Positions 1 through 64,000 of a stretch of DNA of 64,000 nucleotides are shown here, piece after piece (the first letter of the stretch is position 1; each line of letters opens with the position of its first letter). Below the pieces are notes generated by a model, which was not told the origin of the DNA, ran no database searches, and saw nothing but the letters and a program-made list of their open reading frames with translations. Origin of the DNA: Butyrivibrio sp. (lineage in GTDB: Bacteria; Bacillota; Clostridia; Lachnospirales; Lachnospiraceae); the NCBI RefSeq assembly GCF_017635265.1, contig NZ_JAGBLU010000004.1:62001-126000 (forward strand). The letters run 5' to 3'. The position numbers and the translations under genes are program-made.

Positions 1-2
1 CA

Positions 3-1034
3 TCACTTACTAATCCGGGAACAAGGTTCATTAATAACCTTGTTTATGCTGCTGTTGCACTGTTTGGAGCTTTTACCTGCATTGCAGGAGGAATGACTGT
101 TGGCGGACTTACAATTTTCCTAAGCTATGCCAATCAGTACACAAAACCTTTTAACGAAATTTCCGGCGTTGTTACCGAACTTCAAAATGCCCTTGCCTGT
201 GCAGAGCGAGTATTTGCGCTGATAGAAGAAAAGACAGAAGAACCTGATATTCCTTTTGCACCTGAAAGCTTTGAACCGGAAGGAAATGTGACATTTAAGG
301 ATGTTTTCTTTTCATATGACAAAAATAAAAAACTTATAGAAGACTTAAACCTTGATATCAAAAAAGGTCAGAAAGTTGCCATTGTTGGGCCGACCGGTGC
401 AGGAAAGAGTACCATGATAAATCTTCTTATGAGATTTTATGATGTAGATAACGGCAGCATTTCAATAGATGATAAGGACCTTAGAAGCTTAAAGAGAAGA
501 CAGATAAGAGACAACTTTGGAATGGTTCTTCAGGAGACTTGGCTTCGGGGTGGAACCATAAAAGAAAATATAACTCTTGGAAGAGAAGGATTTACAGATG
601 AAGAGATAATAGAAGCTGCAAAGGCTTCTCATGCCCATAGCTTCATCAAAAGATTGCCGCAGGGCTATGATACAGTTATTTCAGAAAATGGAGGGAATCT
701 TTCTCAGGGGCAGAAGCAGCTTCTTTGTATAACAAGGGTAATGCTAAGCATTCCACCTATGCTTATTTTGGATGAGGCTACATCATCTATTGATACCAGT
801 ACAGAGATACGTATTCAGAAGGCGTTTAATAAGATGATGATGGGGCGTACCAGTTTTATTGTAGCTCACAGGCTTTCTACTATCAGAGAGGCGGATCTGA
901 TACTTGTCATGAAGGATGGTCATATTATCGAGAAAGGAAGTCACAACGAGCTTTTGGAGAAGAAGGGCTTTTATCACAAGCTTTATAATAGTCAGTTTGG
1001 AGCTGATACTCAGTCAGCAGCCGGTACTGCATGA
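3..1034 (+). CDS. ABC exporter subunit (permease-ATPase), 5' partial
   Basis: C-terminal part of a fused permease-ATPase half of an ABC exporter. The frame is open to the left window edge, so the N-terminus and most membrane helices lie outside. Counting from the first visible Met (base 93), the nucleotide-binding domain starts near residue 65 and shows Walker A GPTGAGKST (99-107), a Q-loop (VLQET), the signature LSQGQ, Walker B LILDEATS and an H-loop VAHRLSTI. The architecture fits the MsbA/BmrA-type multidrug or lipid exporters, which often work as heterodimers encoded by adjacent genes; the partner would be upstream and is not visible. All catalytic motifs are intact, so this half should hydrolyse ATP. 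Substrate cannot be told from sequence. Confidence 0.93.
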   Translation, partial: SLTNPGTRFINNLVYAAVALFGAFTCIAGGMTVGGLTIFLSYANQYTKPFNEISGVVTELQNALACAERVFALIEEKTEEPDIPFAPESFEPEGNVTFKDVFFSYDKNKKLIEDLNLDIKKGQKVAIVGPTGAGKSTMINLLMRFYDVDNGSISIDDKDLRSLKRRQIRDNFGMVLQETWLRGGTIKENITLGREGFTDEEIIEAAKASHAHSFIKRLPQGYDTVISENGGNLSQGQKQLLCITRVMLSIPPMLILDEATSSIDTSTEIRIQKAFNKMMMGRTSFIVAHRLSTIREADLILVMKDGHIIEKGSHNELLEKKGFYHKLYNSQFGADTQSAAGTA

Positions 1035-1114
1035 GAAGGTGATACAATTTGCATAGCACATAAATTATGGGGTATTATGTTTAGAGAGGCTTTTTATACA
1101 GGAGAAAATAATAT

Positions 1115-2761
1115 ATGACAAATCAAAAGAGACCTGTTTTTGTAACAGGCCACAAGAATCCGGATACAGATTCAATTTGTGCAGCAATCACATATGCAAA
1201 TTTAAAAAGACAAATAACAGGAGATGACTATATTGCATGCAGGGCAGGCCATCTCAATGAGGAAACTCAGTTTGTTCTTTCTCATTTTACTGTTGAAATT
1301 CCTGCTTACGTAAAAGATGTGAGAACTCAGGTAAGAGATATGGAGATCCGTATGCTTGACGGTATCAGCGATAACTTATCTCTTAAAAACGCATGGTCAA
1401 AAATGAGAGATGCAAGCGTTGTTACTCTATGTGTTACAGAAGGAGATCAGCTTGCCGGAATCGTAACTACCAATGATATTGTTGAAACATACATGGATGT
1501 TATTGATCCAAAGATTCTTTCCAAGGCTCAGACATCTTATAAAAATATTGTTGAGACTCTGGATGGCGAGCTTATAGTAGGTGAGATAGATGATACTCTG
1601 ACCAGAGGAAAAGTAGTTATAGCTGCAGCAAATCCCGATATGATGGAAAACGTCATTGAGGAGGGAGATGTAGTTATTCTCGGTAACAGGTACGATATGC
1701 AGCTTTGCGCAATAGAGATGAATGCAGGCTGTATAATTGTCTGTGAGGGCGCAAGTGTGGCCAAAACTATTCAGACGCAGGCCAGAGACCATGGAACCAA
1801 GATAATCTGCACTCCGCATGATACATTTGTTGTGGCAAGACTTATCAATCAGAGCATGCCTGTTTCTTATGTAATGAAAAAGGATAATCTGATTTGTTTC
1901 CATATGGATGATTATATTGAAGATATTCAGGAAGTTATGGCTTCAACAAGACACAGATATTTCCCGGTTCTTGATAAAGATGATCATTATATTGGAATGA
2001 TCAGCCGCAGAAATTTTCTTGGTGCCAAAAAGAAACAGCTTATTTTAGTTGACCATAATGAGAAAAATCAGGCTGTAAATGGCGCTGATTCTGCAGAGAT
2101 ACTTGAAATTATCGATCACCACAGACTTCGTACCATTGAGACTGCAGGTCCTGTATTTTTCAGAAACCAGCCCCTTGGCTCAACATGTACTATTATCTAT
2201 CTTATGTACAAAGAGTATGGCGTTGAAATAGATAAGACTACAGCAGGACTTCTTTTGGCTGCTATATTGTCAGATACATTGATGTTCAGATCACCTACAT
2301 GTACTAATATCGACAAAAAGGCAGGAGAGGAGCTATCTGAAATTGCAGGTGTAGATTACGAGGAATTTGCAAAAGAGATGTTCCACGCCGGATCAAACTT
2401 AAGTGGTAAAAGTGCTACAGAGATTCTTCATCAGGACTTTAAAAAGTTTACTGTTGATGATCTTACAATTGGAATCGGGCAGATAAATTCCATGAGCGCA
2501 GATGAACTTGTGGATATAAAAAATAAGATACAGCCTGAACTGAATAAGGTTGCAGATGAAGATGGGCTTGATATGTTGTTCTTTATGCTCACAGATATTA
2601 TCAGTGAGTCATCAGAGGTTATTTTTGCAGGGGCAAAGGCTCAGCATACATTAAATGCGGCTTTTGGCGTGAATATCGACGGGGACAGTGCAAAGCTTCC
2701 GGGGGTAGTATCCCGCAAAAAGCAGCTTCTTCCCAATATCGTTGAAGCAATCCAAAGTTGA
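1115..2761 (+). CDS. ppaC: CBS-domain family II inorganic pyrophosphatase
   Basis: Putative manganese-dependent inorganic diphosphatase (DHH superfamily), hydrolysing PPi to phosphate in the cytoplasm. At 548 aa it is much longer than the 310 aa catalytic core because a regulatory insert is present. The N-terminal metal site is GHKNPDTDS (12-20), followed by a CBS motif, a DRTGG-like segment and a second CBS motif (to about residue 300). The catalytic part then resumes with VDHNE (about 312) and IIDHHR (about 333), and ends in a DHHA2 domain. CBS-PPases of clostridia are regulated by adenine nucleotides bound to the CBS pair; the same is inferred here. The downstream small gene begins at or just after its end, suggesting co-transcription. 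Confidence 0.92.
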   Translation: MTNQKRPVFVTGHKNPDTDSICAAITYANLKRQITGDDYIACRAGHLNEETQFVLSHFTVEIPAYVKDVRTQVRDMEIRMLDGISDNLSLKNAWSKMRDASVVTLCVTEGDQLAGIVTTNDIVETYMDVIDPKILSKAQTSYKNIVETLDGELIVGEIDDTLTRGKVVIAAANPDMMENVIEEGDVVILGNRYDMQLCAIEMNAGCIIVCEGASVAKTIQTQARDHGTKIICTPHDTFVVARLINQSMPVSYVMKKDNLICFHMDDYIEDIQEVMASTRHRYFPVLDKDDHYIGMISRRNFLGAKKKQLILVDHNEKNQAVNGADSAEILEIIDHHRLRTIETAGPVFFRNQPLGSTCTIIYLMYKEYGVEIDKTTAGLLLAAILSDTLMFRSPTCTNIDKKAGEELSEIAGVDYEEFAKEMFHAGSNLSGKSATEILHQDFKKFTVDDLTIGIGQINSMSADELVDIKNKIQPELNKVADEDGLDMLFFMLTDIISESSEVIFAGAKAQHTLNAAFGVNIDGDSAKLPGVVSRKKQLLPNIVEAIQS

Positions 2762-2783
2762 GATAGGTAATGTAGGTTTAGAT

Positions 2784-3062
2784 ATGGACGAATTAAGAGC
2801 GAAGCTTTTACATGAAATAATTGGTATCTATGGGCCGGGGCAGGGGATGAATATAGCGTCCATAATAATACCGGCTTTTTTGAATGACTTTGAAAAAACG
2901 ATAGAAAAGAAATCGACTTTTGATGAGGTATCCGAGGAGTATATGACCGAGGATAAGAAAATTCACCTTGTCCTGTATGGAAGAAAGCGTATGGGTGGCA
3001 AGGGAGATGAATTTGACATCACAAGGTGTGTTTTTAATGACAAGGTTATTTTAGGCGATTGA
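2784..3062 (+). CDS. Conserved hypothetical protein, 92 aa
   Basis: Small soluble protein that I do not recognise. The frame could start at a TTG (2742) overlapping the pyrophosphatase gene or at the ATG at 2784; I chose the ATG because the protein then opens with a regular helix (MDELRAKLLHEIIG). Neither start has a strong ribosome site. There is no signal peptide, membrane segment or Cys motif. The middle contains many acidic and Lys residues (EYMTEDKKIHL) and the end (FNDKVILGD) looks like a small alpha/beta fold. It is probably co-transcribed with the pyrophosphatase gene. No function is proposed. Confidence 0.6.
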   Translation: MDELRAKLLHEIIGIYGPGQGMNIASIIIPAFLNDFEKTIEKKSTFDEVSEEYMTEDKKIHLVLYGRKRMGGKGDEFDITRCVFNDKVILGD

Positions 3063-3187
3063 TTTTTTAGAAAAAAGATTAAGTATAGTAAGACATCATG
3101 TATTTTTGTGTATGAAGTGTCAATAATACAAATCAATATATTAATTGAGATATTACTAAGAATAATACTTGAAGGTTTAGTTTAGAT

Positions 3188-3787
3188 ATGGAAGATAATA
3201 GTAGTTTAGTTTGGAAATTAAAGAAGGAAGAGCATGTCGTTCAGGATGAATGGATTGATTTCAGGAGAAATGACTATGAGCTTCCCAATGGTGAGGTGAT
3301 TGGCCCTGTATATAATTATTCCAAACATAGTTTTTCTCTTATAGTAGCAACTGATGAAAATGGAGATTTCATATGCGTTCGTCAGTACAGGCATGGAATT
3401 GATGAAGTTACCAGTGAGTTCCCGGCCGGTGCAATTGAATATAAGGAAAAGAGTGATGTTCCATATATTACTGATAAAAATATAATAGCAACTGAAGATG
3501 AGGCATTTGAGGCTGCAAAGAGAGAACTTAAAGAAGAGACAGGCTTTGTTTCTGACAATTGGAAACATCTTCTCACAATGCCGGCCAATGCGACTCTTTC
3601 TAACAGCAATGTTCATATTTACGCAGCAATGGGATGCAGGAAAGTGACCGGGCAGCATCTTGATGATACGGAGTTTCTAAATGTTCTGACTTTATCAGAA
3701 GAGGCACTTAAGAAAAGAATATTTGAAGGCGACTTTAAACAGTCTCTTCATATTCTTGCATATTACCTTTTTAAAGATAATATGTAA
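3188..3787 (+). CDS. Nudix hydrolase, ADP-ribose pyrophosphatase-like
   Basis: Nudix-family pyrophosphohydrolase of 199 aa. The Nudix box is recognisable: a Gly in FPAGAIEY (about 78-85) and the catalytic helix RELKEETGF (about 112-120). The loop between the conserved Gly and the helix is about 20 residues longer than in the canonical GX5EX7REUXEEXGU pattern. The upstream VRQYRHGIDE segment resembles the ADP-ribose/NDP-sugar pyrophosphatase subgroup (NudF-like), so ADP-ribose or a nucleotide sugar is the likely substrate (inference). A 125-base gap separates it from the previous gene, and a strong hairpin follows its stop. Confidence 0.85.
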   Translation: MEDNSSLVWKLKKEEHVVQDEWIDFRRNDYELPNGEVIGPVYNYSKHSFSLIVATDENGDFICVRQYRHGIDEVTSEFPAGAIEYKEKSDVPYITDKNIIATEDEAFEAAKRELKEETGFVSDNWKHLLTMPANATLSNSNVHIYAAMGCRKVTGQHLDDTEFLNVLTLSEEALKKRIFEGDFKQSLHILAYYLFKDNM

Positions 3788-3810
3788 GCAACTATCATGA
3801 TAAAACAAAA

Positions 3811-3860
3811 AAGCCTGCAATCAAGCGACTTTTTATAACTTTTTGCTTGATTGCAGGCTT
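3811..3860. terminator. Bidirectional rho-independent terminator
   Basis: A perfect 16-bp inverted repeat, AAGCCTGCAATCAAGC (3811-3826) and its complement (3845-3860), encloses an 18-base loop. It lies between the Nudix gene and the convergent tRNA. Read on the - strand it is followed by a T-rich run (TTTTTTGTTTT), a strong terminator for the tRNA; on the + strand the tail is weaker. Confidence 0.85.
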
Positions 3861-3870
3861 TTAAATTTAG

Positions 3871-3953
3871 TGCCGGCAGTGGGACTTGAACCCACACGTG
3901 GTTGCCCACAACAGATTTTGAGTCTGCATCGTCTGCCATTCCGACATGCCGGC
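3871..3953 (-). tRNA. tRNA-Leu (anticodon CAA)
   Basis: The reverse complement folds as a class II tRNA of 83 nt. The acceptor arms GCCGGCA and TGCCGGC pair fully, with discriminator A. The anticodon arm GCAGA-CTCAAAA-TCTGT gives anticodon CAA, reading UUG leucine codons. A long variable arm (TGGGCAACCACG) and a T-arm with the GGTTCAAGTCC sequence are present. The 3' CCA is not encoded. It is the only - strand gene in the window and ends at the shared hairpin with the Nudix gene. Confidence 0.95.
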
Positions 3954-4025
3954 AATTATGAATTTTATCTGTGCCATCCATGCTTATCCGACACAGCTTT
4001 ATTAGTTTATCATAGGTGCAATGGA

Positions 4026-4054
4026 TATTCAAGTGGTTTTTGATATGCTATAAT
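4026..4054 (+). promoter_or_regulatory. Candidate extended -10 promoter for the HD-GYP gene
   Basis: TATAAT at 4049-4054 is preceded by TGC (extended -10). A weak -35-like TATTCA sits 17 bases upstream. It lies 36 bases before the HD-GYP start codon, which is a sensible distance. Confidence 0.5.
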
Positions 4055-4090
4055 TATGAGGTAACGATATTACGTTAATAAGGGGCGAAT

Positions 4091-5176
4091 ATGAAGCTAA
4101 TATCAGTTGATAAACTAGAACCGGGAATGGTCGTATCCGAGAATATCTATACAATAGATGACAGGCTTGTACTTCCCAAGGATACTGTACTTGACAGCAA
4201 GGGCATTGAGAGAATCAAGTCTCATTCTCTTTATAATATCTTCATTGAAGATGATATTAAACCTGTGCCAAAAGAGACTGTAGAAAAGCCAAAAATAAAT
4301 TTTTCTTATTCTCAGAAAGTAAAAAATTCTGAGGGCTTTATCAGATTTAAACAGCATATAGAGGAAAATGCGGAAAAGCTTGAAGAGTCATTTAGAATGA
4401 TTGCCAATGATACTATGCCGCTTGATATTGATAAGCTTACAGAACCGGTTTACCATCTGTTTGTTGAAGCGGGAGGAACAGCAGGAGTTTTTGATATGCT
4501 CCACAATCTTCGTGATAATTCAGATGCTGTTTATATGCATAGCCTGAATGTTTCTCTTATTTGTAATACCTTGGCCAACTGGATGCGGCTCCCAAGTGAA
4601 AAGGTACAGCTTGCTACAGCAGGAGGGCTTTTGCATGATATAGGAAAGGTTCTTATTCCACAGGAACTACTTTCAAGTACCAAGCCATTAACTCCTTATC
4701 AGAAGAAAGCTTTGGATGAGCATGTTATCAAGGGCTATGATCTTGTGAAAGATAAGGATATCGATATTCATATAAAAAACTGTGTTTTGATGCATCATGA
4801 ATTTAGGGATGGTTCAGGATTTCCTTTTCATCTGAAAAATGATCAAATCGATGAAATTGCTTCTATTGTGACAGTTGCCAATGTTTACGATGAAATGACT
4901 TCAAAGAGACCAAGCAGATCACAGATATGTCCATTCGAAGTAATCGCAAAATTCGAAGATGAAGGACTGGATAAGTATGATCCCAATACTATCATGACTT
5001 TTTTAAGCAATATAGTAAATACATTTATTGCCAACAGGGTTATGCTTAATAATGGTAAAACCGGCGATATAATCTTTATAAACCCTAATCATCTTGCCAG
5101 ACCTGTAGTTAAATGCGGGGAGGAGTATATAGATCTGGCTGTGGAAAAACAGCTTTCTATTGTGGCAATAATCTGA
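4091..5176 (+). CDS. HD-GYP domain phosphodiesterase
   Basis: Predicted cytoplasmic cyclic di-GMP phosphodiesterase of the HD-GYP class, 361 aa. The N-terminal 100 residues form a small beta-rich domain (VDKLEPGMVVSENIY) common in this group. The HD domain carries H-S-L-N-V (about 150), the HDIGK metal motif (182-186), and a GYP-type motif HHEFRDGSGFP (about 235-245), in which Phe replaces Tyr of GYP. All metal-binding residues I can check are present, so activity is plausible. It has no sensory or membrane domain. The start has AAGGGGC nine bases upstream. It is the only intact c-di-GMP-type enzyme in the window, in contrast to the degenerate GGDEF/EAL proteins near 41-47 kb. Confidence 0.9.
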   Translation: MKLISVDKLEPGMVVSENIYTIDDRLVLPKDTVLDSKGIERIKSHSLYNIFIEDDIKPVPKETVEKPKINFSYSQKVKNSEGFIRFKQHIEENAEKLEESFRMIANDTMPLDIDKLTEPVYHLFVEAGGTAGVFDMLHNLRDNSDAVYMHSLNVSLICNTLANWMRLPSEKVQLATAGGLLHDIGKVLIPQELLSSTKPLTPYQKKALDEHVIKGYDLVKDKDIDIHIKNCVLMHHEFRDGSGFPFHLKNDQIDEIASIVTVANVYDEMTSKRPSRSQICPFEVIAKFEDEGLDKYDPNTIMTFLSNIVNTFIANRVMLNNGKTGDIIFINPNHLARPVVKCGEEYIDLAVEKQLSIVAII

Positions 5177-5240
5177 GGTGATTTCTCTAAAGCAAAGTAA
5201 ATTTGCACAAATGACGGACACTAAAATTGTAAAAAGCGTT

Positions 5241-5269
5241 TCTTGAATAAATGGGCTCTTTTGTATACT
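5241..5269 (+). promoter_or_regulatory. Candidate promoter before the GT-B-like gene
   Basis: TATACT at 5264-5269 follows TCTTGA (5241-5246, 17-base gap), or TTGAAT with a 15-base gap. Transcription would start near 5276, almost on the ATG at 5278, which argues for a downstream translation start at 5380 or for a leaderless message. Confidence 0.45.
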
Positions 5270-5379
5270 ATTAATGCATGGAAACTAATATACATATCAA
5301 TGGTTTCCTAAATGTAATTAATTATTTATTAAAAAAGGTATATGAAGGGCCACATTATTGTGGAAGAAATGGAAAGGTT

Positions 5380-6852
5380 ATGACTGAGAAATCTAAAGTT
5401 ATTTTTGGTAACGTTATTAGTGACAAAGATTACAAAGCATCTGTTAAATCCAAAAAAAGTTATATAAAAAAATATGGTGATGATTCTGCTGTAAATTATG
5501 GCTTTAATGTTGTAGACAATGAAGTAATCGGGCCGCTTTTGGGAGTAAAAAACGTTGAAGTGTCATCCAAGGCGCCTGTGTCGGAGATGGATAGAGAAAA
5601 AGGAATCATCGTTGGAAACATACGAATGGGTTTTGGACACTACCGTATTTCTATGGCGATGGCTTCATATGCTCATCACCTTGGACTTACTCCTTATTGG
5701 ATGGATCTTAATTCCTATAAAGAGACAACTTGTACAAAGGTTATTGGAGCACAGAATGACCTCTATTCGTTGGGATCAAGACTCAGTAAGAACCCGATTT
5801 TCAATAAGCTTGTATGGGAGCCTATGAACTATGAGGGATTCAGAGCTCTTTCATATAATGCCAAGGATCAGAAAAATGCGGAGCTCATGGCACCTGTATA
5901 TAAAAATGTGCCTAAGGATATTCCTGTTATTGCAACTCATGCATGGCCTGCACAGGCTGCTGTTCATGCCGGCATGAAGTATGTAGTAAATGCAATCCCA
6001 GACAACTGGCCAATGGCTCTTCATCTGTCTGAAGGATCCGTTCATACAATTCAGTGTAAAAACGCATATATGGGCTACCGCGTACTTAATGGCATGAATA
6101 AAAAGAAAGTTTCAAAGCCAATGCCTCAGGATGCGCTTGTCTACACAGGCCACTACATTGACTATGAACTTGTTTCAAACATTGAAAAAGACTGTCAGGC
6201 GAGAGTAAACAGAAAAGAAAATAAAAAGCCCATGAGATTTCTTTTGACTATCGGGGGAGCAGGAGCTCAGAAAGAAATCTTTGCTGAAATCATAAAGTAT
6301 CTGATTCCGAGTATTAAAGAGAAAAAAGCTGTGCTGTACGTAAATGTCGGTGATTACAGAAACGTATGGGATGAGCTTGTTTCTGAAATTTCTGAGATGA
6401 AAAGTTTATCTGCAGAGCACATGAACAATTGGAAGGAGACTCTTGACTTTACAGAAAAAGCTCTTGATCCGGCAGAAGAAATAACCGGAATTCACGGATT
6501 CTATCACAAAAATATATTTGAAGCAGTATATGCTACAAATCTTCTTATGAGGAGCTGTGATGTACTTGTTACAAAGCCAAGTGAACTGGCATTTTACCCT
6601 GTTCCAAAGCTTTTTATCAAAAGAGTAGGTAAGCACGAAATGTGGGGAGCTATTCATTCGGCTGAAATAGGTGATGGAACCTTAGAGTGCAGAGATATTC
6701 CTCATATATTGCAGATGGTTGATCAGTTCCTTGAAACCAATCTTTTGAATGAGATGTGCGACAGTATAGTGATAAACAAGAGTATGGGCATTTATGACGG
6801 TGCCAAAAAAGTTGTAGAGCTTGCAATGAAACTTAGGGAGGGCAAAAACTAA
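5380..6852 (+). CDS. Conserved protein with GT-B-like motifs, function unknown
   Basis: Soluble protein of 490 aa (524 if the upstream ATG at 5278 is used). I cannot assign a function. The segment NIRMGFGHYRISMAMA (about 80-95) resembles the GxGHxxxA nucleotide or lipid-binding loop of GT-B enzymes such as MGDG synthase and MurG. A later LLTIGGAGAQKEIF (about 288) resembles the start of the second Rossmann half, and LVTKPSELAFYP (about 405) resembles the donor-sugar site of that fold. The start is uncertain because a likely promoter ends just before 5278. The stop overlaps the start of the sugar symporter gene by one base (TAATG), so the two are translationally coupled; a role in handling an imported glycoside or glycolipid is a guess. 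Confidence 0.75.
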   Translation: MTEKSKVIFGNVISDKDYKASVKSKKSYIKKYGDDSAVNYGFNVVDNEVIGPLLGVKNVEVSSKAPVSEMDREKGIIVGNIRMGFGHYRISMAMASYAHHLGLTPYWMDLNSYKETTCTKVIGAQNDLYSLGSRLSKNPIFNKLVWEPMNYEGFRALSYNAKDQKNAELMAPVYKNVPKDIPVIATHAWPAQAAVHAGMKYVVNAIPDNWPMALHLSEGSVHTIQCKNAYMGYRVLNGMNKKKVSKPMPQDALVYTGHYIDYELVSNIEKDCQARVNRKENKKPMRFLLTIGGAGAQKEIFAEIIKYLIPSIKEKKAVLYVNVGDYRNVWDELVSEISEMKSLSAEHMNNWKETLDFTEKALDPAEEITGIHGFYHKNIFEAVYATNLLMRSCDVLVTKPSELAFYPVPKLFIKRVGKHEMWGAIHSAEIGDGTLECRDIPHILQMVDQFLETNLLNEMCDSIVINKSMGIYDGAKKVVELAMKLREGKN

Positions 6853-8291
6853 TGGAAAAGACAAAGCTGTCAGGGGCTGCAAAGGCTTCCTATGGACTTG
6901 GTGCAGTTGGAAAAGATATGGTGTACATGCTTTCTGCGTCTTATGTACTTTACTACTTTCAGGATATTCTGGGAGTAAGTGCTGCTGCAATGGGTGTGAT
7001 CCTTATGGTAGCCAGAGTGTTCGATGCTTTTAATGACCCGATTATGGGAGCGATAGTTGCCAAAACAAAAACAAGATGGGGAAAGTTCAGACCATGGCTC
7101 CTTATAGGAACAATAACCAATGCCGTAGTTCTTTATCTTATGTTTTCAGCGCCTCCAACGCTTAGCGGAAGCGGACTTGTTGCTTATGCTGCAGTAACAT
7201 ATATTGTTTGGGGCGTCACATATACTATGATGGACATTCCTTACTGGTCAATGATACCTGCTTTTACAGAGGGCGGAAAAGAAAGAGAGGGACTTACAAC
7301 CCTTGCCCGTTCTTGTGCAGGAGTTGGTTCTGCCATTATAACTATAATAACCGTAATGTCCGTATCAGCTCTTGGAAGAGCATTTGGACCTGCGGGAATT
7401 ACAGACAGAGAAGTTGAACGGATAGGTTTTTCTTACTTCTCCATTGCTATTGCGGTTTTGTTTGTGCTCTTTACTGTTATCTGCTGCATCAATGTAAAAG
7501 AAAAAGCAACAACAGATATGAAGTCTGCTTCAATAGGAGAGATGTTCAAAGCTCTTATCCAAAATGATCAGGCTATGGCTGTTACTGTGGCAATTGTAAT
7601 TGTTAACTGCTCGATTTATATTACTTCAAACCTTGTAATATATTTCTTTAAATATGATTTTGGTGGAACAGCATGGAGAGGCGATTATACACTGTTTTCT
7701 ACATTTGGCGGTGGAATACAGATTTTGGCTATGATGCTTTTTTATCCATTTCTTAGAAAGTTCTTTTCATCAATACAGATTTACTATGTAAGTCTGGGAA
7801 TGGCTATAGCTGGATATATTTCACTTCTTGTTCTTGCATCAACTTCAATGAACAATGTATTTTTACTGTTTGTTCCGGGATTCTTTATCTTTGCAGCCAA
7901 TGGAATGCTTGCGGTTATTACAACAGTCTTCCTTGCAAATACCGTAGACTATGGTGATCTTAAGAACAGAAGACGAGATGAGTCAGTAATATTTTCAATG
8001 CAGACCTTTGTAGTTAAACTTGCTTCCGGTATTTCGGCTCTTATCGCGTCTTTGGCGCTGCAGGTTCTTGCACTTTCTCAGGATGTTGAGGAAACTGCTG
8101 AAAAAATCGATTATTCATTGGGTGTAGAGGTTTCTCAGAAAATGGGACTTAGAATGACCATGACTCTTATTCCTATTGCAGGACTTATATTTGCAATTTT
8201 CTGGTTTAAGAAAAAATACATTTTGACAGACGAGAAATTACAGGAGATTTCTGTTGAACTGGTAAAAAGGGAAACTGAAAAATCAAATTAA
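6852..8291 (+). CDS. GPH-family sugar:cation symporter (MelB-like)
   Basis: Membrane transporter of 479 aa in the glycoside-pentoside-hexuronide:cation symporter family (MFS fold, 12 helices). Family marks include YGLGAVGKDM at the start, the helix 2-3 motif DAFNDPIMGAIVAKTKTRWGKFRPW (split here by description: Asp residues in helix 2 and the RWGKFRPW loop), and the central NTVDYGDLKNRRRDES segment. It imports a sugar or uronide with H+ or Na+; the substrate cannot be read from sequence. Its ATG overlaps the upstream stop codon by one base, so it depends on translation of the GT-B-like gene. A strong terminator follows 20 bases after the stop. Confidence 0.9.
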   Translation: MEKTKLSGAAKASYGLGAVGKDMVYMLSASYVLYYFQDILGVSAAAMGVILMVARVFDAFNDPIMGAIVAKTKTRWGKFRPWLLIGTITNAVVLYLMFSAPPTLSGSGLVAYAAVTYIVWGVTYTMMDIPYWSMIPAFTEGGKEREGLTTLARSCAGVGSAIITIITVMSVSALGRAFGPAGITDREVERIGFSYFSIAIAVLFVLFTVICCINVKEKATTDMKSASIGEMFKALIQNDQAMAVTVAIVIVNCSIYITSNLVIYFFKYDFGGTAWRGDYTLFSTFGGGIQILAMMLFYPFLRKFFSSIQIYYVSLGMAIAGYISLLVLASTSMNNVFLLFVPGFFIFAANGMLAVITTVFLANTVDYGDLKNRRRDESVIFSMQTFVVKLASGISALIASLALQVLALSQDVEETAEKIDYSLGVEVSQKMGLRMTMTLIPIAGLIFAIFWFKKKYILTDEKLQEISVELVKRETEKSN

Positions 8292-8312
8292 AATCATAAT
8301 TATACATTTTAA

Positions 8313-8351
8313 GGCTGTGAACGGAAAATTCTATTCACAGCCTCTTTTTTT
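8313..8351 (+). terminator. Rho-independent terminator
   Basis: GGCTGTGAA (8313-8321) pairs perfectly with TTCACAGCC (8334-8342) across a 12-base loop, followed by TCTTTTTTTG. It ends the GT-B-like/symporter operon. Confidence 0.9.
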
Positions 8352-8400
8352 GTGTTTTTCTAATTATAAATAATTTATAAAATTACAAAAAACAAACAAA

Positions 8401-8600
8401 TTATGATAGATATTATGATTTTGTTAGCGCTATAATTTGTAACAGTGTTGTAAGAAGTGTTACAGGATTGATAGAAATGAATATTTTTTCATTTCCGGGC
8501 GGGTCAATTCTTCTTCTGGGTGGATACAATACGATCATTAAAAACGGCATTTTTTATTTGTTTTATTTATTTTCTTATTTTTTTATGGGAGGGATTAAGT
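8401..8600 (+). promoter_or_regulatory. Upstream control region of the polysaccharide locus
   Basis: The 309 bases between the terminated symporter operon and the first polysaccharide gene hold no convincing gene. A TATAAT at 8431-8436 could be the -10 element, but no good -35 is present, which may mean an activator is needed. The palindrome TAGCGCTA (8425-8432) overlaps it and resembles the core of LacI-type operators. TGTAACA (8438-8444) is repeated inverted as TGTTACA (8458-8464). The ribosome site GGGAGGG is at 8587-8593. The whole 5' leader would be about 160 bases. Confidence 0.45.
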
Positions 8601-9071
8601 ATGAGTCAAAGTACGGCTAAAGTTGCGTTCGTTGCGTCTTCAGGTGGTCACCTGGAGGAAATTTCCAGATTAAAAGAAATTGAAAAAAAATATGACTGTT
8701 TTCTTGTTACGGAAAAGAGTGATTTTGAGGTGATTGATTTTTGTAACAGACATTACTTTGTACCTCAAATGAACAGGAAGCAGTTGCAGTTTCCAATAAA
8801 GTTTATGTTTCTGTTCTTTAGAACTCTTCAGATTTTATTAAAGGAAAAGCCTGATTTTATCATAACAACGGGAGCGCTTATCGCTTATCCGTTCTGTGTT
8901 GTAGGCAAGCTCCTTGGAATCAAGGTTATTTATGTTGAGTCTTTTGCAAGAGTCAACCATCCGTCAATGACAGGAAAGCTTGTATACAATCTTTCTGATC
9001 TTTTCATGGTTCAGTGGGAAGATATGCTTGCAAATTATCCAAAATCAATGCTTGGTGGAGAAATATTCTAA
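8601..9071 (+). CDS. PssD/Alg14-like polysaccharide biosynthesis protein
   Basis: Membrane-anchoring half of a split GT28-type glycosyltransferase (PssD, Cps14F, Alg14 family), 156 aa. The family loop SSGGHLEEISRL lies near residues 13-24 and a hydrophobic stretch (YPFCVVGKLLGI) near 98. I chose ATG 8601 because it has GGGAGGG eight bases upstream; an in-frame ATG at 8520 would add a hydrophobic stretch without a ribosome site. Together with the next gene (PssE/Alg13-like) it should form a two-subunit transferase adding the second sugar to the undecaprenyl-linked primer at the inner face of the membrane. Confidence 0.88.
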   Translation: MSQSTAKVAFVASSGGHLEEISRLKEIEKKYDCFLVTEKSDFEVIDFCNRHYFVPQMNRKQLQFPIKFMFLFFRTLQILLKEKPDFIITTGALIAYPFCVVGKLLGIKVIYVESFARVNHPSMTGKLVYNLSDLFMVQWEDMLANYPKSMLGGEIF

Positions 9072-9095
9072 GGTGAATATAAGGGGGAAAGCAAA

Positions 9096-9578
9096 GTGAT
9101 TTTCGTTACACTTGGTACTCAGAAATTTCAAATGAATAGGCTTGTAAAGGCAATTGATGAACTTTCTGAAAAAAATGTTGTACCTGACGAGTTTTTTATA
9201 CAGACAGGTGCTTCTACATATAAGCCCAAACATTGTAAGTATGTGGACTTTATGGATTCCAAAGAGTATGCGAAAAAAATACAGGAGTGTGATCTTTTGA
9301 TAACACATGCAGGAGTTGGAACTATTATAACCGGTAAAAATGCAAACAAACCGGTTATAGTAGTGCCAAGACTCTCTGAATTTGGGGAGCATGTGGATGA
9401 TCATCAAAAAGAGATAGCTCAGGCTTTTTCAAATAAGAAGTGTGTTCTTAGTTGCGAAAATGTTGAAGAACTTCCGGATTATATAGAAAAGTCAAAAACT
9501 TTTGATTTTAAGCCTTATGAAGTTAAAGGTGGAAATGTAGAAGACATTATTCTTAAATTTATGAATATGTTTGAGTAA
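9096..9578 (+). CDS. PssE/Alg13-like glycosyltransferase catalytic subunit
   Basis: Catalytic partner of the Alg14-like protein, 160 aa, GT28 C-terminal domain. It starts MIFVTLGTQKFQMNRL, a family hallmark, and carries ITHAGVGTI (about 69-77), the UDP-sugar-binding segment, followed by VVPRL. It is read from a GTG codon (9096) with AAGGGGG eight bases upstream. The gene lies 24 bases after its partner, and the pair is normally co-expressed in Gram-positive capsule loci. Confidence 0.92.
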   Translation: MIFVTLGTQKFQMNRLVKAIDELSEKNVVPDEFFIQTGASTYKPKHCKYVDFMDSKEYAKKIQECDLLITHAGVGTIITGKNANKPVIVVPRLSEFGEHVDDHQKEIAQAFSNKKCVLSCENVEELPDYIEKSKTFDFKPYEVKGGNVEDIILKFMNMFE

Positions 9579-9601
9579 CAGTTAAACGGCAGGGACATGG
9601 T

Positions 9602-11005
9602 ATGAATCGTAGCAATAAAGGAGCAAATACAAAAGTAATTCAGATTTGTATTGATATTATAGTTTTAGTACTGGTTTATTTTATTGAAAAAAAGATATTT
9701 GGACATTTTTTAAGTGAAGCAACTTATTTAAGATGCTTTTCTTTGGTCCTTGTTTTTGCTGTAGTTTACATTTTGGCAAATAAAGAGGCAAGGATTTATA
9801 ATACGACTTTGTTCTTTTATATGGATAGGTTTTGGAAACTGCTTACAAAGTCCTATCTTATGGCAGCTGTCACTACGATAGTATTTATGTACGTGTATAA
9901 TCCGGGACCAGGCGCTAGAAGGTTTCATCTGTATTATCTTATTTATTCTTACATTGCCATAGTCATTAACATGGTCATCAGCAGGTTTGTTCAGATGATA
10001 ACTACTGACAGATATGCACCTCGCTCAGCTTATGTTGGCGAGTTTGAGGAATATGAGAAATTCAATTATTTCCTGAATAAGACCAGCGTAAAAAATGAAA
10101 GTGTGGGTTATATATTAAAATCCGGAAAAGTTGAAAACAGGGTATTTAACATACTTGGAAATCTTTCTGAACTTGAAGGGATCATTAGAAAATATGAGCT
10201 CGATCAAGTTTATTTTATGCTCCATAGTAATGATAATCTATCTAAAATGCAGGAATATATAGACATATGCCTTGAAATGGGAGTTACTGTGAGAGTAATC
10301 CTCGATGTTGATGGCGGCTACCACATGAAACGTCCCAACAGCTTCGTTAGTTCTGTAGGTACATATCCTTTGATCACTTATCACACTGTTACATTAAATA
10401 CTTATGAACAGGCACTTAAAAGAGTAATGGATATAATCATCAGCCTGATAGGAATTATCATTACATCTCCTATCATGCTTATAACAGCAATAGCTATAAA
10501 GCTTGATTCAAAAGGGCCGGTACTTTTTAAGCAGCAGCGTGTTGGGCAAAATGGAAGAACCTTTTACATGTATAAATTCAGAAGTATGTGCCAGGACGCG
10601 GAGAAAAAGAAAAAAGATCTTCTCTCTCAGAATGAGATGGATGGATTTATGTTCAAAATGAAGGATGATCCAAGAGTTACAAGGGTAGGCAAGTTTATAA
10701 GAAAGACGAGCATAGATGAATTGCCACAGTTTTTTAACGTACTACATGGAGAAATGAGTGTTGTAGGAACAAGACCGCCTACAGTCGATGAAGTTTCAAA
10801 TTATAAACGAAGCCAATGGAGGCGAATCAGCATTAAGCCTGGAATAACAGGAATGTGGCAGATCAGCGGAAGAAACGATATTACAGATTTTGATAAAGTT
10901 GTTGAGCTTGATCTTCGCTATATAGATAATTGGACGATCATGATGGATATGATAATCATATTAAAAACAGTGGGAGTTCTGTTTAAGAGAAAGGGAGCGT
11001 ATTAA
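9602..11005 (+). CDS. Priming sugar-phosphate transferase (WbaP/CpsE type)
   Basis: Polyprenyl glycosylphosphotransferase of 467 aa that transfers a sugar-1-phosphate onto undecaprenyl phosphate to start each repeat unit. The N-terminal half has four predicted membrane helices and a CoA-binding-like domain. The C-terminal catalytic domain begins near 273 (RVMDIIISL) with a re-entrant helix and then shows KGPVLFKQQRVGQNG, YKFRSM (about 325), the conserved Asp-Glu in SIDELPQF, and KPGITGMWQISGR. Its presence early in the operon indicates a Wzx/Wzy-dependent pathway. The sugar (Glc, Gal or a bacillosamine type) cannot be fixed from sequence. Confidence 0.94.
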   Translation: MNRSNKGANTKVIQICIDIIVLVLVYFIEKKIFGHFLSEATYLRCFSLVLVFAVVYILANKEARIYNTTLFFYMDRFWKLLTKSYLMAAVTTIVFMYVYNPGPGARRFHLYYLIYSYIAIVINMVISRFVQMITTDRYAPRSAYVGEFEEYEKFNYFLNKTSVKNESVGYILKSGKVENRVFNILGNLSELEGIIRKYELDQVYFMLHSNDNLSKMQEYIDICLEMGVTVRVILDVDGGYHMKRPNSFVSSVGTYPLITYHTVTLNTYEQALKRVMDIIISLIGIIITSPIMLITAIAIKLDSKGPVLFKQQRVGQNGRTFYMYKFRSMCQDAEKKKKDLLSQNEMDGFMFKMKDDPRVTRVGKFIRKTSIDELPQFFNVLHGEMSVVGTRPPTVDEVSNYKRSQWRRISIKPGITGMWQISGRNDITDFDKVVELDLRYIDNWTIMMDMIIILKTVGVLFKRKGAY

Positions 11006-11018
11006 AAAGGGGGTAGTT

Positions 11019-11282
11019 ATGAATAGAAGTGATGCAATTAAATTAAAGAAAAAGTTAAATGTAACGGATCTGTCTGGTGAAAAAGTGATGATAGATTTTG
11101 ATTCTGGAAAATATTTCATGATCAAAGGGACGGGAAATGATATATGGGATATTATTCAGGAAGAAGTAACAGTTGATGAGATTATAAAAAAGCTGTTGTC
11201 TGAATATGATGTTTCAGAAGAAGTTTGTGAAAAGTCCGTTATGGATTTCCTGGGGAAACTTAAGGAAAACGATTTTATTTGA
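11019..11282 (+). CDS. PqqD-family RiPP recognition element (B1-like)
   Basis: Small PqqD-like protein, 87 aa, with the winged-helix fold used to bind RiPP leader peptides. Visible features are the beta-strand pair (EKVMIDFDSGKYFMIKG), the characteristic T-x-x-D-IWD motif around 39-44 (GTGNDIWDII) and the following helices with VDEIIKKLLSEYDV. In lasso peptide systems the stand-alone B1 protein binds the leader and delivers the precursor to the B2 protease. Here it sits between the priming transferase and the Wzz-BY kinase with AAGGGGG upstream, far from its presumed partners at 23.8 and 37.6 kb. That position links it physically to the polysaccharide operon. Confidence 0.85.
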   Translation: MNRSDAIKLKKKLNVTDLSGEKVMIDFDSGKYFMIKGTGNDIWDIIQEEVTVDEIIKKLLSEYDVSEEVCEKSVMDFLGKLKENDFI

Positions 11283-11311
11283 TCTGACATGTTTTTTGGG
11301 AGGAATAGAGA

Positions 11312-12793
11312 GTGCTCAAAATAATTTTACAGAATTTCCATTTGGAAAAAATCTTCTGGATCATAAAGAAAAACTTAAAATACATGATTCTTGTGGGTTT
11401 TATAACTGGCGTCCTGGCAGGTGTCATAACGCTTATAACCAGAACCAATCTGTATGCAGCACAGATATCTCTTTATGTATATAGTAATCCTGATTATATA
11501 AACGACAGCGGAGTAAACCTTTCATCTAGTGATCTGACGCAGGCAAGCAGCCTTCTTAATTCATATATGCAGATATTGAAAAGCAAAAGCTTTTTAAATT
11601 CGGTCATAGAGGAAGCAGATCTTGATCCTGTTTATTACACTCCGAGTCGTCTTTCTGAAAATATTAAGGCTTCAGCAGTTTCAGGAACAGCTGTATTTAA
11701 AGTTACGGTGTATGACCATAACCCATACAACGCCATGAACATTGCTAACACCATAGGAAAACTTGCTCCTGACAAAATAGTGAGCATTGTTAAATCAGGA
11801 GGAATTGAAGTTCTTGATGAAGCGACTCTTCCTACTATGCCATATGAATCAACCAGTGTTTCTTTGATGGCAATAATTGGTGTATTTGCCGGGGCATTTC
11901 TTGCAGCACTGTTCTTTTTGGTAAAGGGACTTAGAGATACAAGATATAGAAGGGTTTATGAAGTTGTGGACATGTTTAATATTCCTATTCTTGGCATGGT
12001 TCCGTCAGTCAGTGATATGGATGAAAACGGAAATGTTGAAATTCTGTTAAATCAGAAAAGTCCCTTTGTTTTGAAAGAAGCATATAACGATATCCGTACG
12101 AGTCTTTTATATCTCGGAAGAGGAGAAAAATGTCCTGTTTTTGTAATTACAAGTGCTGATTATGAAGAGGGAAAAACTACAAGCAGCATAAATGTTGCGA
12201 CTTCTTTTGCCTGTATGGATAAAAAGACACTTCTTATCGATGCTGATTTAAGAAATGGAGATATAGGAAGAAATCTTAATCTTAGCAATGAAAATGGGCT
12301 TAGCGATTATCTTGCAGGCATTAGCGAACTTACTGTCAACAGAAATGTAATAAATAAGCTTGACGTAATCACAACAGGAACGTATCCTCCAAATCCTATG
12401 GATTTACTTTTTAGTGAAAACTGGAAGAATCTTATACAGAAGAAAAAAGAAGAATACGATGTCATTATTATTGACACTCCTGCAATCGGAGTTGTTTCAG
12501 ACGGAATAGAGATGGCGGATATTTCAACAGCGTATGTTTTAGTTATAAGGGAAATGCTTACAAGGTTTGAAAGAGAGGAACTCATTGTAAGGCGCCTTGA
12601 AGCAGTTGATGCCAATATATGTGGCTTTATTTACAATGCCATTTCAGTACAGTCTGAAGATTATAATCACAAAGAATATGCTAATGGTGGGGATTATGGT
12701 AAGCGTAATAGTACCGGTGTACAACACAGAAAAATATTTAAGAAGATGTCTTCAAAGTCTGGTAAATCAGACGCTGAAAAAAACAGAACTTGA
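11312..12793 (+). CDS. Wzz-type chain length regulator fused to BY tyrosine kinase
   Basis: Polysaccharide co-polymerase and bacterial tyrosine autokinase in one chain, 493 aa (Wzc-like), controlling chain length and export at the membrane. Transmembrane helices lie near 22-44 and 187-208 with the Wzz domain between. The kinase shows a variant Walker A (SADYEEGKTT, about 282, instead of PGEGK), Walker A' LLIDADLR (about 307) and Walker B VIIIDTPA (about 384). The GTG start has GGGAGGA seven bases upstream. The C-terminus is odd: after a Tyr-bearing stretch (EDYNHKEYANGGDYG) it runs 98 bases out of frame across the start of the next GT2 gene, ending in a basic tail rather than a classic Tyr cluster. 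Confidence 0.9.
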   Translation: MLKIILQNFHLEKIFWIIKKNLKYMILVGFITGVLAGVITLITRTNLYAAQISLYVYSNPDYINDSGVNLSSSDLTQASSLLNSYMQILKSKSFLNSVIEEADLDPVYYTPSRLSENIKASAVSGTAVFKVTVYDHNPYNAMNIANTIGKLAPDKIVSIVKSGGIEVLDEATLPTMPYESTSVSLMAIIGVFAGAFLAALFFLVKGLRDTRYRRVYEVVDMFNIPILGMVPSVSDMDENGNVEILLNQKSPFVLKEAYNDIRTSLLYLGRGEKCPVFVITSADYEEGKTTSSINVATSFACMDKKTLLIDADLRNGDIGRNLNLSNENGLSDYLAGISELTVNRNVINKLDVITTGTYPPNPMDLLFSENWKNLIQKKKEEYDVIIIDTPAIGVVSDGIEMADISTAYVLVIREMLTRFEREELIVRRLEAVDANICGFIYNAISVQSEDYNHKEYANGGDYGKRNSTGVQHRKIFKKMSSKSGKSDAEKNRT

Positions 12794-13694
12794 GATAGTA
12801 GTTATTAATGATGGCTCTACTGATGGTTCCCCCATAATACTTGAGGAGTATCAAAGAAAGTATCCTGAGCTTATAAAGGTAGTAAATAAGCAAAATGGAG
12901 GACAGGCAACGGCAAGAAATATGGGAATTGAGCTTGCAAGGGGCGAGTATATTGGCTTTGCTGATTCTGATGATTATGTAGATAAAAGCATGTTTGAAAA
13001 AATGCTTAATCTGGCAAAAAAAGAAGATGCAGATATTGTGGAATGTCATTATCACAGTATGTTGGAAACGAATAGGATTGATGAACGCGGAGAGCCTTTG
13101 TACAAGGAAATAGGTACAAGAGGAACAATTACCAAAAGAGATAATGTAAGAGACTTATTTCTGGACCCACAGGTTTCACCATGGAACAAGCTCTATAAGA
13201 GAAAAGTATTGATAGACGGAAATGTCAGATTCCCAGAGGGGATGATTTATGAAGATACATCCTTTTATATAAAATCTCTTCCATTTGTAAAAAAGCAGTC
13301 CTTTTTGGATGAAAAACTTGTTTATTACAGTGTAAGACAAAAATCAACCATGACATCCAATTTAAACAGTAAGGTTGGTGATATTTTCAAAGTCCTTGAC
13401 GATATAGTAGAGTTTTATCGAAAAAACAGATTTTTTAATGATTATAAAGATGAATTGGAATATTTTTGTGTAAAGATAGCTTTCTGTAGTAATGTCAGCA
13501 GAATAGGAAGAGTTGAAAGTGTAGCTTTACGGAAAGAACTCTTTGACAGGACGTTCAAGTTTGTTAATCGTAATTTTCCTGATTACAAAAGGAATAAATA
13601 TTTTAAAGGGAAGACCGGACTCTATATAAAGTCTGTTAACAGATTAAATATAGGTATCTATGCCAGGGTGCTTTCAAAGGTAATGATAGGATGA
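12696..13694 (+). CDS. GT2 glycosyltransferase
   Basis: Family 2 (GT-A fold) glycosyltransferase, 332 aa, adding a sugar to the growing lipid-linked repeat unit. It begins MVSVIVPVYNTEKYL, with the nucleotide-binding Asp in VVINDGSTDGS and the DXD-like FADSDDYV near 90. An acceptor-side EDTSFY follows near 190. I chose the ATG at 12696 because the conserved domain starts there; GGTGGGG precedes it at short distance. The first 98 bases overlap the BY kinase in another frame, which is unusual. Its stop overlaps the next start (ATGA). Confidence 0.9.
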   Translation: MVSVIVPVYNTEKYLRRCLQSLVNQTLKKTELEIVVINDGSTDGSPIILEEYQRKYPELIKVVNKQNGGQATARNMGIELARGEYIGFADSDDYVDKSMFEKMLNLAKKEDADIVECHYHSMLETNRIDERGEPLYKEIGTRGTITKRDNVRDLFLDPQVSPWNKLYKRKVLIDGNVRFPEGMIYEDTSFYIKSLPFVKKQSFLDEKLVYYSVRQKSTMTSNLNSKVGDIFKVLDDIVEFYRKNRFFNDYKDELEYFCVKIAFCSNVSRIGRVESVALRKELFDRTFKFVNRNFPDYKRNKYFKGKTGLYIKSVNRLNIGIYARVLSKVMIG

Positions 13695-14620
13695 GTGACA
13701 AAATATCGGTGGCATTAGCCACTTATAATGGTGAGAAATACATACAAGAGCAGCTAAAGTCAATTTTAAGACAGACGCTTAAAGTTGATGAAATAATAAT
13801 TTGCGATGATATTTCTTCAGATAATACAGAGGAAGTAGTAAAAAAGTTTATTCGTGACAATGCCCTGGAAAATAGAATTGATTTTAAAGTAAATGAACAT
13901 AACCTTGGATATGCTTCAAATTTTATTAAAGCTCTGCGTCAGACAACAGGAGATTATATCTTTTTTTGTGATCAGGATGATATTTGGGTAGATGACAGAG
14001 TAGAGAATATGGTCAGAATCTTAAAGGAAAATCCGGATGTTCTTATGATTGGTTCTGAGTTTGAGCCATTTAAATCGTCTGATGATGCACCTGATGTACC
14101 CGGGTGGGAGCTTTCAAAGTTTAAAAATGATGGAAGTCTTGAAAAGCTTTATTTTAATTCAGAAAACATATTTATCGGGTGCCAGGGATGCACCATGGCA
14201 ATGAAAAGAAGCTTTCTGGATGAGATTGATAAATATTGGTACACAGGATGGGCTCATGATGAATATGTCTGGAAATTAGCACTATCTATGGAGGGACTTT
14301 ATTTTTATCATAAGGTAACTTTAAAAAGACGTTTACATTCAAGTAATGTTACTCTCCATAAGGAACATGAAAAAGAAAAAAGACTTAAGTATCTTACAGA
14401 TCTTCTAAAGAGCCATGAAAAAACTTTAGAATTTATAAAATCCCAAAACTGCGATAAAGAGAAAATTAAGCTCTTAAAACGGCATATTAAAGCGACAAAT
14501 TTAAGAATCAATCTTATAAAAAATAGGAAATTACTGAATTCGTTACTGCTTCTTGGATATATGGATTGTTATCATAAAAAAAGATCCATACCGGTAGAAC
14601 TTGTTATGGCAATGAAATAA
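13691..14620 (+). CDS. GT2 glycosyltransferase (rhamnosyltransferase-like)
   Basis: Family 2 transferase of 309 aa. It begins SVALATYNGEKYIQEQL and shows IICDDISSDNT and the DXD-type FFCDQDDIWV motif (about 95-104). The ALATYNG and FCDQDDIW forms are typical of the RfbF/RgpB-like subgroup that often transfers rhamnose (inference). A GWAHDEYVW segment (about 195) provides the putative catalytic base. It overlaps the previous gene by 4 bases and ends 10 bases before the polymerase gene. Confidence 0.9.
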   Translation: MSDKISVALATYNGEKYIQEQLKSILRQTLKVDEIIICDDISSDNTEEVVKKFIRDNALENRIDFKVNEHNLGYASNFIKALRQTTGDYIFFCDQDDIWVDDRVENMVRILKENPDVLMIGSEFEPFKSSDDAPDVPGWELSKFKNDGSLEKLYFNSENIFIGCQGCTMAMKRSFLDEIDKYWYTGWAHDEYVWKLALSMEGLYFYHKVTLKRRLHSSNVTLHKEHEKEKRLKYLTDLLKSHEKTLEFIKSQNCDKEKIKLLKRHIKATNLRINLIKNRKLLNSLLLLGYMDCYHKKRSIPVELVMAMK

Positions 14621-14630
14621 AGGATATTTA

Positions 14631-16010
14631 ATGACTGCACTTTGTAAAAGCTATGAAAAAACTACAAGTAAATATCTTAAAACTCCAAGAGAGAGAACTG
14701 TTTTTTACAGAATAGCAGTTTTCTATATTTTTGCACTTTACGTAATGCCTCAGTATTTTGGCATTCCAAATCCTGTTTTTGATCTGACTCTGGTAAGAAT
14801 AGGTATCATATTTGTACTTACATTTATCATACTTGATTATGACAGAAGCAGGGATTTTGTTAATATGCTTGCCGGTGACTTTATGTTAAAGTCTTTGATA
14901 CCTTATTTAATTGTCCTTGCCTATACCATGGTATTAAGAGTTGATATTAATGCTTTATTAAATCCACTTATAGAATTGCTTGAGATGTATCTTTTGATTT
15001 ATGTAATAAAGGACAGCTTTGGAGTTGATAGGACATTAAAAATAATTCTTGGTTTTATCTATCTGCTCATTATCCTTGGAATAGTGGAAGCAATAATGAA
15101 GGTTTCTCCCTTTTCTTATCTGGTTACAATAAATGGAATTTATACAGGAAGATACATAAGAGGTGGAAATTACAGGATAATGAGTAATTGTGGTCATTCA
15201 CTTGGATATGGACTTATGCTGATGACAGTGCTGCCATTTTCAGGATATGACATTGAAAACAAGACATTTAATATATACAGAAGGCCACTTCTTTTAATTG
15301 GAATCATAGTTAATGTTTTTCTTACAGGATCAAGGGCAACGCTTGGTGTAGCAGGTGCTGAACTGGCACTGATGTTCATATTTTCAGATGCTAAATACTT
15401 AAAGAAAAATATATTGGTGACAGTATCATCAATTATTGTTTTTTTGGGAATTACATTTTGCATTCAGACAACGGGACCTGGACAGTATATACTTTTACAG
15501 CTTACAAGCCTTATTGATACACTTTTTGATACCCAGTTTTCAGTAAAATATGGGGCGAATCTTACTCAGCTTAATCAAAGCGCTGCATACAGAGAGCTTT
15601 TAAAGGAAATATTTCATGTTGAGTGGCTTAATCCTGTTTTGGGCATAGGAAGAAAAAGAGGTTTTTCTGGAGTTGTAGACGGGCGTGTAATCAGGTCTAT
15701 AGACAGTTTTTATATTTCTGAATATGTAAGATATGCCTATCCCGGAATGATAGCATATCTTTTCTTCCTGGCAGTTATGGGAATCAGAATGCTTATAGCT
15801 ATCTGGAAAACCAGATCTGCACTTGTGAGAATGCTTTTCGTTGGCTCTGTCAGCTATTGTATTCATTTATATATTGCGGATTCTTTACAGACATTAAAGT
15901 ATTTATATGTGCTTTTTGCATTATATGTCTGTTGTGAGAAAACGCCATATATCCCGGAACATAAGGGAAGATATTTTGAAAAAAGGAAGTCAAGATATGT
16001 CAAAAAATGA
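14631..16010 (+). CDS. Wzy-like O-antigen/capsule polymerase
   Basis: Integral membrane protein of 459 aa with about ten to twelve hydrophobic helices and a large extracytoplasmic loop (about 285-380). The motif GSRATLGVAGAELAL resembles the Wzy/WaaL signature region. It should polymerise lipid-linked repeat units on the outer face of the membrane, together with the flippase at 29.8 kb and the co-polymerase at 11.3 kb. AAAGGA lies six bases before the start. Sequence divergence in this family is high, so a ligase role cannot be excluded, but no lipid A-type acceptor is expected in this organism. Confidence 0.82.
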   Translation: MTALCKSYEKTTSKYLKTPRERTVFYRIAVFYIFALYVMPQYFGIPNPVFDLTLVRIGIIFVLTFIILDYDRSRDFVNMLAGDFMLKSLIPYLIVLAYTMVLRVDINALLNPLIELLEMYLLIYVIKDSFGVDRTLKIILGFIYLLIILGIVEAIMKVSPFSYLVTINGIYTGRYIRGGNYRIMSNCGHSLGYGLMLMTVLPFSGYDIENKTFNIYRRPLLLIGIIVNVFLTGSRATLGVAGAELALMFIFSDAKYLKKNILVTVSSIIVFLGITFCIQTTGPGQYILLQLTSLIDTLFDTQFSVKYGANLTQLNQSAAYRELLKEIFHVEWLNPVLGIGRKRGFSGVVDGRVIRSIDSFYISEYVRYAYPGMIAYLFFLAVMGIRMLIAIWKTRSALVRMLFVGSVSYCIHLYIADSLQTLKYLYVLFALYVCCEKTPYIPEHKGRYFEKRKSRYVKK

Positions 16011-16944
16011 CAATAAGATCCTAAACAGAATAAAGGACAGAATGTTTCTTGGAACAATATATGACCAGATTATTCTCAAGACCAAGTATACCGATGAGAA
16101 AACTCATTTTTTATACAGTGTAATGGTTGGACAAAAGCACCGAATGATCTTTTACAGACGGTTTAAGAAAAAATACCTTGAAAGATGCACATCTGAAAGA
16201 CCGTGGGAGATGCTTGAGAAAAAGAATAATTGCGATACGGTCTGGGTGATGTGGCTTCAGGGAATAGATAAAGCGCCAGACATAGTGAAAAAATGTATTG
16301 ATAGTCAAAAAAAATATATGCCCGGGAAAAAGTTTATTTTTTTGGATGAAAACAATATTTCACAGTATGTAAAGCTGCCGGATCATATAGAACAAAAGAG
16401 GAAAAAAGGTATTATTGGCAATGCTCATTACAGTGACCTTGTCAGAAATGAGCTGCTGATCAAATATGGTGGATATTGGATAGATTCAACTGTTTTAATG
16501 ACAGATGGGAATTTAATAAAAAAAATAAATGAACTGCCACTATTTATGCCAAGTTACTATTATTTTGGATTTAATCCTGAAATTATGGAACTAAACAACT
16601 GGTTTATACACAGCTGTACTAATAATAATATGTTATGTCTTTTACAAAAAATGCTTTTTGAATATTGGAAAGATTATAACTATGCTTCGAATTACTATAT
16701 TTACCATATATTCGGGACTATAGTAAATGATTTCTATAAAGATGAGTTCGAAAGTATTCCTATAGTAAGTCAGGCGCAGTCACATGTACTTGCAACATAC
16801 ATTTATGATGAGTTTAATCAGGAGAAATACGAACTTTTAAAAGAAACCACAGGAATCCATAAGCTAAGTACAAGATTCGAAGATGAAAAGATAAATAAGA
16901 AAGGATCATTTTACGATGTCGTTATCAATCAGGGAAACTACTGA
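15997..16944 (+). CDS. Capsular polysaccharide synthesis protein (Caps_synth, GT32-like)
   Basis: Cytoplasmic glycosyltransferase-like protein of 315 aa. The family marks are VWVMWLQGIDKAPDIVKKC (about 80-98), YSDLVRNELLIKYGGYWIDST (described by its elements: SDLVRNELL, then GGYWID at about 160) and a final HKLST segment. GGxWxD corresponds to the DXD-containing loop of GT32-type enzymes. The start was set at ATG 15997, which has AAAGGAAG upstream and overlaps the polymerase gene by 14 bases. An adjacent gene encodes a second DXD transferase; the two may act in sequence on one repeat unit. Confidence 0.86.
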   Translation: MSKNDNKILNRIKDRMFLGTIYDQIILKTKYTDEKTHFLYSVMVGQKHRMIFYRRFKKKYLERCTSERPWEMLEKKNNCDTVWVMWLQGIDKAPDIVKKCIDSQKKYMPGKKFIFLDENNISQYVKLPDHIEQKRKKGIIGNAHYSDLVRNELLIKYGGYWIDSTVLMTDGNLIKKINELPLFMPSYYYFGFNPEIMELNNWFIHSCTNNNMLCLLQKMLFEYWKDYNYASNYYIYHIFGTIVNDFYKDEFESIPIVSQAQSHVLATYIYDEFNQEKYELLKETTGIHKLSTRFEDEKINKKGSFYDVVINQGNY

Positions 16945-17818
16945 TGTAAATGTAATAAAGAACATACATCCTGAAAGCGGAAACAAGATTCCGAAGATAA
17001 TTCATTACTGCTGGTTTGGAGGAAAGCCACTGCCTGAAGATTTAAAAAAGTGTATCGAGTCCTGGGAAAAGCTTGAAGGTTATACGGTAATGCGCTGGGA
17101 CGAATCAAACTGCAGTTTTGATGAAAATGATTTTGTAAGGAATACCTATAAGGATAAACAGCTCGGATTTATAGGTGACTATTACAGGTTAAAAGCTGTT
17201 TATGAGTACGGCGGAATATATCTGGACACTGATGTGAAAATCAATAAGAGCTTTGACAAGCTCCTTGGTCATAACCTGTTTTTGAATTTTATCTTTGACT
17301 GTTCTGTGGGTTCTGCCATAATCGGTGGACAAAAGAACAACCCTTTAATAAAAGGGCTTCTTGATATGTATGATAAGACGGTCATAGTTAAGGATTCTAA
17401 TAAAAAAGCATCCAAGGTATTTGAGTTCAGAGACGATAAGCTTTTCGTTCACGGATATGCCACCAGCAATTACTATTACACCTACTACATTCTTAAGCAC
17501 TATCCGGAATTTAAACTCAATAACAAATATCAGGATTTGGGAGATTTTGTAATTTATCCCAAAGAATATTTTGAAATCGGATCAATTCTCGGAAATCATT
17601 ATGCAGTACATCTTTGCGCAGGAGAGTGGAGGATAAAAGAAGATGATTCAAAGAGCCTTAAAAATACAGTAAAGAAAACAATAAAAAAGAATCAGAAGCT
17701 TTTTGATATGATCCAAATACTTGTAAGAAAAAGAAGATATAACATCTTGAAAAAAGAAATACCTTTTTACGCATATTCAGTTGCACAAAGAAATGGAACC
17801 ACTTTGCCGGAGCTATAA
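16916..17818 (+). CDS. DXD-motif glycosyltransferase (GT32 family)
   Basis: Glycosyltransferase of 300 aa in the Gly_transf_sug/GT32 group. After about 25 residues it shows KIPKIIHYCWFGGKPLP, typical of this family, then FIGDYYRLKAVYEYGG and the metal-binding YLDTDV (about 103-108). The GT32 group includes mannosyl-, galactosyl- and GlcNAc-transferases; the donor here is unknown. Its start overlaps the previous gene by 29 bases in another frame, with AAAGGA about nine bases upstream. It carries a basic C-terminal tail rich in Lys. Confidence 0.9.
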   Translation: MSLSIRETTDVNVIKNIHPESGNKIPKIIHYCWFGGKPLPEDLKKCIESWEKLEGYTVMRWDESNCSFDENDFVRNTYKDKQLGFIGDYYRLKAVYEYGGIYLDTDVKINKSFDKLLGHNLFLNFIFDCSVGSAIIGGQKNNPLIKGLLDMYDKTVIVKDSNKKASKVFEFRDDKLFVHGYATSNYYYTYYILKHYPEFKLNNKYQDLGDFVIYPKEYFEIGSILGNHYAVHLCAGEWRIKEDDSKSLKNTVKKTIKKNQKLFDMIQILVRKRRYNILKKEIPFYAYSVAQRNGTTLPEL

Positions 17819-17819
17819 A

Positions 17820-18410
17820 ATGAAACCAGGTTTTTGGACACAATTCAGAATACTATTTATTGAACAGACAGCCGGAATCCGACTTGGGGATTTTCTTATT
17901 GTTATTATACTTTCAGCACTTTTGACATTTATTCCCAGCTATATTATGCATATAAAACGTGGCACGTCTTTTGACAGAATAATCCATGTTTATATAACTT
18001 TTCTTTATATTGGAGTAATGCTGCTATTTACCATAATAAGAAGAAAAGCGGGATCAAGATCGGGAAGGATAGTTACTGATTTTGACTTTGGTATGACCTT
18101 TAGTGGCATTTATTCAAGAAGGCAGGTTATTTACTGCCTTATGAATGTGGTTTTATTTATTCCTTTTGGTCTGTTTTTGGGACTGTTCAGAAAAAAAGAG
18201 TCTTTCATGAAAATAATAATCATGACTATGTTACTTGGGTTTCTTTCAAGTTTTTGCATTGAAGTAACACAGCATATTACCAAAACCGGCGTATTTGAAG
18301 TTACAGATCTTGCCACTAATGTGGCAGGTACCGTTATAGGGGCATTTTTGGCAGCATTATCAAACTGCATGTTCAGAGTAATAAGGAACTATAATAATGA
18401 GAAACGATAA
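17820..18410 (+). CDS. VanZ-like membrane protein
   Basis: VanZ-family protein of 196 aa with four or five hydrophobic helices. Family marks are VVLFIPFGLFLG (about 108-119) and the polar CIEVTQ...GVFEVTDLATNVAGTVIG region near 155-180, with conserved Asp-Asn in TDLATN. VanZ is associated with low-level teicoplanin resistance, and relatives are common in cell-envelope loci, but the biochemical activity is unknown. The ATG at 17820 lies directly after the previous stop with GGAG seven bases upstream; an in-frame ATG at 17781 would overlap the previous gene. Confidence 0.87.
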   Translation: MKPGFWTQFRILFIEQTAGIRLGDFLIVIILSALLTFIPSYIMHIKRGTSFDRIIHVYITFLYIGVMLLFTIIRRKAGSRSGRIVTDFDFGMTFSGIYSRRQVIYCLMNVVLFIPFGLFLGLFRKKESFMKIIIMTMLLGFLSSFCIEVTQHITKTGVFEVTDLATNVAGTVIGAFLAALSNCMFRVIRNYNNEKR

Positions 18411-20640
18411 GAACAATAAAAAAATCACAAAGAAAGATCTGGTAATAATTGTACTTAGCGCCATTTCTTTTATTCTTTTAATTTTGATCATTGTTTCATC
18501 AAGACAGACAGATAAGATGGTATCTGATTTCCTTGAAGAAGACAGTAAAGCTAAAAATGATGAAACAGTCGTATCAGAAACCAGCGCTGATTATAGAAGT
18601 ATCACAATTACGGAAGTTAGTTCTGACAAGTGGGTCGAAATATATAATTCAGGCACTGACGCGCTTGATATTTCAAATTTAAAGCTTTTTGTATCTGGAA
18701 AAGAGGCAGGCGCGATTCCTGATGGACAAAGCATAAGAAGTGGATCGTACTATGTCGTGGAAATCGGCACAAATCCTGGAACGCTGGAAAACAATGTGAT
18801 TTCATTAGTGGACAATAAAGGAAGTGAAATTATCTCACTTATTGTACCAAGGCTTTCCGATAATAATAGCTATGGTATAGCTGATTTAGAGAAAAACACC
18901 TGGGGATATATGACTCCCACAAAAGGAAAAGAAAACAGGAATAAAGATGTTGAATATGTAAAGTACGGAGAAATTGGTTTTTCTGCTCCTGGAGGATTTT
19001 ATGATTCTGCATTTCAGCTGGAGCTGACATGCGGAGAAAATGAAAAAATATATTATACGACAGATGGAACAACTCCAACTACTGAGTCTAAACAATATGA
19101 AGATTCAATTAAAATTTCAAACCTGTCATCCAGCAGTTACGTATATGCCTCGAGTGCTCTTCAAAGCAGGTTAAGCACAAATTATGTTCCTGGGTCTGTG
19201 GATAGGGGAATGATAGTAAGAGCCATTAAAACAAGTGCTTCAGGAGAGGTTACAGGTGAAGCAACACAGGCGTTTTATGTAGGTCATAGGTATAACAGTG
19301 ATTATTTAAATATTCCGGTAATTTCAATTGTTACAGATCCGGAAAATCTCTTTGACTATGAAACAGGAATATATGTTTCAGGAAAGACCAGAGAAGACGC
19401 ACTGATTCAGGGATTTGATACTGCAAATGCTGCTAACTTTCTCAATGGCTGGGAAAAAGAGGCGATAATTGAGTACTATGAGCCTTCAAAAGGAAAAACA
19501 ATGGAAGTGGAGGCAAATCTTAGCATCATAGCAGATTCAGTAAGTTTCGACAGGCAAAAAAACTTAAGCCTAAAAATAAAAGATGCTGATTATTCAGAAT
19601 ATGAGGGATCTACGCTTACAGATTATATCTCTGACAATGGGAGAATAAATTTGTCACAGAGCTTTAGTGACAATGAGTTTAAACTCAGAAACTATGTTGT
19701 AAGTGCTTTGGCTCAGGGACTTACGACATCTGCAATGGACGTTTGCCCTTGCATAGTATTCATTGATGGAGAGTATTGGGGGCTTTACTCATTAAAAGCA
19801 TATTATGATGAAAAATATATTAGCAGAAGGTATAACCTTTCAGGTAGAGACGTAATTATTCATGAACGTCAGGAGTACGGGCAGGAATTTAACAGCTTCA
19901 TTGATTATGTTTCACAGACGGATCTTTCTGTACAGGCTAACTATGAAGAAGTTGAAAGTATGCTTGATATAGACAATTTTTTGGAATATGTGTGCCTTAA
20001 CATATTTGTAGGAAAGTCTTCATTTAAGCCATCTTCGGGAACTGCATGGAGGACTGTTTCAAGTGATGGAACAGGGTATGCGGATGGCAGATGGAGATTT
20101 ATGAGTACAGATATGGCCAGTACTTTATACATGTCTGCAAAAGAGACACCTACAATAAATACATATCTTCAACCTGGCATACAAAGCGATCTTTTATTAC
20201 AGTCACTTTTAATGAATGATGAATTCTGTGAAAAACTTGCATCAACTATGGAGAAGATGATAAGTGAGAATTTTGCTAAAGCTTCATGGGATAGCAAAAT
20301 TGATGAACTTGTAAATAGATTAAAGAAGCCCACAATTGCCTCTTATTCAAGGTTTTATGGCAATCTTTCAAATAACTTATATGATCAGGAAGTTGACAAT
20401 ATAGAAGCATATTTACTTGAGAGAGGTCCTTATATTTTAAAATATACTAACGAACTTGCCGAAAATGGCGGAAATATTGAAAGAGCCAGGGAGCTTCTGT
20501 TGACTGAAAGCCAGGCACAGGAGGCTGATAATGAAGTAATTGACGGCAATACTACCCAGGATGATCTTGAAGAAAATACAAATGAGGCAGCTTCTGCAAA
20601 TGAGGAAAGTGCAGAAGTAGAGGATAGTAATAATGGCTGA
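18397..20640 (+). CDS. Divergent CotH-like protein with lamin-tail and chitobiase-type domains
   Basis: Surface protein of 747 aa. It begins with an uncleaved-looking hydrophobic anchor (about 15-32), then a lamin-tail-like domain (ITEVSSDKWVEIYNSG, about 66-160), a CHB_HEX_C-type domain (KIYYTTDGTTPT, about 215) and a CotH-like kinase region (about 310-640). The kinase motif FIDGEYWGLYSLK...YDEKY is clear, but others are altered: the RPSGTDFNRTMF-type segment is reduced to FKLRNYVVSAL, and YFGNDDWPGNN is replaced by FVGKSSFKPSSGT. A final acidic stretch ends the protein. CotH proteins phosphorylate spore-coat or surface proteins; this copy may be a pseudokinase or binding protein. It overlaps the next gene by 8 bases. 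Confidence 0.85.
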   Translation: MRNDKNNKKITKKDLVIIVLSAISFILLILIIVSSRQTDKMVSDFLEEDSKAKNDETVVSETSADYRSITITEVSSDKWVEIYNSGTDALDISNLKLFVSGKEAGAIPDGQSIRSGSYYVVEIGTNPGTLENNVISLVDNKGSEIISLIVPRLSDNNSYGIADLEKNTWGYMTPTKGKENRNKDVEYVKYGEIGFSAPGGFYDSAFQLELTCGENEKIYYTTDGTTPTTESKQYEDSIKISNLSSSSYVYASSALQSRLSTNYVPGSVDRGMIVRAIKTSASGEVTGEATQAFYVGHRYNSDYLNIPVISIVTDPENLFDYETGIYVSGKTREDALIQGFDTANAANFLNGWEKEAIIEYYEPSKGKTMEVEANLSIIADSVSFDRQKNLSLKIKDADYSEYEGSTLTDYISDNGRINLSQSFSDNEFKLRNYVVSALAQGLTTSAMDVCPCIVFIDGEYWGLYSLKAYYDEKYISRRYNLSGRDVIIHERQEYGQEFNSFIDYVSQTDLSVQANYEEVESMLDIDNFLEYVCLNIFVGKSSFKPSSGTAWRTVSSDGTGYADGRWRFMSTDMASTLYMSAKETPTINTYLQPGIQSDLLLQSLLMNDEFCEKLASTMEKMISENFAKASWDSKIDELVNRLKKPTIASYSRFYGNLSNNLYDQEVDNIEAYLLERGPYILKYTNELAENGGNIERARELLLTESQAQEADNEVIDGNTTQDDLEENTNEAASANEESAEVEDSNNG

Positions 20641-21799
20641 GTTTTTAACAGTAAGAGAATATTTAAGAGAACTTGTTTGCGCAACGTTGGAAAAGAGAGA
20701 TCCGGAACCTGTTCCGAAAGATATTTCAATAAGGGACTTGGTAGATATAGGAGCAAAAAGCCAAATACAATACCTGATATACAACTCACTTATCAAAGTG
20801 GTGGATGAACAGAATGAAGCTTATGAGCTTATAAAACAGCGACTTTCTTACAGTACATTCAAGACTTTTGTGCAGGTTATGGCAGCATCAAAGATTGCAG
20901 AGACTTTTGAAAAAAATAATATACGTTTCCAGATTCTTAAAGGAACCATAATGAAAAAGATATATCCTTCTCCGGAAATGAGAGAGATGAGCGATATAGA
21001 TCTTGTGGTCTATGATGAGAATTTGGATAGAGCTGCTGAAGTTTTGGAGAGCATGGGATTTCAAAACCATGGGCTAAAGAAACACCATATGATTTTCTCA
21101 AAGGATAAAAAGCTTGTTGTAGAAGTGCATTGGTGTCTCTTTGATGAGAATGTTGGTCAGATCCAGCATATGTATTTCAAAGACAATTTCAGAGCCAGGC
21201 TTAAAGAAGGAACAGGGTATACCTATGAATTTAGTAAAGAAGATTTCTATGTATACATGATAGCTCATATGGCAAAACACTTTTTTGAGACAGGCTGCGG
21301 AATAAGAAATCTTATTGATATTTATATCTACTTAAATAAGTATGAAAAAGAGATGAATAGAGAATACCTGATATCTGAACTAAAAAAGTGTAAAATTGAT
21401 GAATTTGAAAAAAACATGCGGGAATTATCATACGTATGGCTTGATAACAGGCCTTGCTCAGATTTCCATGAAAAGCTCTTCGCCTATATGCTTGACAGCG
21501 GAATATACGGAAAAACTGAAAATGGCATATGGGGACAGCTTGCAAAAGAAACAACTAATGACAACTCTTCGTTTAAGCTTCATTACTATTTTCCATCAAT
21601 TAAATTCATGAGGGAAAAGTACAAATGGCTTGAAAGATATCCTTTTTTGTTGCCTATAGCGTGGGTAATAAGGGGAGTGAGTGGATTTTCAAATAAACAG
21701 TCAAGGGATCACGCACAGAACTTTGAAAACTCTGGTGATGCCAAGATAAAGGAAATGCTGGATATATATCACAGACTTAATCTTGATTTTAGAAAGTAA
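20633..21799 (+). CDS. Nucleotidyltransferase family protein (lasso-cluster type)
   Basis: Putative nucleotidyltransferase of 388 aa in the NTP_transf_5 group. Visible motifs are FQILKGTIMKKIYPSPEMREMSDIDLVV (by elements: LKG near 102, IYP.P..R, and the metal-binding SDIDLVV near 122-128) and VEVHWCLFDE near 165. In paeninodin-type lasso peptide clusters a member of this family accompanies the kinase and cyclase genes; its role there is unclear. Here it lies three genes before the B2 protease gene. It could modify a peptide, a sugar or a tRNA-like substrate; only family membership is firm. Confidence 0.85.
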   Translation: MAEFLTVREYLRELVCATLEKRDPEPVPKDISIRDLVDIGAKSQIQYLIYNSLIKVVDEQNEAYELIKQRLSYSTFKTFVQVMAASKIAETFEKNNIRFQILKGTIMKKIYPSPEMREMSDIDLVVYDENLDRAAEVLESMGFQNHGLKKHHMIFSKDKKLVVEVHWCLFDENVGQIQHMYFKDNFRARLKEGTGYTYEFSKEDFYVYMIAHMAKHFFETGCGIRNLIDIYIYLNKYEKEMNREYLISELKKCKIDEFEKNMRELSYVWLDNRPCSDFHEKLFAYMLDSGIYGKTENGIWGQLAKETTNDNSSFKLHYYFPSIKFMREKYKWLERYPFLLPIAWVIRGVSGFSNKQSRDHAQNFENSGDAKIKEMLDIYHRLNLDFRK

Positions 21800-21815
21800 T
21801 ATACAGGTATAAACA

Positions 21816-23831
21816 ATGGATGACATTATTAGTGTTATAGTTCCAATCTACAAAGTTGAAAAATATATAAACAGATGTATAGATTCTATAACCAATCAGA
21901 CATATAAAAACTTAGACATTATCCTTGTGGATGACGGGTCACCGGATTTATGTGGGAAAATCTGTGATGAGTACGCTGATAAAGATAGTCGCATCAGAGT
22001 AATTCATAAAGAGAACGGAGGTCTCTCCAGTGCCAGAAATGTAGCGCTGGATGATTTAAAAGGTAATTGGGTGGTATGTGTAGACAGCGATGATTATGTA
22101 CATCCGGATATGATAAGGAGACTACATAGAGCTGCATGTGATAACAATGCTGAAATTGCCATTTGTTCCCACTACGAAGAAAGAGGTGAGAGGCTTTTCA
22201 TTAACAGCAGAATTGAAGATGAAGTTATTGTATGGGATAAAAAGAGTGCACTTACAAAACTCATATATGATGAAGAAGTTAAAAACTATGCCTGGGGTAA
22301 AATATACAAATCAAGTCTCTTTGATGGAGTGAGATATCCGGATGGCAGAAATTATGAGGATATAGCAACAACGTATCTTCTTTTTGACAAGGCTGAGAGA
22401 ATAGTTAAAATTCCTGATTATCTTTATTACTATCTTATAAGAGAAGACGGAATATCATTTAATAATTCAACCAGCAGTTGGCATAAAGGATGTCATGCCA
22501 CTTGTCTTGGGCAGCAGGAAAGAGCGGACTATTTTAAGAAAAAAGGATATTCCCGGCTTTATGAACTTGCGATGGCAGCTCTTTTGCCATATCTGTATTC
22601 TGATATAAGAAGTGGATACAGTGCAGGTAAGCTTGAAGATGTAAAGGCATCACAAAGATACATAAGAGAAAATCTGGATTCTTTTTACAATAATAAGCTT
22701 ATTTCTGATAAAGATAAGAAAATAATTTCAATTTATTTGAAAAGCGAAAATTACTACAGCGTTTATATTAAAGCCAAAGATGTCTATTCAAAAGTGAATA
22801 AGACGGTAAAAAAGATTAAAAAACGAATTGCTCCACAAAAAAGCAGTTTGGATTTTAAGCTTTCAAAGGGAAAAACAAGAAGAATTATCTATTTTGAATT
22901 GCCATGTTTTGATAACCTTGGAGATCATGCTATCGCATATGTTACAGAGAAGCTGTTATCTGATTTTTCTCAAAAAGATAATGTGTTTCAGCTATATATA
23001 GTTGATGGCTGGGATACAGAAAGAGCTATATCCTCGCTAAAAAAGATTATTTCAGGGGATGATGTGATCGTCTGTCAGGGCGGTGGCAATTTTGGAAGTT
23101 TATATGACTTTGCTGAAGTTTTCAGAAGAAAAGTATTAAAGGCTTTTAAAAACAATAAAATAATAATCATGCCTCAAACACTGTTTTATACAGAGGATGA
23201 GCGTGGGCAAAAAGAACTTTCGCTGGATAAGAAGGCGGTAAATTCGTGTGAAGACATTGTCTTATTTGCCAGGGATAGTAAGTCCTATGATCTTATGAAA
23301 AAGCATTTTGACTGTGAAACAGCACAGCTCCACGATGTTGTATCTATGTTTGAAACAAGTGAGTTTTCCGGAGAAAAAAGAAATGGAATAGTTGTCTGCT
23401 TAAGGTCGGATAAAGAGGGAAAACTTTCTTGTAATGACAAAAAGAAAATTATATCAATTTGTGAAAAGATATCACCGGATGTACATGTTACAGATACCTG
23501 CACGGGGTATGAGTTTGATACAAAGATAAGAAAATCGATACTGGAAAAAAAGTTCAGACTTTGGGGGCAGTCAAAACTCGTTGTTACTGACAGACTACAC
23601 GGAATGATCTTTTCCATAATAACAGGAACCACTTGTATTGTAATAGGGAATAATCATCATAAGGTTTTAGAAACCAGAAAAACCTTTAAGGATTGTGAAT
23701 ATCTGACTTATACCGAATTTGATGATACCTTTGAAGAACAGGTAAAAAAAGTATATAGCAGCAGTAAACATAATGAAGTGATCACATATAGTAAGGATTT
23801 TGAAAAAGTTTTAGATAAAATACAGGGATAA
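21816..23831 (+). CDS. GT2 glycosyltransferase fused to polysaccharide pyruvyltransferase
   Basis: Bifunctional protein of 671 aa. Residues 1-330 are a GT2 transferase: IISVIVPIYKVEKYINRC, ILVDDGSPD and the DXD-type CVDSDDYV (about 90). Residues about 350-671 are a polysaccharide pyruvyltransferase: FELPCFDNLGDHAIA, VIVCQGGGNFGSLY, and VTDRLHGMIFSI. The second domain would attach a pyruvate ketal from PEP to a sugar, adding negative charge to the polymer. A basic Lys-rich linker (about 325-345) joins the domains. The fusion suggests that the sugar added by the first half is the one pyruvylated (inference). Confidence 0.9.
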   Translation: MDDIISVIVPIYKVEKYINRCIDSITNQTYKNLDIILVDDGSPDLCGKICDEYADKDSRIRVIHKENGGLSSARNVALDDLKGNWVVCVDSDDYVHPDMIRRLHRAACDNNAEIAICSHYEERGERLFINSRIEDEVIVWDKKSALTKLIYDEEVKNYAWGKIYKSSLFDGVRYPDGRNYEDIATTYLLFDKAERIVKIPDYLYYYLIREDGISFNNSTSSWHKGCHATCLGQQERADYFKKKGYSRLYELAMAALLPYLYSDIRSGYSAGKLEDVKASQRYIRENLDSFYNNKLISDKDKKIISIYLKSENYYSVYIKAKDVYSKVNKTVKKIKKRIAPQKSSLDFKLSKGKTRRIIYFELPCFDNLGDHAIAYVTEKLLSDFSQKDNVFQLYIVDGWDTERAISSLKKIISGDDVIVCQGGGNFGSLYDFAEVFRRKVLKAFKNNKIIIMPQTLFYTEDERGQKELSLDKKAVNSCEDIVLFARDSKSYDLMKKHFDCETAQLHDVVSMFETSEFSGEKRNGIVVCLRSDKEGKLSCNDKKKIISICEKISPDVHVTDTCTGYEFDTKIRKSILEKKFRLWGQSKLVVTDRLHGMIFSIITGTTCIVIGNNHHKVLETRKTFKDCEYLTYTEFDDTFEEQVKKVYSSSKHNEVITYSKDFEKVLDKIQG

Positions 23832-23832
23832 T

Positions 23833-24282
23833 ATGGGAATTTTAAAAAGATGTTACAGGTTTTTAAGATACAACGAACATAAACTTTTGACCATAAAGGC
23901 ATATATTCTTTCAGCGTATTACAGGTTTTTGGTACTTAATTTCAAAACTGCCAAAATTAAGAAAAGATGGGGCGTTGAGGGTAAAGAATCAGCAACAGAT
24001 GTAGACAGGAGTGTATATGTATATGCCAAAAAGGTTTCATATGCAGTGAATCAGGTCTGCAATAAGACCAAATGGGAAAGTAAATGCTTAATAAGAGCAC
24101 TTGTAGCAAAAAAACTACTTGCAGAAAAAGGTATCGATTCAACTTTGTATCTTGGATGTAAGGAAGAAAATGGGAAAATGGTTGCACATGCCTGGGTGAG
24201 GTGCGGAAGGGCATATATTACTGGTGGACGTGGACAAAACGACGGATACATAGTAGTAGATAAATTTAGGACATGGAAATAA
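23833..24282 (+). CDS. Lasso peptide B2-type transglutaminase-like protease
   Basis: Small protein of 149 aa in the Transglut_core3 family, the leader peptidase (B2 or McjB C-terminal half) of lasso peptide pathways. Catalytic Cys85 lies in ESKCLIRAL and His119 in MVAHAWVRCG; the third residue may be Asp137 (GQNDGYIVV). The length and motif order fit stand-alone B2 proteins of Firmicutes that work with a PqqD-like B1. A basic N-terminus (KRCYRFLRYNEHK) precedes the domain. It starts one base after the pyruvyltransferase stop and ends one base before the exporter gene, so B2 and exporter are expected to be expressed together. Confidence 0.88.
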   Translation: MGILKRCYRFLRYNEHKLLTIKAYILSAYYRFLVLNFKTAKIKKRWGVEGKESATDVDRSVYVYAKKVSYAVNQVCNKTKWESKCLIRALVAKKLLAEKGIDSTLYLGCKEENGKMVAHAWVRCGRAYITGGRGQNDGYIVVDKFRTWK

Positions 24283-24283
24283 A

Positions 24284-25978
24284 ATGGGAAAACTAAAAAA
24301 AATCAAACACTATTGGAATAAAAGAGATGATGCAGGCAGGTATTTTTTATGGATACTTAGCTATACAAAACCTTTTGTACCACAACTGGCTATTCTGATG
24401 ATATTTGATCTTGCTGCCACATTTTTATCTGTTGGCATGGCAGTAATTGGAAAACAGCTGATCGACAGCGCAACAAATGGAAATGTGTCAGAGCTATGGT
24501 CTATCCTTGCTTTGTATGTATTAGTTATTGTAGGTAGTCAGGGCTTATACATAATAAGTGGTCTGTTATCTGTTGTTGTCTACGAAAAGTTTGGCTTTGG
24601 TATCAGAAAAAAAGTATATAGAAGAATACTTGACACATGCTGGCTTGATATTTCCAAATACCACACAGGCGATCTTATGACCAGGCTTACCAGTGATGTC
24701 AGTGCAGTTGCAGATGGTATCTCAAACACAATTCCTACGATATTAAGACTAATTGTAGAATTGTTAGTTACATTTTTTACTTTGGCGTATTATGACTTAA
24801 AACTTGCCCTGTTTGCGCTTTTGGTAGCTCCTATAGCGATGCTTGCCAGCTTGTGGCTTGGTAAAAAATTAAAATATCTTCAGGTTAAAGTTCAGCAGAC
24901 AGAATCCAAGTATCGTTCTTTTATGCAGGAAAGTCTTGCAAATATTTTAATTGAGAAGTCATTTTGTCTTGAGGACTACTCGGAAGAAAGACTGACAGCT
25001 CTTAGAGATGAGAGAATATACTGGGTGCTTAAAAAAAATAGAACAAACATGCTTGCTTCTGCGGCAATGGGATTTTCTTTTCAGCTTGGCTATATAGTGG
25101 CTTTCGCATGGGGAGCAATATGTATAGCAAACAGGACTATAACTTATGGAACAATGACGTTGTTTTTGCAGCTTGTTAACAGAATACAATCACCTATAGT
25201 TAATCTGGCACAGCTGGTTCCAAAGCTTATTTCAATGTTTGCATCTGCCGGGAGAATAATAGAGATTCAGGCTTTACCAAAGGAGGAGTATAAGGGCAAT
25301 TCTATTACAGCCAAAAATGTAGGGGTCAAGGTCACAAGTGTTTCTTTTGGATATGGAGATGAACTTGTTTTTGATGATGCAAATATAGATTTTAAGCCCG
25401 GTGAATTTACGGCGATAGTTGGCAAATCAGGAATTGGTAAGACAACTCTTGTAAGACTCATAATGGCTTTTACCAGCAAAATGGAAGGTAATATTTCTTT
25501 TTACAATGACCTTGGAGAAGAGCTTTTGGCAAGTCCTGATGCCAGACGTATTATAGCTTACGTTCCGCAAGGAAATACACTTTTTAGCGGAACTATTAAA
25601 GAAAATGTTCTCATGGGAAACAAAAATGCTACTGATGAAGAAGTACTGGAGGCTTTACGTGGGGCGGCTGCTTTGGATTTTGTAAATGAGCTCCCAATGG
25701 GAATAGATACGGTAATTGGCGAAAAAGGTGTGGGAATTTCGGAAGGACAGGCACAGCGTATTGCAATTGCAAGAGCACTTGTTAAGAGAGCACCTTTCCT
25801 GATTCTTGATGAAGCTACGTCTTCACTTGATGAAATTACTGAGATTAATGTTTTGAACGGAATAAGAAAATGGACTCCTGCACCTACCTGTATCCTTATA
25901 ACCCACAGGAAATCTGTTCTTGAATATTGTGACAGGGAAATACAAATAGTTAATAAGAAGCTGAGGGAAGCAATATGA
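24284..25978 (+). CDS. ABC exporter (permease-ATPase), probable peptide exporter
   Basis: Full half-transporter of 564 aa with about six membrane helices (about 25-310) and a C-terminal ATPase domain. Motifs: Walker A VGKSGIGKTT (about 383), Q-loop YVPQGN, signature ISEGQAQRIA, Walker B FLILDEATS and the H-loop ITHRKS. It should act as a homodimer. Lasso clusters of this type carry one such exporter (D protein), and the direct position after the B2 gene supports export of the matured peptide. There is no peptidase C39 domain. A role in polysaccharide export is less likely because a flippase is present at 29.8 kb. Confidence 0.9.
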   Translation: MGKLKKIKHYWNKRDDAGRYFLWILSYTKPFVPQLAILMIFDLAATFLSVGMAVIGKQLIDSATNGNVSELWSILALYVLVIVGSQGLYIISGLLSVVVYEKFGFGIRKKVYRRILDTCWLDISKYHTGDLMTRLTSDVSAVADGISNTIPTILRLIVELLVTFFTLAYYDLKLALFALLVAPIAMLASLWLGKKLKYLQVKVQQTESKYRSFMQESLANILIEKSFCLEDYSEERLTALRDERIYWVLKKNRTNMLASAAMGFSFQLGYIVAFAWGAICIANRTITYGTMTLFLQLVNRIQSPIVNLAQLVPKLISMFASAGRIIEIQALPKEEYKGNSITAKNVGVKVTSVSFGYGDELVFDDANIDFKPGEFTAIVGKSGIGKTTLVRLIMAFTSKMEGNISFYNDLGEELLASPDARRIIAYVPQGNTLFSGTIKENVLMGNKNATDEEVLEALRGAAALDFVNELPMGIDTVIGEKGVGISEGQAQRIAIARALVKRAPFLILDEATSSLDEITEINVLNGIRKWTPAPTCILITHRKSVLEYCDREIQIVNKKLREAI

Positions 25979-26667
25979 TAAGGCTTTTAATGATAGATGA
26001 TGATTTAGAAGTTTTAAACGTCAATAAAAAGTTTTTTGAAGATAAGGGCTTTAAAGTTGAAATATGTGATAAAGCATCAAAAGGAGAAGAAATAGCAAAA
26101 AAGTTTAAACCAGGCTGTATACTCCTTGATATTATGATGCCTGAAATAGACGGCTTTGAACTTTGCAGAAATATCAGGAAGTTTTCTGACGTTCCAATAT
26201 TGTTTCTTTCAGGAAAAGTTTCAGAAGAAGATAAGCTTCTGGGATTTGAGGCAGGATGTGATGATTACGTAGAAAAGCCATATAGCCTTAATGAACTTTA
26301 TGCCCGAATAAACGCACATGTTAAAAGAGCAAAAACGCGTACTGTTGTTACTGAAAGAAACACTGTAGATATTGATCCGTTTTATTTGGATAAAGAAAAA
26401 CATAAGCTTTTTTACAATGATGAAGAGATACTCATTTCAAATAAAGAATACGATCTTATGCTTTATCTGGCTATGAATACAGGTAAAGAAATAACTTTTG
26501 AGGAAATAGGTATACGACTTTGGGGAACCTATTCGGAAAATGATCGCAGGAATGTGATGGTAAATGTATCAAGGCTTAGAAAAAAGATTGAGGATGCCAC
26601 AGGTATTGACAATCTTATTGAAACTGTCTGGTCTAAAGGATACAAAATGGTCGGATTAAAAAAATGA
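25975..26667 (+). CDS. OmpR-family response regulator
   Basis: Response regulator of 230 aa: receiver domain with acidic pocket MIDDD, phosphoacceptor Asp52 in ILLDIMMPEIDG and Lys in VEKPYS, followed by a winged-helix DNA-binding domain (about 125-228). The start overlaps the exporter stop by 4 bases (ATGA), and the histidine kinase gene follows 18 bases later. The coupling suggests the pair senses a condition connected with the exporter and controls this locus (inference). The operator sites are unknown. Confidence 0.93.
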   Translation: MIRLLMIDDDLEVLNVNKKFFEDKGFKVEICDKASKGEEIAKKFKPGCILLDIMMPEIDGFELCRNIRKFSDVPILFLSGKVSEEDKLLGFEAGCDDYVEKPYSLNELYARINAHVKRAKTRTVVTERNTVDIDPFYLDKEKHKLFYNDEEILISNKEYDLMLYLAMNTGKEITFEEIGIRLWGTYSENDRRNVMVNVSRLRKKIEDATGIDNLIETVWSKGYKMVGLKK

Positions 26668-26685
26668 CGTCTTGAGGCAAATGTT

Positions 26686-27504
26686 ATGGTTAAGAAGAAG
26701 TTTGAAGAGCCGCTTGTTGATTCAAGTACTGTTGATGAATTATCAAAAAAATTACTAGAGGCCAATGACAAGTTAAAACGTGCGGAGAATGAAAGAAAAA
26801 TCATGATTGAAAATATTTCGCATGATTTAAGGGCTCCACTAACTGCCATCAGAAGTACTATAGACTATCTTAAGGAAAGGGTCTATTCAGATGGCGGAGA
26901 GATATCAGAAAATGAACTTGAAACATATTTAGGAATTTTGGATTTACGAGCAAAAACTTTAGAAACACTGGTACAGGATCTGTATTATCTGACATGCATA
27001 GAGAGTGGCGCAAACAAGCTTGAATTTATAGATATACCAATTAATCAATTTCTCGAGGAATATTTTTTTTCTGCTCAAATTGATGATAAATATAAGGACT
27101 ATGAACTTGTAATTGATGTAGATGAAAATATGAATGAGCGGGTACATGCAGATGTAGCCAAACTAAACAGGGTGCTGGACAATCTTTTTACAAATGCCAG
27201 AAAGTACTCGCCAAAAGGCTCAAAAATAGAGCTGGGGGCATCAAAAACAGATAAAGTCATTTGCTTTTATGTTAAGGATAACGGCTATGGAATTCCGGAA
27301 GAAAAAATACCGTATGTTTTTGACAGAACATACAGAGTTTCTGATTCAAGATCGCCTGCAGATAACTCGGGAAGCGGACTTGGCTTATCTATAGCCAAGA
27401 CTATCGTTAAGCAGCATGGTGGAGAAATAAAGTGTGAAAGCAAAGTCGGGAAAGGGAGCACATTTAGAGTGTTTTTACCTATAGTAAATACAAAGGCGGA
27501 ATAG
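26686..27504 (+). CDS. Soluble sensor histidine kinase
   Basis: Histidine kinase of 272 aa consisting only of a coiled-coil start, a HisKA domain (phosphorylated His in ENISHDLRAPL, about 47) and a HATPase_c domain (N-box NLFTNARKYSPKG, G1 VKDNGYGIPEE, G2 GSGLGLSIAKT). There is no membrane helix or sensory domain, so the signal must be cytoplasmic or come through a partner, possibly the adjacent ABC exporter, as known for BceS-like systems where the transporter is the sensor. GAGG lies eight bases before the start. Confidence 0.9.
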   Translation: MVKKKFEEPLVDSSTVDELSKKLLEANDKLKRAENERKIMIENISHDLRAPLTAIRSTIDYLKERVYSDGGEISENELETYLGILDLRAKTLETLVQDLYYLTCIESGANKLEFIDIPINQFLEEYFFSAQIDDKYKDYELVIDVDENMNERVHADVAKLNRVLDNLFTNARKYSPKGSKIELGASKTDKVICFYVKDNGYGIPEEKIPYVFDRTYRVSDSRSPADNSGSGLGLSIAKTIVKQHGGEIKCESKVGKGSTFRVFLPIVNTKAE

Positions 27505-28512
27505 ATGATGAATCCAAAAGTAAGTATTGTAGTCCCCATATACAATGGAGAAAAATACATTGATAATTGCATAAATAATATTAAAAGGCAGACATATCAA
27601 GAGTTTGAACTGATATTGGTGGATGATGGGAGCACAGATAATACTGCTAAAATATGTGACTCTTATGCTGAGGATGATAAAAGGATAAAAGTTATACATC
27701 AAAAAAATAAGGGACTAAGCGCTGCAAGAAACGCTGGTACAAGAAGTGCTTTGGGAGAGTATCTGGTTTATGTAGATGTTGATGATGATATAACAAATAG
27801 TCTCCTTGAAGATAACGTTTTACTTGCAGTTAAAAACGATGCAGATGTAGTCATGTATAACTTTTGGTACTACAACGTTGATACCAAAGAGAAAAAAGAA
27901 AACTTAATAGGTGAAGATTTTGTTGGAAATTCAGAGGAGTTTTTTAAGACCTTTTTGATAAAAGCCATTAGTCATGAAGTTTTTAATGCCCCATGGAATA
28001 AACTGTATAAGCTCAGCTTTTTAAGAGACAATAATCTTAAGTTTTTTGAAGAGTATCCAATATATGAAGACATAATATTTGGTACAAAAATGTTTCAGTT
28101 TGCAGAGAAAATAGTAGTTAATGACAACATGTACTACGTATATTATGTCAGAAGTTCAGGGAGCCTGATCACAAAATATGTTGACGGATATTTTAAAAGT
28201 GTATCTAAGTTTTATAGTAATGCACTGGATTATTGCTCAAAATATCAGGAAAACGAAGAACAGAAAAAAAAGTTTGCAGGTTTGTATGTAAGACTTGTGA
28301 CAACGAATTTAAAGCAGATAAGTTGTAATGATAAATTAGATAAGGAACAAAAGCAGGAACTAATATCAAATATATGTAATGATGAGCTTTTTAAGTCTGC
28401 TTTAAAAACTGCTGATTTGGGACCAAGAAAAATGTTTGTTAAGCACTTTGCTCTTACAGGTAATTCAAAGGCTGTAGAGACAATGTATAAATTTCTTGGA
28501 AATTTTAGATAA
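27505..28512 (+). CDS. GT2 glycosyltransferase
   Basis: Family 2 transferase of 335 aa. It begins VSIVVPIYNGEKYIDNC with ILVDDGSTDNT, GLSAARNAGT and the metal site VYVDVDDDI (about 90), a variant of DSDD with Val. A conserved EDIIFGTKMF follows near 193. It has AAGGCGG upstream and starts directly after the histidine kinase stop. It should add one sugar of the repeat unit. Asp-Val-Asp-Asp-Asp keeps the needed acidic residues. Confidence 0.9.
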   Translation: MMNPKVSIVVPIYNGEKYIDNCINNIKRQTYQEFELILVDDGSTDNTAKICDSYAEDDKRIKVIHQKNKGLSAARNAGTRSALGEYLVYVDVDDDITNSLLEDNVLLAVKNDADVVMYNFWYYNVDTKEKKENLIGEDFVGNSEEFFKTFLIKAISHEVFNAPWNKLYKLSFLRDNNLKFFEEYPIYEDIIFGTKMFQFAEKIVVNDNMYYVYYVRSSGSLITKYVDGYFKSVSKFYSNALDYCSKYQENEEQKKKFAGLYVRLVTTNLKQISCNDKLDKEQKQELISNICNDELFKSALKTADLGPRKMFVKHFALTGNSKAVETMYKFLGNFR

Positions 28513-28531
28513 TGAATGAAAAGAGAGCCAA

Positions 28532-29782
28532 ATGAGTAACATACTACAACTAAAAAGAGTTATCAAAGAAAAATGCACAGTGTCATATGAATATAGGGTA
28601 GAAGGAAAATGGCTTAAATACTTTAATTTGAACGAAAGCTTTTTTATAACCTATCCATTTGATATAAGTGATGTTCCGGACAGCATCCTGACAGTGCCAT
28701 TTGTCTGCAATTTCTTGCCTGCAATATGGCTTTGCGATGCCAAAGCTGTTATACCCTCGATAGATAAGGATTTTTATGAGCAGATAGATAATATAAAAAA
28801 GGGATATATGGATATGTATCCTATGCTCGAGTTTAAAGGAGTATTAGAAGTAAAAGAAGTCCTTACAAATAATGAAAGCGAAGATGGTGGATCAGCTCTT
28901 TTATTTAGCGGCGGTGTTGACGCTTATACAAGTCTTATAAGGCATATAAATGAAAAACCACTTTTAGCAACCCTTTGGGGGCCGGACGTAGACATAGATA
29001 ATGAGGCAGGCTGGAGCAAGGTAAAAAAGGGAATAATGGAAACTGCAGACGACTTTGACCTTGAGTTTATTCCTATAAAGACTGCTATGAAAAAGGTGAT
29101 AAATGAACCATGTCTTACAGGGCTTGTCAGTGCTTCGAAAGATGACTGGTATCATGGCTTTCAGCATGGAATTGCCATTATTTCCCATATGGCACCAGTT
29201 GCATACAAGAAAGGCTTGTCTAAAGTATATATTGCATCTTCTTTCCCTGCTTATGCCAAAGGAACATACACCTGTGCCAGCGATCCTACAATTGATAATT
29301 ATATGAAATACTGCGGATGCTCAACAATCCATGATGGGTATGAACTGGACAGGCAGCAGAAGATTCATTACATAGTTGAAGAAAAAAACAAGCATAATTA
29401 TAAAGTAAGGCTTCATGTATGCTGGGAATCTGACGGTGGAGAAAACTGTTGCCATTGCGAAAAGTGTTACAGGACCGTCATAGGAATAGTTGCTGAAGGT
29501 GAAAATCCTTTGAACTATGGTTTTAACTGGTCAGGAAAAAACATAAAGGTCATGAAAAAAGACTTCAAGACCAAACTGGTTATACCTGAAAACAGAATAA
29601 ATACCCGCTATATAATCCCTCAGACAATTATGAAGGAAAACATTCATAAGCTTACAAATGCTAAGGATTACAAGTGGTTTATGGAGATGGATTTTTCCAG
29701 GTTTAACAGATATTTTTTGAAGCTGCTTTATAACAGCAAAGTGGCCAGAAAAATAAGAAATGTAACGTCAAAAATAAAATAA
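28532..29782 (+). CDS. PP-loop ATPase-like protein, unknown function
   Basis: Protein of 416 aa with an ATP-pyrophosphatase-type P-loop, LLFSGGVDAYTSL (about 128-140), in which Ala replaces Ser of SGGxDS. A Cys-rich element CCHCEKCYRT lies near 311-320 and may bind zinc. The same element combination is seen in uncharacterised proteins of polysaccharide loci; PP-loop relatives include QueC, N-acetyl sugar amidotransferases (WbpG) and the MurL epimerase. It probably activates a carboxyl or carbonyl group by adenylation, on a sugar or on a peptide substituent (inference). Exact role not recognised. The C-terminus is basic. Confidence 0.75.
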   Translation: MSNILQLKRVIKEKCTVSYEYRVEGKWLKYFNLNESFFITYPFDISDVPDSILTVPFVCNFLPAIWLCDAKAVIPSIDKDFYEQIDNIKKGYMDMYPMLEFKGVLEVKEVLTNNESEDGGSALLFSGGVDAYTSLIRHINEKPLLATLWGPDVDIDNEAGWSKVKKGIMETADDFDLEFIPIKTAMKKVINEPCLTGLVSASKDDWYHGFQHGIAIISHMAPVAYKKGLSKVYIASSFPAYAKGTYTCASDPTIDNYMKYCGCSTIHDGYELDRQQKIHYIVEEKNKHNYKVRLHVCWESDGGENCCHCEKCYRTVIGIVAEGENPLNYGFNWSGKNIKVMKKDFKTKLVIPENRINTRYIIPQTIMKENIHKLTNAKDYKWFMEMDFSRFNRYFLKLLYNSKVARKIRNVTSKIK

Positions 29783-29804
29783 TCTCATTGGAGCGAAATT
29801 TAAG

Positions 29805-31328
29805 TTGGAATCAAGAACACAAAAAGCCAAAAAGAATATTGGAATGTCAGTATTGCAGAATATGATAAATCTTGGCATTACAATGGCCGGAAGAATAGTC
29901 TTTGCAAGATGTCTGTCATCTAGTTATTTTGGAATAAACGGATTGTTTGCAAATGTGCTTGGAATGTTGTCAATAGCTGATCTTGGAATGACAACAGCAA
30001 TGATGTATAGAATGTACAAACCACTTGCTGAAAATGATCAGGAAAAACTTGCATCACTTGTATCATTTTTCAGAAAAGTATTTTTAATAATAGCAGCAGT
30101 TGTTTTTGCTGTAGGTATAAGCCTTATACCTTTTCTGAAATATATAGTAAACCTTCCAAGCGATATTCCAAATCTATATGTTTTCTACTTTTTAAACTTA
30201 ATAGGAACTACAATGTCGTACTTTTTTATATATAGGACGATACTTGTAACCGCAGATCAAAAGAATTACCTTCTTGTCAGAAGCAGTATTATTTTTAAGA
30301 TAATAACGTTTGTGCTTCAGATGGTCGTTCTTATTTGTTTAAAGAGCTATTTAGGATACTTGATAATTCAGATTTCTGTAAGCATCGTGAACAATCTTTA
30401 TCAGAATCACATAGCACTTAAGTTATATCCTTTCCTTAGAAATATTAAGCCCGTAAAGCTTCCTGTGAATGAAATTAAGTCAATTTTCATAGATATCAAG
30501 GCACTGTTTTTGTACAGAATCAGTTCTGTCATTCAGTCAAATACTGACAGTATTCTGATTTCCATATTTGTTGGAACCATTACTGTAGGATATTACTCAA
30601 ACTATACAGCTATAACAGTTAATGTTGTTGCTATCCTTAATATGATTTTTAACAATTTAAAGGCCGGTGTAGGCAATAAAGTTGCCATGGATGACTCGGG
30701 CGATGACGCATATAAGCTGTTTAGAACCATGGAGCTTTTTAATTACTGGCTTGTTCTTGGAAGCAGTATTGCTATTTTTGTTTTATCAGCGCCCTTTATG
30801 GAGCTTTGCTATGGCTCAGAATATGTGCTGTCAGATATAGTGGTGTTTGCTATAGTGCTGAATTTTTACGTTAATAATATCAGACAGACTATGTGGGCAT
30901 ATCGGGAAGCTACCGGAATATTCAAGCAAACGCAGTATATAACTATGGTAACAGCGACACTTAATGTGGTGCTTTCAATCATATTTGGTAATCTGTGGGG
31001 GCTGTTTGGAATAATTATTGCGACAGTTCTTGCAAAGCTTTTGTTTGCCTGGTGGAGAGAACCACAGATACTATTTGGTGTATGTTTCCATAGAAATCCA
31101 ATAAGTTATTATACGACATACATAATAAGACTTCTTTACGGCGTACTGCTTGGAGGAATCGTACATTTTGTTTGCAGGCATTTACCGGCATTTAATGTTC
31201 TGACAACGCTTATTTTGAATACGATTGTTGCAGCTGTTCTTACATTGGCTGGACTTTTACTATATTCATTCAGACAGGAAGAATTTAAATATCTTAAAGG
31301 ATATTTTCTAAAAGGATTAAAAAAATAA
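29805..31328 (+). CDS. Wzx-like polysaccharide flippase (MATE/MVF fold)
   Basis: Membrane protein of 507 aa with about 14 hydrophobic helices in the oligosaccharide flippase family. It begins with the family-type amphipathic start and NMINLGITMAGRIVFARCLSSSYFGINGL. It should flip the undecaprenyl-linked repeat unit to the outer face for the Wzy-like polymerase. The start is a TTG (29805) with GGAG eleven bases upstream; an internal ATG at 29844 is less likely because it would cut into the first helix. The C-terminal part ends with a short basic tail. Confidence 0.88.
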   Translation: MESRTQKAKKNIGMSVLQNMINLGITMAGRIVFARCLSSSYFGINGLFANVLGMLSIADLGMTTAMMYRMYKPLAENDQEKLASLVSFFRKVFLIIAAVVFAVGISLIPFLKYIVNLPSDIPNLYVFYFLNLIGTTMSYFFIYRTILVTADQKNYLLVRSSIIFKIITFVLQMVVLICLKSYLGYLIIQISVSIVNNLYQNHIALKLYPFLRNIKPVKLPVNEIKSIFIDIKALFLYRISSVIQSNTDSILISIFVGTITVGYYSNYTAITVNVVAILNMIFNNLKAGVGNKVAMDDSGDDAYKLFRTMELFNYWLVLGSSIAIFVLSAPFMELCYGSEYVLSDIVVFAIVLNFYVNNIRQTMWAYREATGIFKQTQYITMVTATLNVVLSIIFGNLWGLFGIIIATVLAKLLFAWWREPQILFGVCFHRNPISYYTTYIIRLLYGVLLGGIVHFVCRHLPAFNVLTTLILNTIVAAVLTLAGLLLYSFRQEEFKYLKGYFLKGLKK

Positions 31329-31343
31329 TCGGAGGATGAAAAG

Positions 31344-32039
31344 ATGGGTGAGGTATTAGTAAACGTCTATCGAAGTGAATGGAAGTTTTATATAAGTCTT
31401 TCAGAGTATTACTATCTTAAGAGCATGCTTGAACTTGTTATGACACCTGATCCAAACATGGGAGACAGAGGAGAATACTATATCAGAAGTTTATATTTTG
31501 ATTCTGTAGATAACATGGATTACATGACGAAAATGGCTGGGGTAGAAAACAGAAAAAAAATAAGGCTTAGGATATACGATACATCAGATGACAATGTTAA
31601 GCTTGAGGTTAAGAACAGATACAATTCTTATATGCTAAAGGAATCTTTGGTTATCCCAAAGCCGGATGCCCTTTGTCTGATAAATGGAGAGTTTGAAGTT
31701 CTTGATAAATATGAAAAAAAGACTGCTAAAAAAGTGAGAAATCTGATGGAGAATTATATTTATTCTCCCAAAACAATAGTTGATTATGAAAGGGAAGCTT
31801 TTATATATCCCGAACATAATGTAAGAGTTACTTTCGATAAGAATATAAGAGGGGCTGCATCAGACAGGTTATTTGATCCATGCTTAGGGATGACGTCGCT
31901 TTTAAGAGAGCCTGTGATGGTTCTCGAAGTTAAATATAACCAGATTTTACCAAGATTTATCAAAGATGCCATAAGCAGTGGACGGCTGCTTAATTCATCA
32001 ATAAGCAAGTACTGTATGGCAAGAGAATTATTAGGATGA
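31344..32039 (+). CDS. VTC-domain (polyphosphate polymerase-like) protein
   Basis: Protein of 231 aa of the VTC family, related to the catalytic tunnel domain of the yeast vacuolar transporter chaperone. The start VYRSEWKFYIS (RxE-K motif), IRSLYFDSVDN, KIRLRIYD, KLEVKNR, VDYEREAF and VLEVKYN provide the basic and acidic residues that line the triphosphate tunnel. Bacterial members are linked to DUF4956 and CotH genes, as here, and polyphosphate synthesis is proposed but not established. GGAGG lies eight bases before the start. Confidence 0.9.
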   Translation: MGEVLVNVYRSEWKFYISLSEYYYLKSMLELVMTPDPNMGDRGEYYIRSLYFDSVDNMDYMTKMAGVENRKKIRLRIYDTSDDNVKLEVKNRYNSYMLKESLVIPKPDALCLINGEFEVLDKYEKKTAKKVRNLMENYIYSPKTIVDYEREAFIYPEHNVRVTFDKNIRGAASDRLFDPCLGMTSLLREPVMVLEVKYNQILPRFIKDAISSGRLLNSSISKYCMARELLG

Positions 32040-32052
32040 GGGAGAAAATGAA

Positions 32053-32724
32053 ATGAGCAAAAAAGAACTACTTTATTATTTACTAGAAAACAACACAAAT
32101 ATTTCAATTGCGGAGATAGCTATAGGCATTATAATGTCTGTACTTTTGGCATTTTTCATTTACGTTGTATATAAAAAGACATATACAGGTGTAATGTATT
32201 CCAAGAATTTTAATGTTACGCTTTTACTTATAACAATAATAACAACCATGGTAATGATGATTATCGGAAGCAATCTGGCTCTTTCACTTGGAATGGTTGG
32301 TGCCCTTTCAATCATCAGATTCAGGACTGCTGTAAAGGATACAAAAGACAGTGCATATATTTTCTGGGCTATTGCAGTGGGAATTGCCTGTGGATCAGGT
32401 ATATATACGATAGCTATTTTAGGAAGCATCGTAATAGCGCTTATTCTTATATTTATGAACAAGGGAGCATTTGATGATAACACATACCTGGTTATTGTTC
32501 ACGGCACCGACAATCTTGACATCGATAAGGTGAGCGAAGCAGTAGAGAAGAATTGCAAAAAGACAAATCTCAAGATGAAAAATGTCACATCGAAAAGTAT
32601 TGATGTCACATATGAAGTTTCTTTTGTAAAAGGGAAAGATTCTGATCTTGTAAAGGATGTAAAGGACATTGAGGGAATAACAGCTATTAATGTGGTTACG
32701 TATAATGGAGAGATTGCGGGATAA
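32053..32724 (+). CDS. DUF4956 membrane protein
   Basis: Protein of 223 aa with an N-terminal membrane domain of four helices (about 17-130) and a soluble C-terminal domain with an ACT-like beta pattern (TYLVIVHGTDNLD onwards). The conserved loop LGMVGALSIIRFRTAVKD is the family hallmark. DUF4956 proteins occur next to VTC and CotH genes in many bacteria; their function is unknown, possibly transport or signalling with the VTC protein. The gene is 13 bases after the VTC gene and 2 bases before the CotH gene. Confidence 0.9.
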   Translation: MSKKELLYYLLENNTNISIAEIAIGIIMSVLLAFFIYVVYKKTYTGVMYSKNFNVTLLLITIITTMVMMIIGSNLALSLGMVGALSIIRFRTAVKDTKDSAYIFWAIAVGIACGSGIYTIAILGSIVIALILIFMNKGAFDDNTYLVIVHGTDNLDIDKVSEAVEKNCKKTNLKMKNVTSKSIDVTYEVSFVKGKDSDLVKDVKDIEGITAINVVTYNGEIAG

Positions 32725-32726
32725 TT

Positions 32727-34994
32727 ATGAGTAAGCGCCGAAAAAGGATAAAAATAGCAGGCTTTATTGCCATTGGATTTCTTATAGCTATTATGATCTT
32801 TTGTATTTGTGTAGATGTAAGACATATAGGAAAATATCCTGATAATGAGACTGGTGTGACTCTTTGCATAAATGAAGTTATGTATGCAAATCTGGGAATG
32901 ATATTGGATTATGATGGGGATAATTCCGATTGGATAGAAATATATAACTATGGAAAAGAAGCTATAGATTTGAGTGGCTATTCTATCTCAGATCATTCAG
33001 GTAAAAGTAAGAGATGGTTTTTTCCAAAATCGTCTATTGATGCAGGAAAGTATATGATTTTTTGGGCATCCGGAAAAGATAAAGTCACATCAGATGGCGA
33101 AATTCACACTGATTTTATGATTGGTGATTCGGAGACAATCACTCTTTTCGACAGAGACGGAAATGTAATAGACAAACTTTTTGTAAATGAAAACGTAGAT
33201 CCGGGAGTGTCTGTAGGCAGATTATATAAGGAGCCTGATTCTTTTGCACTTCTTTCAAACAGTTCACCGGGAGAAGAGAATAATGCCCAGCCAATATCCT
33301 ATGTGACAAAAACAGACAGTTCTCTTTCTGCCCCTGTTTTGTCCAGAAAAACCGGAGTTTATGATGAAGAGTTTGAACTTTCTATAACTGTGGAAGATGA
33401 TAGTGCAGTGATTCTATATACTTTAGACGGATCAGACCCTACAGCTTCATCTTTAGTGTATACAAAGCCAATTAAAATAACTGACAGGACAGGTGAAGAT
33501 AGTACAATCGCAGATGTTAAGACTACACCCAATTATGAGATGAACTATAGCTGGGAAAACTCATATACCTATAAGGCGACCGTGGTGAAAGCAAGAACAA
33601 TGAAAAATGGAGTACTTTCCGACAAGATCGTGACCGGTTCTTACTTTATTTCACCTGACACGGACTTTAATATTGTCTCACTTACAGTTGACGCAGATAA
33701 ATTATTTGACAAGTGGGACGGGCTATATGTGCCCGGCTCTACTTATTATATTTGGAAAAAATATAATAAAGAGAGTAAAAACAATGTTTATCCTCCGGCA
33801 AACTATGATAGTGATAATAAAGTAAGAGGATATGTTGAAATACTTGATAACAGCGGGAAAGTAATAAGTGATGGCAATGTGGAACTTGGAATAATGGGAG
33901 CTGCATCAAGATCACTTCCTGCAAAAAGCTTAGAGCTTGATATGGCCGATAATAAAAAGGCCTTTGACCCAGGTATTTTTACCTTACTTCCGGAGGAAAG
34001 TACATGCACTGATGAGGGGCTTGATGAAATTGTTCTTCGCCCTTCCGGAACAGATTTTAACAGGACTATGTTTTGCGACATTTTATCTCAGTCCATTGTT
34101 GCAGGTAAAATGAATGTAACCTATATCGGGGCACAGAATGCTGTTTTGTTTATCAACGGCGAGTATTGGGGAATACATAACATAAGAGAAAGCTATGATG
34201 AAGATTATTTTTACAGGCACTACGGCATTGATCCTAAAAATCTTACTATGATCAAGCTAAATACAGATGTAAGCCCTTATACCCCTGAGGTTTCAAATGG
34301 TGATTTATCAGAACTTCAGGATTATTATGAGCTTGTTAAATATGTTCAAAGCCATGACCTTTCTGATGATGACAATTATGAATATGTAAAAAGTCAGGTT
34401 GATATAGATAGTCTGATTGATTATTACATAGCGGAAATGTATTTTGGAAATGATGACTGGCCGGGAAATAACTTCAGAATCTGGCGGGCAGATCAGGAAG
34501 GAAACGACTATGGCGATAATAAGTGGCGTTTTATTTTGTATGATATAGATGATGGATTTCTTTATCCTGAATTTGATACTATCGAATATATCCTTAATGG
34601 GGATTATGACAAAAAAGCCATAGAAGGCATTAATTTAAACTATGATGCTAACAGGGAACTGATTTGCGCACTGATTAAAAATGAAGAGTTCGGGAATGCT
34701 TTTTTTGACAGGTTTGAGGAGTGCCTTAACACTGTTTTTGCAACGGACAACGTTATAGATTATATAGATTCCTTTGAAGATATTTATTCATCTGAAATGG
34801 ATGATCATTTTTTGAGATGGCATACGACTGATGGATGGCTAAAAAGAATTAAGAATATGGTGAAGTATACATATTCTGAAAAGGATCTTTACACATATGA
34901 AAAGTGGGAAGAAAAAGTTGACAAAATGAGACTCTTTGCAGAGGAAAGGCCAGATAATCTCAGGACATTTATTTACAACTACAGAAATGAATAG
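32727..34994 (+). CDS. CotH-family protein kinase with lamin-tail domain
   Basis: Surface-exposed protein kinase-like protein of 755 aa. A single N-terminal membrane anchor (about 9-29) is followed by a lamin-tail domain (INEVMYANLG to about 150), a CHB_HEX_C-type domain (ILYTLDGSDPTASS, about 230) and an intact CotH kinase domain (about 310-700). Conserved motifs are all present: RPSGTDFNRTMFCDIL, FINGEYWGIHNIRESYDEDY, YFGNDDWPGNNFRIWR and WRFILYDIDDGF. CotH phosphorylates Ser-rich coat proteins in Bacillus; the target here may be a surface protein or peptide of this locus. It completes the VTC-DUF4956-CotH triad. Confidence 0.92.
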   Translation: MSKRRKRIKIAGFIAIGFLIAIMIFCICVDVRHIGKYPDNETGVTLCINEVMYANLGMILDYDGDNSDWIEIYNYGKEAIDLSGYSISDHSGKSKRWFFPKSSIDAGKYMIFWASGKDKVTSDGEIHTDFMIGDSETITLFDRDGNVIDKLFVNENVDPGVSVGRLYKEPDSFALLSNSSPGEENNAQPISYVTKTDSSLSAPVLSRKTGVYDEEFELSITVEDDSAVILYTLDGSDPTASSLVYTKPIKITDRTGEDSTIADVKTTPNYEMNYSWENSYTYKATVVKARTMKNGVLSDKIVTGSYFISPDTDFNIVSLTVDADKLFDKWDGLYVPGSTYYIWKKYNKESKNNVYPPANYDSDNKVRGYVEILDNSGKVISDGNVELGIMGAASRSLPAKSLELDMADNKKAFDPGIFTLLPEESTCTDEGLDEIVLRPSGTDFNRTMFCDILSQSIVAGKMNVTYIGAQNAVLFINGEYWGIHNIRESYDEDYFYRHYGIDPKNLTMIKLNTDVSPYTPEVSNGDLSELQDYYELVKYVQSHDLSDDDNYEYVKSQVDIDSLIDYYIAEMYFGNDDWPGNNFRIWRADQEGNDYGDNKWRFILYDIDDGFLYPEFDTIEYILNGDYDKKAIEGINLNYDANRELICALIKNEEFGNAFFDRFEECLNTVFATDNVIDYIDSFEDIYSSEMDDHFLRWHTTDGWLKRIKNMVKYTYSEKDLYTYEKWEEKVDKMRLFAEERPDNLRTFIYNYRNE

Positions 34995-35017
34995 AAAATG
35001 AGTAGTCGGGGGACGTA

Positions 35018-36109
35018 ATGAATAAGGATAATTTGAAATATTGGCTGTTTAGGACAATAAGGATTGTAGGGAGATTTTTTTATAAAAAGCATGTGTGGCT
35101 TTTGAGTGACAGAAAAAGTGCAGCCGGAGATAATGGCGAGGCAATGTTTAAATACCTTCAATCCAAGGATATAAATTCAATATTTGCCATTTCCAAGAAT
35201 TCTCCTGATTATGAGAAAATGGCACGGATTGGTAAGGTAGTGGATTATGATTCACTTTATTACAAATTTTTATTATGTGTTTGCGATGTGCATTTAAGTT
35301 CTCAGATGATACATATGGAGACTCATCGTGAAACTTTTCAGGTATTTTTGCAACATGGAGTGACCATGGATGACATGCATTCTATGATAAATCCGGCTTC
35401 TCACGAGAATTTTTATATTGTGGTTTCAGGAAGACAGGAGTATGAATCTATGGCTCAAAAGCCGTACATACTAAAAAAGAAAAACATCCTTTTGACCGGG
35501 CTTCCGCGATTTGACTATAGAAAAGATGAATCAGAGAAAAAAATTCTTATTTCCTTTACCTGGAGACAAAATTTATCCGCCTGCAAAAAAGAAGACTTTG
35601 TTAAATCAGACTATTATAGGGCATACAACAGTATTTTTAATGATGAAAGAATAAAAGAAGCGTCTGAGAAATACGGTTATAAGATTCTTTTTAAGCTTCA
35701 TCCCGAAATGAATAGCTTTATGTCTTCTTTTAATGTCCCAGACTGGGTTGAAATCGCAGATGCAGGATATACCGAGCTTATAAATAAATGCAAAATGCTT
35801 GTAACAGATTATTCATCCCTTGCATTTGATTTTTCTCATTTGGGAAAAAATGTTATCAATTATATTTTTGATTTTGACAGCTTTTGGAACAGCACACACT
35901 TTAGGTCAAAGGGATACTATGACTATGAGAATGGACTTGGAATCTGTGCTAAAACTCATGAGGAATTCGTAAACAAGCTTATAAGCTGTATGGAAAATGA
36001 TTGCAGGTTAAGTAAAAATCAGCAGGAAAGAATTAAAGATTTCTTTGCATATATAGATAAGAACAACTGTGAGAGAGTCTATGAAGAGGTCTGTAAAATA
36101 TTGAAATAA
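35018..36109 (+). CDS. CDP-glycerol glycerophosphotransferase-like protein (TagB/TagF family)
   Basis: Protein of 363 aa in the glyphos_transf group, which transfers glycerol phosphate or ribitol phosphate from the CDP-activated form to teichoic acids or capsule sugars. Family features are VFLQHGVTMDDMHS (about 107-120), LLTGLPRFDY (about 160), FKLHPEMN (about 227) and the CDP-binding VTDYSSLAFDFSHLGKN (about 262). It would add a phosphodiester-linked polyol to the polymer, a second source of negative charge besides pyruvate. It has no membrane helix; attachment through a basic N-terminus is likely. Confidence 0.9.
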   Translation: MNKDNLKYWLFRTIRIVGRFFYKKHVWLLSDRKSAAGDNGEAMFKYLQSKDINSIFAISKNSPDYEKMARIGKVVDYDSLYYKFLLCVCDVHLSSQMIHMETHRETFQVFLQHGVTMDDMHSMINPASHENFYIVVSGRQEYESMAQKPYILKKKNILLTGLPRFDYRKDESEKKILISFTWRQNLSACKKEDFVKSDYYRAYNSIFNDERIKEASEKYGYKILFKLHPEMNSFMSSFNVPDWVEIADAGYTELINKCKMLVTDYSSLAFDFSHLGKNVINYIFDFDSFWNSTHFRSKGYYDYENGLGICAKTHEEFVNKLISCMENDCRLSKNQQERIKDFFAYIDKNNCERVYEEVCKILK

Positions 36110-36127
36110 ACTTTGGGAATGGGATAA

Positions 36128-36275
36128 ATGGCCGGAAGCGATTTGATATCTGTTATCATGCCTGTATATAACAGGGAAAAATATATAAGAAAAGGAATTT
36201 GATTTGGCTCTTTTTAGATTTGGTGTTGATTTTGATCTGTATTTCTTTGTCAGAAGCATATTGAGAAAGACATGA
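36128..36275 (+). pseudogene. GT2 glycosyltransferase remnant (internal deletion)
   Basis: An ATG at 36128 opens a frame reading MAGSDLISVIMPVYNREKYI that stops at 36200. Shifted by one base, 36195-36275 reads FDLALFRFGVDFDLYFF. The first piece matches the N-terminus of the intact GT2 at 39604 (DLISVIMTVYNRENYV) and the second matches its C-terminal DIALYKFGVGTRS. The gene has thus lost about 280 internal codons, leaving the two ends joined. It marks the left side of the kinase-precursor-cyclase block. Confidence 0.8.
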
Positions 36276-36321
36276 ATAATCAAATAATTGTACTTTTTTA
36301 AGAACGAAAGAGAATGTGAAA

Positions 36322-37239
36322 ATGAGAAAATATAAGCTGTTTGGACTGGTAATTGAATCTGATATTGATTTTTTGCAGCTGATGTTGGCTGACCAAAATG
36401 ATAGTAATGATGTTGTCACAGTTCACGCCGGAAAGATTTCTGAAATAGTTGATAAAGAGCTTGAAGGAGAGAGTGTAAATTATAAAGTGGGACTTGAGTT
36501 TTCCTGTTTTAGAAACAGCTATGGATACTATGTCATAAACGGTGGTAATGAAATTATTTATGAATCTAAAGAGGGAGTGGATTTAGAAGCAATAAAGGCC
36601 TTTATACTTGGCTATTGTATTGCCATGCTGCTACTTCACAAAAGGACACTTTCCATACATTGTAGTGCAGTATGTGATGATAATTCTGACAATGACGGTG
36701 CAATACTTATAACAGGAGAGTCAGGTGCAGGGAAATCTTCGCTTACCAGAAAACTAATCGAATGCGGCTATAAGGTAATGTCAGATGATATTGCAGCGAT
36801 AAAAAAGGTCACTTTGGACGGAGAAGAGAAATGCCTTGTTTATCCGGCATTTCCCTATCAAAAACTTTGTAGGAATGAAGTTGAGAAAAGAAGCTTTGAT
36901 TCTGATGAAATTATCTATATAAATGAAGACAAGGATAAGTTTTTAGTTCCATTAAAAGATACCTTTATAAAGGAGCCTCGCAAGCTTAAAGGAATGATAT
37001 TTTTAACTGTTTGTGATGAAAAAGAAATAAATGTTCAAAGGCTTTCGGGAATTATGCAGCTTATGGCACTTAAGCAGAATCTTTTTCTTCGTAAATTTTA
37101 TGGAGACTGGCAGAAAGATCCAGAGATACTTCAGTTATGTCTTCAAATATCCGAGAAGTGCCCTGTTTATCTTATTAAACGCCCCAAAGAGGGGGATACA
37201 TTATCCGAGATTGCTGAAAAGGTGAAAACGTTATTTTAA
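36322..37239 (+). CDS. HPr kinase-like protein (lasso precursor kinase type)
   Basis: Protein of 305 aa of the HPr-kinase-related group. An N-terminal domain of about 95 residues precedes a P-loop kinase domain with HCSAV, Walker A GESGAGKSS (about 131-139) and the downstream acidic MSDDIAAI (about 155), as in HprK. It lacks a recognisable phosphorylase loop of true HprK. In paeninodin-type lasso clusters a kinase of this family phosphorylates a Ser side chain at the C-terminus of the precursor; the same is inferred here because the precursor and cyclase genes follow directly. The ATG at 36322 has a Shine-Dalgarno-like AAAGAG; a GTG six bases earlier is possible. Confidence 0.85.
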   Translation: MRKYKLFGLVIESDIDFLQLMLADQNDSNDVVTVHAGKISEIVDKELEGESVNYKVGLEFSCFRNSYGYYVINGGNEIIYESKEGVDLEAIKAFILGYCIAMLLLHKRTLSIHCSAVCDDNSDNDGAILITGESGAGKSSLTRKLIECGYKVMSDDIAAIKKVTLDGEEKCLVYPAFPYQKLCRNEVEKRSFDSDEIIYINEDKDKFLVPLKDTFIKEPRKLKGMIFLTVCDEKEINVQRLSGIMQLMALKQNLFLRKFYGDWQKDPEILQLCLQISEKCPVYLIKRPKEGDTLSEIAEKVKTLF

Positions 37240-37263
37240 TAAATTGTTACAGTTATGATAGAT

Positions 37264-37292
37264 TTGTTGAAAACAAATATTCCGAATAATAA
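37264..37292 (+). promoter_or_regulatory. Candidate promoter of the precursor peptide gene
   Basis: TTGTTG (37264-37269) and TAATAA (37287-37292) are spaced by exactly 17 bases, each with four of six consensus matches. The region between kinase and precursor gene is strongly AT-rich. It would give a short leader ending in AAGGAG (37326-37331). Confidence 0.5.
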
Positions 37293-37340
37293 AATGTTAT
37301 TTGTAGTTAATTATTGTAGTTTTGTAAGGAGATATATGGT

Positions 37341-37538
37341 ATGAAAAAGTGGACAAATGCAGAAATTACTGAGCTTAATATCAATGAGACAGAGAATGGT
37401 TTTTTTAATTATGAGGTAGAGTCATTTTTTAATATTCTGACCAATGATTCTAAGAAGGTTACTCCGGATCCAGATCCAAAGCCTACACCAACACCTACTC
37501 CAGATCCAGTAGATCCTGTTGATAATTTTTCAGCATAA
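37341..37538 (+). CDS. Candidate RiPP (lasso-like) precursor peptide, 65 aa
   Basis: Small peptide that I read as the substrate of the lasso-like enzymes. The leader MKKWTNAEITELNINET fits the W..P.(I/L)..L.(I/V)..T pattern of paeninodin-type precursors (W4, I9, L12, I14, T17), with Ala in place of Pro. If Thr17 is at -2, the core starts at Asn19; Glu25 and Glu27 fall at positions 7 and 9, suitable acceptors for a macrolactam. Starting at Gly20, Glu27 is position 8. The core then continues with NILTNDSKK and a Thr/Pro/Asp-rich tail ending DNFSA, with Ser64 next to last. AAGGAG lies nine bases before the ATG. The 46-residue core is unusually long for a lasso peptide. Confidence 0.75.
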   Translation: MKKWTNAEITELNINETENGFFNYEVESFFNILTNDSKKVTPDPDPKPTPTPTPDPVDPVDNFSA

Positions 37539-37548
37539 TGTATGTTAT

Positions 37549-37587
37549 AATAAGCCTTGTCGATATCTCGGCAAGGCTTATTTTTTC
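37549..37587 (+). terminator. Rho-independent terminator after the precursor gene
   Basis: AATAAGCCTTG (37549-37559) pairs perfectly with CAAGGCTTATT (37572-37582) over a 12-base loop, with a T run reaching 37586. It stands between precursor and cyclase genes, so it would yield an abundant short precursor transcript and reduced read-through to the cyclase. Confidence 0.88.
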
Positions 37588-37621
37588 GGCCTATATGGTA
37601 TCTTATGAGGTGACATGATTT

Positions 37622-39538
37622 ATGAGTAGTATTTATGGCATATTTGTTAATTCATTTAATCAGATAAATATTGAAGAAAAATCACTTTCTGCTTTGAGCA
37701 AATGGAACAGAGCCTACGGAGATTATCTGGATGGAAGAATACTTGAATATCCGGTAGGTATGGGGAGCTTTATTGACAGGTTAAATGATGATATTCCTAA
37801 GAGTAAGGCAATTCTTAAAAACGAAAGAAAAAAAGCTGTTATCGATGCGGTTATATATAACAGAGACGAGCTTATCTGCAAATGTGATACCAAAAGCAAT
37901 ATTCCGGATGAAGAATTACTTTTTGCATATATCTGCAGGTATGGATTTAAAGCATTAAGAGAGGTAAACGGAGACTTTTGTGGTGCAATCTACAATGAGG
38001 ATAGCAACGATCTTGTTTTATTCAGGGATCATATGGGAGTCAGACCTTTATATTACTACTTTGATGATGATTTTGTTTGCTTTTCTACTGATCTTAGAGG
38101 CCTTATTGCAACAGGTAAGGTTGATACAGCTGTTAACGAAGATTGGCTGTATGAAACTATACATGGAAAGTATGCATATAATCAGAAAAATACAGAATTT
38201 CAAAATATCCTCTGTATTACTCCCGGAAGTTTTTGTAACTTTAAGTTTGATAAAAACAAAGTAAGTTTTAATGAGAATGTTTATTGGAAACCAGGACAAA
38301 AGAAAATAAGATTAAAGTCAGATGCACATTATCAGAAGAGACTTCGTGAGCTCATTGAGGATTCGGTTAAAATAAGGCTGGATGCTGTGTCAGGACTTGT
38401 TGGTGCTGAAATGTCGGGTGGCCTTGATTCTGGAGTAATAGATATTCTTATAAAAAGATTTGGACGTGAATGCATTTACTTTTCATGGTCTAAGTCTCCT
38501 GATGAGCTGAAAATGGTAGATAAGGATGAACGTTTAGTAATCCAGGATATCTGCAAACAGGAAAATATAAAATGCAATTACACTAATGCCAATGAAAATT
38601 ATGAAAACATTAAAGCTATGTCTGCAAATTTGAAAAAGAGTGGATTTGTGCTTAATGAAGATGAGAGAGCTGCCTTTAGATACGTTCTTCCTCCGAGTAT
38701 TATGACTATGCCTGTTTGTAGTTCTGCTGAAAGTGTAACAAGTCATGGTGCAAAAGTGATTTTTACCGGACACGGTGGAGATGAAGGCGTAAGTCACAGA
38801 AGCAAACCTTATGAGATGTTTCATAATCATGAATACTATCATTACTTTAGATATATGTATTCAACTACTCATCTTAAAAAGCACAGGATTATAAATACAC
38901 TTAAGATTTGTAAACTTAATCTGATTGATGGGCGCAAAATACTTTTTACACCCCAAAAGGGGCTGGTTAATGATAGCAACATTATAAATAAAGATTTCGC
39001 GTTAAAATACGCTAATTATGAAATGCCTTTATCATATTTTAGTTTTGATCCGATAATGTATATTTTAAATGGTGGAAGCAGAAGCAGACTTGATAACGTA
39101 GCGCTTTTGGGCGCATATTGCAATGTCAGGTATATGGTTCCATACCTTGATTACAGGGTTATTGATTATGCTGTTTCTATACCACGTTATCAGTATCTGC
39201 GCGGACATTTTAACAGGTACATTTTTAGAGAAGCTTTTAAGGATATAATGCCACATTCACTTTATGTTCTAAAAGATAAAATGGAAAACTCTGATTTGAG
39301 TGTCCCCAAGGCTCCTGATTGGTTTATGACTTTTTCTGATGGCATGAAAGATATAATAAAAAGGCTTGATCGTGATTACTGGTCTAAATACATAAATTAT
39401 GACCTTATAGATGACTGGATGAAACGAAGTGAGTTGGAATCAGAGTATAAACCTGAGGATGAAAGCCTTTTGTATGTTCTGTTTATGTGTGCTGAGTTTC
39501 AGAATGTTATTGAGAAAACATATGGGACGTTATATTGA
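37622..39538 (+). CDS. Asparagine-synthetase-like lasso cyclase
   Basis: Protein of 638 aa with the two-domain asparagine synthetase B layout. The N-terminal domain (1-215) has the glutaminase fold (NGDFCGAIYN, FRDHMGVRPLYYY) but begins MSSIYG, so the catalytic Cys2 is absent and it cannot use glutamine. The synthetase domain has the ATP PP-loop SGGLDSG (about 265-271), TGHGGDE (about 382) and the later VPYLDYRVIDY. This is what is known for lasso cyclases (C proteins), which adenylate a Glu/Asp side chain of the core and close the isopeptide ring. It follows the precursor gene and terminator. Confidence 0.88.
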   Translation: MSSIYGIFVNSFNQINIEEKSLSALSKWNRAYGDYLDGRILEYPVGMGSFIDRLNDDIPKSKAILKNERKKAVIDAVIYNRDELICKCDTKSNIPDEELLFAYICRYGFKALREVNGDFCGAIYNEDSNDLVLFRDHMGVRPLYYYFDDDFVCFSTDLRGLIATGKVDTAVNEDWLYETIHGKYAYNQKNTEFQNILCITPGSFCNFKFDKNKVSFNENVYWKPGQKKIRLKSDAHYQKRLRELIEDSVKIRLDAVSGLVGAEMSGGLDSGVIDILIKRFGRECIYFSWSKSPDELKMVDKDERLVIQDICKQENIKCNYTNANENYENIKAMSANLKKSGFVLNEDERAAFRYVLPPSIMTMPVCSSAESVTSHGAKVIFTGHGGDEGVSHRSKPYEMFHNHEYYHYFRYMYSTTHLKKHRIINTLKICKLNLIDGRKILFTPQKGLVNDSNIINKDFALKYANYEMPLSYFSFDPIMYILNGGSRSRLDNVALLGAYCNVRYMVPYLDYRVIDYAVSIPRYQYLRGHFNRYIFREAFKDIMPHSLYVLKDKMENSDLSVPKAPDWFMTFSDGMKDIIKRLDRDYWSKYINYDLIDDWMKRSELESEYKPEDESLLYVLFMCAEFQNVIEKTYGTLY

Positions 39539-39603
39539 GTTTTATATAAATGTTTTTCTTGCGGATGTATTATAATAATAAAAAAGGTTGCTTAGATTAG
39601 AGC

Positions 39604-40608
39604 ATGGGGAATGATTTAATATCTGTTATTATGACTGTTTACAATAGGGAAAACTATGTGAGACGAGCTTTAGATAGTGTAGTTTTTCAAAAGAATGTCA
39701 ACATTGAATTTATCGTTGTAGATGATGGGAGCACTGACAGATCACCTTTAATATTGGATGAATACGCACAAAAGTATGATTTTATTCGTGTTATTCATAC
39801 AAATAATCGTGGCATCAGTGCAGCTAGGAATATTGGGCTTGATAATGTTTTGGGAGATTATATTTTTTTCATAGATGATGATGATTTCTTGCCTGAAAAT
39901 GCCCTTTATGAGCTCTTTAAACTAAGTCGTGAAAAAAATGTTGATATGGTTATAGGAAACTATGCGCATTATAACGATAACTCTGAGTATATAGGAGAGT
40001 TTGAAATCCCGGAAAAGTATTGCAATAAATTTTTAACTAAGAGAGAGACATGTGAGTTATTTTATTTTTCTGGTGAAAGCCATGTGTTGATTGTTTCATG
40101 GGGGAAACTGTATAAAAAGAAAGTATGGAATGGCATTAGATTTCCGGAGAATAAAACAAAAAGTGAAGATCAATTTGTGTTTGCGAGCATAATGGGTAAT
40201 TGCGACACTATATACTTTACTGACGAGATTGTATATAATCAGTTGTTTTCACAAGTAAGTATAACCAGAAGTAAGTATAGCAGAAAGGCTTTATATAATT
40301 CTGAGGGTGTAGCTAGTGTTATAAGATATCTGATGAAGATGCAGTTTTATGATATTGCTTTGTATAAATTTGGGGTAGGGACAAGAAGCATCATGGATAT
40401 GCAATCTGTACTTAATGATGATGAAAGTATACAGGAGATAAGTCGGTTAATCAATATATATAAGGCTATAGCAGGTGAATTAATAAAACATGTTGATTTA
40501 AAAAATAAACTGCGAATGATACTATTTATCTCTAATTATGGATTATATAAAAAGCTGCAAAGAATGCATGCAAAAAAATATATGATGGAGATGCAGCAGT
40601 GTAAATAA
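39604..40608 (+). CDS. GT2 glycosyltransferase
   Basis: Family 2 transferase of 334 aa: DLISVIMTVYNRENYV, FIVVDDGSTDRS, GISAARNIGL and the DXD-type FFIDDDDFLPE (about 95). The acceptor region has KSEDQFVFAS near 197. Its nearest relative in the window is the broken gene at 36128, which shares both ends. It has a poor ribosome site and follows an AT-rich gap, so it may be transcribed from its own weak promoter (TATAAT at 39571-39576, no clear -35). It is the last gene of the polysaccharide locus. Confidence 0.9.
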   Translation: MGNDLISVIMTVYNRENYVRRALDSVVFQKNVNIEFIVVDDGSTDRSPLILDEYAQKYDFIRVIHTNNRGISAARNIGLDNVLGDYIFFIDDDDFLPENALYELFKLSREKNVDMVIGNYAHYNDNSEYIGEFEIPEKYCNKFLTKRETCELFYFSGESHVLIVSWGKLYKKKVWNGIRFPENKTKSEDQFVFASIMGNCDTIYFTDEIVYNQLFSQVSITRSKYSRKALYNSEGVASVIRYLMKMQFYDIALYKFGVGTRSIMDMQSVLNDDESIQEISRLINIYKAIAGELIKHVDLKNKLRMILFISNYGLYKKLQRMHAKKYMMEMQQCK

Positions 40609-40978
40609 TTAAACAATCTATAATTTATAGTAATGAAGCCCCTGCCAACTATACAGGGGGTATTATTACATGTATATGCCATATGTCGAACATCAATTCT
40701 TTTCAAAAGAGCATTTGTCTGAAAGAATAGTTTCGAATACATCAATTTTTGAATTAGACATTTTGGGATAATTCCTTTCGACTAGTATTTGTAGTAGAAA
40801 AATCAGCGGATAATCAGTATATTGCAACTGGTCTTAGTGCTGGATTATACAAATAATAATACAGGCAGTAAATAATAAAAGCGCCTTTTCGTTATGTTTA
40901 TTCTTTTTTTATTATAGGTATTTCTTGGCATATGCTACAATGATAAAAAGTGTGCGCTAAAACGCACCGGGAGAGCCT
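40609..40978. other. Gene-free gap with hairpin and possible decayed coding sequence
   Basis: 370 bases without a convincing gene at the right end of the polysaccharide locus. CCCCTG (40639-40644) pairs with CAGGGG (40654-40659), a small hairpin followed only by GTATTATTA, so a weak terminator at best. An ATG at 40670 with AGGGGG nine bases upstream opens a 33-codon frame; a further short open stretch in another frame (about 40770-40855, reading FVVEKSADNQYIA) suggests decayed coding sequence. GTGCG/CGCAC (40952-40967) forms a hairpin just before the ribosome site of the next gene. Confidence 0.35.
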
Positions 40979-43900
40979 ATGCTGAGCTTTGATAATATTG
41001 GTAGCATTACGTATAATCTTGCTGCACTGATCATAAGCATTACATGCATAATGTACACAATGATGACAAGGACAAGGATAAAGTTTAGTAACAGACTATT
41101 CATGTCCTTGATTGTTATTGTGATAATTGACTCTCTTGTAGGAATTTCGGGAGAGTTGATATTAGCATCTTCAATGTCTCAGGGATTTAAATTTTTTTGT
41201 TTTCATCTTAGTCAATATCTGTATTTTACTACCCATTTTGCCATAGCTCCCGTTCTTGCTCTCTATATTATCAACTCCTGCGGAGTGTCATTCAGGTTTT
41301 CAAAAAGGGCAAGATGTCTGATAAGTCTTCCTTTCATATTTCTTGAAATAATGGTTTTTATAAATCCATTTACACGTATTGTTTACAGCGTGGATGAAAA
41401 TCTTGACTTTCACAGAGGAGCGGGCATTTACATAGCCTATCTTGTCAGCGCATTTTATGTGCTGTTTTCCATAGTTGCCTTATTTTTATATTGGAATGTC
41501 TTTAACAGAATGAAAAAATTTGCGATAGCATACTTTTTTATTCTTGTTATTATCGGCACTTTGGTGCAAATGATCTTCTTTGATGTCAGATGCGAGCTTA
41601 TGTGTGAGGCCATTGGTCTTCTGGGGCTTATGATAATGTTTGAAAATGATGAGGATCGCATCGACATATCAACCTGGGCATACAACAGAAATGCATTCTT
41701 ACATGATGCAGGAATATATTTTAGGTACGACAGACTTTTTTATACTATCTGTATAAGGATAAAAAACGGTGATGTCTATAGGAAGATTGCCGGATATGAA
41801 GAGTATGAAAAGGTTCTTTTTGAAGTGGTCAGATTTTTAAACTCAATAGATCCCAAATATGAAGTTTACAGGATGAGTAATGACTGTTTCTTTTTGGTGT
41901 GTCCCGGAGTGTCTGAAGAAAAGGCAGGTAAAGTTTCCAGAACTGTTTTTGACAGATTCCAAAGAGACTGGAATATGAAGGGCAGTAGCTTTCTTTTAAA
42001 CGCAATCATAATAAGAGCCAATTCCCCGGAGCAGTTTGGCAACATCGGTTATCTTTTACTGTTGTCGGATTCAGCGATTGAAAAAGACACAGGACGAATA
42101 TATTCCAAGGAAGACCTGAATTTTATATTACGAAGGGCCAATGTTGAGAATGCGGTAAAAAGAGGAATTGAAGACAACAGCTTTAATGTGTGCTATCTTC
42201 CTGTATATTCACGTGACGGACTCATTATCTGTGGAGCAGAGGCAGTCCTTGAATTTGCTGATGATGAGCTGGGAGTCATTGATAAATCTGAGTTTATGCC
42301 AATCGCAGAGGAAACGGGACTTATCGAGAAGCTTGGATGGTTCACTATAGAAGAGGCATTTTTATTTTTGGGCGGTGGTATCACTGAAGAAATGGGACTT
42401 GAGTTTATTATTATAAGTCTTTCTTCACTACAGGTTATAAGGACTGATTTTGTCGATAATATAAGAACCCTGATAAATAAATACAATGTTAACCCCAAAA
42501 GAGTTATTTTTAACATTGAAGAAAGAGCCGCTACTGCCGATGAAAACATATTGGTTCATATTGTCAGCGAGCTTGTGGCTGATGGAATAAGATTTGGAAT
42601 TGATAATTACGGAAGTGGTTTCTTTTCTTCTCAGATAGCGTCTTCCACCATATTTGAAGGCGTAACTATGAATGCCGCTCTTTTACATTCTGCATTTCAG
42701 AATGAACAAAACAGGATTATTCTTGAAAACAGAATAAAAATGACGGGACAGATGGGAAAGGGAATACTTTTAAGCCATGTGGATGACCCGACTCTTTATG
42801 AGTTTGCCAAGGATATGAAGGTTGACTATTATCAGGGCATATATTTTTCACCGCTTTCTTCCAGAAATGAGTTTATAGCTATATTAAAAGCAACGGAACT
42901 TGCCAAAATGGAAGAACAAAGAGCAAGGGCAGCCAACGAGGCAAAGAGTAACTTCCTTGCCAATATGTCCCATGAGATACGAACACCTATAAATGCTGTT
43001 CTTGGAATGAACGAAGTAATTCTTCGTGAATGTCAGGATGAAAAAATACTTGAATATGCAAGGAATATAGAAGGGGCAGGAAGAACTCTTTTGTCCCTTA
43101 TAAATGACATCCTTGATTTTTCCAAGATTGAAGCCGGAAGCATGGAGATAAATGAAGCAGATTACGATTTATCTTCAGTTTTAAATGATGTCTTTAACAT
43201 GGTTAATCTAAAAGCCCAGCAAAAGTCACTGGAGCTTAAGTTTAATGTGGATGAGACCATACCTGACACTCTGTACGGAGATGAGACAAGAATTCGCCAG
43301 ATAATGGTCAATGTCCTTAACAATGCCATTAAGTATACCAGGGAAGGCAGCGTTGAATTTAACATAAAGGGAATAGAAAATGACGATGGGATAACGCTGA
43401 TAATTGTGGTGAAGGATACCGGAATCGGCATAAAAAAAGAGGATATTGCCAGTTTATTTGATAAATTCAAACGGCTTGATATGGAAAAGAACAAAACAGT
43501 TGAAGGAAGCGGACTTGGTCTTGCTATCACTCATTCTCTTTTGGAGCTTATGGATGGCACCATTGAAGTTGAAAGCGAATATGGGAAAGGCACAACCTTT
43601 ATTATTACCGTTCCTCAAGGGGTTAGAAGTTCATCAGGGATAGGAGATTTTAAGGCAAGGATTGCAACTGCTGCCAGGAAAGAATATACCTATCGCGAAA
43701 AGTTTACAGCCCCGGATGCATGCATACTTGTGGTTGATGATACACCTATGAATCACGTTGTTATCAGGGAGCTTTTAAAGAAAACAAAGATAGGAATAGA
43801 CTCGGCAGGGAGCGGAGCAGAGTGTATTAAAATGCAGCATGAAAAAAAATACGACATAATTTTCCTGGACTATAGAATGCCTGAAATGGATGGAATTGAG

Positions 43901-44767
43901 ACTTTAAAGGCAATAAAAGCGGACGAGGGCAGTGCCAATAAAGATACACCTGTGATAATTCTTACAGCAAATGCTATTTCAGGAGCGAGGGAGAGCTTTT
44001 TAAAAGCCGGATTTGAGGATTACCTGTCAAAGCCTATTGAGAGTGAAAAGCTTGAAGATACCATAATAAGATTTTTGCCTGAGGAAAAAGTTGTTTTAAA
44101 TGAGGATGCGGCCGATAAAAATGATGATAATGCAGATGAATTATTAAAAGGTGAGTATGGCTTTTTAGATAACTTTGAAAAGATAAATAAAGATGAAGGA
44201 TTAAAGAACTGTGGGAATGCTGAAAGCTATCTTAATATCTTAAAGGTCTATTATGATTCTGCCGCTTTTACAAGAGAGAATATCACCACAAGCTTTGGCT
44301 CCGGAAATATTAAGGATTATACAAGCTATGTTCATTCTCTCAAGAGCACATCAAGAACCATCGGAGCAACTTCGCTTTCAGAGCTTGCAAAGAAACTTGA
44401 AGATGCCGGAAACAATCAGGATATTAAAACAATAGATGAACTTACACCTAAGCTTTTGGAAATGCACATGGAGGTGGAAGAAGAACTTTCAAAAGTTTTC
44501 AATGAAGGTTCAAAAGAAAGTGATCAGGCAGGAGAAAAACCTCCGATTTCAGAGAGCCAGCTTATTGATGCATATAGAACCATTTTGGAGGTTAGCCAGG
44601 CACTGGACTATGATACGTTAATGTTTATTCTTGATTCAGTTAGCGAGTATAGTGTTACAGGCATAGATAATGATATAATTAAGAAAATAGCTCAGTTATC
44701 CTATAAACTTGATTGGGATGGCATAAAAACTGTAGTAACCGAAAGATTAAATAAGCAAGGGGAATAA
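40979..44767 (+). CDS. Hybrid histidine kinase with degenerate GGDEF and EAL domains
   Basis: Membrane protein of 1262 aa. Residues 1-220 contain six or seven hydrophobic helices. About 235-400 is a GGDEF-like domain without the GGDEF motif (RMSNDCFFLV at that place). About 400-650 is an EAL-like domain without the EAL catalytic residues (GAEAVLEF; IDNYGSGFF instead of DDFGTGYS). Then follow HisKA (SHEIRTP, His about 665), HATPase_c (NVLNNAIKYTREG, GSGLGLAIT), a receiver (FLDYRMPEMDG, Asp about 964) and an HPt domain (VHSLKSTSRTIG, His about 1119). The degenerate domains may sense c-di-GMP or only bind partners. Next to it lie a double-receiver protein and a shorter paralogue. Confidence 0.9.
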   Translation: MLSFDNIGSITYNLAALIISITCIMYTMMTRTRIKFSNRLFMSLIVIVIIDSLVGISGELILASSMSQGFKFFCFHLSQYLYFTTHFAIAPVLALYIINSCGVSFRFSKRARCLISLPFIFLEIMVFINPFTRIVYSVDENLDFHRGAGIYIAYLVSAFYVLFSIVALFLYWNVFNRMKKFAIAYFFILVIIGTLVQMIFFDVRCELMCEAIGLLGLMIMFENDEDRIDISTWAYNRNAFLHDAGIYFRYDRLFYTICIRIKNGDVYRKIAGYEEYEKVLFEVVRFLNSIDPKYEVYRMSNDCFFLVCPGVSEEKAGKVSRTVFDRFQRDWNMKGSSFLLNAIIIRANSPEQFGNIGYLLLLSDSAIEKDTGRIYSKEDLNFILRRANVENAVKRGIEDNSFNVCYLPVYSRDGLIICGAEAVLEFADDELGVIDKSEFMPIAEETGLIEKLGWFTIEEAFLFLGGGITEEMGLEFIIISLSSLQVIRTDFVDNIRTLINKYNVNPKRVIFNIEERAATADENILVHIVSELVADGIRFGIDNYGSGFFSSQIASSTIFEGVTMNAALLHSAFQNEQNRIILENRIKMTGQMGKGILLSHVDDPTLYEFAKDMKVDYYQGIYFSPLSSRNEFIAILKATELAKMEEQRARAANEAKSNFLANMSHEIRTPINAVLGMNEVILRECQDEKILEYARNIEGAGRTLLSLINDILDFSKIEAGSMEINEADYDLSSVLNDVFNMVNLKAQQKSLELKFNVDETIPDTLYGDETRIRQIMVNVLNNAIKYTREGSVEFNIKGIENDDGITLIIVVKDTGIGIKKEDIASLFDKFKRLDMEKNKTVEGSGLGLAITHSLLELMDGTIEVESEYGKGTTFIITVPQGVRSSSGIGDFKARIATAARKEYTYREKFTAPDACILVVDDTPMNHVVIRELLKKTKIGIDSAGSGAECIKMQHEKKYDIIFLDYRMPEMDGIETLKAIKADEGSANKDTPVIILTANAISGARESFLKAGFEDYLSKPIESEKLEDTIIRFLPEEKVVLNEDAADKNDDNADELLKGEYGFLDNFEKINKDEGLKNCGNAESYLNILKVYYDSAAFTRENITTSFGSGNIKDYTSYVHSLKSTSRTIGATSLSELAKKLEDAGNNQDIKTIDELTPKLLEMHMEVEEELSKVFNEGSKESDQAGEKPPISESQLIDAYRTILEVSQALDYDTLMFILDSVSEYSVTGIDNDIIKKIAQLSYKLDWDGIKTVVTERLNKQGE

Positions 44768-44770
44768 TAT

Positions 44771-45535
44771 ATGTTTGAGAAAAAAATTCTGCTTGTCAGA
44801 AACGCTGAAACTTTCATGGTAAATGCAATAAAAAACAGCCTTTTAAAGGCTCATTTTCGGGTGGCTGATGCTAATTACACGATTAGTCAGATCAGTGACA
44901 ATGTTCATGATGCAGATCTTATTATTCTATATACCGATCCTGATATTGAAGATCATTATGATGCATTTATTTATCTGAAGGACCTTTGCGTTGAGGATAA
45001 TAAGGTGGTTCTTATTATTGGTGAGGATCAGACTTTTAAATTTTGTCACAGATATATCCCAAAAGAAGACATAGCTTTTGAAGTATACAGACCTCTTGAT
45101 ATGTCAGAGCTTATGTCAAAAGTAATGACTGCAACTGATGATGAGTTTGAGCAGCAGAGGCGAAAATGTATTCTGGTAATTGACGACGATTTGACATTTT
45201 TGCAGATGATGAGAGAACTGTTAAAAGACACGTACAGAGTTGGAATGGCCAATTCGGGAACTCAGGCTGTCGCCTGGCTTGCCACCAACCATGCGGATCT
45301 TATACTGCTTGACTATGATATGCCGGTACTTGACGGCCCTAAAGTAATGGAAATGCTAAAAAGTGAGAGCTTTTCAAGCTCTACACCTGTAATGTTTCTT
45401 ACGGGAAAAAATGACCGCGAATCTGTTACGAGTGTTATCTCACTAAAGCCTGTGGATTATCTATTAAAATCCATTACCAAAGAAAAGCTACTGAAAACCC
45501 TTGAGGATTTCTTTAATTCCGGAAAGAATAAATGA
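44771..45535 (+). CDS. Response regulator with two receiver-like domains
   Basis: Protein of 254 aa without an output domain. Residues 1-118 form a receiver-like fold lacking the Asp pocket (LLVRNAETF at the place of the acidic pair, LYTDPD at the phosphorylation strand). Residues about 130-250 are a normal receiver: VIDDDLTF, phosphoacceptor Asp in ILLDYDMPVLDG (about 181) and Lys in LLKSITK. It starts 4 bases after the hybrid kinase and its stop overlaps the start of the paralogue (TGATGG), so the three genes form one unit. It likely receives phosphate from the HPt domain of the kinase and acts through protein contacts. Confidence 0.88.
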   Translation: MFEKKILLVRNAETFMVNAIKNSLLKAHFRVADANYTISQISDNVHDADLIILYTDPDIEDHYDAFIYLKDLCVEDNKVVLIIGEDQTFKFCHRYIPKEDIAFEVYRPLDMSELMSKVMTATDDEFEQQRRKCILVIDDDLTFLQMMRELLKDTYRVGMANSGTQAVAWLATNHADLILLDYDMPVLDGPKVMEMLKSESFSSSTPVMFLTGKNDRESVTSVISLKPVDYLLKSITKEKLLKTLEDFFNSGKNK

Positions 45536-47490
45536 TGGAAACAAGTCAGGCTTTGGCTACAACTTTCAGGGTGGCAGCTACTCTGATAACTATTACGTGC
45601 ATTTTTTACACCACAATACTTCGCAATAAAAAAAGTATCAGAAGGAGGTTATATCTGATACTTTTATATATCACGCTCACAGACTCTGTTGCCGGGCTGT
45701 TGACAACTTTTGTCTATAATCTTTCGATTGCCTACAGGCTAAAATTTGTAATTTGTTACAGTCTGAAATTCTTGTATTATATGACTCATTTCGGCATTGT
45801 TGTAGTGTTTTTTTACTACATGTTGTTAGTATGTGAAATTGTCCATTTTTACGACAAGAAAAGAAAAAGACTGATACGTATTCCGCTTATCGTACTTGAA
45901 ATTCTTCTTTTTTCCAATCCGTTTACCCATATTATGTTTTCTCTGAATGAAGATCTGACCTTTACAAGGGGATATGGAATAGTTCTTGCTTATATTATCA
46001 GCTTTGCATATTTTATCAGCTGTGTTGTAATGCTTTTTAGGTACTGGAAAACAGTTAATCACTTAAAAAAGATAGCTATGGCCTATTTTTTGCTTCTTAC
46101 TTTTTCCGGTATAGTCATTCAGATGCTTTTTCCTGAAATAGTGTGTGAGCTTTTGTGTGAAGCCATTGGACTTATGGGAATCATGGTTATGATCGAGAAG
46201 GAAGATGACAGGATTGATGCCTCTACCAGAGCATACAACAGAACAGCTCTGTTTCAGGATCTGAGTAACATGATCGGGATGAAGAGACCGTTTCGCATCA
46301 TATGTCTTAGAATTGATGATGCGGAAAGCTATAGGAGAATTACAGGTGTAGACGATTTTGACGGAATCCTGTCTGAAATAGTATCTGCGATTTTCAGGAT
46401 AAATGAGTATCTGAATGTGTACAGGAGTTCAGATGCTGTGTTCTTTATTCTGATTCCGGAGGCCGGTGAAGAATATGCCAGTGAGGTGGCAGGCAGAATA
46501 AAGGACAGATTTTCTGAAGGATTTATTACTGATAAGGGAAAGACAATGATCAATGCCACTATTTTGCTTTCAAGCTTTCCTGATGAGTTTAAGTATGCTG
46601 ATGATATAGTTCTTTTGTCGGAAGCACCTATTGACGGCAGTGAAAAGAAGGACATTATAAAAGGTGATGATCTGAGCTTTCTTCTTAGAAACATTGAAGT
46701 AGAAAAGGCTATCTCACAGGGAATATCGGAAAATAAGTTTCATGTTTATTATCAGCCGATTTATGGGAAAATGTGCGGATGTATAAAGGCTGCTCAGGCC
46801 CTTTTAAAACTTCAGGATGATGAGCTTGGAGAAGTTAATTTTAGAGAATTTATGCCAATAGCAGAAAGGGCAGGCTTTGCAGAAGAACTTGAGATCAGAA
46901 TGATCGAATCAGTCATGAAATTCATAGGCAATGATGTAAATAAGGGATATATGCACATTGATTTTGTCCTTATTCATGTTATGGCTGCCAAGGTGCTCAA
47001 TAAAAAGCTTGTGGCAAGTGTAAATGAGCTTTTGAAAAAATATAGTGTGGATCCAAAGCTTATAGCTTTTGATATAAGTGACACTATGGCAGAAATGTCA
47101 GAGGAAAATCTGAAATATGTGGTTAATGAATTCTATGACCTTGGGATAAAGCTTTATCTGGGTAATTATGATGATAAATCCTCTGGTATAACGCTTGAAA
47201 TGATGGAAAAATTTGACGGGGTTATATTAAGTGCCTGGAGATTTCTTGACCCTGAAATGATAAGACAGGGCGATATTATATTGAAAGCCAGAATTGATAT
47301 GTTATCTCAGCTTGGCAAAAAAATTCTTATCGCAGGTGTGGACACTAAAGAATACTTCAATAAGATACTTGAAATAAAAGGGGATTACATGTCCGGAAAG
47401 TACATGTCTGAAATTCTCACCAAAAATGAGCTGCAGGTCAAATTCTGGGAGTATGATCGGGTTGTGCTTTTAGATGAATCAGATTTTTAA
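45532..47490 (+). CDS. Membrane protein with degenerate GGDEF and EAL domains
   Basis: Protein of 652 aa, a paralogue of the first half of the hybrid kinase. It has the same start (TTFRVAATLITITCIFYT), six or seven hydrophobic helices up to about 220, a GGDEF-like domain without catalytic motif (YRSSDAVFFIL) and an EAL-like domain with AQALLKL in place of EALLR and YLGNYDDKSSG at the DDFGTG position. The YYQPIYG segment and YMSGKYMS near the end are the best-preserved EAL traces. No kinase part is present. Both catalytic centres appear lost, so I infer a c-di-GMP-binding or partner-binding role linked with the kinase. Confidence 0.88.
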   Translation: MMETSQALATTFRVAATLITITCIFYTTILRNKKSIRRRLYLILLYITLTDSVAGLLTTFVYNLSIAYRLKFVICYSLKFLYYMTHFGIVVVFFYYMLLVCEIVHFYDKKRKRLIRIPLIVLEILLFSNPFTHIMFSLNEDLTFTRGYGIVLAYIISFAYFISCVVMLFRYWKTVNHLKKIAMAYFLLLTFSGIVIQMLFPEIVCELLCEAIGLMGIMVMIEKEDDRIDASTRAYNRTALFQDLSNMIGMKRPFRIICLRIDDAESYRRITGVDDFDGILSEIVSAIFRINEYLNVYRSSDAVFFILIPEAGEEYASEVAGRIKDRFSEGFITDKGKTMINATILLSSFPDEFKYADDIVLLSEAPIDGSEKKDIIKGDDLSFLLRNIEVEKAISQGISENKFHVYYQPIYGKMCGCIKAAQALLKLQDDELGEVNFREFMPIAERAGFAEELEIRMIESVMKFIGNDVNKGYMHIDFVLIHVMAAKVLNKKLVASVNELLKKYSVDPKLIAFDISDTMAEMSEENLKYVVNEFYDLGIKLYLGNYDDKSSGITLEMMEKFDGVILSAWRFLDPEMIRQGDIILKARIDMLSQLGKKILIAGVDTKEYFNKILEIKGDYMSGKYMSEILTKNELQVKFWEYDRVVLLDESDF

Positions 47491-47526
47491 GTGGAATTAA
47501 GTGGCAAATTATTGTATTTTATTAAT

Positions 47527-47850
47527 ATGACATGCAAAGATGCTGAAAAACTAATTCCATTATTTTTGGATGATGATCTGGATAATAAGGAACTGGCAGA
47601 ATTTATCGATCACATTGACAACTGTCCTGAATGCAAGGAGGAACTCACTATACAGTTTTTGGTCAAGACCGGTATGCAGAGACTTGAGGATGGCAATACC
47701 TTTAATCTCAAACAGGAACTTCTTATCCTTATTAAAAATGCCAAGAAAAGGCTTAAGTTCAGGAGAAATCTGTTTCTTTTCAGTATTCTTTTGGAGCTTG
47801 CGGTGGCAGTTCTGGCAGTTACAGCCGTAATACTGGCTTTTGCATTATAA
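47527..47850 (+). CDS. Zinc-finger anti-sigma-like membrane protein
   Basis: Small protein of 107 aa with an N-terminal zf-HC2 motif (MTCKDAEKLIPLFLDDDL, then H-x3-C-x2-C as HIDNCPECKEEL) and one C-terminal membrane helix (about 82-105). This is the layout of anti-sigma factors such as RsiW, but no sigma factor gene is adjacent, so the partner is unknown. An in-frame GTG at 47491 would add 12 residues; I prefer the ATG because the domain begins there. Neither has a good ribosome site, and it starts right after the EAL-like gene, so coupling is possible. Confidence 0.75.
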   Translation: MTCKDAEKLIPLFLDDDLDNKELAEFIDHIDNCPECKEELTIQFLVKTGMQRLEDGNTFNLKQELLILIKNAKKRLKFRRNLFLFSILLELAVAVLAVTAVILAFAL

Positions 47851-47898
47851 ATCATATTTTTGCACGATCTAAAATATTAAGTTTGGGGAATCTAAGGT

Positions 47899-50073
47899 TT
47901 GAGTAAACTATCTTTAAATACCAATGAATTTGTTAAAACAGCTTTTTATGCCATGCCGGCGTTTACTGATGCGGAAGGCTTTTTTTTAAATGGAGTTTAT
48001 GGCGCGGTATATAAGCTTTTAAATCTGCTAAAAAGCGGAGAGTATAGCGAAATTGAGCTTATAAGAAGCGAAGATGAATCATGTGCAGCAGAGAATGTTA
48101 ATCCTTATGTTCATGATCAGGTCGTTTATTTTGAGAAGCTTTTATCAGCATCCGGTGAAAAAAAAGTATCTGTAAATGAAGAACTTATGAAATGTCTTGA
48201 ATTGGAACTTGGAAAGCTTTCACCATCAGGTTCTGCTATAAAGGCATCTTCTTTTGAGTGCAGTATCAAGGTGACTTCAGATCTTAATGAGGTTGAGGCT
48301 ATATTCAATACAAAGGCTGACTTTGCATCCTTTTATTTTCTTATGGACAACATATCAAGCGACGGAACCAGGAAAAAGGATGTGGTGGGGCTTTCTGTTT
48401 GTTTTGATGGCAAAGAAGTCTTTTATATTCCTGTCGAGAATTTTATAACAGCGGACTATCTTGGAAAAAAACTGAGTGCATTAAGCGGTACATGTACCCT
48501 TGCAACCTTTGATATTAAGAGTAGTTTTTACTATTTTGAGCCCGTACAGATAAGTGAAAGAACATACGGATATATTTCTGAAGAAAATAGCGAAGAAGAG
48601 AAAAGGGCTGCGGGTAAGATGTTTTATGACACTCTTATAGGAGCTTACCTTGTAAATCCGCTTAAAAATGACTATCAGATTGAGGATATTGCCAAAGAGT
48701 ATCTGGATCTTCGCCTTGAGAAAAAAGGTGACATTTTTGGAAAAGACTCTCTTAAAAATTCTGATGAAAAGAAGCTCTCTGAATATGCGGGAAGAGTAGC
48801 TGAAGTTATTTACAGAGTATTTCCGCTTATAAATAAAAAACTTCAAAAGCTTGGAATGGATAAGCTTTATACAGATATTGAGATGCCTCTTTCTTATATT
48901 CTTTTTGCCATGGAAAAAGAGGGAATAACAGCAAAGAGAGAAGAGCTTAAAGCATATGGAGATAAACTGCTTATTCGCATAGAGGAACTTGAGAAGAATA
49001 TCTACGAGGCAGCAGGTTGCGAATTTAATATCAATTCTCCTAAACAGCTTGGAGAGATTTTATTTGAAAAACTGGGACTGACTGCTGAAAAAAAGACTAA
49101 GTCCGGTTATTCAACCGCAGCGGAGGTTCTTGAAAAGCTTGCTCCTGAGCATAAAATCGTAGCTGATATATTGGAATACAGAGGACTTGCCAAGTTAAAA
49201 TCCACCTACGCCGATGGACTTGCTGCATACATAGAGGCGGATGACAGGATACATACAAGCTTTAATCAGACAATAACAGCCACAGGAAGAATCAGCTCAA
49301 CTGAGCCGAATCTTCAGAATATTCCTATGAGAACAGAGCTTGGAAGGCTCATTCGAAAGGTTTTTGTTCCTAAAGAAGGATGCGTTTTTGCTGATGCGGA
49401 TTATTCTCAGGTGGAGCTTCGTATTCTGGCGCATATGTCAGGTGATAAAGGGCTTATTAAGGCATTTAATGACGGCGAAGATATTCATACTACTACAGCT
49501 TCCAAGGTATTCCATGTTCCTTTTGAGGAAGTCACTCCTCTTCAGAGAAGAAGCGCCAAGGCAGTTAACTTTGGAATAGTCTATGGAATAAGTGCCTTTG
49601 GCTTATCACAGGATCTTTCGATTTCTGCCGGAGAAGCCAAGGACTACATGGATAAGTACTTCGAGACATATCCGGGAGTTAAGGATTATCAGGAAAAAGT
49701 AATCGCAAGTGCCAAGGCCAAGGGGTATTCCGAAACCATGTATGGCAGGAGACGTCCTATTCCCGAGCTAAAAAACGGTAATTTTAATTTGAGGCAATTT
49801 GGAGAGAGAGTTGCAATGAATGCACCTATTCAGGGAAGTGCAGCTGATATTATGAAAATTGCCATGATAAATGTCTTTTTCAAGTTAAAAGAAAAAGGCC
49901 TTAAGTCAAAGCTGATATTACAGATTCATGATGAACTTGTAATTGAGACTTATAAAGATGAGATTACTCAGGTTACAGATCTTTTAACACAGGAAATGGA
50001 AAAAGCAGCTTCTTTACAGGTAAGTCTCAAAGCTGATTGCCATACGGGCAGTGACTGGTATGAAGCCAAGTAA
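47899..50073 (+). CDS. polA: DNA polymerase I lacking most of the 5' nuclease domain
   Basis: DNA polymerase I of 724 aa, compared with about 880-930 in relatives. The polymerase domain is complete: motif A DADYSQVELRI (about 499), the O-helix RRSAKAVNFGIVYG and motif C QIHDELV. The middle 3'-5' exonuclease-like domain lacks its acidic residues, as in many Gram-positive Pol I. Residues about 12-45 (VKTAFYAMPAFTDAEG, NGVYGAVYKLLNLL) match the extreme start of the usual 5' nuclease, but its catalytic IDGNS motif and the next 165 or so residues are missing. The start codon is TTG with GGGGA about ten bases upstream. Primer removal must then rely on another flap nuclease. Confidence 0.93.
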   Translation: MSKLSLNTNEFVKTAFYAMPAFTDAEGFFLNGVYGAVYKLLNLLKSGEYSEIELIRSEDESCAAENVNPYVHDQVVYFEKLLSASGEKKVSVNEELMKCLELELGKLSPSGSAIKASSFECSIKVTSDLNEVEAIFNTKADFASFYFLMDNISSDGTRKKDVVGLSVCFDGKEVFYIPVENFITADYLGKKLSALSGTCTLATFDIKSSFYYFEPVQISERTYGYISEENSEEEKRAAGKMFYDTLIGAYLVNPLKNDYQIEDIAKEYLDLRLEKKGDIFGKDSLKNSDEKKLSEYAGRVAEVIYRVFPLINKKLQKLGMDKLYTDIEMPLSYILFAMEKEGITAKREELKAYGDKLLIRIEELEKNIYEAAGCEFNINSPKQLGEILFEKLGLTAEKKTKSGYSTAAEVLEKLAPEHKIVADILEYRGLAKLKSTYADGLAAYIEADDRIHTSFNQTITATGRISSTEPNLQNIPMRTELGRLIRKVFVPKEGCVFADADYSQVELRILAHMSGDKGLIKAFNDGEDIHTTTASKVFHVPFEEVTPLQRRSAKAVNFGIVYGISAFGLSQDLSISAGEAKDYMDKYFETYPGVKDYQEKVIASAKAKGYSETMYGRRRPIPELKNGNFNLRQFGERVAMNAPIQGSAADIMKIAMINVFFKLKEKGLKSKLILQIHDELVIETYKDEITQVTDLLTQEMEKAASLQVSLKADCHTGSDWYEAK

Positions 50074-50167
50074 TACGAAAAAATCCTGCAAAAAGTCTGA
50101 ACAGGGAGCGGCAGCAGTGAAGTTCCTTGGAAAAGTAAAATAATAAATAAAGGACAATTTTAATGAA

Positions 50168-50788
50168 ATGGCACTTCAAAAGGGAAGGACAAATATTATA
50201 GGTATAACAGGGGGCGTTGGTGCGGGCAAAAGTACATTGCTGTCATATATTAAAGAAAATTACAACTGTCTTGTTATTTTATCTGATGATGTTGCCAATG
50301 AAATAAAGAAAAAAGGATACCCGGCTTACGAATCACTTGTTGAGGCATTGGGCTGCGGTATTTTAGCCCCTGATGGAGAAATTGACAAAGCTTTGATGGC
50401 CAAGACTATATTCAATGATAAAAATAAGCTAAAAACCGTAAATAATATTTTGCATCCTGCAGTAAATCAATATATTATTAATATAGTAGATGATGAGCGA
50501 AAAAACGGCGCTTATGATTTTGTATTCGTAGAAGCGGCCCTTCTTATTGAGAATGGATACGACAAAATTGTAGATGAGATGTGGTATGTTTATGCTGATG
50601 AACAGACGCGTCGGATAAGGCTTAAGGCTTCCAGAGGCTATTCTGATGAGAAGGTTACTGACATTTTAAAAAGCCAGCTGAGTGATGAAGCATTTAGGAA
50701 GCACTGTGATTTTGTGATTGATAATAGTGGTGAGAATAAAAAAGCTTTTTCTGAAATAGATAACAGATTACAGCTTTGGAAGATATAG
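50168..50788 (+). CDS. coaE: Dephospho-CoA kinase
   Basis: Last enzyme of coenzyme A synthesis: ATP phosphorylates the 3' hydroxyl of dephospho-CoA. At 206 aa it has the usual length. The P-loop GVGAGKST (about 17-24), the LSDDVANE segment (acidic acceptor site, about 39) and LHPAVNQ (about 98) identify it, with a lid region QTRRIRLKASRGYS. The gene follows polA, a common order in clostridia. A strong internal ribosome site is not visible; AAAGGA lies about 14 bases upstream. Confidence 0.93.
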   Translation: MALQKGRTNIIGITGGVGAGKSTLLSYIKENYNCLVILSDDVANEIKKKGYPAYESLVEALGCGILAPDGEIDKALMAKTIFNDKNKLKTVNNILHPAVNQYIINIVDDERKNGAYDFVFVEAALLIENGYDKIVDEMWYVYADEQTRRIRLKASRGYSDEKVTDILKSQLSDEAFRKHCDFVIDNSGENKKAFSEIDNRLQLWKI

Positions 50789-50828
50789 TTTTTGATCGAA
50801 AAATTGTGCGAGGGGGCTTAGAGGCATA

Positions 50829-52994
50829 ATGGCTAGTTTAGAGCAAAAAGATCAGAAAGTTGTATTTGGACTTGATATTGGAACCAGAAGTGTTGTTGGT
50901 ACTGTTGGGTACATGAATGACGGTAAATTCAATGTAATTGCCCAGGCGGTTGAAAAGCACCAGACAAGGGCAATGCTGGATGGTCAGATCCACGATATCG
51001 GTAAAGTGGGCATGACCATTAAGATGGTAAAAGAATCCCTTGAGCAGCAGACTGACATTCATCTTACGGATGTGTGTATAGCTGCCGCAGGTCGTGTGCT
51101 TAAGACTGTAAGAACCACCTATGACTACGAATATACTGATTCCCATGATATCACGGATGAGGATATCTATAATCTTGATTCCGGAGCTGTTGAAAAGGCT
51201 TACACAGAATTTTTAAGTAAGAATACGTCAGACCTCAAGTTCTATCTTGTTGGGTATTCTGTAATGCATTACTACCTTGATGGTTATCAGATTGCCAATC
51301 TTGAAGGACATAATGCAGGTAAAGTCAGCGTAGAACTTATCGCTACATTTCTTCCCGATGACTGTGTTGATGGACTTTATAAGGCATGTGAGAGGGCAGG
51401 TCTTAGTGTTGCCAATCTCACATTGGAGCCTATTGCAGCTATGATGGTTGCAATACCGGAGAGATTTAGAATGTTGAATCTGGCTCTTATTGATGTGGGA
51501 GCGGGAACATCCGATATATGCGTAACTGATGATGGCTCTATCATTGCGTATGGAATGCTTCCCCTTGCAGGTGATGATATTACAGAAATCATTGCACAGC
51601 ACTGTCTTGTGGACTTTAATCAGGCAGATGAGATAAAGATTGCGGCAAGTCGCTCTGAAAAAGTTGATTATATTGATATCATGGGGCTTAGAAAGACAAT
51701 TACAGCCAAAGACATTGCAAGGATTATAAAGCCCAAGGTTGATGAAATGGCTAAAAAAGCTGTAGATGAAATCAAGAGATTAAATGGCGATAAGCCTGTA
51801 AGCGCAGTCTTTGTTGTAGGTGGCGGCGGTTGTGTCCCCGGTTATGTAAAAGCTATAGCAAAAGAAATGGATATCGCTGAAGAGAGAGTTGCCCTTCGTG
51901 GTGAAGAGGTCATGAAGGAAATCGTATTCCTTAACAATAACGGAATTGAGAGAGATTCTCTTTTGGTTACTCCTCTTGGTATCTGTATCAGTTATTACGA
52001 AGAGGCCAATAACTTTATTTTTGTTTCATTTAACGGAACTCAGACCAAGATTTACGACAATGGCAAATTGCAGATTGTTGATGCCGCCATGCAGGCTTCA
52101 TTCCCTAATGAAGATCTTTTCCCAAAAAGAGGAGAAGAACTGAAATTCATTGTAAATGGCAAAGAAAGATCATCAAGGGGAGAACCGGGTGAAGCTGCTG
52201 TTATCACGCTTAACGGTAAGCCAGCTGATATCCATACCAAGATCCATGCCAACGATATTATTGATGTTACGCCTTCTACGGCCGGAGCTCCAGGCAAAGC
52301 TGTAATAGAAGGTATCCCTGAGTTTAAGACTAAATTTAATGTAAATGTAGATGGTAAAAATATCGAGGCTTCCAGATATGCTACTGTAAACGGACAGCTT
52401 CAGACTCCGCTTTATTCCATACAGCCGGGTGATGATGTTAAAGTTCTTGATTACAATACTGCTGCCCAGATTGCAGAGCTTTTGGATATTGAACTGACTG
52501 AAGATACTGTGATCATGGTTAACAATGAGCGCGGCGACAGAGATACGCCTGTTTACGAAAACTTCAAGGTGGAGTTTAAGTCTCAGGATGACATGATAAT
52601 GGATTACTATAAAGATTTTCCTGACGCTGATGAGGAGGCTGTCAAACAGGAAAATGAAAGTTCTTTTGAGGGCGAAGATGAAGCGGCAAAGATTGTAGAA
52701 GATGAGAGCGGTCAGCTTTCGTTTAATACAGATTCTGATAAAGATGTTTATGAAAAAGAAGATGCAGAACCTGTGAAGAACATACTTGCTCATGATCTTC
52801 ATGTTATTGTCAATAATGAAGCGGTAACGCTTCATGGTAAAGCGGATTATGTATTTGTTGATATTTTTGATGCCATTGATTTTGACCTTTCAAAACCTCA
52901 GGGCAGATCGGTGGTTACAATTCTAAACGGTGGTACTCCTGATTATCTGCAGACTATTAAGGAGGGCGACAAGATAGAAGTTTACTGGAAATAG
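50829..52994 (+). CDS. FtsA/PilM-like actin-fold protein with C-terminal beta-rich extension
   Basis: Protein of 721 aa. The first 390 residues have the FtsA-like actin fold: phosphate 1 loop FGLDIGTRSVVG (about 14-25), ALIDVGAGTSDI (phosphate 2) and FVVGGGGCVPGY (adenosine motif). A long C-terminal part contains two similar small domains, one starting LKFIVNGKERSSRG (about 438) and one LHVIVNNEAVTLHG (about 657), each closing with a segment like HANDIIDVT or KEGDKIEVYW, a pattern that looks like ubiquitin-like beta-grasp modules. There is an acidic linker (about 610-650). True FtsA is about 420 aa and ends in a membrane-binding helix, which I do not see; the function may differ from septation. 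A terminator follows. Confidence 0.85.
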   Translation: MASLEQKDQKVVFGLDIGTRSVVGTVGYMNDGKFNVIAQAVEKHQTRAMLDGQIHDIGKVGMTIKMVKESLEQQTDIHLTDVCIAAAGRVLKTVRTTYDYEYTDSHDITDEDIYNLDSGAVEKAYTEFLSKNTSDLKFYLVGYSVMHYYLDGYQIANLEGHNAGKVSVELIATFLPDDCVDGLYKACERAGLSVANLTLEPIAAMMVAIPERFRMLNLALIDVGAGTSDICVTDDGSIIAYGMLPLAGDDITEIIAQHCLVDFNQADEIKIAASRSEKVDYIDIMGLRKTITAKDIARIIKPKVDEMAKKAVDEIKRLNGDKPVSAVFVVGGGGCVPGYVKAIAKEMDIAEERVALRGEEVMKEIVFLNNNGIERDSLLVTPLGICISYYEEANNFIFVSFNGTQTKIYDNGKLQIVDAAMQASFPNEDLFPKRGEELKFIVNGKERSSRGEPGEAAVITLNGKPADIHTKIHANDIIDVTPSTAGAPGKAVIEGIPEFKTKFNVNVDGKNIEASRYATVNGQLQTPLYSIQPGDDVKVLDYNTAAQIAELLDIELTEDTVIMVNNERGDRDTPVYENFKVEFKSQDDMIMDYYKDFPDADEEAVKQENESSFEGEDEAAKIVEDESGQLSFNTDSDKDVYEKEDAEPVKNILAHDLHVIVNNEAVTLHGKADYVFVDIFDAIDFDLSKPQGRSVVTILNGGTPDYLQTIKEGDKIEVYWK

Positions 52995-53010
52995 TTTTTG
53001 ATAGAATAAG

Positions 53011-53047
53011 AAAAACTTTCTTGCTCTCTTGCAGGAAAGTTTTTTTG
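53011..53047 (+). terminator. Rho-independent terminator
   Basis: AAAACTTTC (53012-53020) pairs with GAAAGTTTT (53035-53043), continuing inward as TTGC/GCAG, followed by TTTTG. It ends the unit of the FtsA-like gene. Confidence 0.88.
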
Positions 53048-53108
53048 TGGTAATTTTGGATAAAATAGGCTAATATATTGAAAGATTATGTTTTGAAACG
53101 GGGATTTT

Positions 53109-53905
53109 ATGAGATTTACAAGTATTGCAAGCGGCAGTAGCGGAAACTGTACATATATTGGTTCTGATAATACTCACATTTTAATAGACGCAGGAGTCAG
53201 CAAGAAGAGAATTGAAGAGGGATTAAAAACTCTCGATCTGACACTTTCGGATATAAATGCTATTTTTGTAACGCATGAGCATACTGACCATATTGCAGCA
53301 CTTCACACAATTTTAAAAAAATTGATATTCCAATTTATGCTACGGATGGTACAATACAAGGAATCAGGGTGAGCGACAAAAAGGCCGAGATGGTTAATTC
53401 GAGATTCATTCCGGTAAAAGTCGATGAAGAAGTTAAAGTTGGGGATATGATGATCAATCCCATGACAATTTCCCACGATGCCAATGAACCCTGCGGTTAT
53501 ACAATCCATATCAAAGATAAGAAAATAGGGGTTGCAACCGACCTTGGCTGCTATGATGATTATACAGTTAACAGGTTATCAGGATGTGATGCGCTTTTGC
53601 TTGAGGCCAATCACGATATCAGAATGCTTCAGACAGGCCCTTACCCATATCAGCTAAAGGCCAGAATCTTGGGAGATAAGGGACATTTGTGCAACGAAAA
53701 AAGCGGAGAGCTGCTTAGCAGGCTTATAAATAATAAACTTCAGGGAGTGTTTCTCGGACATCTTTCAAAAGAAAACAATCTTCCGGAGCTTGCTTATGAA
53801 GCGGTTCGCGTAGAGCTACAGATGAATGAAAGTTTAAAATTTAATAACGGTTTTCCTATTATGGTTGCTGATAGAAGTGCTATTTCAACAGTTCTTGAGT
53901 TTTGA
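53109..53905 (+). pseudogene. MBL-fold metallohydrolase (YycJ-like), frameshifted at an A7 tract
   Basis: Metallo-beta-lactamase fold protein of the WalJ/YycJ group, about 265 aa when joined. Frame one (53109-53372) gives FTSIASGSSGNCTYI and the metal motif THEHTDH. The fold then continues in the -1 frame: IPIYATDGTIQGI followed by the long frame to 53905 with HDANEPCGY, ATDLGCY, LLLEANHD and LGHLSKENN. The break is at 53315-53321, an A7 run placed exactly as A-AAA-AAA in frame one, so -1 slippage restores the protein. It may be a real mutation, a sequencing miscount of As, or a functional slippage site. Metal-binding residues are otherwise intact. Confidence 0.85.
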
Positions 53906-53972
53906 TGCTTTGTATTTAACAGGTGCCATGGCTTTTTTTGCTTGCAGCATCTTGTACAATAAGGAGGAGATC

Positions 53973-54245
53973 ATGAAAAAAACAATTATTACAGTAGTTG
54001 GTAAGGACACAGTAGGAATCATAGCGAAGGTGTGTACTTATCTTGCAGAGTCAGGTATCAACATTCTCGACATTTCCCAAACAATAGTCAGCGGATTTTT
54101 TAACATGATGATGATAGTTGATATGTCAGCAACAGGTAAGGAATTTAATCAGGTGGCAGATGACCTTGAAAGCCTTGGAAAAGAAATAGGCGTAGTTATC
54201 AAATGTCAAAAGGAAGAAATATTTGATTCAATGCACAGAATCTGA
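53973..54245 (+). CDS. ACT domain protein (UPF0237)
   Basis: Small regulatory protein of 90 aa made of one ACT domain. It begins MKKTIITVVGKDTVGIIAKV, then NILDISQTIV and FFNMMMIVDM. ACT domains bind amino acids, but the ligand of this group is unknown. The ATG was chosen at 53973 because AAGGAGGAGATC is directly upstream. It always pairs with a UPF0210 gene in related genomes, as here. Confidence 0.92.
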   Translation: MKKTIITVVGKDTVGIIAKVCTYLAESGINILDISQTIVSGFFNMMMIVDMSATGKEFNQVADDLESLGKEIGVVIKCQKEEIFDSMHRI

Positions 54246-54326
54246 GCATTTGCTGAGGCTGTTTTGATGCCTTTACAGGCAATTCATGCCGGATATACGA
54301 CTTCTTAATGATGAAAGGGTAACATA

Positions 54327-55691
54327 ATGATAAATGTAAATGAGGTCATTGAGACCAATGAAATGATAGAAAAAGAAAATCTTGATGTAAGGACGATTAC
54401 GCTGGGTATCAGTCTTCTTGACTGCATTACATCAGATTTGGACAAACTCTGCGACAATATCTATAACAAAATCTATGAGACCGCCAAGGATCTGGTTAAA
54501 ACCGGCGATCAGATTTCTCGTGAATACGGAATCCCTATTGTAAACAAAAGAATATCTATTACACCGATTGCTCTTGTTGGCGGAGCAGCCTGCAAGAACC
54601 CCGGAGACTTTGTAAGAATCGCCGGGACACTTGATAAAGTGGCAAAGGAAGTGGGCGTTAATTTTATCGGTGGTTATTCTGCTCTTGTCAGCAAAGGAAT
54701 GACAGAAGCTGACAGACTTTTGATTGAATCTATTCCGGAAGCTTTGGCTTCAACAGACGTTGTATGCTCATCAATAAATGTTGGCTCGACAAAGACAGGT
54801 ATCAATATGGATGCAGTCCGCCTTATGGGAACTATAGTTAAAAAGACAGCAGAAGCAACAAAGGAAAAGGATTCTCTTGGTTGTGCAAAGCTTGTAATTT
54901 TCTGTAATGCTCCTGATGATAACCCGTTTATGGCGGGAGCATTTCACGGCGTTACTGAAGCTGACAAAATAATAAATGTCGGAGTTTCAGGGCCCGGAGT
55001 TGTTAAGACTGCCCTTGAAAAGGTTAGAGGAGAGAACTTTGAGGTTCTTTGTGAGACTATCAAAAAGACTGCATTTAAGGTTACAAGAGTGGGTCAGCTT
55101 GTTGCGCAGGAAGCTTCAAAAAGACTTGGAGTTCCTTTCGGTATAATAGACCTTTCTCTTGCACCAACACCGGCTATTGGCGATAGTGTTGCCGACATCC
55201 TCCATGAAATCGGTGTTGAACACGCCGGTGCACCGGGAACAACTGCAGCACTTGCTCTTTTAAATGATCAGGTTAAAAAAGGTGGAGTAATGGCATCGTC
55301 TTATGTAGGCGGCCTTTCCGGCGCATTCATTCCCGTAAGTGAAGATCAGGGAATGATCAATGCCGTAGAAGCAGGCGCCCTTACTCTTGAAAAGCTTGAG
55401 GCCATGACATGCGTTTGCTCGGTAGGACTTGATATGATTGCTGTTCCCGGAGATACCAAGGATACAACAATTGCAGGAATCATTGCAGATGAAATGGCAA
55501 TCGGAATGATCAATCAGAAAACTACAGCTGTGCGACTTATTCCTGTAATTGGAAAAGGTGTGGGAGAAACTGTGGAATTTGGAGGTCTTTTGGGATATGC
55601 ACCGATAATGCCTGTTAACCGGTTCTCTTGCGACAATTTTGTTAATCGAGGCGGTAGAATACCTGCTCCTGTGCACAGTTTTAAGAACTAA
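54327..55691 (+). CDS. UPF0210 (DUF711/PFL-like fold) family protein
   Basis: Protein of 454 aa of the UPF0210 family, structurally related to the pyruvate formate-lyase fold but without a radical Gly or paired Cys active site. Recognisable stretches are [12 protein letters not shown] (about 22-33), [28 protein letters not shown] and GVSGPGVVK. Its enzymatic role is not established. It sits 81 bases after its usual ACT-domain partner, with AAAGGG seven bases before the start, and the two probably act together. Confidence 0.92.
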
Positions 55692-55697
55692 TTGACA

Positions 55698-55726
55698 TTG
55701 ACCGTTATTTTGGGATATATTATAAT
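55698..55726 (+). promoter_or_regulatory. Strong sigma-A promoter for yicC-remA-gmk-rpoZ
   Basis: TTGACC (55698-55703), 17-base spacer, then TATAAT (55721-55726). An overlapping TTGACA at 55692 gives a second choice with TATATT. Transcription would start about 30 bases before the yicC start. Confidence 0.75.
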
Positions 55727-55766
55727 AACTTTTGTATAATTATGCCCAAATAAGGGGGATATAATA

Positions 55767-56654
55767 ATGGTCTGCAGCATGACAGGTTTTGGCAGAAGTG
55801 AGATTACAGAAGGAAATCGTAAGTACATTGTAGAACTTAAATCAGTTAATAATCGCTATCTTGATATCAACATCAAGATGCCAAAAAAATTTAATGCATT
55901 TGAGGCTGCAATCCGCAGCGAACTTAAGAACTATATGAAGCGCGGCAAGGTAGACGTATTCATTAGTTATGAAGATTTTTCGGAATCAGAGACCAAGGTA
56001 AAATACAATAAGTCTATTGCACAGGAGTATTATTCATACCTGAATGAAATGGCAAGTGATTTTGGTCTTGATAATGATGTGAGGATATCTGTTCTTTCAA
56101 GATTCCCCGAAGTTTTTACAATGGAAGAGGAAGATCTTAACGAAGAGGAAGTCCTGAGCGGTCTTATGAAGGCTCTTGCCGGTGCCGGCAAGCAGTTTAT
56201 GGAGTCCAGGGCCCGTGAAGGTGAGTTCTTATGTAAAGATCTTACTGAGAAACTTGATGGTATGATGGAGAATGTAGAGTACATTGCGGAGCGTTCGCCT
56301 GAAATCATCAAAGAGTATAAGGACAAGCTTCGTGAGAAAATTCAGGATCTTCTTGAGGATAAGCAGGTTGATGAGAACAGACTTGCCATGGAAGTTACTA
56401 TCTATGCGGACAAGATTTGCGTAGATGAAGAGATCACAAGACTCCGTAGTCATATCGGAGCTACAAAGGATACTCTTTTAAAGGGCGATGATAAGGATGG
56501 AATAGGCCGTAAATTGGATTTCCTTGCTCAGGAAATGAACAGAGAGGCCAACACTATCCTTTCAAAGTCTACTGATCTGAAGATTTCAGACAGAGGAATT
56601 GCTCTTAAAACTGATATTGAAAAAGTAAGGGAGCAGATACAAAACATTGAATAA
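55767..56654 (+). CDS. YicC/YloC-family endoribonuclease
   Basis: Protein of 295 aa of the YicC family, reported to act as an endoribonuclease. It begins MVCSMTGFGRSE, an invariant start, with LKSVNNRYLDINIKMP, GKVDVF and the C-terminal IGRKLDFLAQEMNREANTILSKS stretch (conserved elements GRKLDFL, QEMNRE). It heads the operon with RemA, guanylate kinase and omega, an order shared with Bacillus and clostridia. AAGGGGG is nine bases before the ATG. Confidence 0.95.
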   Translation: MVCSMTGFGRSEITEGNRKYIVELKSVNNRYLDINIKMPKKFNAFEAAIRSELKNYMKRGKVDVFISYEDFSESETKVKYNKSIAQEYYSYLNEMASDFGLDNDVRISVLSRFPEVFTMEEEDLNEEEVLSGLMKALAGAGKQFMESRAREGEFLCKDLTEKLDGMMENVEYIAERSPEIIKEYKDKLREKIQDLLEDKQVDENRLAMEVTIYADKICVDEEITRLRSHIGATKDTLLKGDDKDGIGRKLDFLAQEMNREANTILSKSTDLKISDRGIALKTDIEKVREQIQNIE

Positions 56655-56910
56655 ACTCATTCACATTGGATTTGGCAATATTGTTAATGCAGACAAAATA
56701 ATAAGCATTGTAAGTCCTGATGCTGCGCCGGTTAAACGCATGGTTCAAAAGGCCAGGGAAGAAGGGCAAAGCGTTGATGCTACCCAGGGGCGCAAGACCA
56801 AAGCAGTACTTGTTATGGAAAATGGTATGGTTGTATTATCAGCTCTTTTGCCGGAAACCATATGTAACAGAGCTATATCGGAGAGTGAGAATAGTCAGGA
56901 TGAAGCGTAA
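56647..56910 (+). CDS. remA: RemA-like extracellular matrix regulator (DUF370)
   Basis: Small DNA-binding protein of 87 aa. In Bacillus RemA activates matrix polysaccharide and protein genes as a ring-shaped oligomer. The family core HIGFGNIVNADKIISIVSPDAAPVKR is represented by GFGNIV, the Arg-x-x near 32, and DATQGRKTKAVLV. The start is a TTG overlapping the yicC stop. Its presence next to a genome with a large surface polysaccharide locus makes it a candidate regulator of that locus (inference). Confidence 0.92.
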   Translation: MNKLIHIGFGNIVNADKIISIVSPDAAPVKRMVQKAREEGQSVDATQGRKTKAVLVMENGMVVLSALLPETICNRAISESENSQDEA

Positions 56911-57520
56911 AGGTATTATTATTGTTGTTTCAGGGTTCTCAGGAGCAGGAAAGGGAACCATCATGAAAGAGCTGACAAAAAGATATGATCAGTATGCTCT
57001 TTCTATCTCGGCTACAACCAGAAACCCAAGAGAGGGTGAGGAAAATGGCAGAGAGTATTTCTTTATTACTACTGAAGAATTTGAGAAGCTTATTGAAGAG
57101 GACGGACTTATAGAGCATGCCAGATATGTAAATAATTACTATGGCACGCCCAGAAAATATGTTGAGGATAAGCTCTCCCAAGGAATTGATGTTATTTTGG
57201 AAATTGAGATTCAGGGTGCTCTTCAGATAAAAGAGCAATATAAAGACGCAGTACTGCTTTTTGTAATGCCACCGTCTGCACAGGTACTTGAAAAGAGACT
57301 TCGCGGCAGAGGAACAGAAACCGATGATGTTATTGCAAAGCGCCTTTCAAGAGCCAAAGAGGAAGCAGTTGGAATCGAGAAATATGACTATATAGTAGTC
57401 AATGACGATCTTGATGAGTGTGTGGAGAAAGTTCATGAGATAATAAGCTCAGCTCACAACACTCCTGACAGAAATGCTGATTTTATAAACGAAATGAGAG
57501 ATCAGCTTAATAAGTTTTAA
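56900..57520 (+). CDS. gmk: Guanylate kinase
   Basis: ATP-dependent phosphorylation of GMP to GDP, 206 aa as usual. The P-loop is SGFSGAGKGT (about 11-20), the GMP-binding SATTRNPREGEENGREY follows (about 37-53), and HARYVNNYYGTP and LEIEIQGALQIKE complete the family marks. The ATG at 56900 overlaps the end of remA by 11 bases; a longer in-frame extension upstream overlaps remA in another frame and is not likely to be translated. Confidence 0.95.
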   Translation: MKRKGIIIVVSGFSGAGKGTIMKELTKRYDQYALSISATTRNPREGEENGREYFFITTEEFEKLIEEDGLIEHARYVNNYYGTPRKYVEDKLSQGIDVILEIEIQGALQIKEQYKDAVLLFVMPPSAQVLEKRLRGRGTETDDVIAKRLSRAKEEAVGIEKYDYIVVNDDLDECVEKVHEIISSAHNTPDRNADFINEMRDQLNKF

Positions 57521-57601
57521 TCAGTTAATATCAGAGCTATAATAATAACTCTGTTTGAAAACAAATATTATGTGTTGCGTACCACGCAGGAAAGGAACAT
57601 T

Positions 57602-57895
57602 ATGATACATCCTTCATATGTAGATTTAATGAATGTAGTAAACAAGGGAGTTGAGGAAGGTGAGGAGCCTGTTATCAGCTCAAGATATTCAATTGTTATG
57701 GCAACATCAAAGAGAGCAAGACAGATTATTGCCGGTGATGAGCCAATGGTTAAGGTAAAGGATAAACAGAAACCTCTTTCTATTGCTGTTGAGGAGATGA
57801 ATCAGGATACTCTGAGAATCCTTACAGATGAGGAAAAAGCTCAGCTTGAGAGTGCAGATGAAGAAACAGAAGTTACAGAAAGTACAGAAGAGTAA
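57602..57895 (+). CDS. rpoZ: RNA polymerase omega subunit
   Basis: Omega subunit of 97 aa, helping assembly of RNA polymerase. It begins MIHPSYVDLMNVV, with SRYSIVMATSKRARQI (the conserved core of the family) and a later PLSIAVEEM. The acidic C-terminus (SADEETEVTESTEE) is a usual feature. AAAGGAA precedes the ATG at 57602. It follows gmk as in other Firmicutes. Confidence 0.93.
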   Translation: MIHPSYVDLMNVVNKGVEEGEEPVISSRYSIVMATSKRARQIIAGDEPMVKVKDKQKPLSIAVEEMNQDTLRILTDEEKAQLESADEETEVTESTEE

Positions 57896-57907
57896 TTTAT
57901 AAGAATT

Positions 57908-59281
57908 ATGAAAATATTATTTGTGTCACTTGGTTGTGACAAAAACAGAGTAGATACCGAGGTTATGCTTGGTATGCTCGAAAGTCATGGTTATGATTTT
58001 ACAGATGACACCGATGAAGCCGAAGCAGCAGTTGTTAACACCTGCTGCTTTATTGGTGATGCGAAAGAGGAAAGTATCAATACTATCCTTGAAATGGCGG
58101 AATACAGGAAAAGCGGAAAGTATAAAGCTTTGATCGTTACCGGATGCCTTGGGCAGAGGTACCGGGAGGAAATTCAGAAAGAAATTCCTGAAGTAGATGA
58201 GATCCTTGGTATTTCATCGATTGATAAGATTGTTCAGGCTCTTGATGAAACCCTAAAGAGAAATGAACTTTTCTCTCACAAGAACTATTTTGATGATGTC
58301 AACAAGCTTCAGAGAGGCGGTCATAAGAGAGTGCTGACCACCGGAGGTGTTTACAATTATCTCAAGATTGCTGAAGGGTGTGATAAACACTGTACCTACT
58401 GTATTATTCCATCCATAAGAGGCTCTTACAGAAGTATTCCAATGGAGGATATTCTTAAGGATGCCAGAAGTCTGGCAGAGGCAGGCGTCTCTGAGGTTTT
58501 GGTAGTTGCGCAGGAGACTACACTTTACGGAACCGATATTTATGGAGAAAAGAAACTTCCGGAGCTTTTACATAGGCTTTGTGAGATAGATGGTATTAAA
58601 TGGATAAGAGTTCTTTACTGTTATCCGGAGGAAATCAACGAGGAACTTATCCAGACTATTAAAAATGAGCCCAAGATATGTCATTATCTTGATCTTCCGA
58701 TTCAGTCAGGTTCTGATTCCATTCTCAAAAGGATGGGAAGAAAGACGAACAATGCTGAGATAAGAGCGCTTGTAAAGCATCTTAGGGATGAAATTCCTGA
58801 CATTTGTCTTAGGACAACTCTTATCAGCGGATTCCCTGGAGAAACTGCAAAAGACCACAATGAGACTATGAAACTTGTTGAGGATCTTAGGTTTGACAGA
58901 CTTGGGGTATTTACATATTCCCAGGAAGAGGATACACCTGCAGCTACTATGCCGGATCAGGTATCAGAGAGAGTTAAGACAACCCGTAGAAATAAGCTTA
59001 TGAAGCTTCAGCAGAAGATAGCCTTTGAAGGTGCTGATTCTATGGTTGGAAAGACTGTTGATGTTATCATAGAAGGAAAGATTGTTGACGAAGAGTCCAG
59101 CAGCCTTGATGGATTTACATATGTTGGGAGGACATATAAGGATGCACCGGATATTGACGGATACGTATTTGTTTCCGGTGTTCAAAAAGATCTTATGTCC
59201 GGAGCAATTTTGAAGGTTCTTATAACAGGTTCTAATGAATATGATTTGATTGGGGAGGAAGCATATGAATTTACCGAATAA
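57908..59281 (+). CDS. rimO: Ribosomal protein S12 methylthiotransferase
   Basis: Radical SAM enzyme of 457 aa that methylthiolates an Asp of ribosomal protein S12. It has the N-terminal UPF0004 domain with three cluster Cys (SLGCDKNRVDTE, NTCCFIGDA, TGCLGQRY), the radical SAM motif CDKHCTYC (about 157-164) and a C-terminal TRAM domain (DVIIEGKI onwards). RimO is separated from the tRNA enzyme MiaB by the SLGCDKN start and the TLISGFPGET region. The stop overlaps pgsA by 17 bases. Confidence 0.95.
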   Translation: MKILFVSLGCDKNRVDTEVMLGMLESHGYDFTDDTDEAEAAVVNTCCFIGDAKEESINTILEMAEYRKSGKYKALIVTGCLGQRYREEIQKEIPEVDEILGISSIDKIVQALDETLKRNELFSHKNYFDDVNKLQRGGHKRVLTTGGVYNYLKIAEGCDKHCTYCIIPSIRGSYRSIPMEDILKDARSLAEAGVSEVLVVAQETTLYGTDIYGEKKLPELLHRLCEIDGIKWIRVLYCYPEEINEELIQTIKNEPKICHYLDLPIQSGSDSILKRMGRKTNNAEIRALVKHLRDEIPDICLRTTLISGFPGETAKDHNETMKLVEDLRFDRLGVFTYSQEEDTPAATMPDQVSERVKTTRRNKLMKLQQKIAFEGADSMVGKTVDVIIEGKIVDEESSSLDGFTYVGRTYKDAPDIDGYVFVSGVQKDLMSGAILKVLITGSNEYDLIGEEAYEFTE

Positions 59282-59807
59282 GTTGACAGTTTTGAGAGTT
59301 ATTTTAATTCCTTTTTTTGTTTTCTTTTTATTGTTTGATCCTTCTAATGATGTTTTTAAGTGGGTTGCACTTGCAATATTTGTAATCGCATCGCTTACAG
59401 ATATGCTTGATGGAAAGATTGCACGTAAATACAATCTGATCACAGATTTTGGTAAATTTATGGATCCGCTTGCCGATAAGCTTCTTGTGTGCAGCGCTAT
59501 GATTGGACTTATAGAACTGGGACGGATTCCATCATGGATAGTTATCATTATTATTGCAAGAGAATTTGTTATCAGCGGTTTCAGACTTATTGCAGCAGAT
59601 AACGGAAGAGTTATTGCAGCCAGCTATTGGGGCAAATTTAAGACAACATTCCAGATGATAATGGTAATTCTTATGATAGCAAACATTAATCATCCGGTAA
59701 TAAGTATTTTGACAACAGTTATTATGTGGGTGGCATTGGCCCTTACGATCATTTCGCTCGTTGATTATCTTGTAAAAAACAAAGACGTTATGAGCGGAGA
59801 GATGTGA
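59265..59807 (+). CDS. pgsA: Phosphatidylglycerophosphate synthase
   Basis: CDP-alcohol phosphatidyltransferase of 180 aa in the membrane, making phosphatidylglycerophosphate from CDP-diacylglycerol. It begins MNLPNKLTVLRVILIPFF; the metal-binding signature is DMLDGKIARKYNLITDFGKFMDPLADK (DGx2ARx8Gx3Dx3D), read at about 46-72 by its parts. It has five or six hydrophobic helices. GGGGAGGAA precedes the ATG at 59265. Confidence 0.95.
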   Translation: MNLPNKLTVLRVILIPFFVFFLLFDPSNDVFKWVALAIFVIASLTDMLDGKIARKYNLITDFGKFMDPLADKLLVCSAMIGLIELGRIPSWIVIIIIAREFVISGFRLIAADNGRVIAASYWGKFKTTFQMIMVILMIANINHPVISILTTVIMWVALALTIISLVDYLVKNKDVMSGEM

Positions 59808-59820
59808 ATGCATATAGGGA

Positions 59821-59870
59821 TTCAAAGTCATATGATCATGTGCTTGCACGAATGATCATATGAACTTGAA
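59821..59870. repeat. Long inverted repeat in the helicase leader
   Basis: TCATATGATCAT (59828-59839) and its exact complement ATGATCATATGA (59852-59863) enclose GTGC-TT-GCAC. The match continues outward with TTCAA/TTGAA after two mismatches. No T run follows, so it is not a normal terminator; a regulatory or processing hairpin is likely. Confidence 0.7.
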
Positions 59871-59924
59871 GACCGAACAAACATGAGGAAGTAGCATGAT
59901 AATGCCGATTCCGAATGTTTTGTA

Positions 59925-59952
59925 GGATTGCGGGAGCGAAGCGGAGCAATCC
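59925..59952. repeat. Second hairpin in the helicase leader
   Basis: GGATTGC (59925-59931) pairs with GCAATCC (59946-59952) around a purine-rich, GC-rich loop (GGGAGCGAAGCGGA) that differs from the AT-rich surroundings. It lies 60 bases before the helicase start. Confidence 0.55.
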
Positions 59953-60011
59953 GTATGCATTCAAATGTAGTTTATTTAAGTTATTTTTTTATGTTCAGAA
60001 ATAGGAGTTTT

Positions 60012-61946
60012 ATGAGTAAAGATTTAGAAAAAAATGTTAAGAGCGCAGAGGAGGAAAAGGTAAGATACGAGGAATCAGGGCTTGATGAGAAGATATTGAG
60101 AGCTGTATCGGAGATGGGATTTGAATATATGTCTCCAATTCAGAAAGCTGCAATTCCTGTAATGATTGAGGGAAAAGATATAATTGGACAGGCGCAGACC
60201 GGCACGGGTAAAACTGCTGCGTTTGGTATTCCGCTTTTGCACAGGGTTGATCCTGACAATAAACACTTACAGGCTGTAGTTTTATGTCCTACAAGAGAGC
60301 TTGCTATGCAGGCAGCTGATGATATTAGAGATTTTGCTAAATACATGTTCGGTGTTAAGGTTCTTGCTGTATATGGAGGACAGGATATATCCAGACAGAT
60401 CAGGGCTTTGTCTGCTGGTGTTCAGATTGTAGTCGGAACACCGGGGCGTGTTATGGATCACATGCGCAGACATACAATGAAAATGAAGGATGTTAAGGTC
60501 CTTGTTCTTGATGAAGCAGATGAAATGCTTGACATGGGATTCAGAGATGATATAGAGACTATTCTTCAGGGAATGCCTGAAGAAAGGCAGACAGCTCTTT
60601 TCTCTGCTACTATGCCCGATGCAATACTTCAGATTACCAAAAAGTATCAGAAAGAAGATGCTGAGTATATAAAGATGACTCCTAAGGAAATAACAGTTGC
60701 AGCTATTGAGCAGAGCTACTACAGAGTTCCGCAGAAGTCCAAAGAAGAAGTTTTGGTTCGACTTATGGATTATTACAATCCATCAAGATCACTTATATTC
60801 TGCAATACAAAGAGAATGGTGGATCAGCTTGCAGAAAGCCTTAAGGGGAAAGGATATCAGGCAGACGGACTTCACGGTGATCTTTCTCAAAATCAGAGAG
60901 ATACTGTTATGAATCTTTTTAGAAATGGCAGAATTAATATTCTTATTGCCACTGACGTTGCTGCAAGAGGTATCGATGTAAGCGGTGTAGAAGCAGTATT
61001 TAACTTTGATATTCCGGAAGATATTGAGTATTATGTTCACAGAATAGGTCGTACTGGAAGAGCCGGTAAGAGTGGAAGATCCTTTACTCTTGTGGGCGGC
61101 AGAGAAATGTACAAGCTCAGGGAAATTGAGAAAGTCTGTCATACCAAAATAGAAGAAAGAAAAGTTCCTTCAGCAAAAGAAATTACAAGAGTCAAGTCTC
61201 AGAAAGTCTTTGCGGAAGTAATAGATATAATCGAGAACGGCGATATTTCATCAGCTCTTGAATTTGTAAATCAGAAGGTTGAGGAAGGCGAATATACAGC
61301 TGAGCAGCTTGCAGCCGGATTTATGAAGCTCAAGATGGGAGCTGATATTGAAGACCTTGTTTTTGATTTTGGGCATAAACACGGTGACAGAGATAGAGAC
61401 AGAAGAAAAGGAAAATTCGGCCGTGGAGAAAGGGAGACTCGTGGAATCGGAAGCGGCCGTGATGGGCGCGGTATACGATCTTCCAAAGAAGATAGAAGAG
61501 GAAGAAAATCCGATTCTAAGAGTGATAGAAGGTTTGACAAGAAAAGAGATTCATCAAAGGATGACTTTCTTTTTGAAAAGCCAAAGAGAAGAAAGAAAGC
61601 AAAAAGCGAGGTAAATAATAAAACAGCTATAGATGAGTCACTTGTGGAGAGTATTAAGAGAGACAGAAAAAAATCATCAGATAAAAGCTCTTTGAATAGC
61701 AGTCCTTCAAGACCTGAAAGAAAGCGTGAATCAAGAAAAGCTGCAAGCTTTGAAAATGTAGGGCGTATTAACATCAAGGACGAAGAATCTACAAAGGCAT
61801 GGTATGTAGGGGAAGATAATAATACCATGAATGCATCTAAAGCTGAAAGAAAGCTTTTTAAATCTGAAAATAAGAAGAGAAGTATTGACTACTTACAGGA
61901 TGTTAGTGATTTTGTCATGGAAAGCTTTGGTAAACGCAAGAAGTAA
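60012..61946 (+). CDS. DEAD-box RNA helicase (CshA/DeaD-like)
   Basis: ATP-dependent RNA helicase of 644 aa, unwinding RNA in ribosome assembly, decay and cold adaptation. All motifs are present: Q motif GFEYMSPIQ, motif I AQTGTGKT (about 60-67), PTRELA, TPGRVMDH, DEAD (VLDEADEML), SAT, and motif VI YVHRIGRTGRAG. The C-terminal 200 residues are strongly basic with many Arg, Lys, Ser and Gly (for example FGRGERETRGIGSGRDGRG), typical of RNA-binding tails. I chose the ATG at 60012 with AGGAG just upstream. The 200-base leader holds two hairpins, fitting control at the RNA level. Confidence 0.94.
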   Translation: MSKDLEKNVKSAEEEKVRYEESGLDEKILRAVSEMGFEYMSPIQKAAIPVMIEGKDIIGQAQTGTGKTAAFGIPLLHRVDPDNKHLQAVVLCPTRELAMQAADDIRDFAKYMFGVKVLAVYGGQDISRQIRALSAGVQIVVGTPGRVMDHMRRHTMKMKDVKVLVLDEADEMLDMGFRDDIETILQGMPEERQTALFSATMPDAILQITKKYQKEDAEYIKMTPKEITVAAIEQSYYRVPQKSKEEVLVRLMDYYNPSRSLIFCNTKRMVDQLAESLKGKGYQADGLHGDLSQNQRDTVMNLFRNGRINILIATDVAARGIDVSGVEAVFNFDIPEDIEYYVHRIGRTGRAGKSGRSFTLVGGREMYKLREIEKVCHTKIEERKVPSAKEITRVKSQKVFAEVIDIIENGDISSALEFVNQKVEEGEYTAEQLAAGFMKLKMGADIEDLVFDFGHKHGDRDRDRRKGKFGRGERETRGIGSGRDGRGIRSSKEDRRGRKSDSKSDRRFDKKRDSSKDDFLFEKPKRRKKAKSEVNNKTAIDESLVESIKRDRKKSSDKSSLNSSPSRPERKRESRKAASFENVGRINIKDEESTKAWYVGEDNNTMNASKAERKLFKSENKKRSIDYLQDVSDFVMESFGKRKK

Positions 61947-61952
61947 AGGGGT

Positions 61953-63161
61953 ATGGGGAATATGACTTCTAAGGTGAGAATTAACCGTGTTAGAGCAAAG
62001 ATTTTTAATATGGTAAGCACTGGAGTAATAGATGAACCCATTAATAAGTTCTATGATTTTTTGAGCATATTTGCACTTGCTCTTAATCTTTTTGCAGCTT
62101 TTGCAATCACATTTGATTACATGGAGGAGCACTATAAGGGGCTCCTCCTTGCTATTGAAGCAGTTACAACATTTTTCTTTTTGGTAGATTATGTACTTCG
62201 CCTGATTACGGCAAATGAGCTTTATCCAAAGTTATCTGAATCAAAGTCAGTTTTAAAGTACATGTTTTCTTTTGCCGGGCTAGTTGATTTACTATCTTTT
62301 TTACCTTTTTATCTCCCGGTTTTCTTTCCGGCCGGAGGCACAGTATTCAGACTCTTTAGAGTTGCACGAATACTTAGGCTTTTCAGAATTAATTCCTATT
62401 ATGATCAATTAAATGTTATCACTGAGATCATAGTGTCAAAGAGCCAACAGCTTCTGGCGTCTGTATTTATAATTCTGATTCTCATGATGGCGTCAAGTCT
62501 TTGTATGTATAGCGTTGAGCATGAAGCACAGCCTGATGTTTTTCAGAATGCTTTTTCCGGTATCTGGTGGTCTGCATCAACGCTTCTTACAGTTGGTTAC
62601 GGCGATATTTATCCTGTTACAATTACAGGTAAAATTCTGGGAATTATAATAAGTTTTTTAGGTGTTGGCATGGTTGCTATTCCTACAGGTATTATTTCTG
62701 CCGGCTTTGTAGAACAGTATCAGAGGCTTAAAACGGTAGGAGAACTTGCAGAGGAAGAGAACATTCATTTTATAAGAGTGAGACTTTCTGAGAATGACAG
62801 ATGGTCGGGAAAGAGGATAACTGATATAGGTATTCCAAAGGATGCTATGATTGTAGCCGTCCAGCGTGGCAAAGAAACACTTATACCAAGAGGTCAGACA
62901 GTATTAAATAAGGGCGATATAATAGTTATGTGCGCTGAGAAAACTAAAGACATTCAGCCTATAGAACTTAAGGAAATAACTATAAATGAGGGCCACTCAT
63001 GGAATGGAGTAGCCATAAAAGATATAGATATTTCAAGACAGAGCTATATTTTTATGATTCGCAGACGGGGTAAAGCAATTATTCCTAAAGGAAGCCTGGT
63101 AATAAAGGCAGGGGATGTGATCCTTTTGTATGAAAAACACGTTCGCAATGAGAATGTGTAA
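61953..63161 (+). CDS. Voltage-gated-type potassium channel with two RCK_C domains
   Basis: Ion channel protein of 402 aa (399 if the ATG at 61962 is used, which has better ribosome-site spacing). Six membrane helices: S1-S3 (about 30-120), an S4-like segment with regularly spaced Arg (RLFRVARILRLFRI, about 130-143), S5, and a pore with the K+ filter TVGYGD (about 216-221). The cytoplasmic end has two TrkA_C-type domains, each ending in a PRGQTVLNKGDIIV or PKGSLVIKAGDVIL pattern, without the usual nucleotide-binding RCK_N domain. It likely conducts potassium. Confidence 0.88.
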   Translation: MGNMTSKVRINRVRAKIFNMVSTGVIDEPINKFYDFLSIFALALNLFAAFAITFDYMEEHYKGLLLAIEAVTTFFFLVDYVLRLITANELYPKLSESKSVLKYMFSFAGLVDLLSFLPFYLPVFFPAGGTVFRLFRVARILRLFRINSYYDQLNVITEIIVSKSQQLLASVFIILILMMASSLCMYSVEHEAQPDVFQNAFSGIWWSASTLLTVGYGDIYPVTITGKILGIIISFLGVGMVAIPTGIISAGFVEQYQRLKTVGELAEEENIHFIRVRLSENDRWSGKRITDIGIPKDAMIVAVQRGKETLIPRGQTVLNKGDIIVMCAEKTKDIQPIELKEITINEGHSWNGVAIKDIDISRQSYIFMIRRRGKAIIPKGSLVIKAGDVILLYEKHVRNENV

Positions 63162-63225
63162 TTAATCAATACATAAATACACATATACACTTAAATTCTG
63201 AATATTGAAAATATGAAAGAGTACT

Positions 63226-64000
63226 ATGAAAGAGATTGATATTTTAAGAGATACAGACCTGTTTGTCCTTGACATGGATGGAACGTTTTATTTAGGAAAC
63301 AATATTTTGGACGGTGCCCTTGAGTTTCTTGAGGCAGTAAAAAGAACCGGTAAAAGATATATGTTTTTCACCAATAATTCTTCTACAAATTCGGACAGGT
63401 ATATAGAAAAACTTGCCGGAATGAATTGCTTTATAGATAAAAATCAGATTATGACATCGGGGGATGTTATGATTAGATTTCTAAAGAGCAATTATGCAGG
63501 TAAGAGCGTATATCTTTTGGGAACAAAGCCGCTGGAAGATAGTTTTATTGAGGCGGGAGTAAATCTTTTTAACCGGGATAACGAGGATGCTCTTGCTCCG
63601 GATAATCTCAGAGAAAGACCTGATATTGTAGTGGTCGGATTTGATAAGGAGCTTGATTTTAAAAAACTGTCAAACGCTTGTACATATATTAGGGAAGGTT
63701 CTCTTTTTCTGGCTACGCACCTGGATATTAACTGTCCTATGCCGGGCGGTTTTATTCCTGACTGTGGAGCAATATGTAAAGCTATTGAACTTTCTACTGG
63801 TAAGAGCCCTAAATTTGTCGGAAAACCATTTAGAGAAACCGTAGATATGATAGTTGATGCAACGAAGGTTTCAAGAGAGAAAATAGCATTTGTCGGTGAC
63901 AGAATATATACCGATGTGGCTTGCGGTGTTAATAATGGTGCAAGGGGAATTTTGGTTCTTACAGGGGAATGTAAGTTATCTGATGCAGAGAAATCAGATA
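63226..64000 (+). CDS. HAD-IIA phosphatase (NagD-like), 3' partial
   Basis: Start of a HAD superfamily hydrolase, class IIA, cut by the window end after 258 codons. Motif I is FVLDMDGTFYLGN (nucleophile Asp about 15), motif II is FFTNNSST (about 47-54), the C2 cap follows, and motifs III/IV are VGKPFRETVDMI and FVGDRIYTDVACG. NagD-like enzymes remove phosphate from nucleotides or sugar phosphates. It starts 65 bases after the channel gene with a GAAAGAG ribosome site. Confidence 0.9.
   Translation, partial: MKEIDILRDTDLFVLDMDGTFYLGNNILDGALEFLEAVKRTGKRYMFFTNNSSTNSDRYIEKLAGMNCFIDKNQIMTSGDVMIRFLKSNYAGKSVYLLGTKPLEDSFIEAGVNLFNRDNEDALAPDNLRERPDIVVVGFDKELDFKKLSNACTYIREGSLFLATHLDINCPMPGGFIPDCGAICKAIELSTGKSPKFVGKPFRETVDMIVDATKVSREKIAFVGDRIYTDVACGVNNGARGILVLTGECKLSDAEKSD

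Follow-up and report, generated by a model that had tools for sequence, protein, structure and literature searches.

The window, by which we mean the whole 64,000-nucleotide stretch of Butyrivibrio DNA analysed here, carries a small open reading frame upstream of a gene for an asparagine-synthetase-like protein. This raises the question of whether the frame encodes the precursor of a lasso-type peptide and, if so, whether that peptide represents a new class or a variant of a known one.

The precursor gene and its parts

The open reading frame (37341-37538, + strand) translates as the 65-residue sequence MKKWTNAEITELNINETENGFFNYEVESFFNILTNDSKKVTPDPDPKPTPTPTPDPVDPVDNFSA, with the tail TPDPDPKPTPTPTPDP. 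It is a genuine gene, as seen from the AAGGAG ribosome site upstream of its ATG and from the homologues that lie beside relatives of the downstream cyclase gene. A previous sequence-only reading had described a 65-residue precursor with a lasso-like leader; the frame translates as described, with Trp4, Ile9, Leu12, Ile14, Thr17, Asn19, Gly20, Glu25 and Glu27 all present, and the leader positions hold across the 34 precursors collected below. Trp4 of the WxxP motif is in place and residue 7, where the motif has Pro, is Ala; across the 34 precursors this residue is Pro in 25 and Ala in 9. The gene is followed by a hairpin, and the parts are as follows:

37341-37538 (+): precursor gene, 65 amino acids (ORF translation; 14-row alignment A1; 34-row table)
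37341-37397 (+): leader, residues 1-19, with W4, L12 and T17 (alignments), the predicted cleavage falling after Asn19
37398-37421 (+): predicted macrolactam ring, Gly20-Glu27, core residues 1-8 (Gly20 in 32/34, Glu27 in 34/34)
37422-37448 (+): post-ring segment, residues 28-36, richer in hydrophobic residues; candidate threading and plug segment (composition over 34 precursors)
37449-37535 (+): polar Pro/Asp/Thr tail ending FSA, with Ser64 as candidate phosphorylation site (Ser is terminal in 32/34 precursors, the window one excepted)
37549-37586 (+): hairpin and T-run between precursor and cyclase, a terminator or attenuator (z -4.9)

Similar hairpins between precursor and cyclase were found at 19 of 33 loci (window included, the divergent locus L047 left out) versus 11 of 1650 single-base shuffles, and such a hairpin would fit a precursor made in excess over the enzyme. 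The terminator-like stem of the window and the 18 other loci has similar letters, e.g. AGCCTTGTC, in several species. The window precursor gave no match to the paeninodin (PadeA) family model NF033524 of NCBIfam (cut-off 27 bits), and the best of four other precursors of the same type, hereafter Glu8, was that of L039 with 13.1 bits, below the cut-off.

Conservation among precursors beside related cyclases

A strong match to the window cyclase (E below 1e-80) was found in 9 of 79 genomes of the genus (its own included), at 11 places, and a match at E up to 1e-40 in 5 of 396 genomes sampled from the rest of the family. The first set comprised 16 places including the window, a hit in G019 (an 87-residue fragment) being left out. 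A small ORF with a leader of the same type lies beside 14 of the 16 cyclases, in divergent orientation in L047, and the remaining two cyclases are cut by contig ends. All 14 precursors have M1, K2, W4, T17, G20 and E27 in common.

The held-out set was drawn from a profile scan of named genomes. Of the 45 loci found, 40 belong to the cyclase family (E 7e-78 or better); 14 of the 40 repeat the first set, which leaves 26 held-out loci. Precursors were selected by an automatic rule that took the nearest upstream ORF on leader criteria only (Thr17, and Trp or Phe near residue 4); the identity of residue 27 played no part in the selection. The rule found a precursor upstream at 20 of the 26 loci, and Glu27 was present in all 20. 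That of L139, which has Glu27 and ends SGK, was missed since a longer cyclase frame overlapped it; with this one the total is 21 of 26. As for other loci, ORFs with Glu at core residue 8 lie ahead of the kinase in L155 and downstream in L156, in L153 and L157 (the cyclase of the latter is cut) the sole ORFs next to the cyclase lie downstream and are without Glu8, and the L128 stretch starts 156 bases before the cyclase. Extra leader-type ORFs were seen with Glu at residue 8 in L047, L130 (two) and L149 (two), and without it in L043, L052, L140 and L133, the last having Asp28 and standing beside a canonical cyclase (our label for one with an Asp-type precursor and a position beside the peptidase gene B2).

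The 34 precursors selected by the rule, 20 of them from held-out loci, are related rows (L126 and L158 are near copies in the cyclase). Glu27 is present in 34/34, Gly20 in 32/34 (missing in L149 and L164) and a terminal Ser in 32/34; in the leader, W4 is found in 33/34, I or V at residue 9 in 30/34, L12 in 31/34 and I, L or V at residue 14 in 32/34. Residues 21-26 are variable, the top letter reaching at most 12/34. When the small genes beside homologous cyclases are aligned, as had been proposed for the window gene, the leader and the Glu are thus seen to be kept and the Pro-rich tail is not.

A second family of small ORFs, at L043:5156-5314 (-), L047:8736-8897 (-) and L171:6738 (+), starts MKNW.KPE, ends in Ser and has no Gly20, with Glu27 in one of the three; it lies near a window-type kinase and is perhaps a linear kinase substrate. 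At L045 and L046, in two species, the Glu8 pair stands between two genes that we take to be pyruvate formate-lyase and its activase (recognised by eye), and the stretch has no match to the polysaccharide proteins of the window.

Ring register

With Gly20 as the first core residue, Glu27 is the eighth, and the predicted ring is Gly20-Glu27, i.e. Gly1-Glu8, cleavage site and ring closure both being predicted. The ring-forming pair suggested by the sequence-only reading was Asn19 or Gly20 with Glu25 or Glu27: Gly20 with Glu27 stands, whereas Asn19 and Glu25 fall away, Glu25 being rejected as ring acid with its presence in 5 of 34 precursors. Among precursors beside canonical cyclases, counted by hand with three leader-unlike chance ORFs left out, Asp28 is present in 14 of 17 (in L182 together with Glu27) and Asp27 in 2, and the remaining precursor has neither. 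Asp at residue 28 is absent from all 34 Glu8 precursors. Published predictions for Butyrivibrio, in the accessible text of PMC7533575, have Gly at +1, Asp at 8-9 and Thr at -3.

The cyclase

37622-39538 (+): lasso-type cyclase, Asn-synthetase-like, Glu8 group (PF00733 6.6e-19, over cut-off; NF033535; tree)

In a tree of 52 proteins, 40 Glu8-side cyclases fell on one side of a branch with support 100/99, nine canonical cyclases were separate (100/100) and three Asn-synthetase-like proteins of the window genome formed a third group; this tree is unrooted and has long branches between the groups, so that it does not settle the relation among them. The best NCBIfam match of the window cyclase was the lasso cyclase model NF033535 (E 1.4e-49, 169 bits vs a cut-off of 525). 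The same model was the best hit, again under its cut-off, for the eight other cyclases tried, four canonical with 158-232 bits and four from the Glu8 side with 134-196 bits; since all of them miss the cut-off, the score does not tell the two groups apart. The low score as a sign against lasso membership is weakened accordingly, canonical cyclases being low too. A PDB profile search with the cyclase returned Asn synthetases, a hydroxyamidotransferase and beta-lactam synthetase, and no entry named lasso cyclase. Five loci (L133, L136, L052, L051 and L163) have a canonical and a Glu8 cyclase together, and in L133 an Asp-type and a Glu8 precursor both lie between the two cyclases.

The tail and the kinase

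36316-37239 (+): HprK-like kinase, Walker A motif GESGAGKS (PF07475 1.8e-6, 28.0 bits, below the cut-off of 33.3; tree)

The unusual length of the core had been pointed out before and was borne out: from Gly20 the predicted window core has 46 residues, 38 of them after the ring, and the 34 Glu8 cores range from 21 to 64 residues (median 43.5), with 13-56 after the ring. Over the 34 precursors, V, I, L, F, W, Y and M make up 36% of residues 28-36 versus 13% further on, and from residue 37 on 80% of the letters are P, T, S, D, E, G, N, K or Q. The Pro content of that part varies from 0 to 31%, the window precursor being the highest. Because Pro content and tail length vary this much, Pro is not a shared feature of the tails and their length is widely variable. 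The proposal that the Pro/Asp tail is a conserved, wall-spanning stalk is not supported, and as a family trait it is rejected; that the stalk is rigid is speculation with nothing to support it. At L049 an ordinary lasso cyclase has beside it a precursor whose tail is Pro-rich and ends LS, and this canonical-type case weakens a tie between the tail type and the Glu8 ring.

With regard to the end of the peptide, the final residue is Ser in 32 of 34 precursors (LS in 15). The window precursor ends FSA, with Ser penultimate, and phosphorylation of the window peptide itself is less sure for this reason. The kinase tree has no single Glu8 clade (9 changes); the group that includes the window kinase has 24 rows with support 85/79, which is not a strong branch. 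A Ser-ended precursor lies near the kinase in 20 of 23 rows of this group vs 2 of 12 adjacent rows (Fisher 8e-5), counted by hand with one row without a readable precursor dropped from each set (24 and 13) and with a separate four-row group (L149, L150, L155 and L156) left out; the pairing is with the nearest precursor, so that the partner is not proven, and in L126 and L158 the nearest is an Asp-type precursor ending EES. The window-kinase group also takes in two kinases that adjoin canonical cyclases, those of L133 and L187, where the precursors end SIS and VLS. In our reading of these sequences, kinase type would follow the terminal Ser rather than the ring type.

Just ahead of the kinase, at 36128-36280 of the window, a glycosyltransferase-like frame read by eye has a start and an end without a middle, i.e. 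a decayed gene. Upstream, at 31344-34994 within the polysaccharide locus, genes for VTC-domain, DUF4956 and CotH proteins stand in a row; the full set recurs in L183 and L049, the first two in L177. The VTC domain is of the polyphosphate-polymerase type, and its closeness to a Ser kinase is suggestive.

Pathway genes and their possible use in trans

Four further pathway genes were recognised in the window:

11019-11282 (+): RRE (B1, PqqD-like), 87 amino acids (NF033536 81.7 bits, over the cut-off of 80)
20633-21799 (+): NTP_transf_5 protein, PsmN-like candidate (PF14907 2.1e-52)
23833-24282 (+): leader peptidase B2, transglutaminase-like (PF13471 1.7e-19)
24284-25978 (+): ABC exporter (PF00664 and PF00005)

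Together with the HprK-like kinase they are scattered over 28 kb of a polysaccharide locus that contains glycosyltransferase, CotH and TagF-like genes and, named by eye, what we take to be sugar transferase, Wzz and flippase genes. An initial absence of the RRE, read from the list of ORFs of at least 110 residues, was wrong, the RRE being an 87-residue ORF. Copies of the ABC exporter, 77-81% identical, adjoin B2 in seven genomes of the genus (G006, G010, G012, G014, G019, G024 and G039). At 21816-23831 the window has a GT2 glycosyltransferase fused with a polysaccharide pyruvyl transferase.

Elsewhere in the genus (L170, L177, L179 and L183), the corresponding stretch has a canonical cyclase and an Asp-type precursor beside B2. 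The window genome (G000, 4.15 Mb, 88% complete) showed neither a canonical cyclase-precursor pair of this kind nor, at E up to 1, a further precursor of the Glu8 family. For these reasons the Glu8 pair is the sole visible client of the pathway in this incomplete assembly. A lasso RRE match (E below 1e-20) was found in all nine genomes with a strong cyclase match, over the curated cut-off in four, and B2 was over its cut-off in 9/9; an RRE match was found in 15 of the 70 other genomes of the genus (Fisher 6e-6 vs 9/9), a count that mixes linked and unlinked cases in related genomes.

In five of the nine genomes, about 31 kb or more separates the pair from RRE and B2. In G006 it lies about 880 kb from them on one 3.55 Mb contig, and in G010, G021, G024 and G039 the two are on different contigs, with minimum separations of about 46, 66, 68 and 31 kb calculated from the distances to contig ends. 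Pair, RRE and B2 share one locus within about 31 kb in G000 and G014; G012, whose pair is at the edge of a contig, and G054 count in neither group. The unlinked pairs therefore suggest, by inference, that Glu8 precursor-cyclase pairs use RRE and B2 in trans. A Glu8 precursor lies on contig C3 of G012 as well (L173), where the 16 kb stretch has no cyclase match. In G021, two Cys/Pro-rich ORFs with a W-type leader (L181:4083 and 12630, +) lie near RRE, B2, kinase and exporter, and the stretch has no cyclase match.

Core diversification

L126 and L158, from two separate MAGs, are identical in DNA through residue 20 of the precursor, and their cyclases differ in 13 of 647 codons. Of the 34 codons of their cores 20 differ, 17 of them non-synonymously and 3 synonymously; Gly20, Glu27 and the end EES are kept. 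Such changing cores with a near-fixed leader and cyclase suggest that recognition is under strong selection, on the evidence of one pair of loci, where selection and the exchange of a core cassette are not told apart.

Proposed pathway and alternative explanations

The window has an N-terminal core Gly with an acidic residue at core position 7-9 (Gly20 and Glu27), an Asn-synthetase-like cyclase over the PF00733 cut-off, and an RRE and a B2 protease. We consider it likely that the ORF codes for a paeninodin-like lasso-type RiPP whose precursors make up a separate subfamily, Glu8, and propose the following path. The RRE (11019) would bind the W4-containing leader and B2 (23833) would cut before Gly20, after which the cyclase (37622) would activate Glu27 with ATP and join it to the Gly20 amine, giving an eight-residue ring. 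The hydrophobic residues after the ring would thread and plug it, the HprK-like kinase (36316) would phosphorylate the C-terminal Ser, the NTP_transf_5 protein may add further decoration, and the ABC protein would export the product.

A different register, in which the ring begins at Asn19 and has nine residues (Asn1-Glu9), has in its favour that Thr then stands at the usual -2, the rule in earlier reported lasso precursors (accessible text of PMC10368454), whereas with Gly20 as residue 1 the window Thr is at -3. We hold it to be unlikely, as eight different residues (N, D, G, H, S, Y, K and F) occur at position 19, against Gly in 32/34 at position 20; the Gly1-Glu8 register is chosen because a start at residue 19, which gives a nine-residue ring here, gives a ten-residue ring to Asp28 in the canonical relatives. 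That the ORF arose by chance or has decayed and yields no product is brought to mind by the low-complexity tail, but 33 homologues in register upstream of homologous cyclases, the ribosome site and the downstream hairpin make this vanishingly improbable.

The product could also be a linear, C-terminally phosphorylated and perhaps glycosylated LPP-like peptide, with the cyclase-like enzyme acting elsewhere, e.g. amidating a polysaccharide or a side chain. The polysaccharide-locus setting, the kinase and NTP_transf_5 genes, which LPPs share (PMC13381572, in the part available), and the cyclase score below the lasso cut-off would agree with this. The chance of it seems slim, however: the cyclase accompanies the precursor where the stretch has no match to window-kinase or polysaccharide proteins (L040, L045 and L046), an invariant Gly/Glu pair at ring spacing would have no evident purpose in a linear peptide, and LPPs, as the available part of PMC13381572 describes them, have YxxP leaders and are without a macrolactam cyclase. 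To return to the Glu8 lasso reading, it can be extended to a modular system, which we put forward as improbable: movable self-contained pairs would borrow one RRE, peptidase and exporter that the exopolysaccharide locus of the cell encodes, the long polar tails would be charged at the terminal Ser by the matching kinase and coupled to surface sugar, and a variable threaded ring would be displayed on the cell surface, not released.

Comparison with known systems

Paeninodin-like clusters in capsule loci of Bacilli and lasso clusters in Butyrivibrio are already known from the accessible literature, and paeninodin-like lasso peptides have been predicted in Butyrivibrio and Lachnospira (PMC7533575, in the part available). 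Several of these published Butyrivibrio precursors are identical to ordinary lasso precursors of the genus found here, and predicted cores of rumen bacteria reach 44 residues in Table 3 of that paper. The published set, as far as its accessible text goes, has in common with the window a leader of the WxxP type (the window one with Ala at the Pro position), Thr at -3 from Gly1, split RRE and B2, an HprK-like kinase, an NTP transferase, an ABC gene and long cores. It differs in that its ring acid is Asp at 8-9 and not Glu8, that the cyclases here form a separate group and that the Glu8 precursor-cyclase pair often stands alone. Its main text has no occurrence of VCB2006, AE3009 or MC2013, strains that carry Glu8 pairs, and we found no description of a Glu8 paeninodin-like family in open-licence PMC papers, supplements aside.

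In paeninodin itself the kinase PadeK phosphorylates the C-terminal Ser, and in pseudomycoidin PsmN adds a hexose to phospho-Ser (accessible part of PMC9266682). The window resembles paeninodin (PadeA/PadeK) and pseudomycoidin (PsmK/PsmN) in its kinase, predicted to act on a C-terminal Ser, and pseudomycoidin also in the NTP transferase (PMC9266682, same part). Unlike the paeninodin-type motif [GA]x7D (as given in the available text of PMC13289728), the window precursor has Glu8, in place of the Asp9 ring acid of the paeninodin family, and ends Ser-Ala. LPP systems, characterised by a YxxP leader and a SipW-like peptidase and without a macrolactam cyclase, share with the window RRE, HprK-like kinase, NTP transferase and exporter, and often lie in a capsule locus (PMC13381572, in the part available); the window differs from them in its cyclase and Trp leader, and none of the hits obtained for 16 scanned window proteins was a SipW-like signal peptidase.

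The sequence-only reading had considered a new class. Since the known paeninodin-like RRE, B2, kinase and exporter are present and long cores had already been predicted, we conclude that Glu8 is a new, coherent branch within the paeninodin-like lasso peptides and not a new class, with ring, threading and phosphate as predicted features. The Gx7D rule of the Hungate1000 survey, as stated in its accessible text, excludes this branch by design, and pairs with RRE and B2 at a distance pass for incomplete clusters; should use in trans be confirmed, the lasso gene content of gut Lachnospiraceae is underestimated. Pandonodin, said to have the longest lasso tail with 18 of 33 residues (accessible text of PMC13352647), is likewise long-tailed, versus 38 of 46 residues after the ring in the predicted window core, and the predicted Glu8 cores of up to 64 residues would far exceed the 33 of this longest-tailed characterised lasso peptide.
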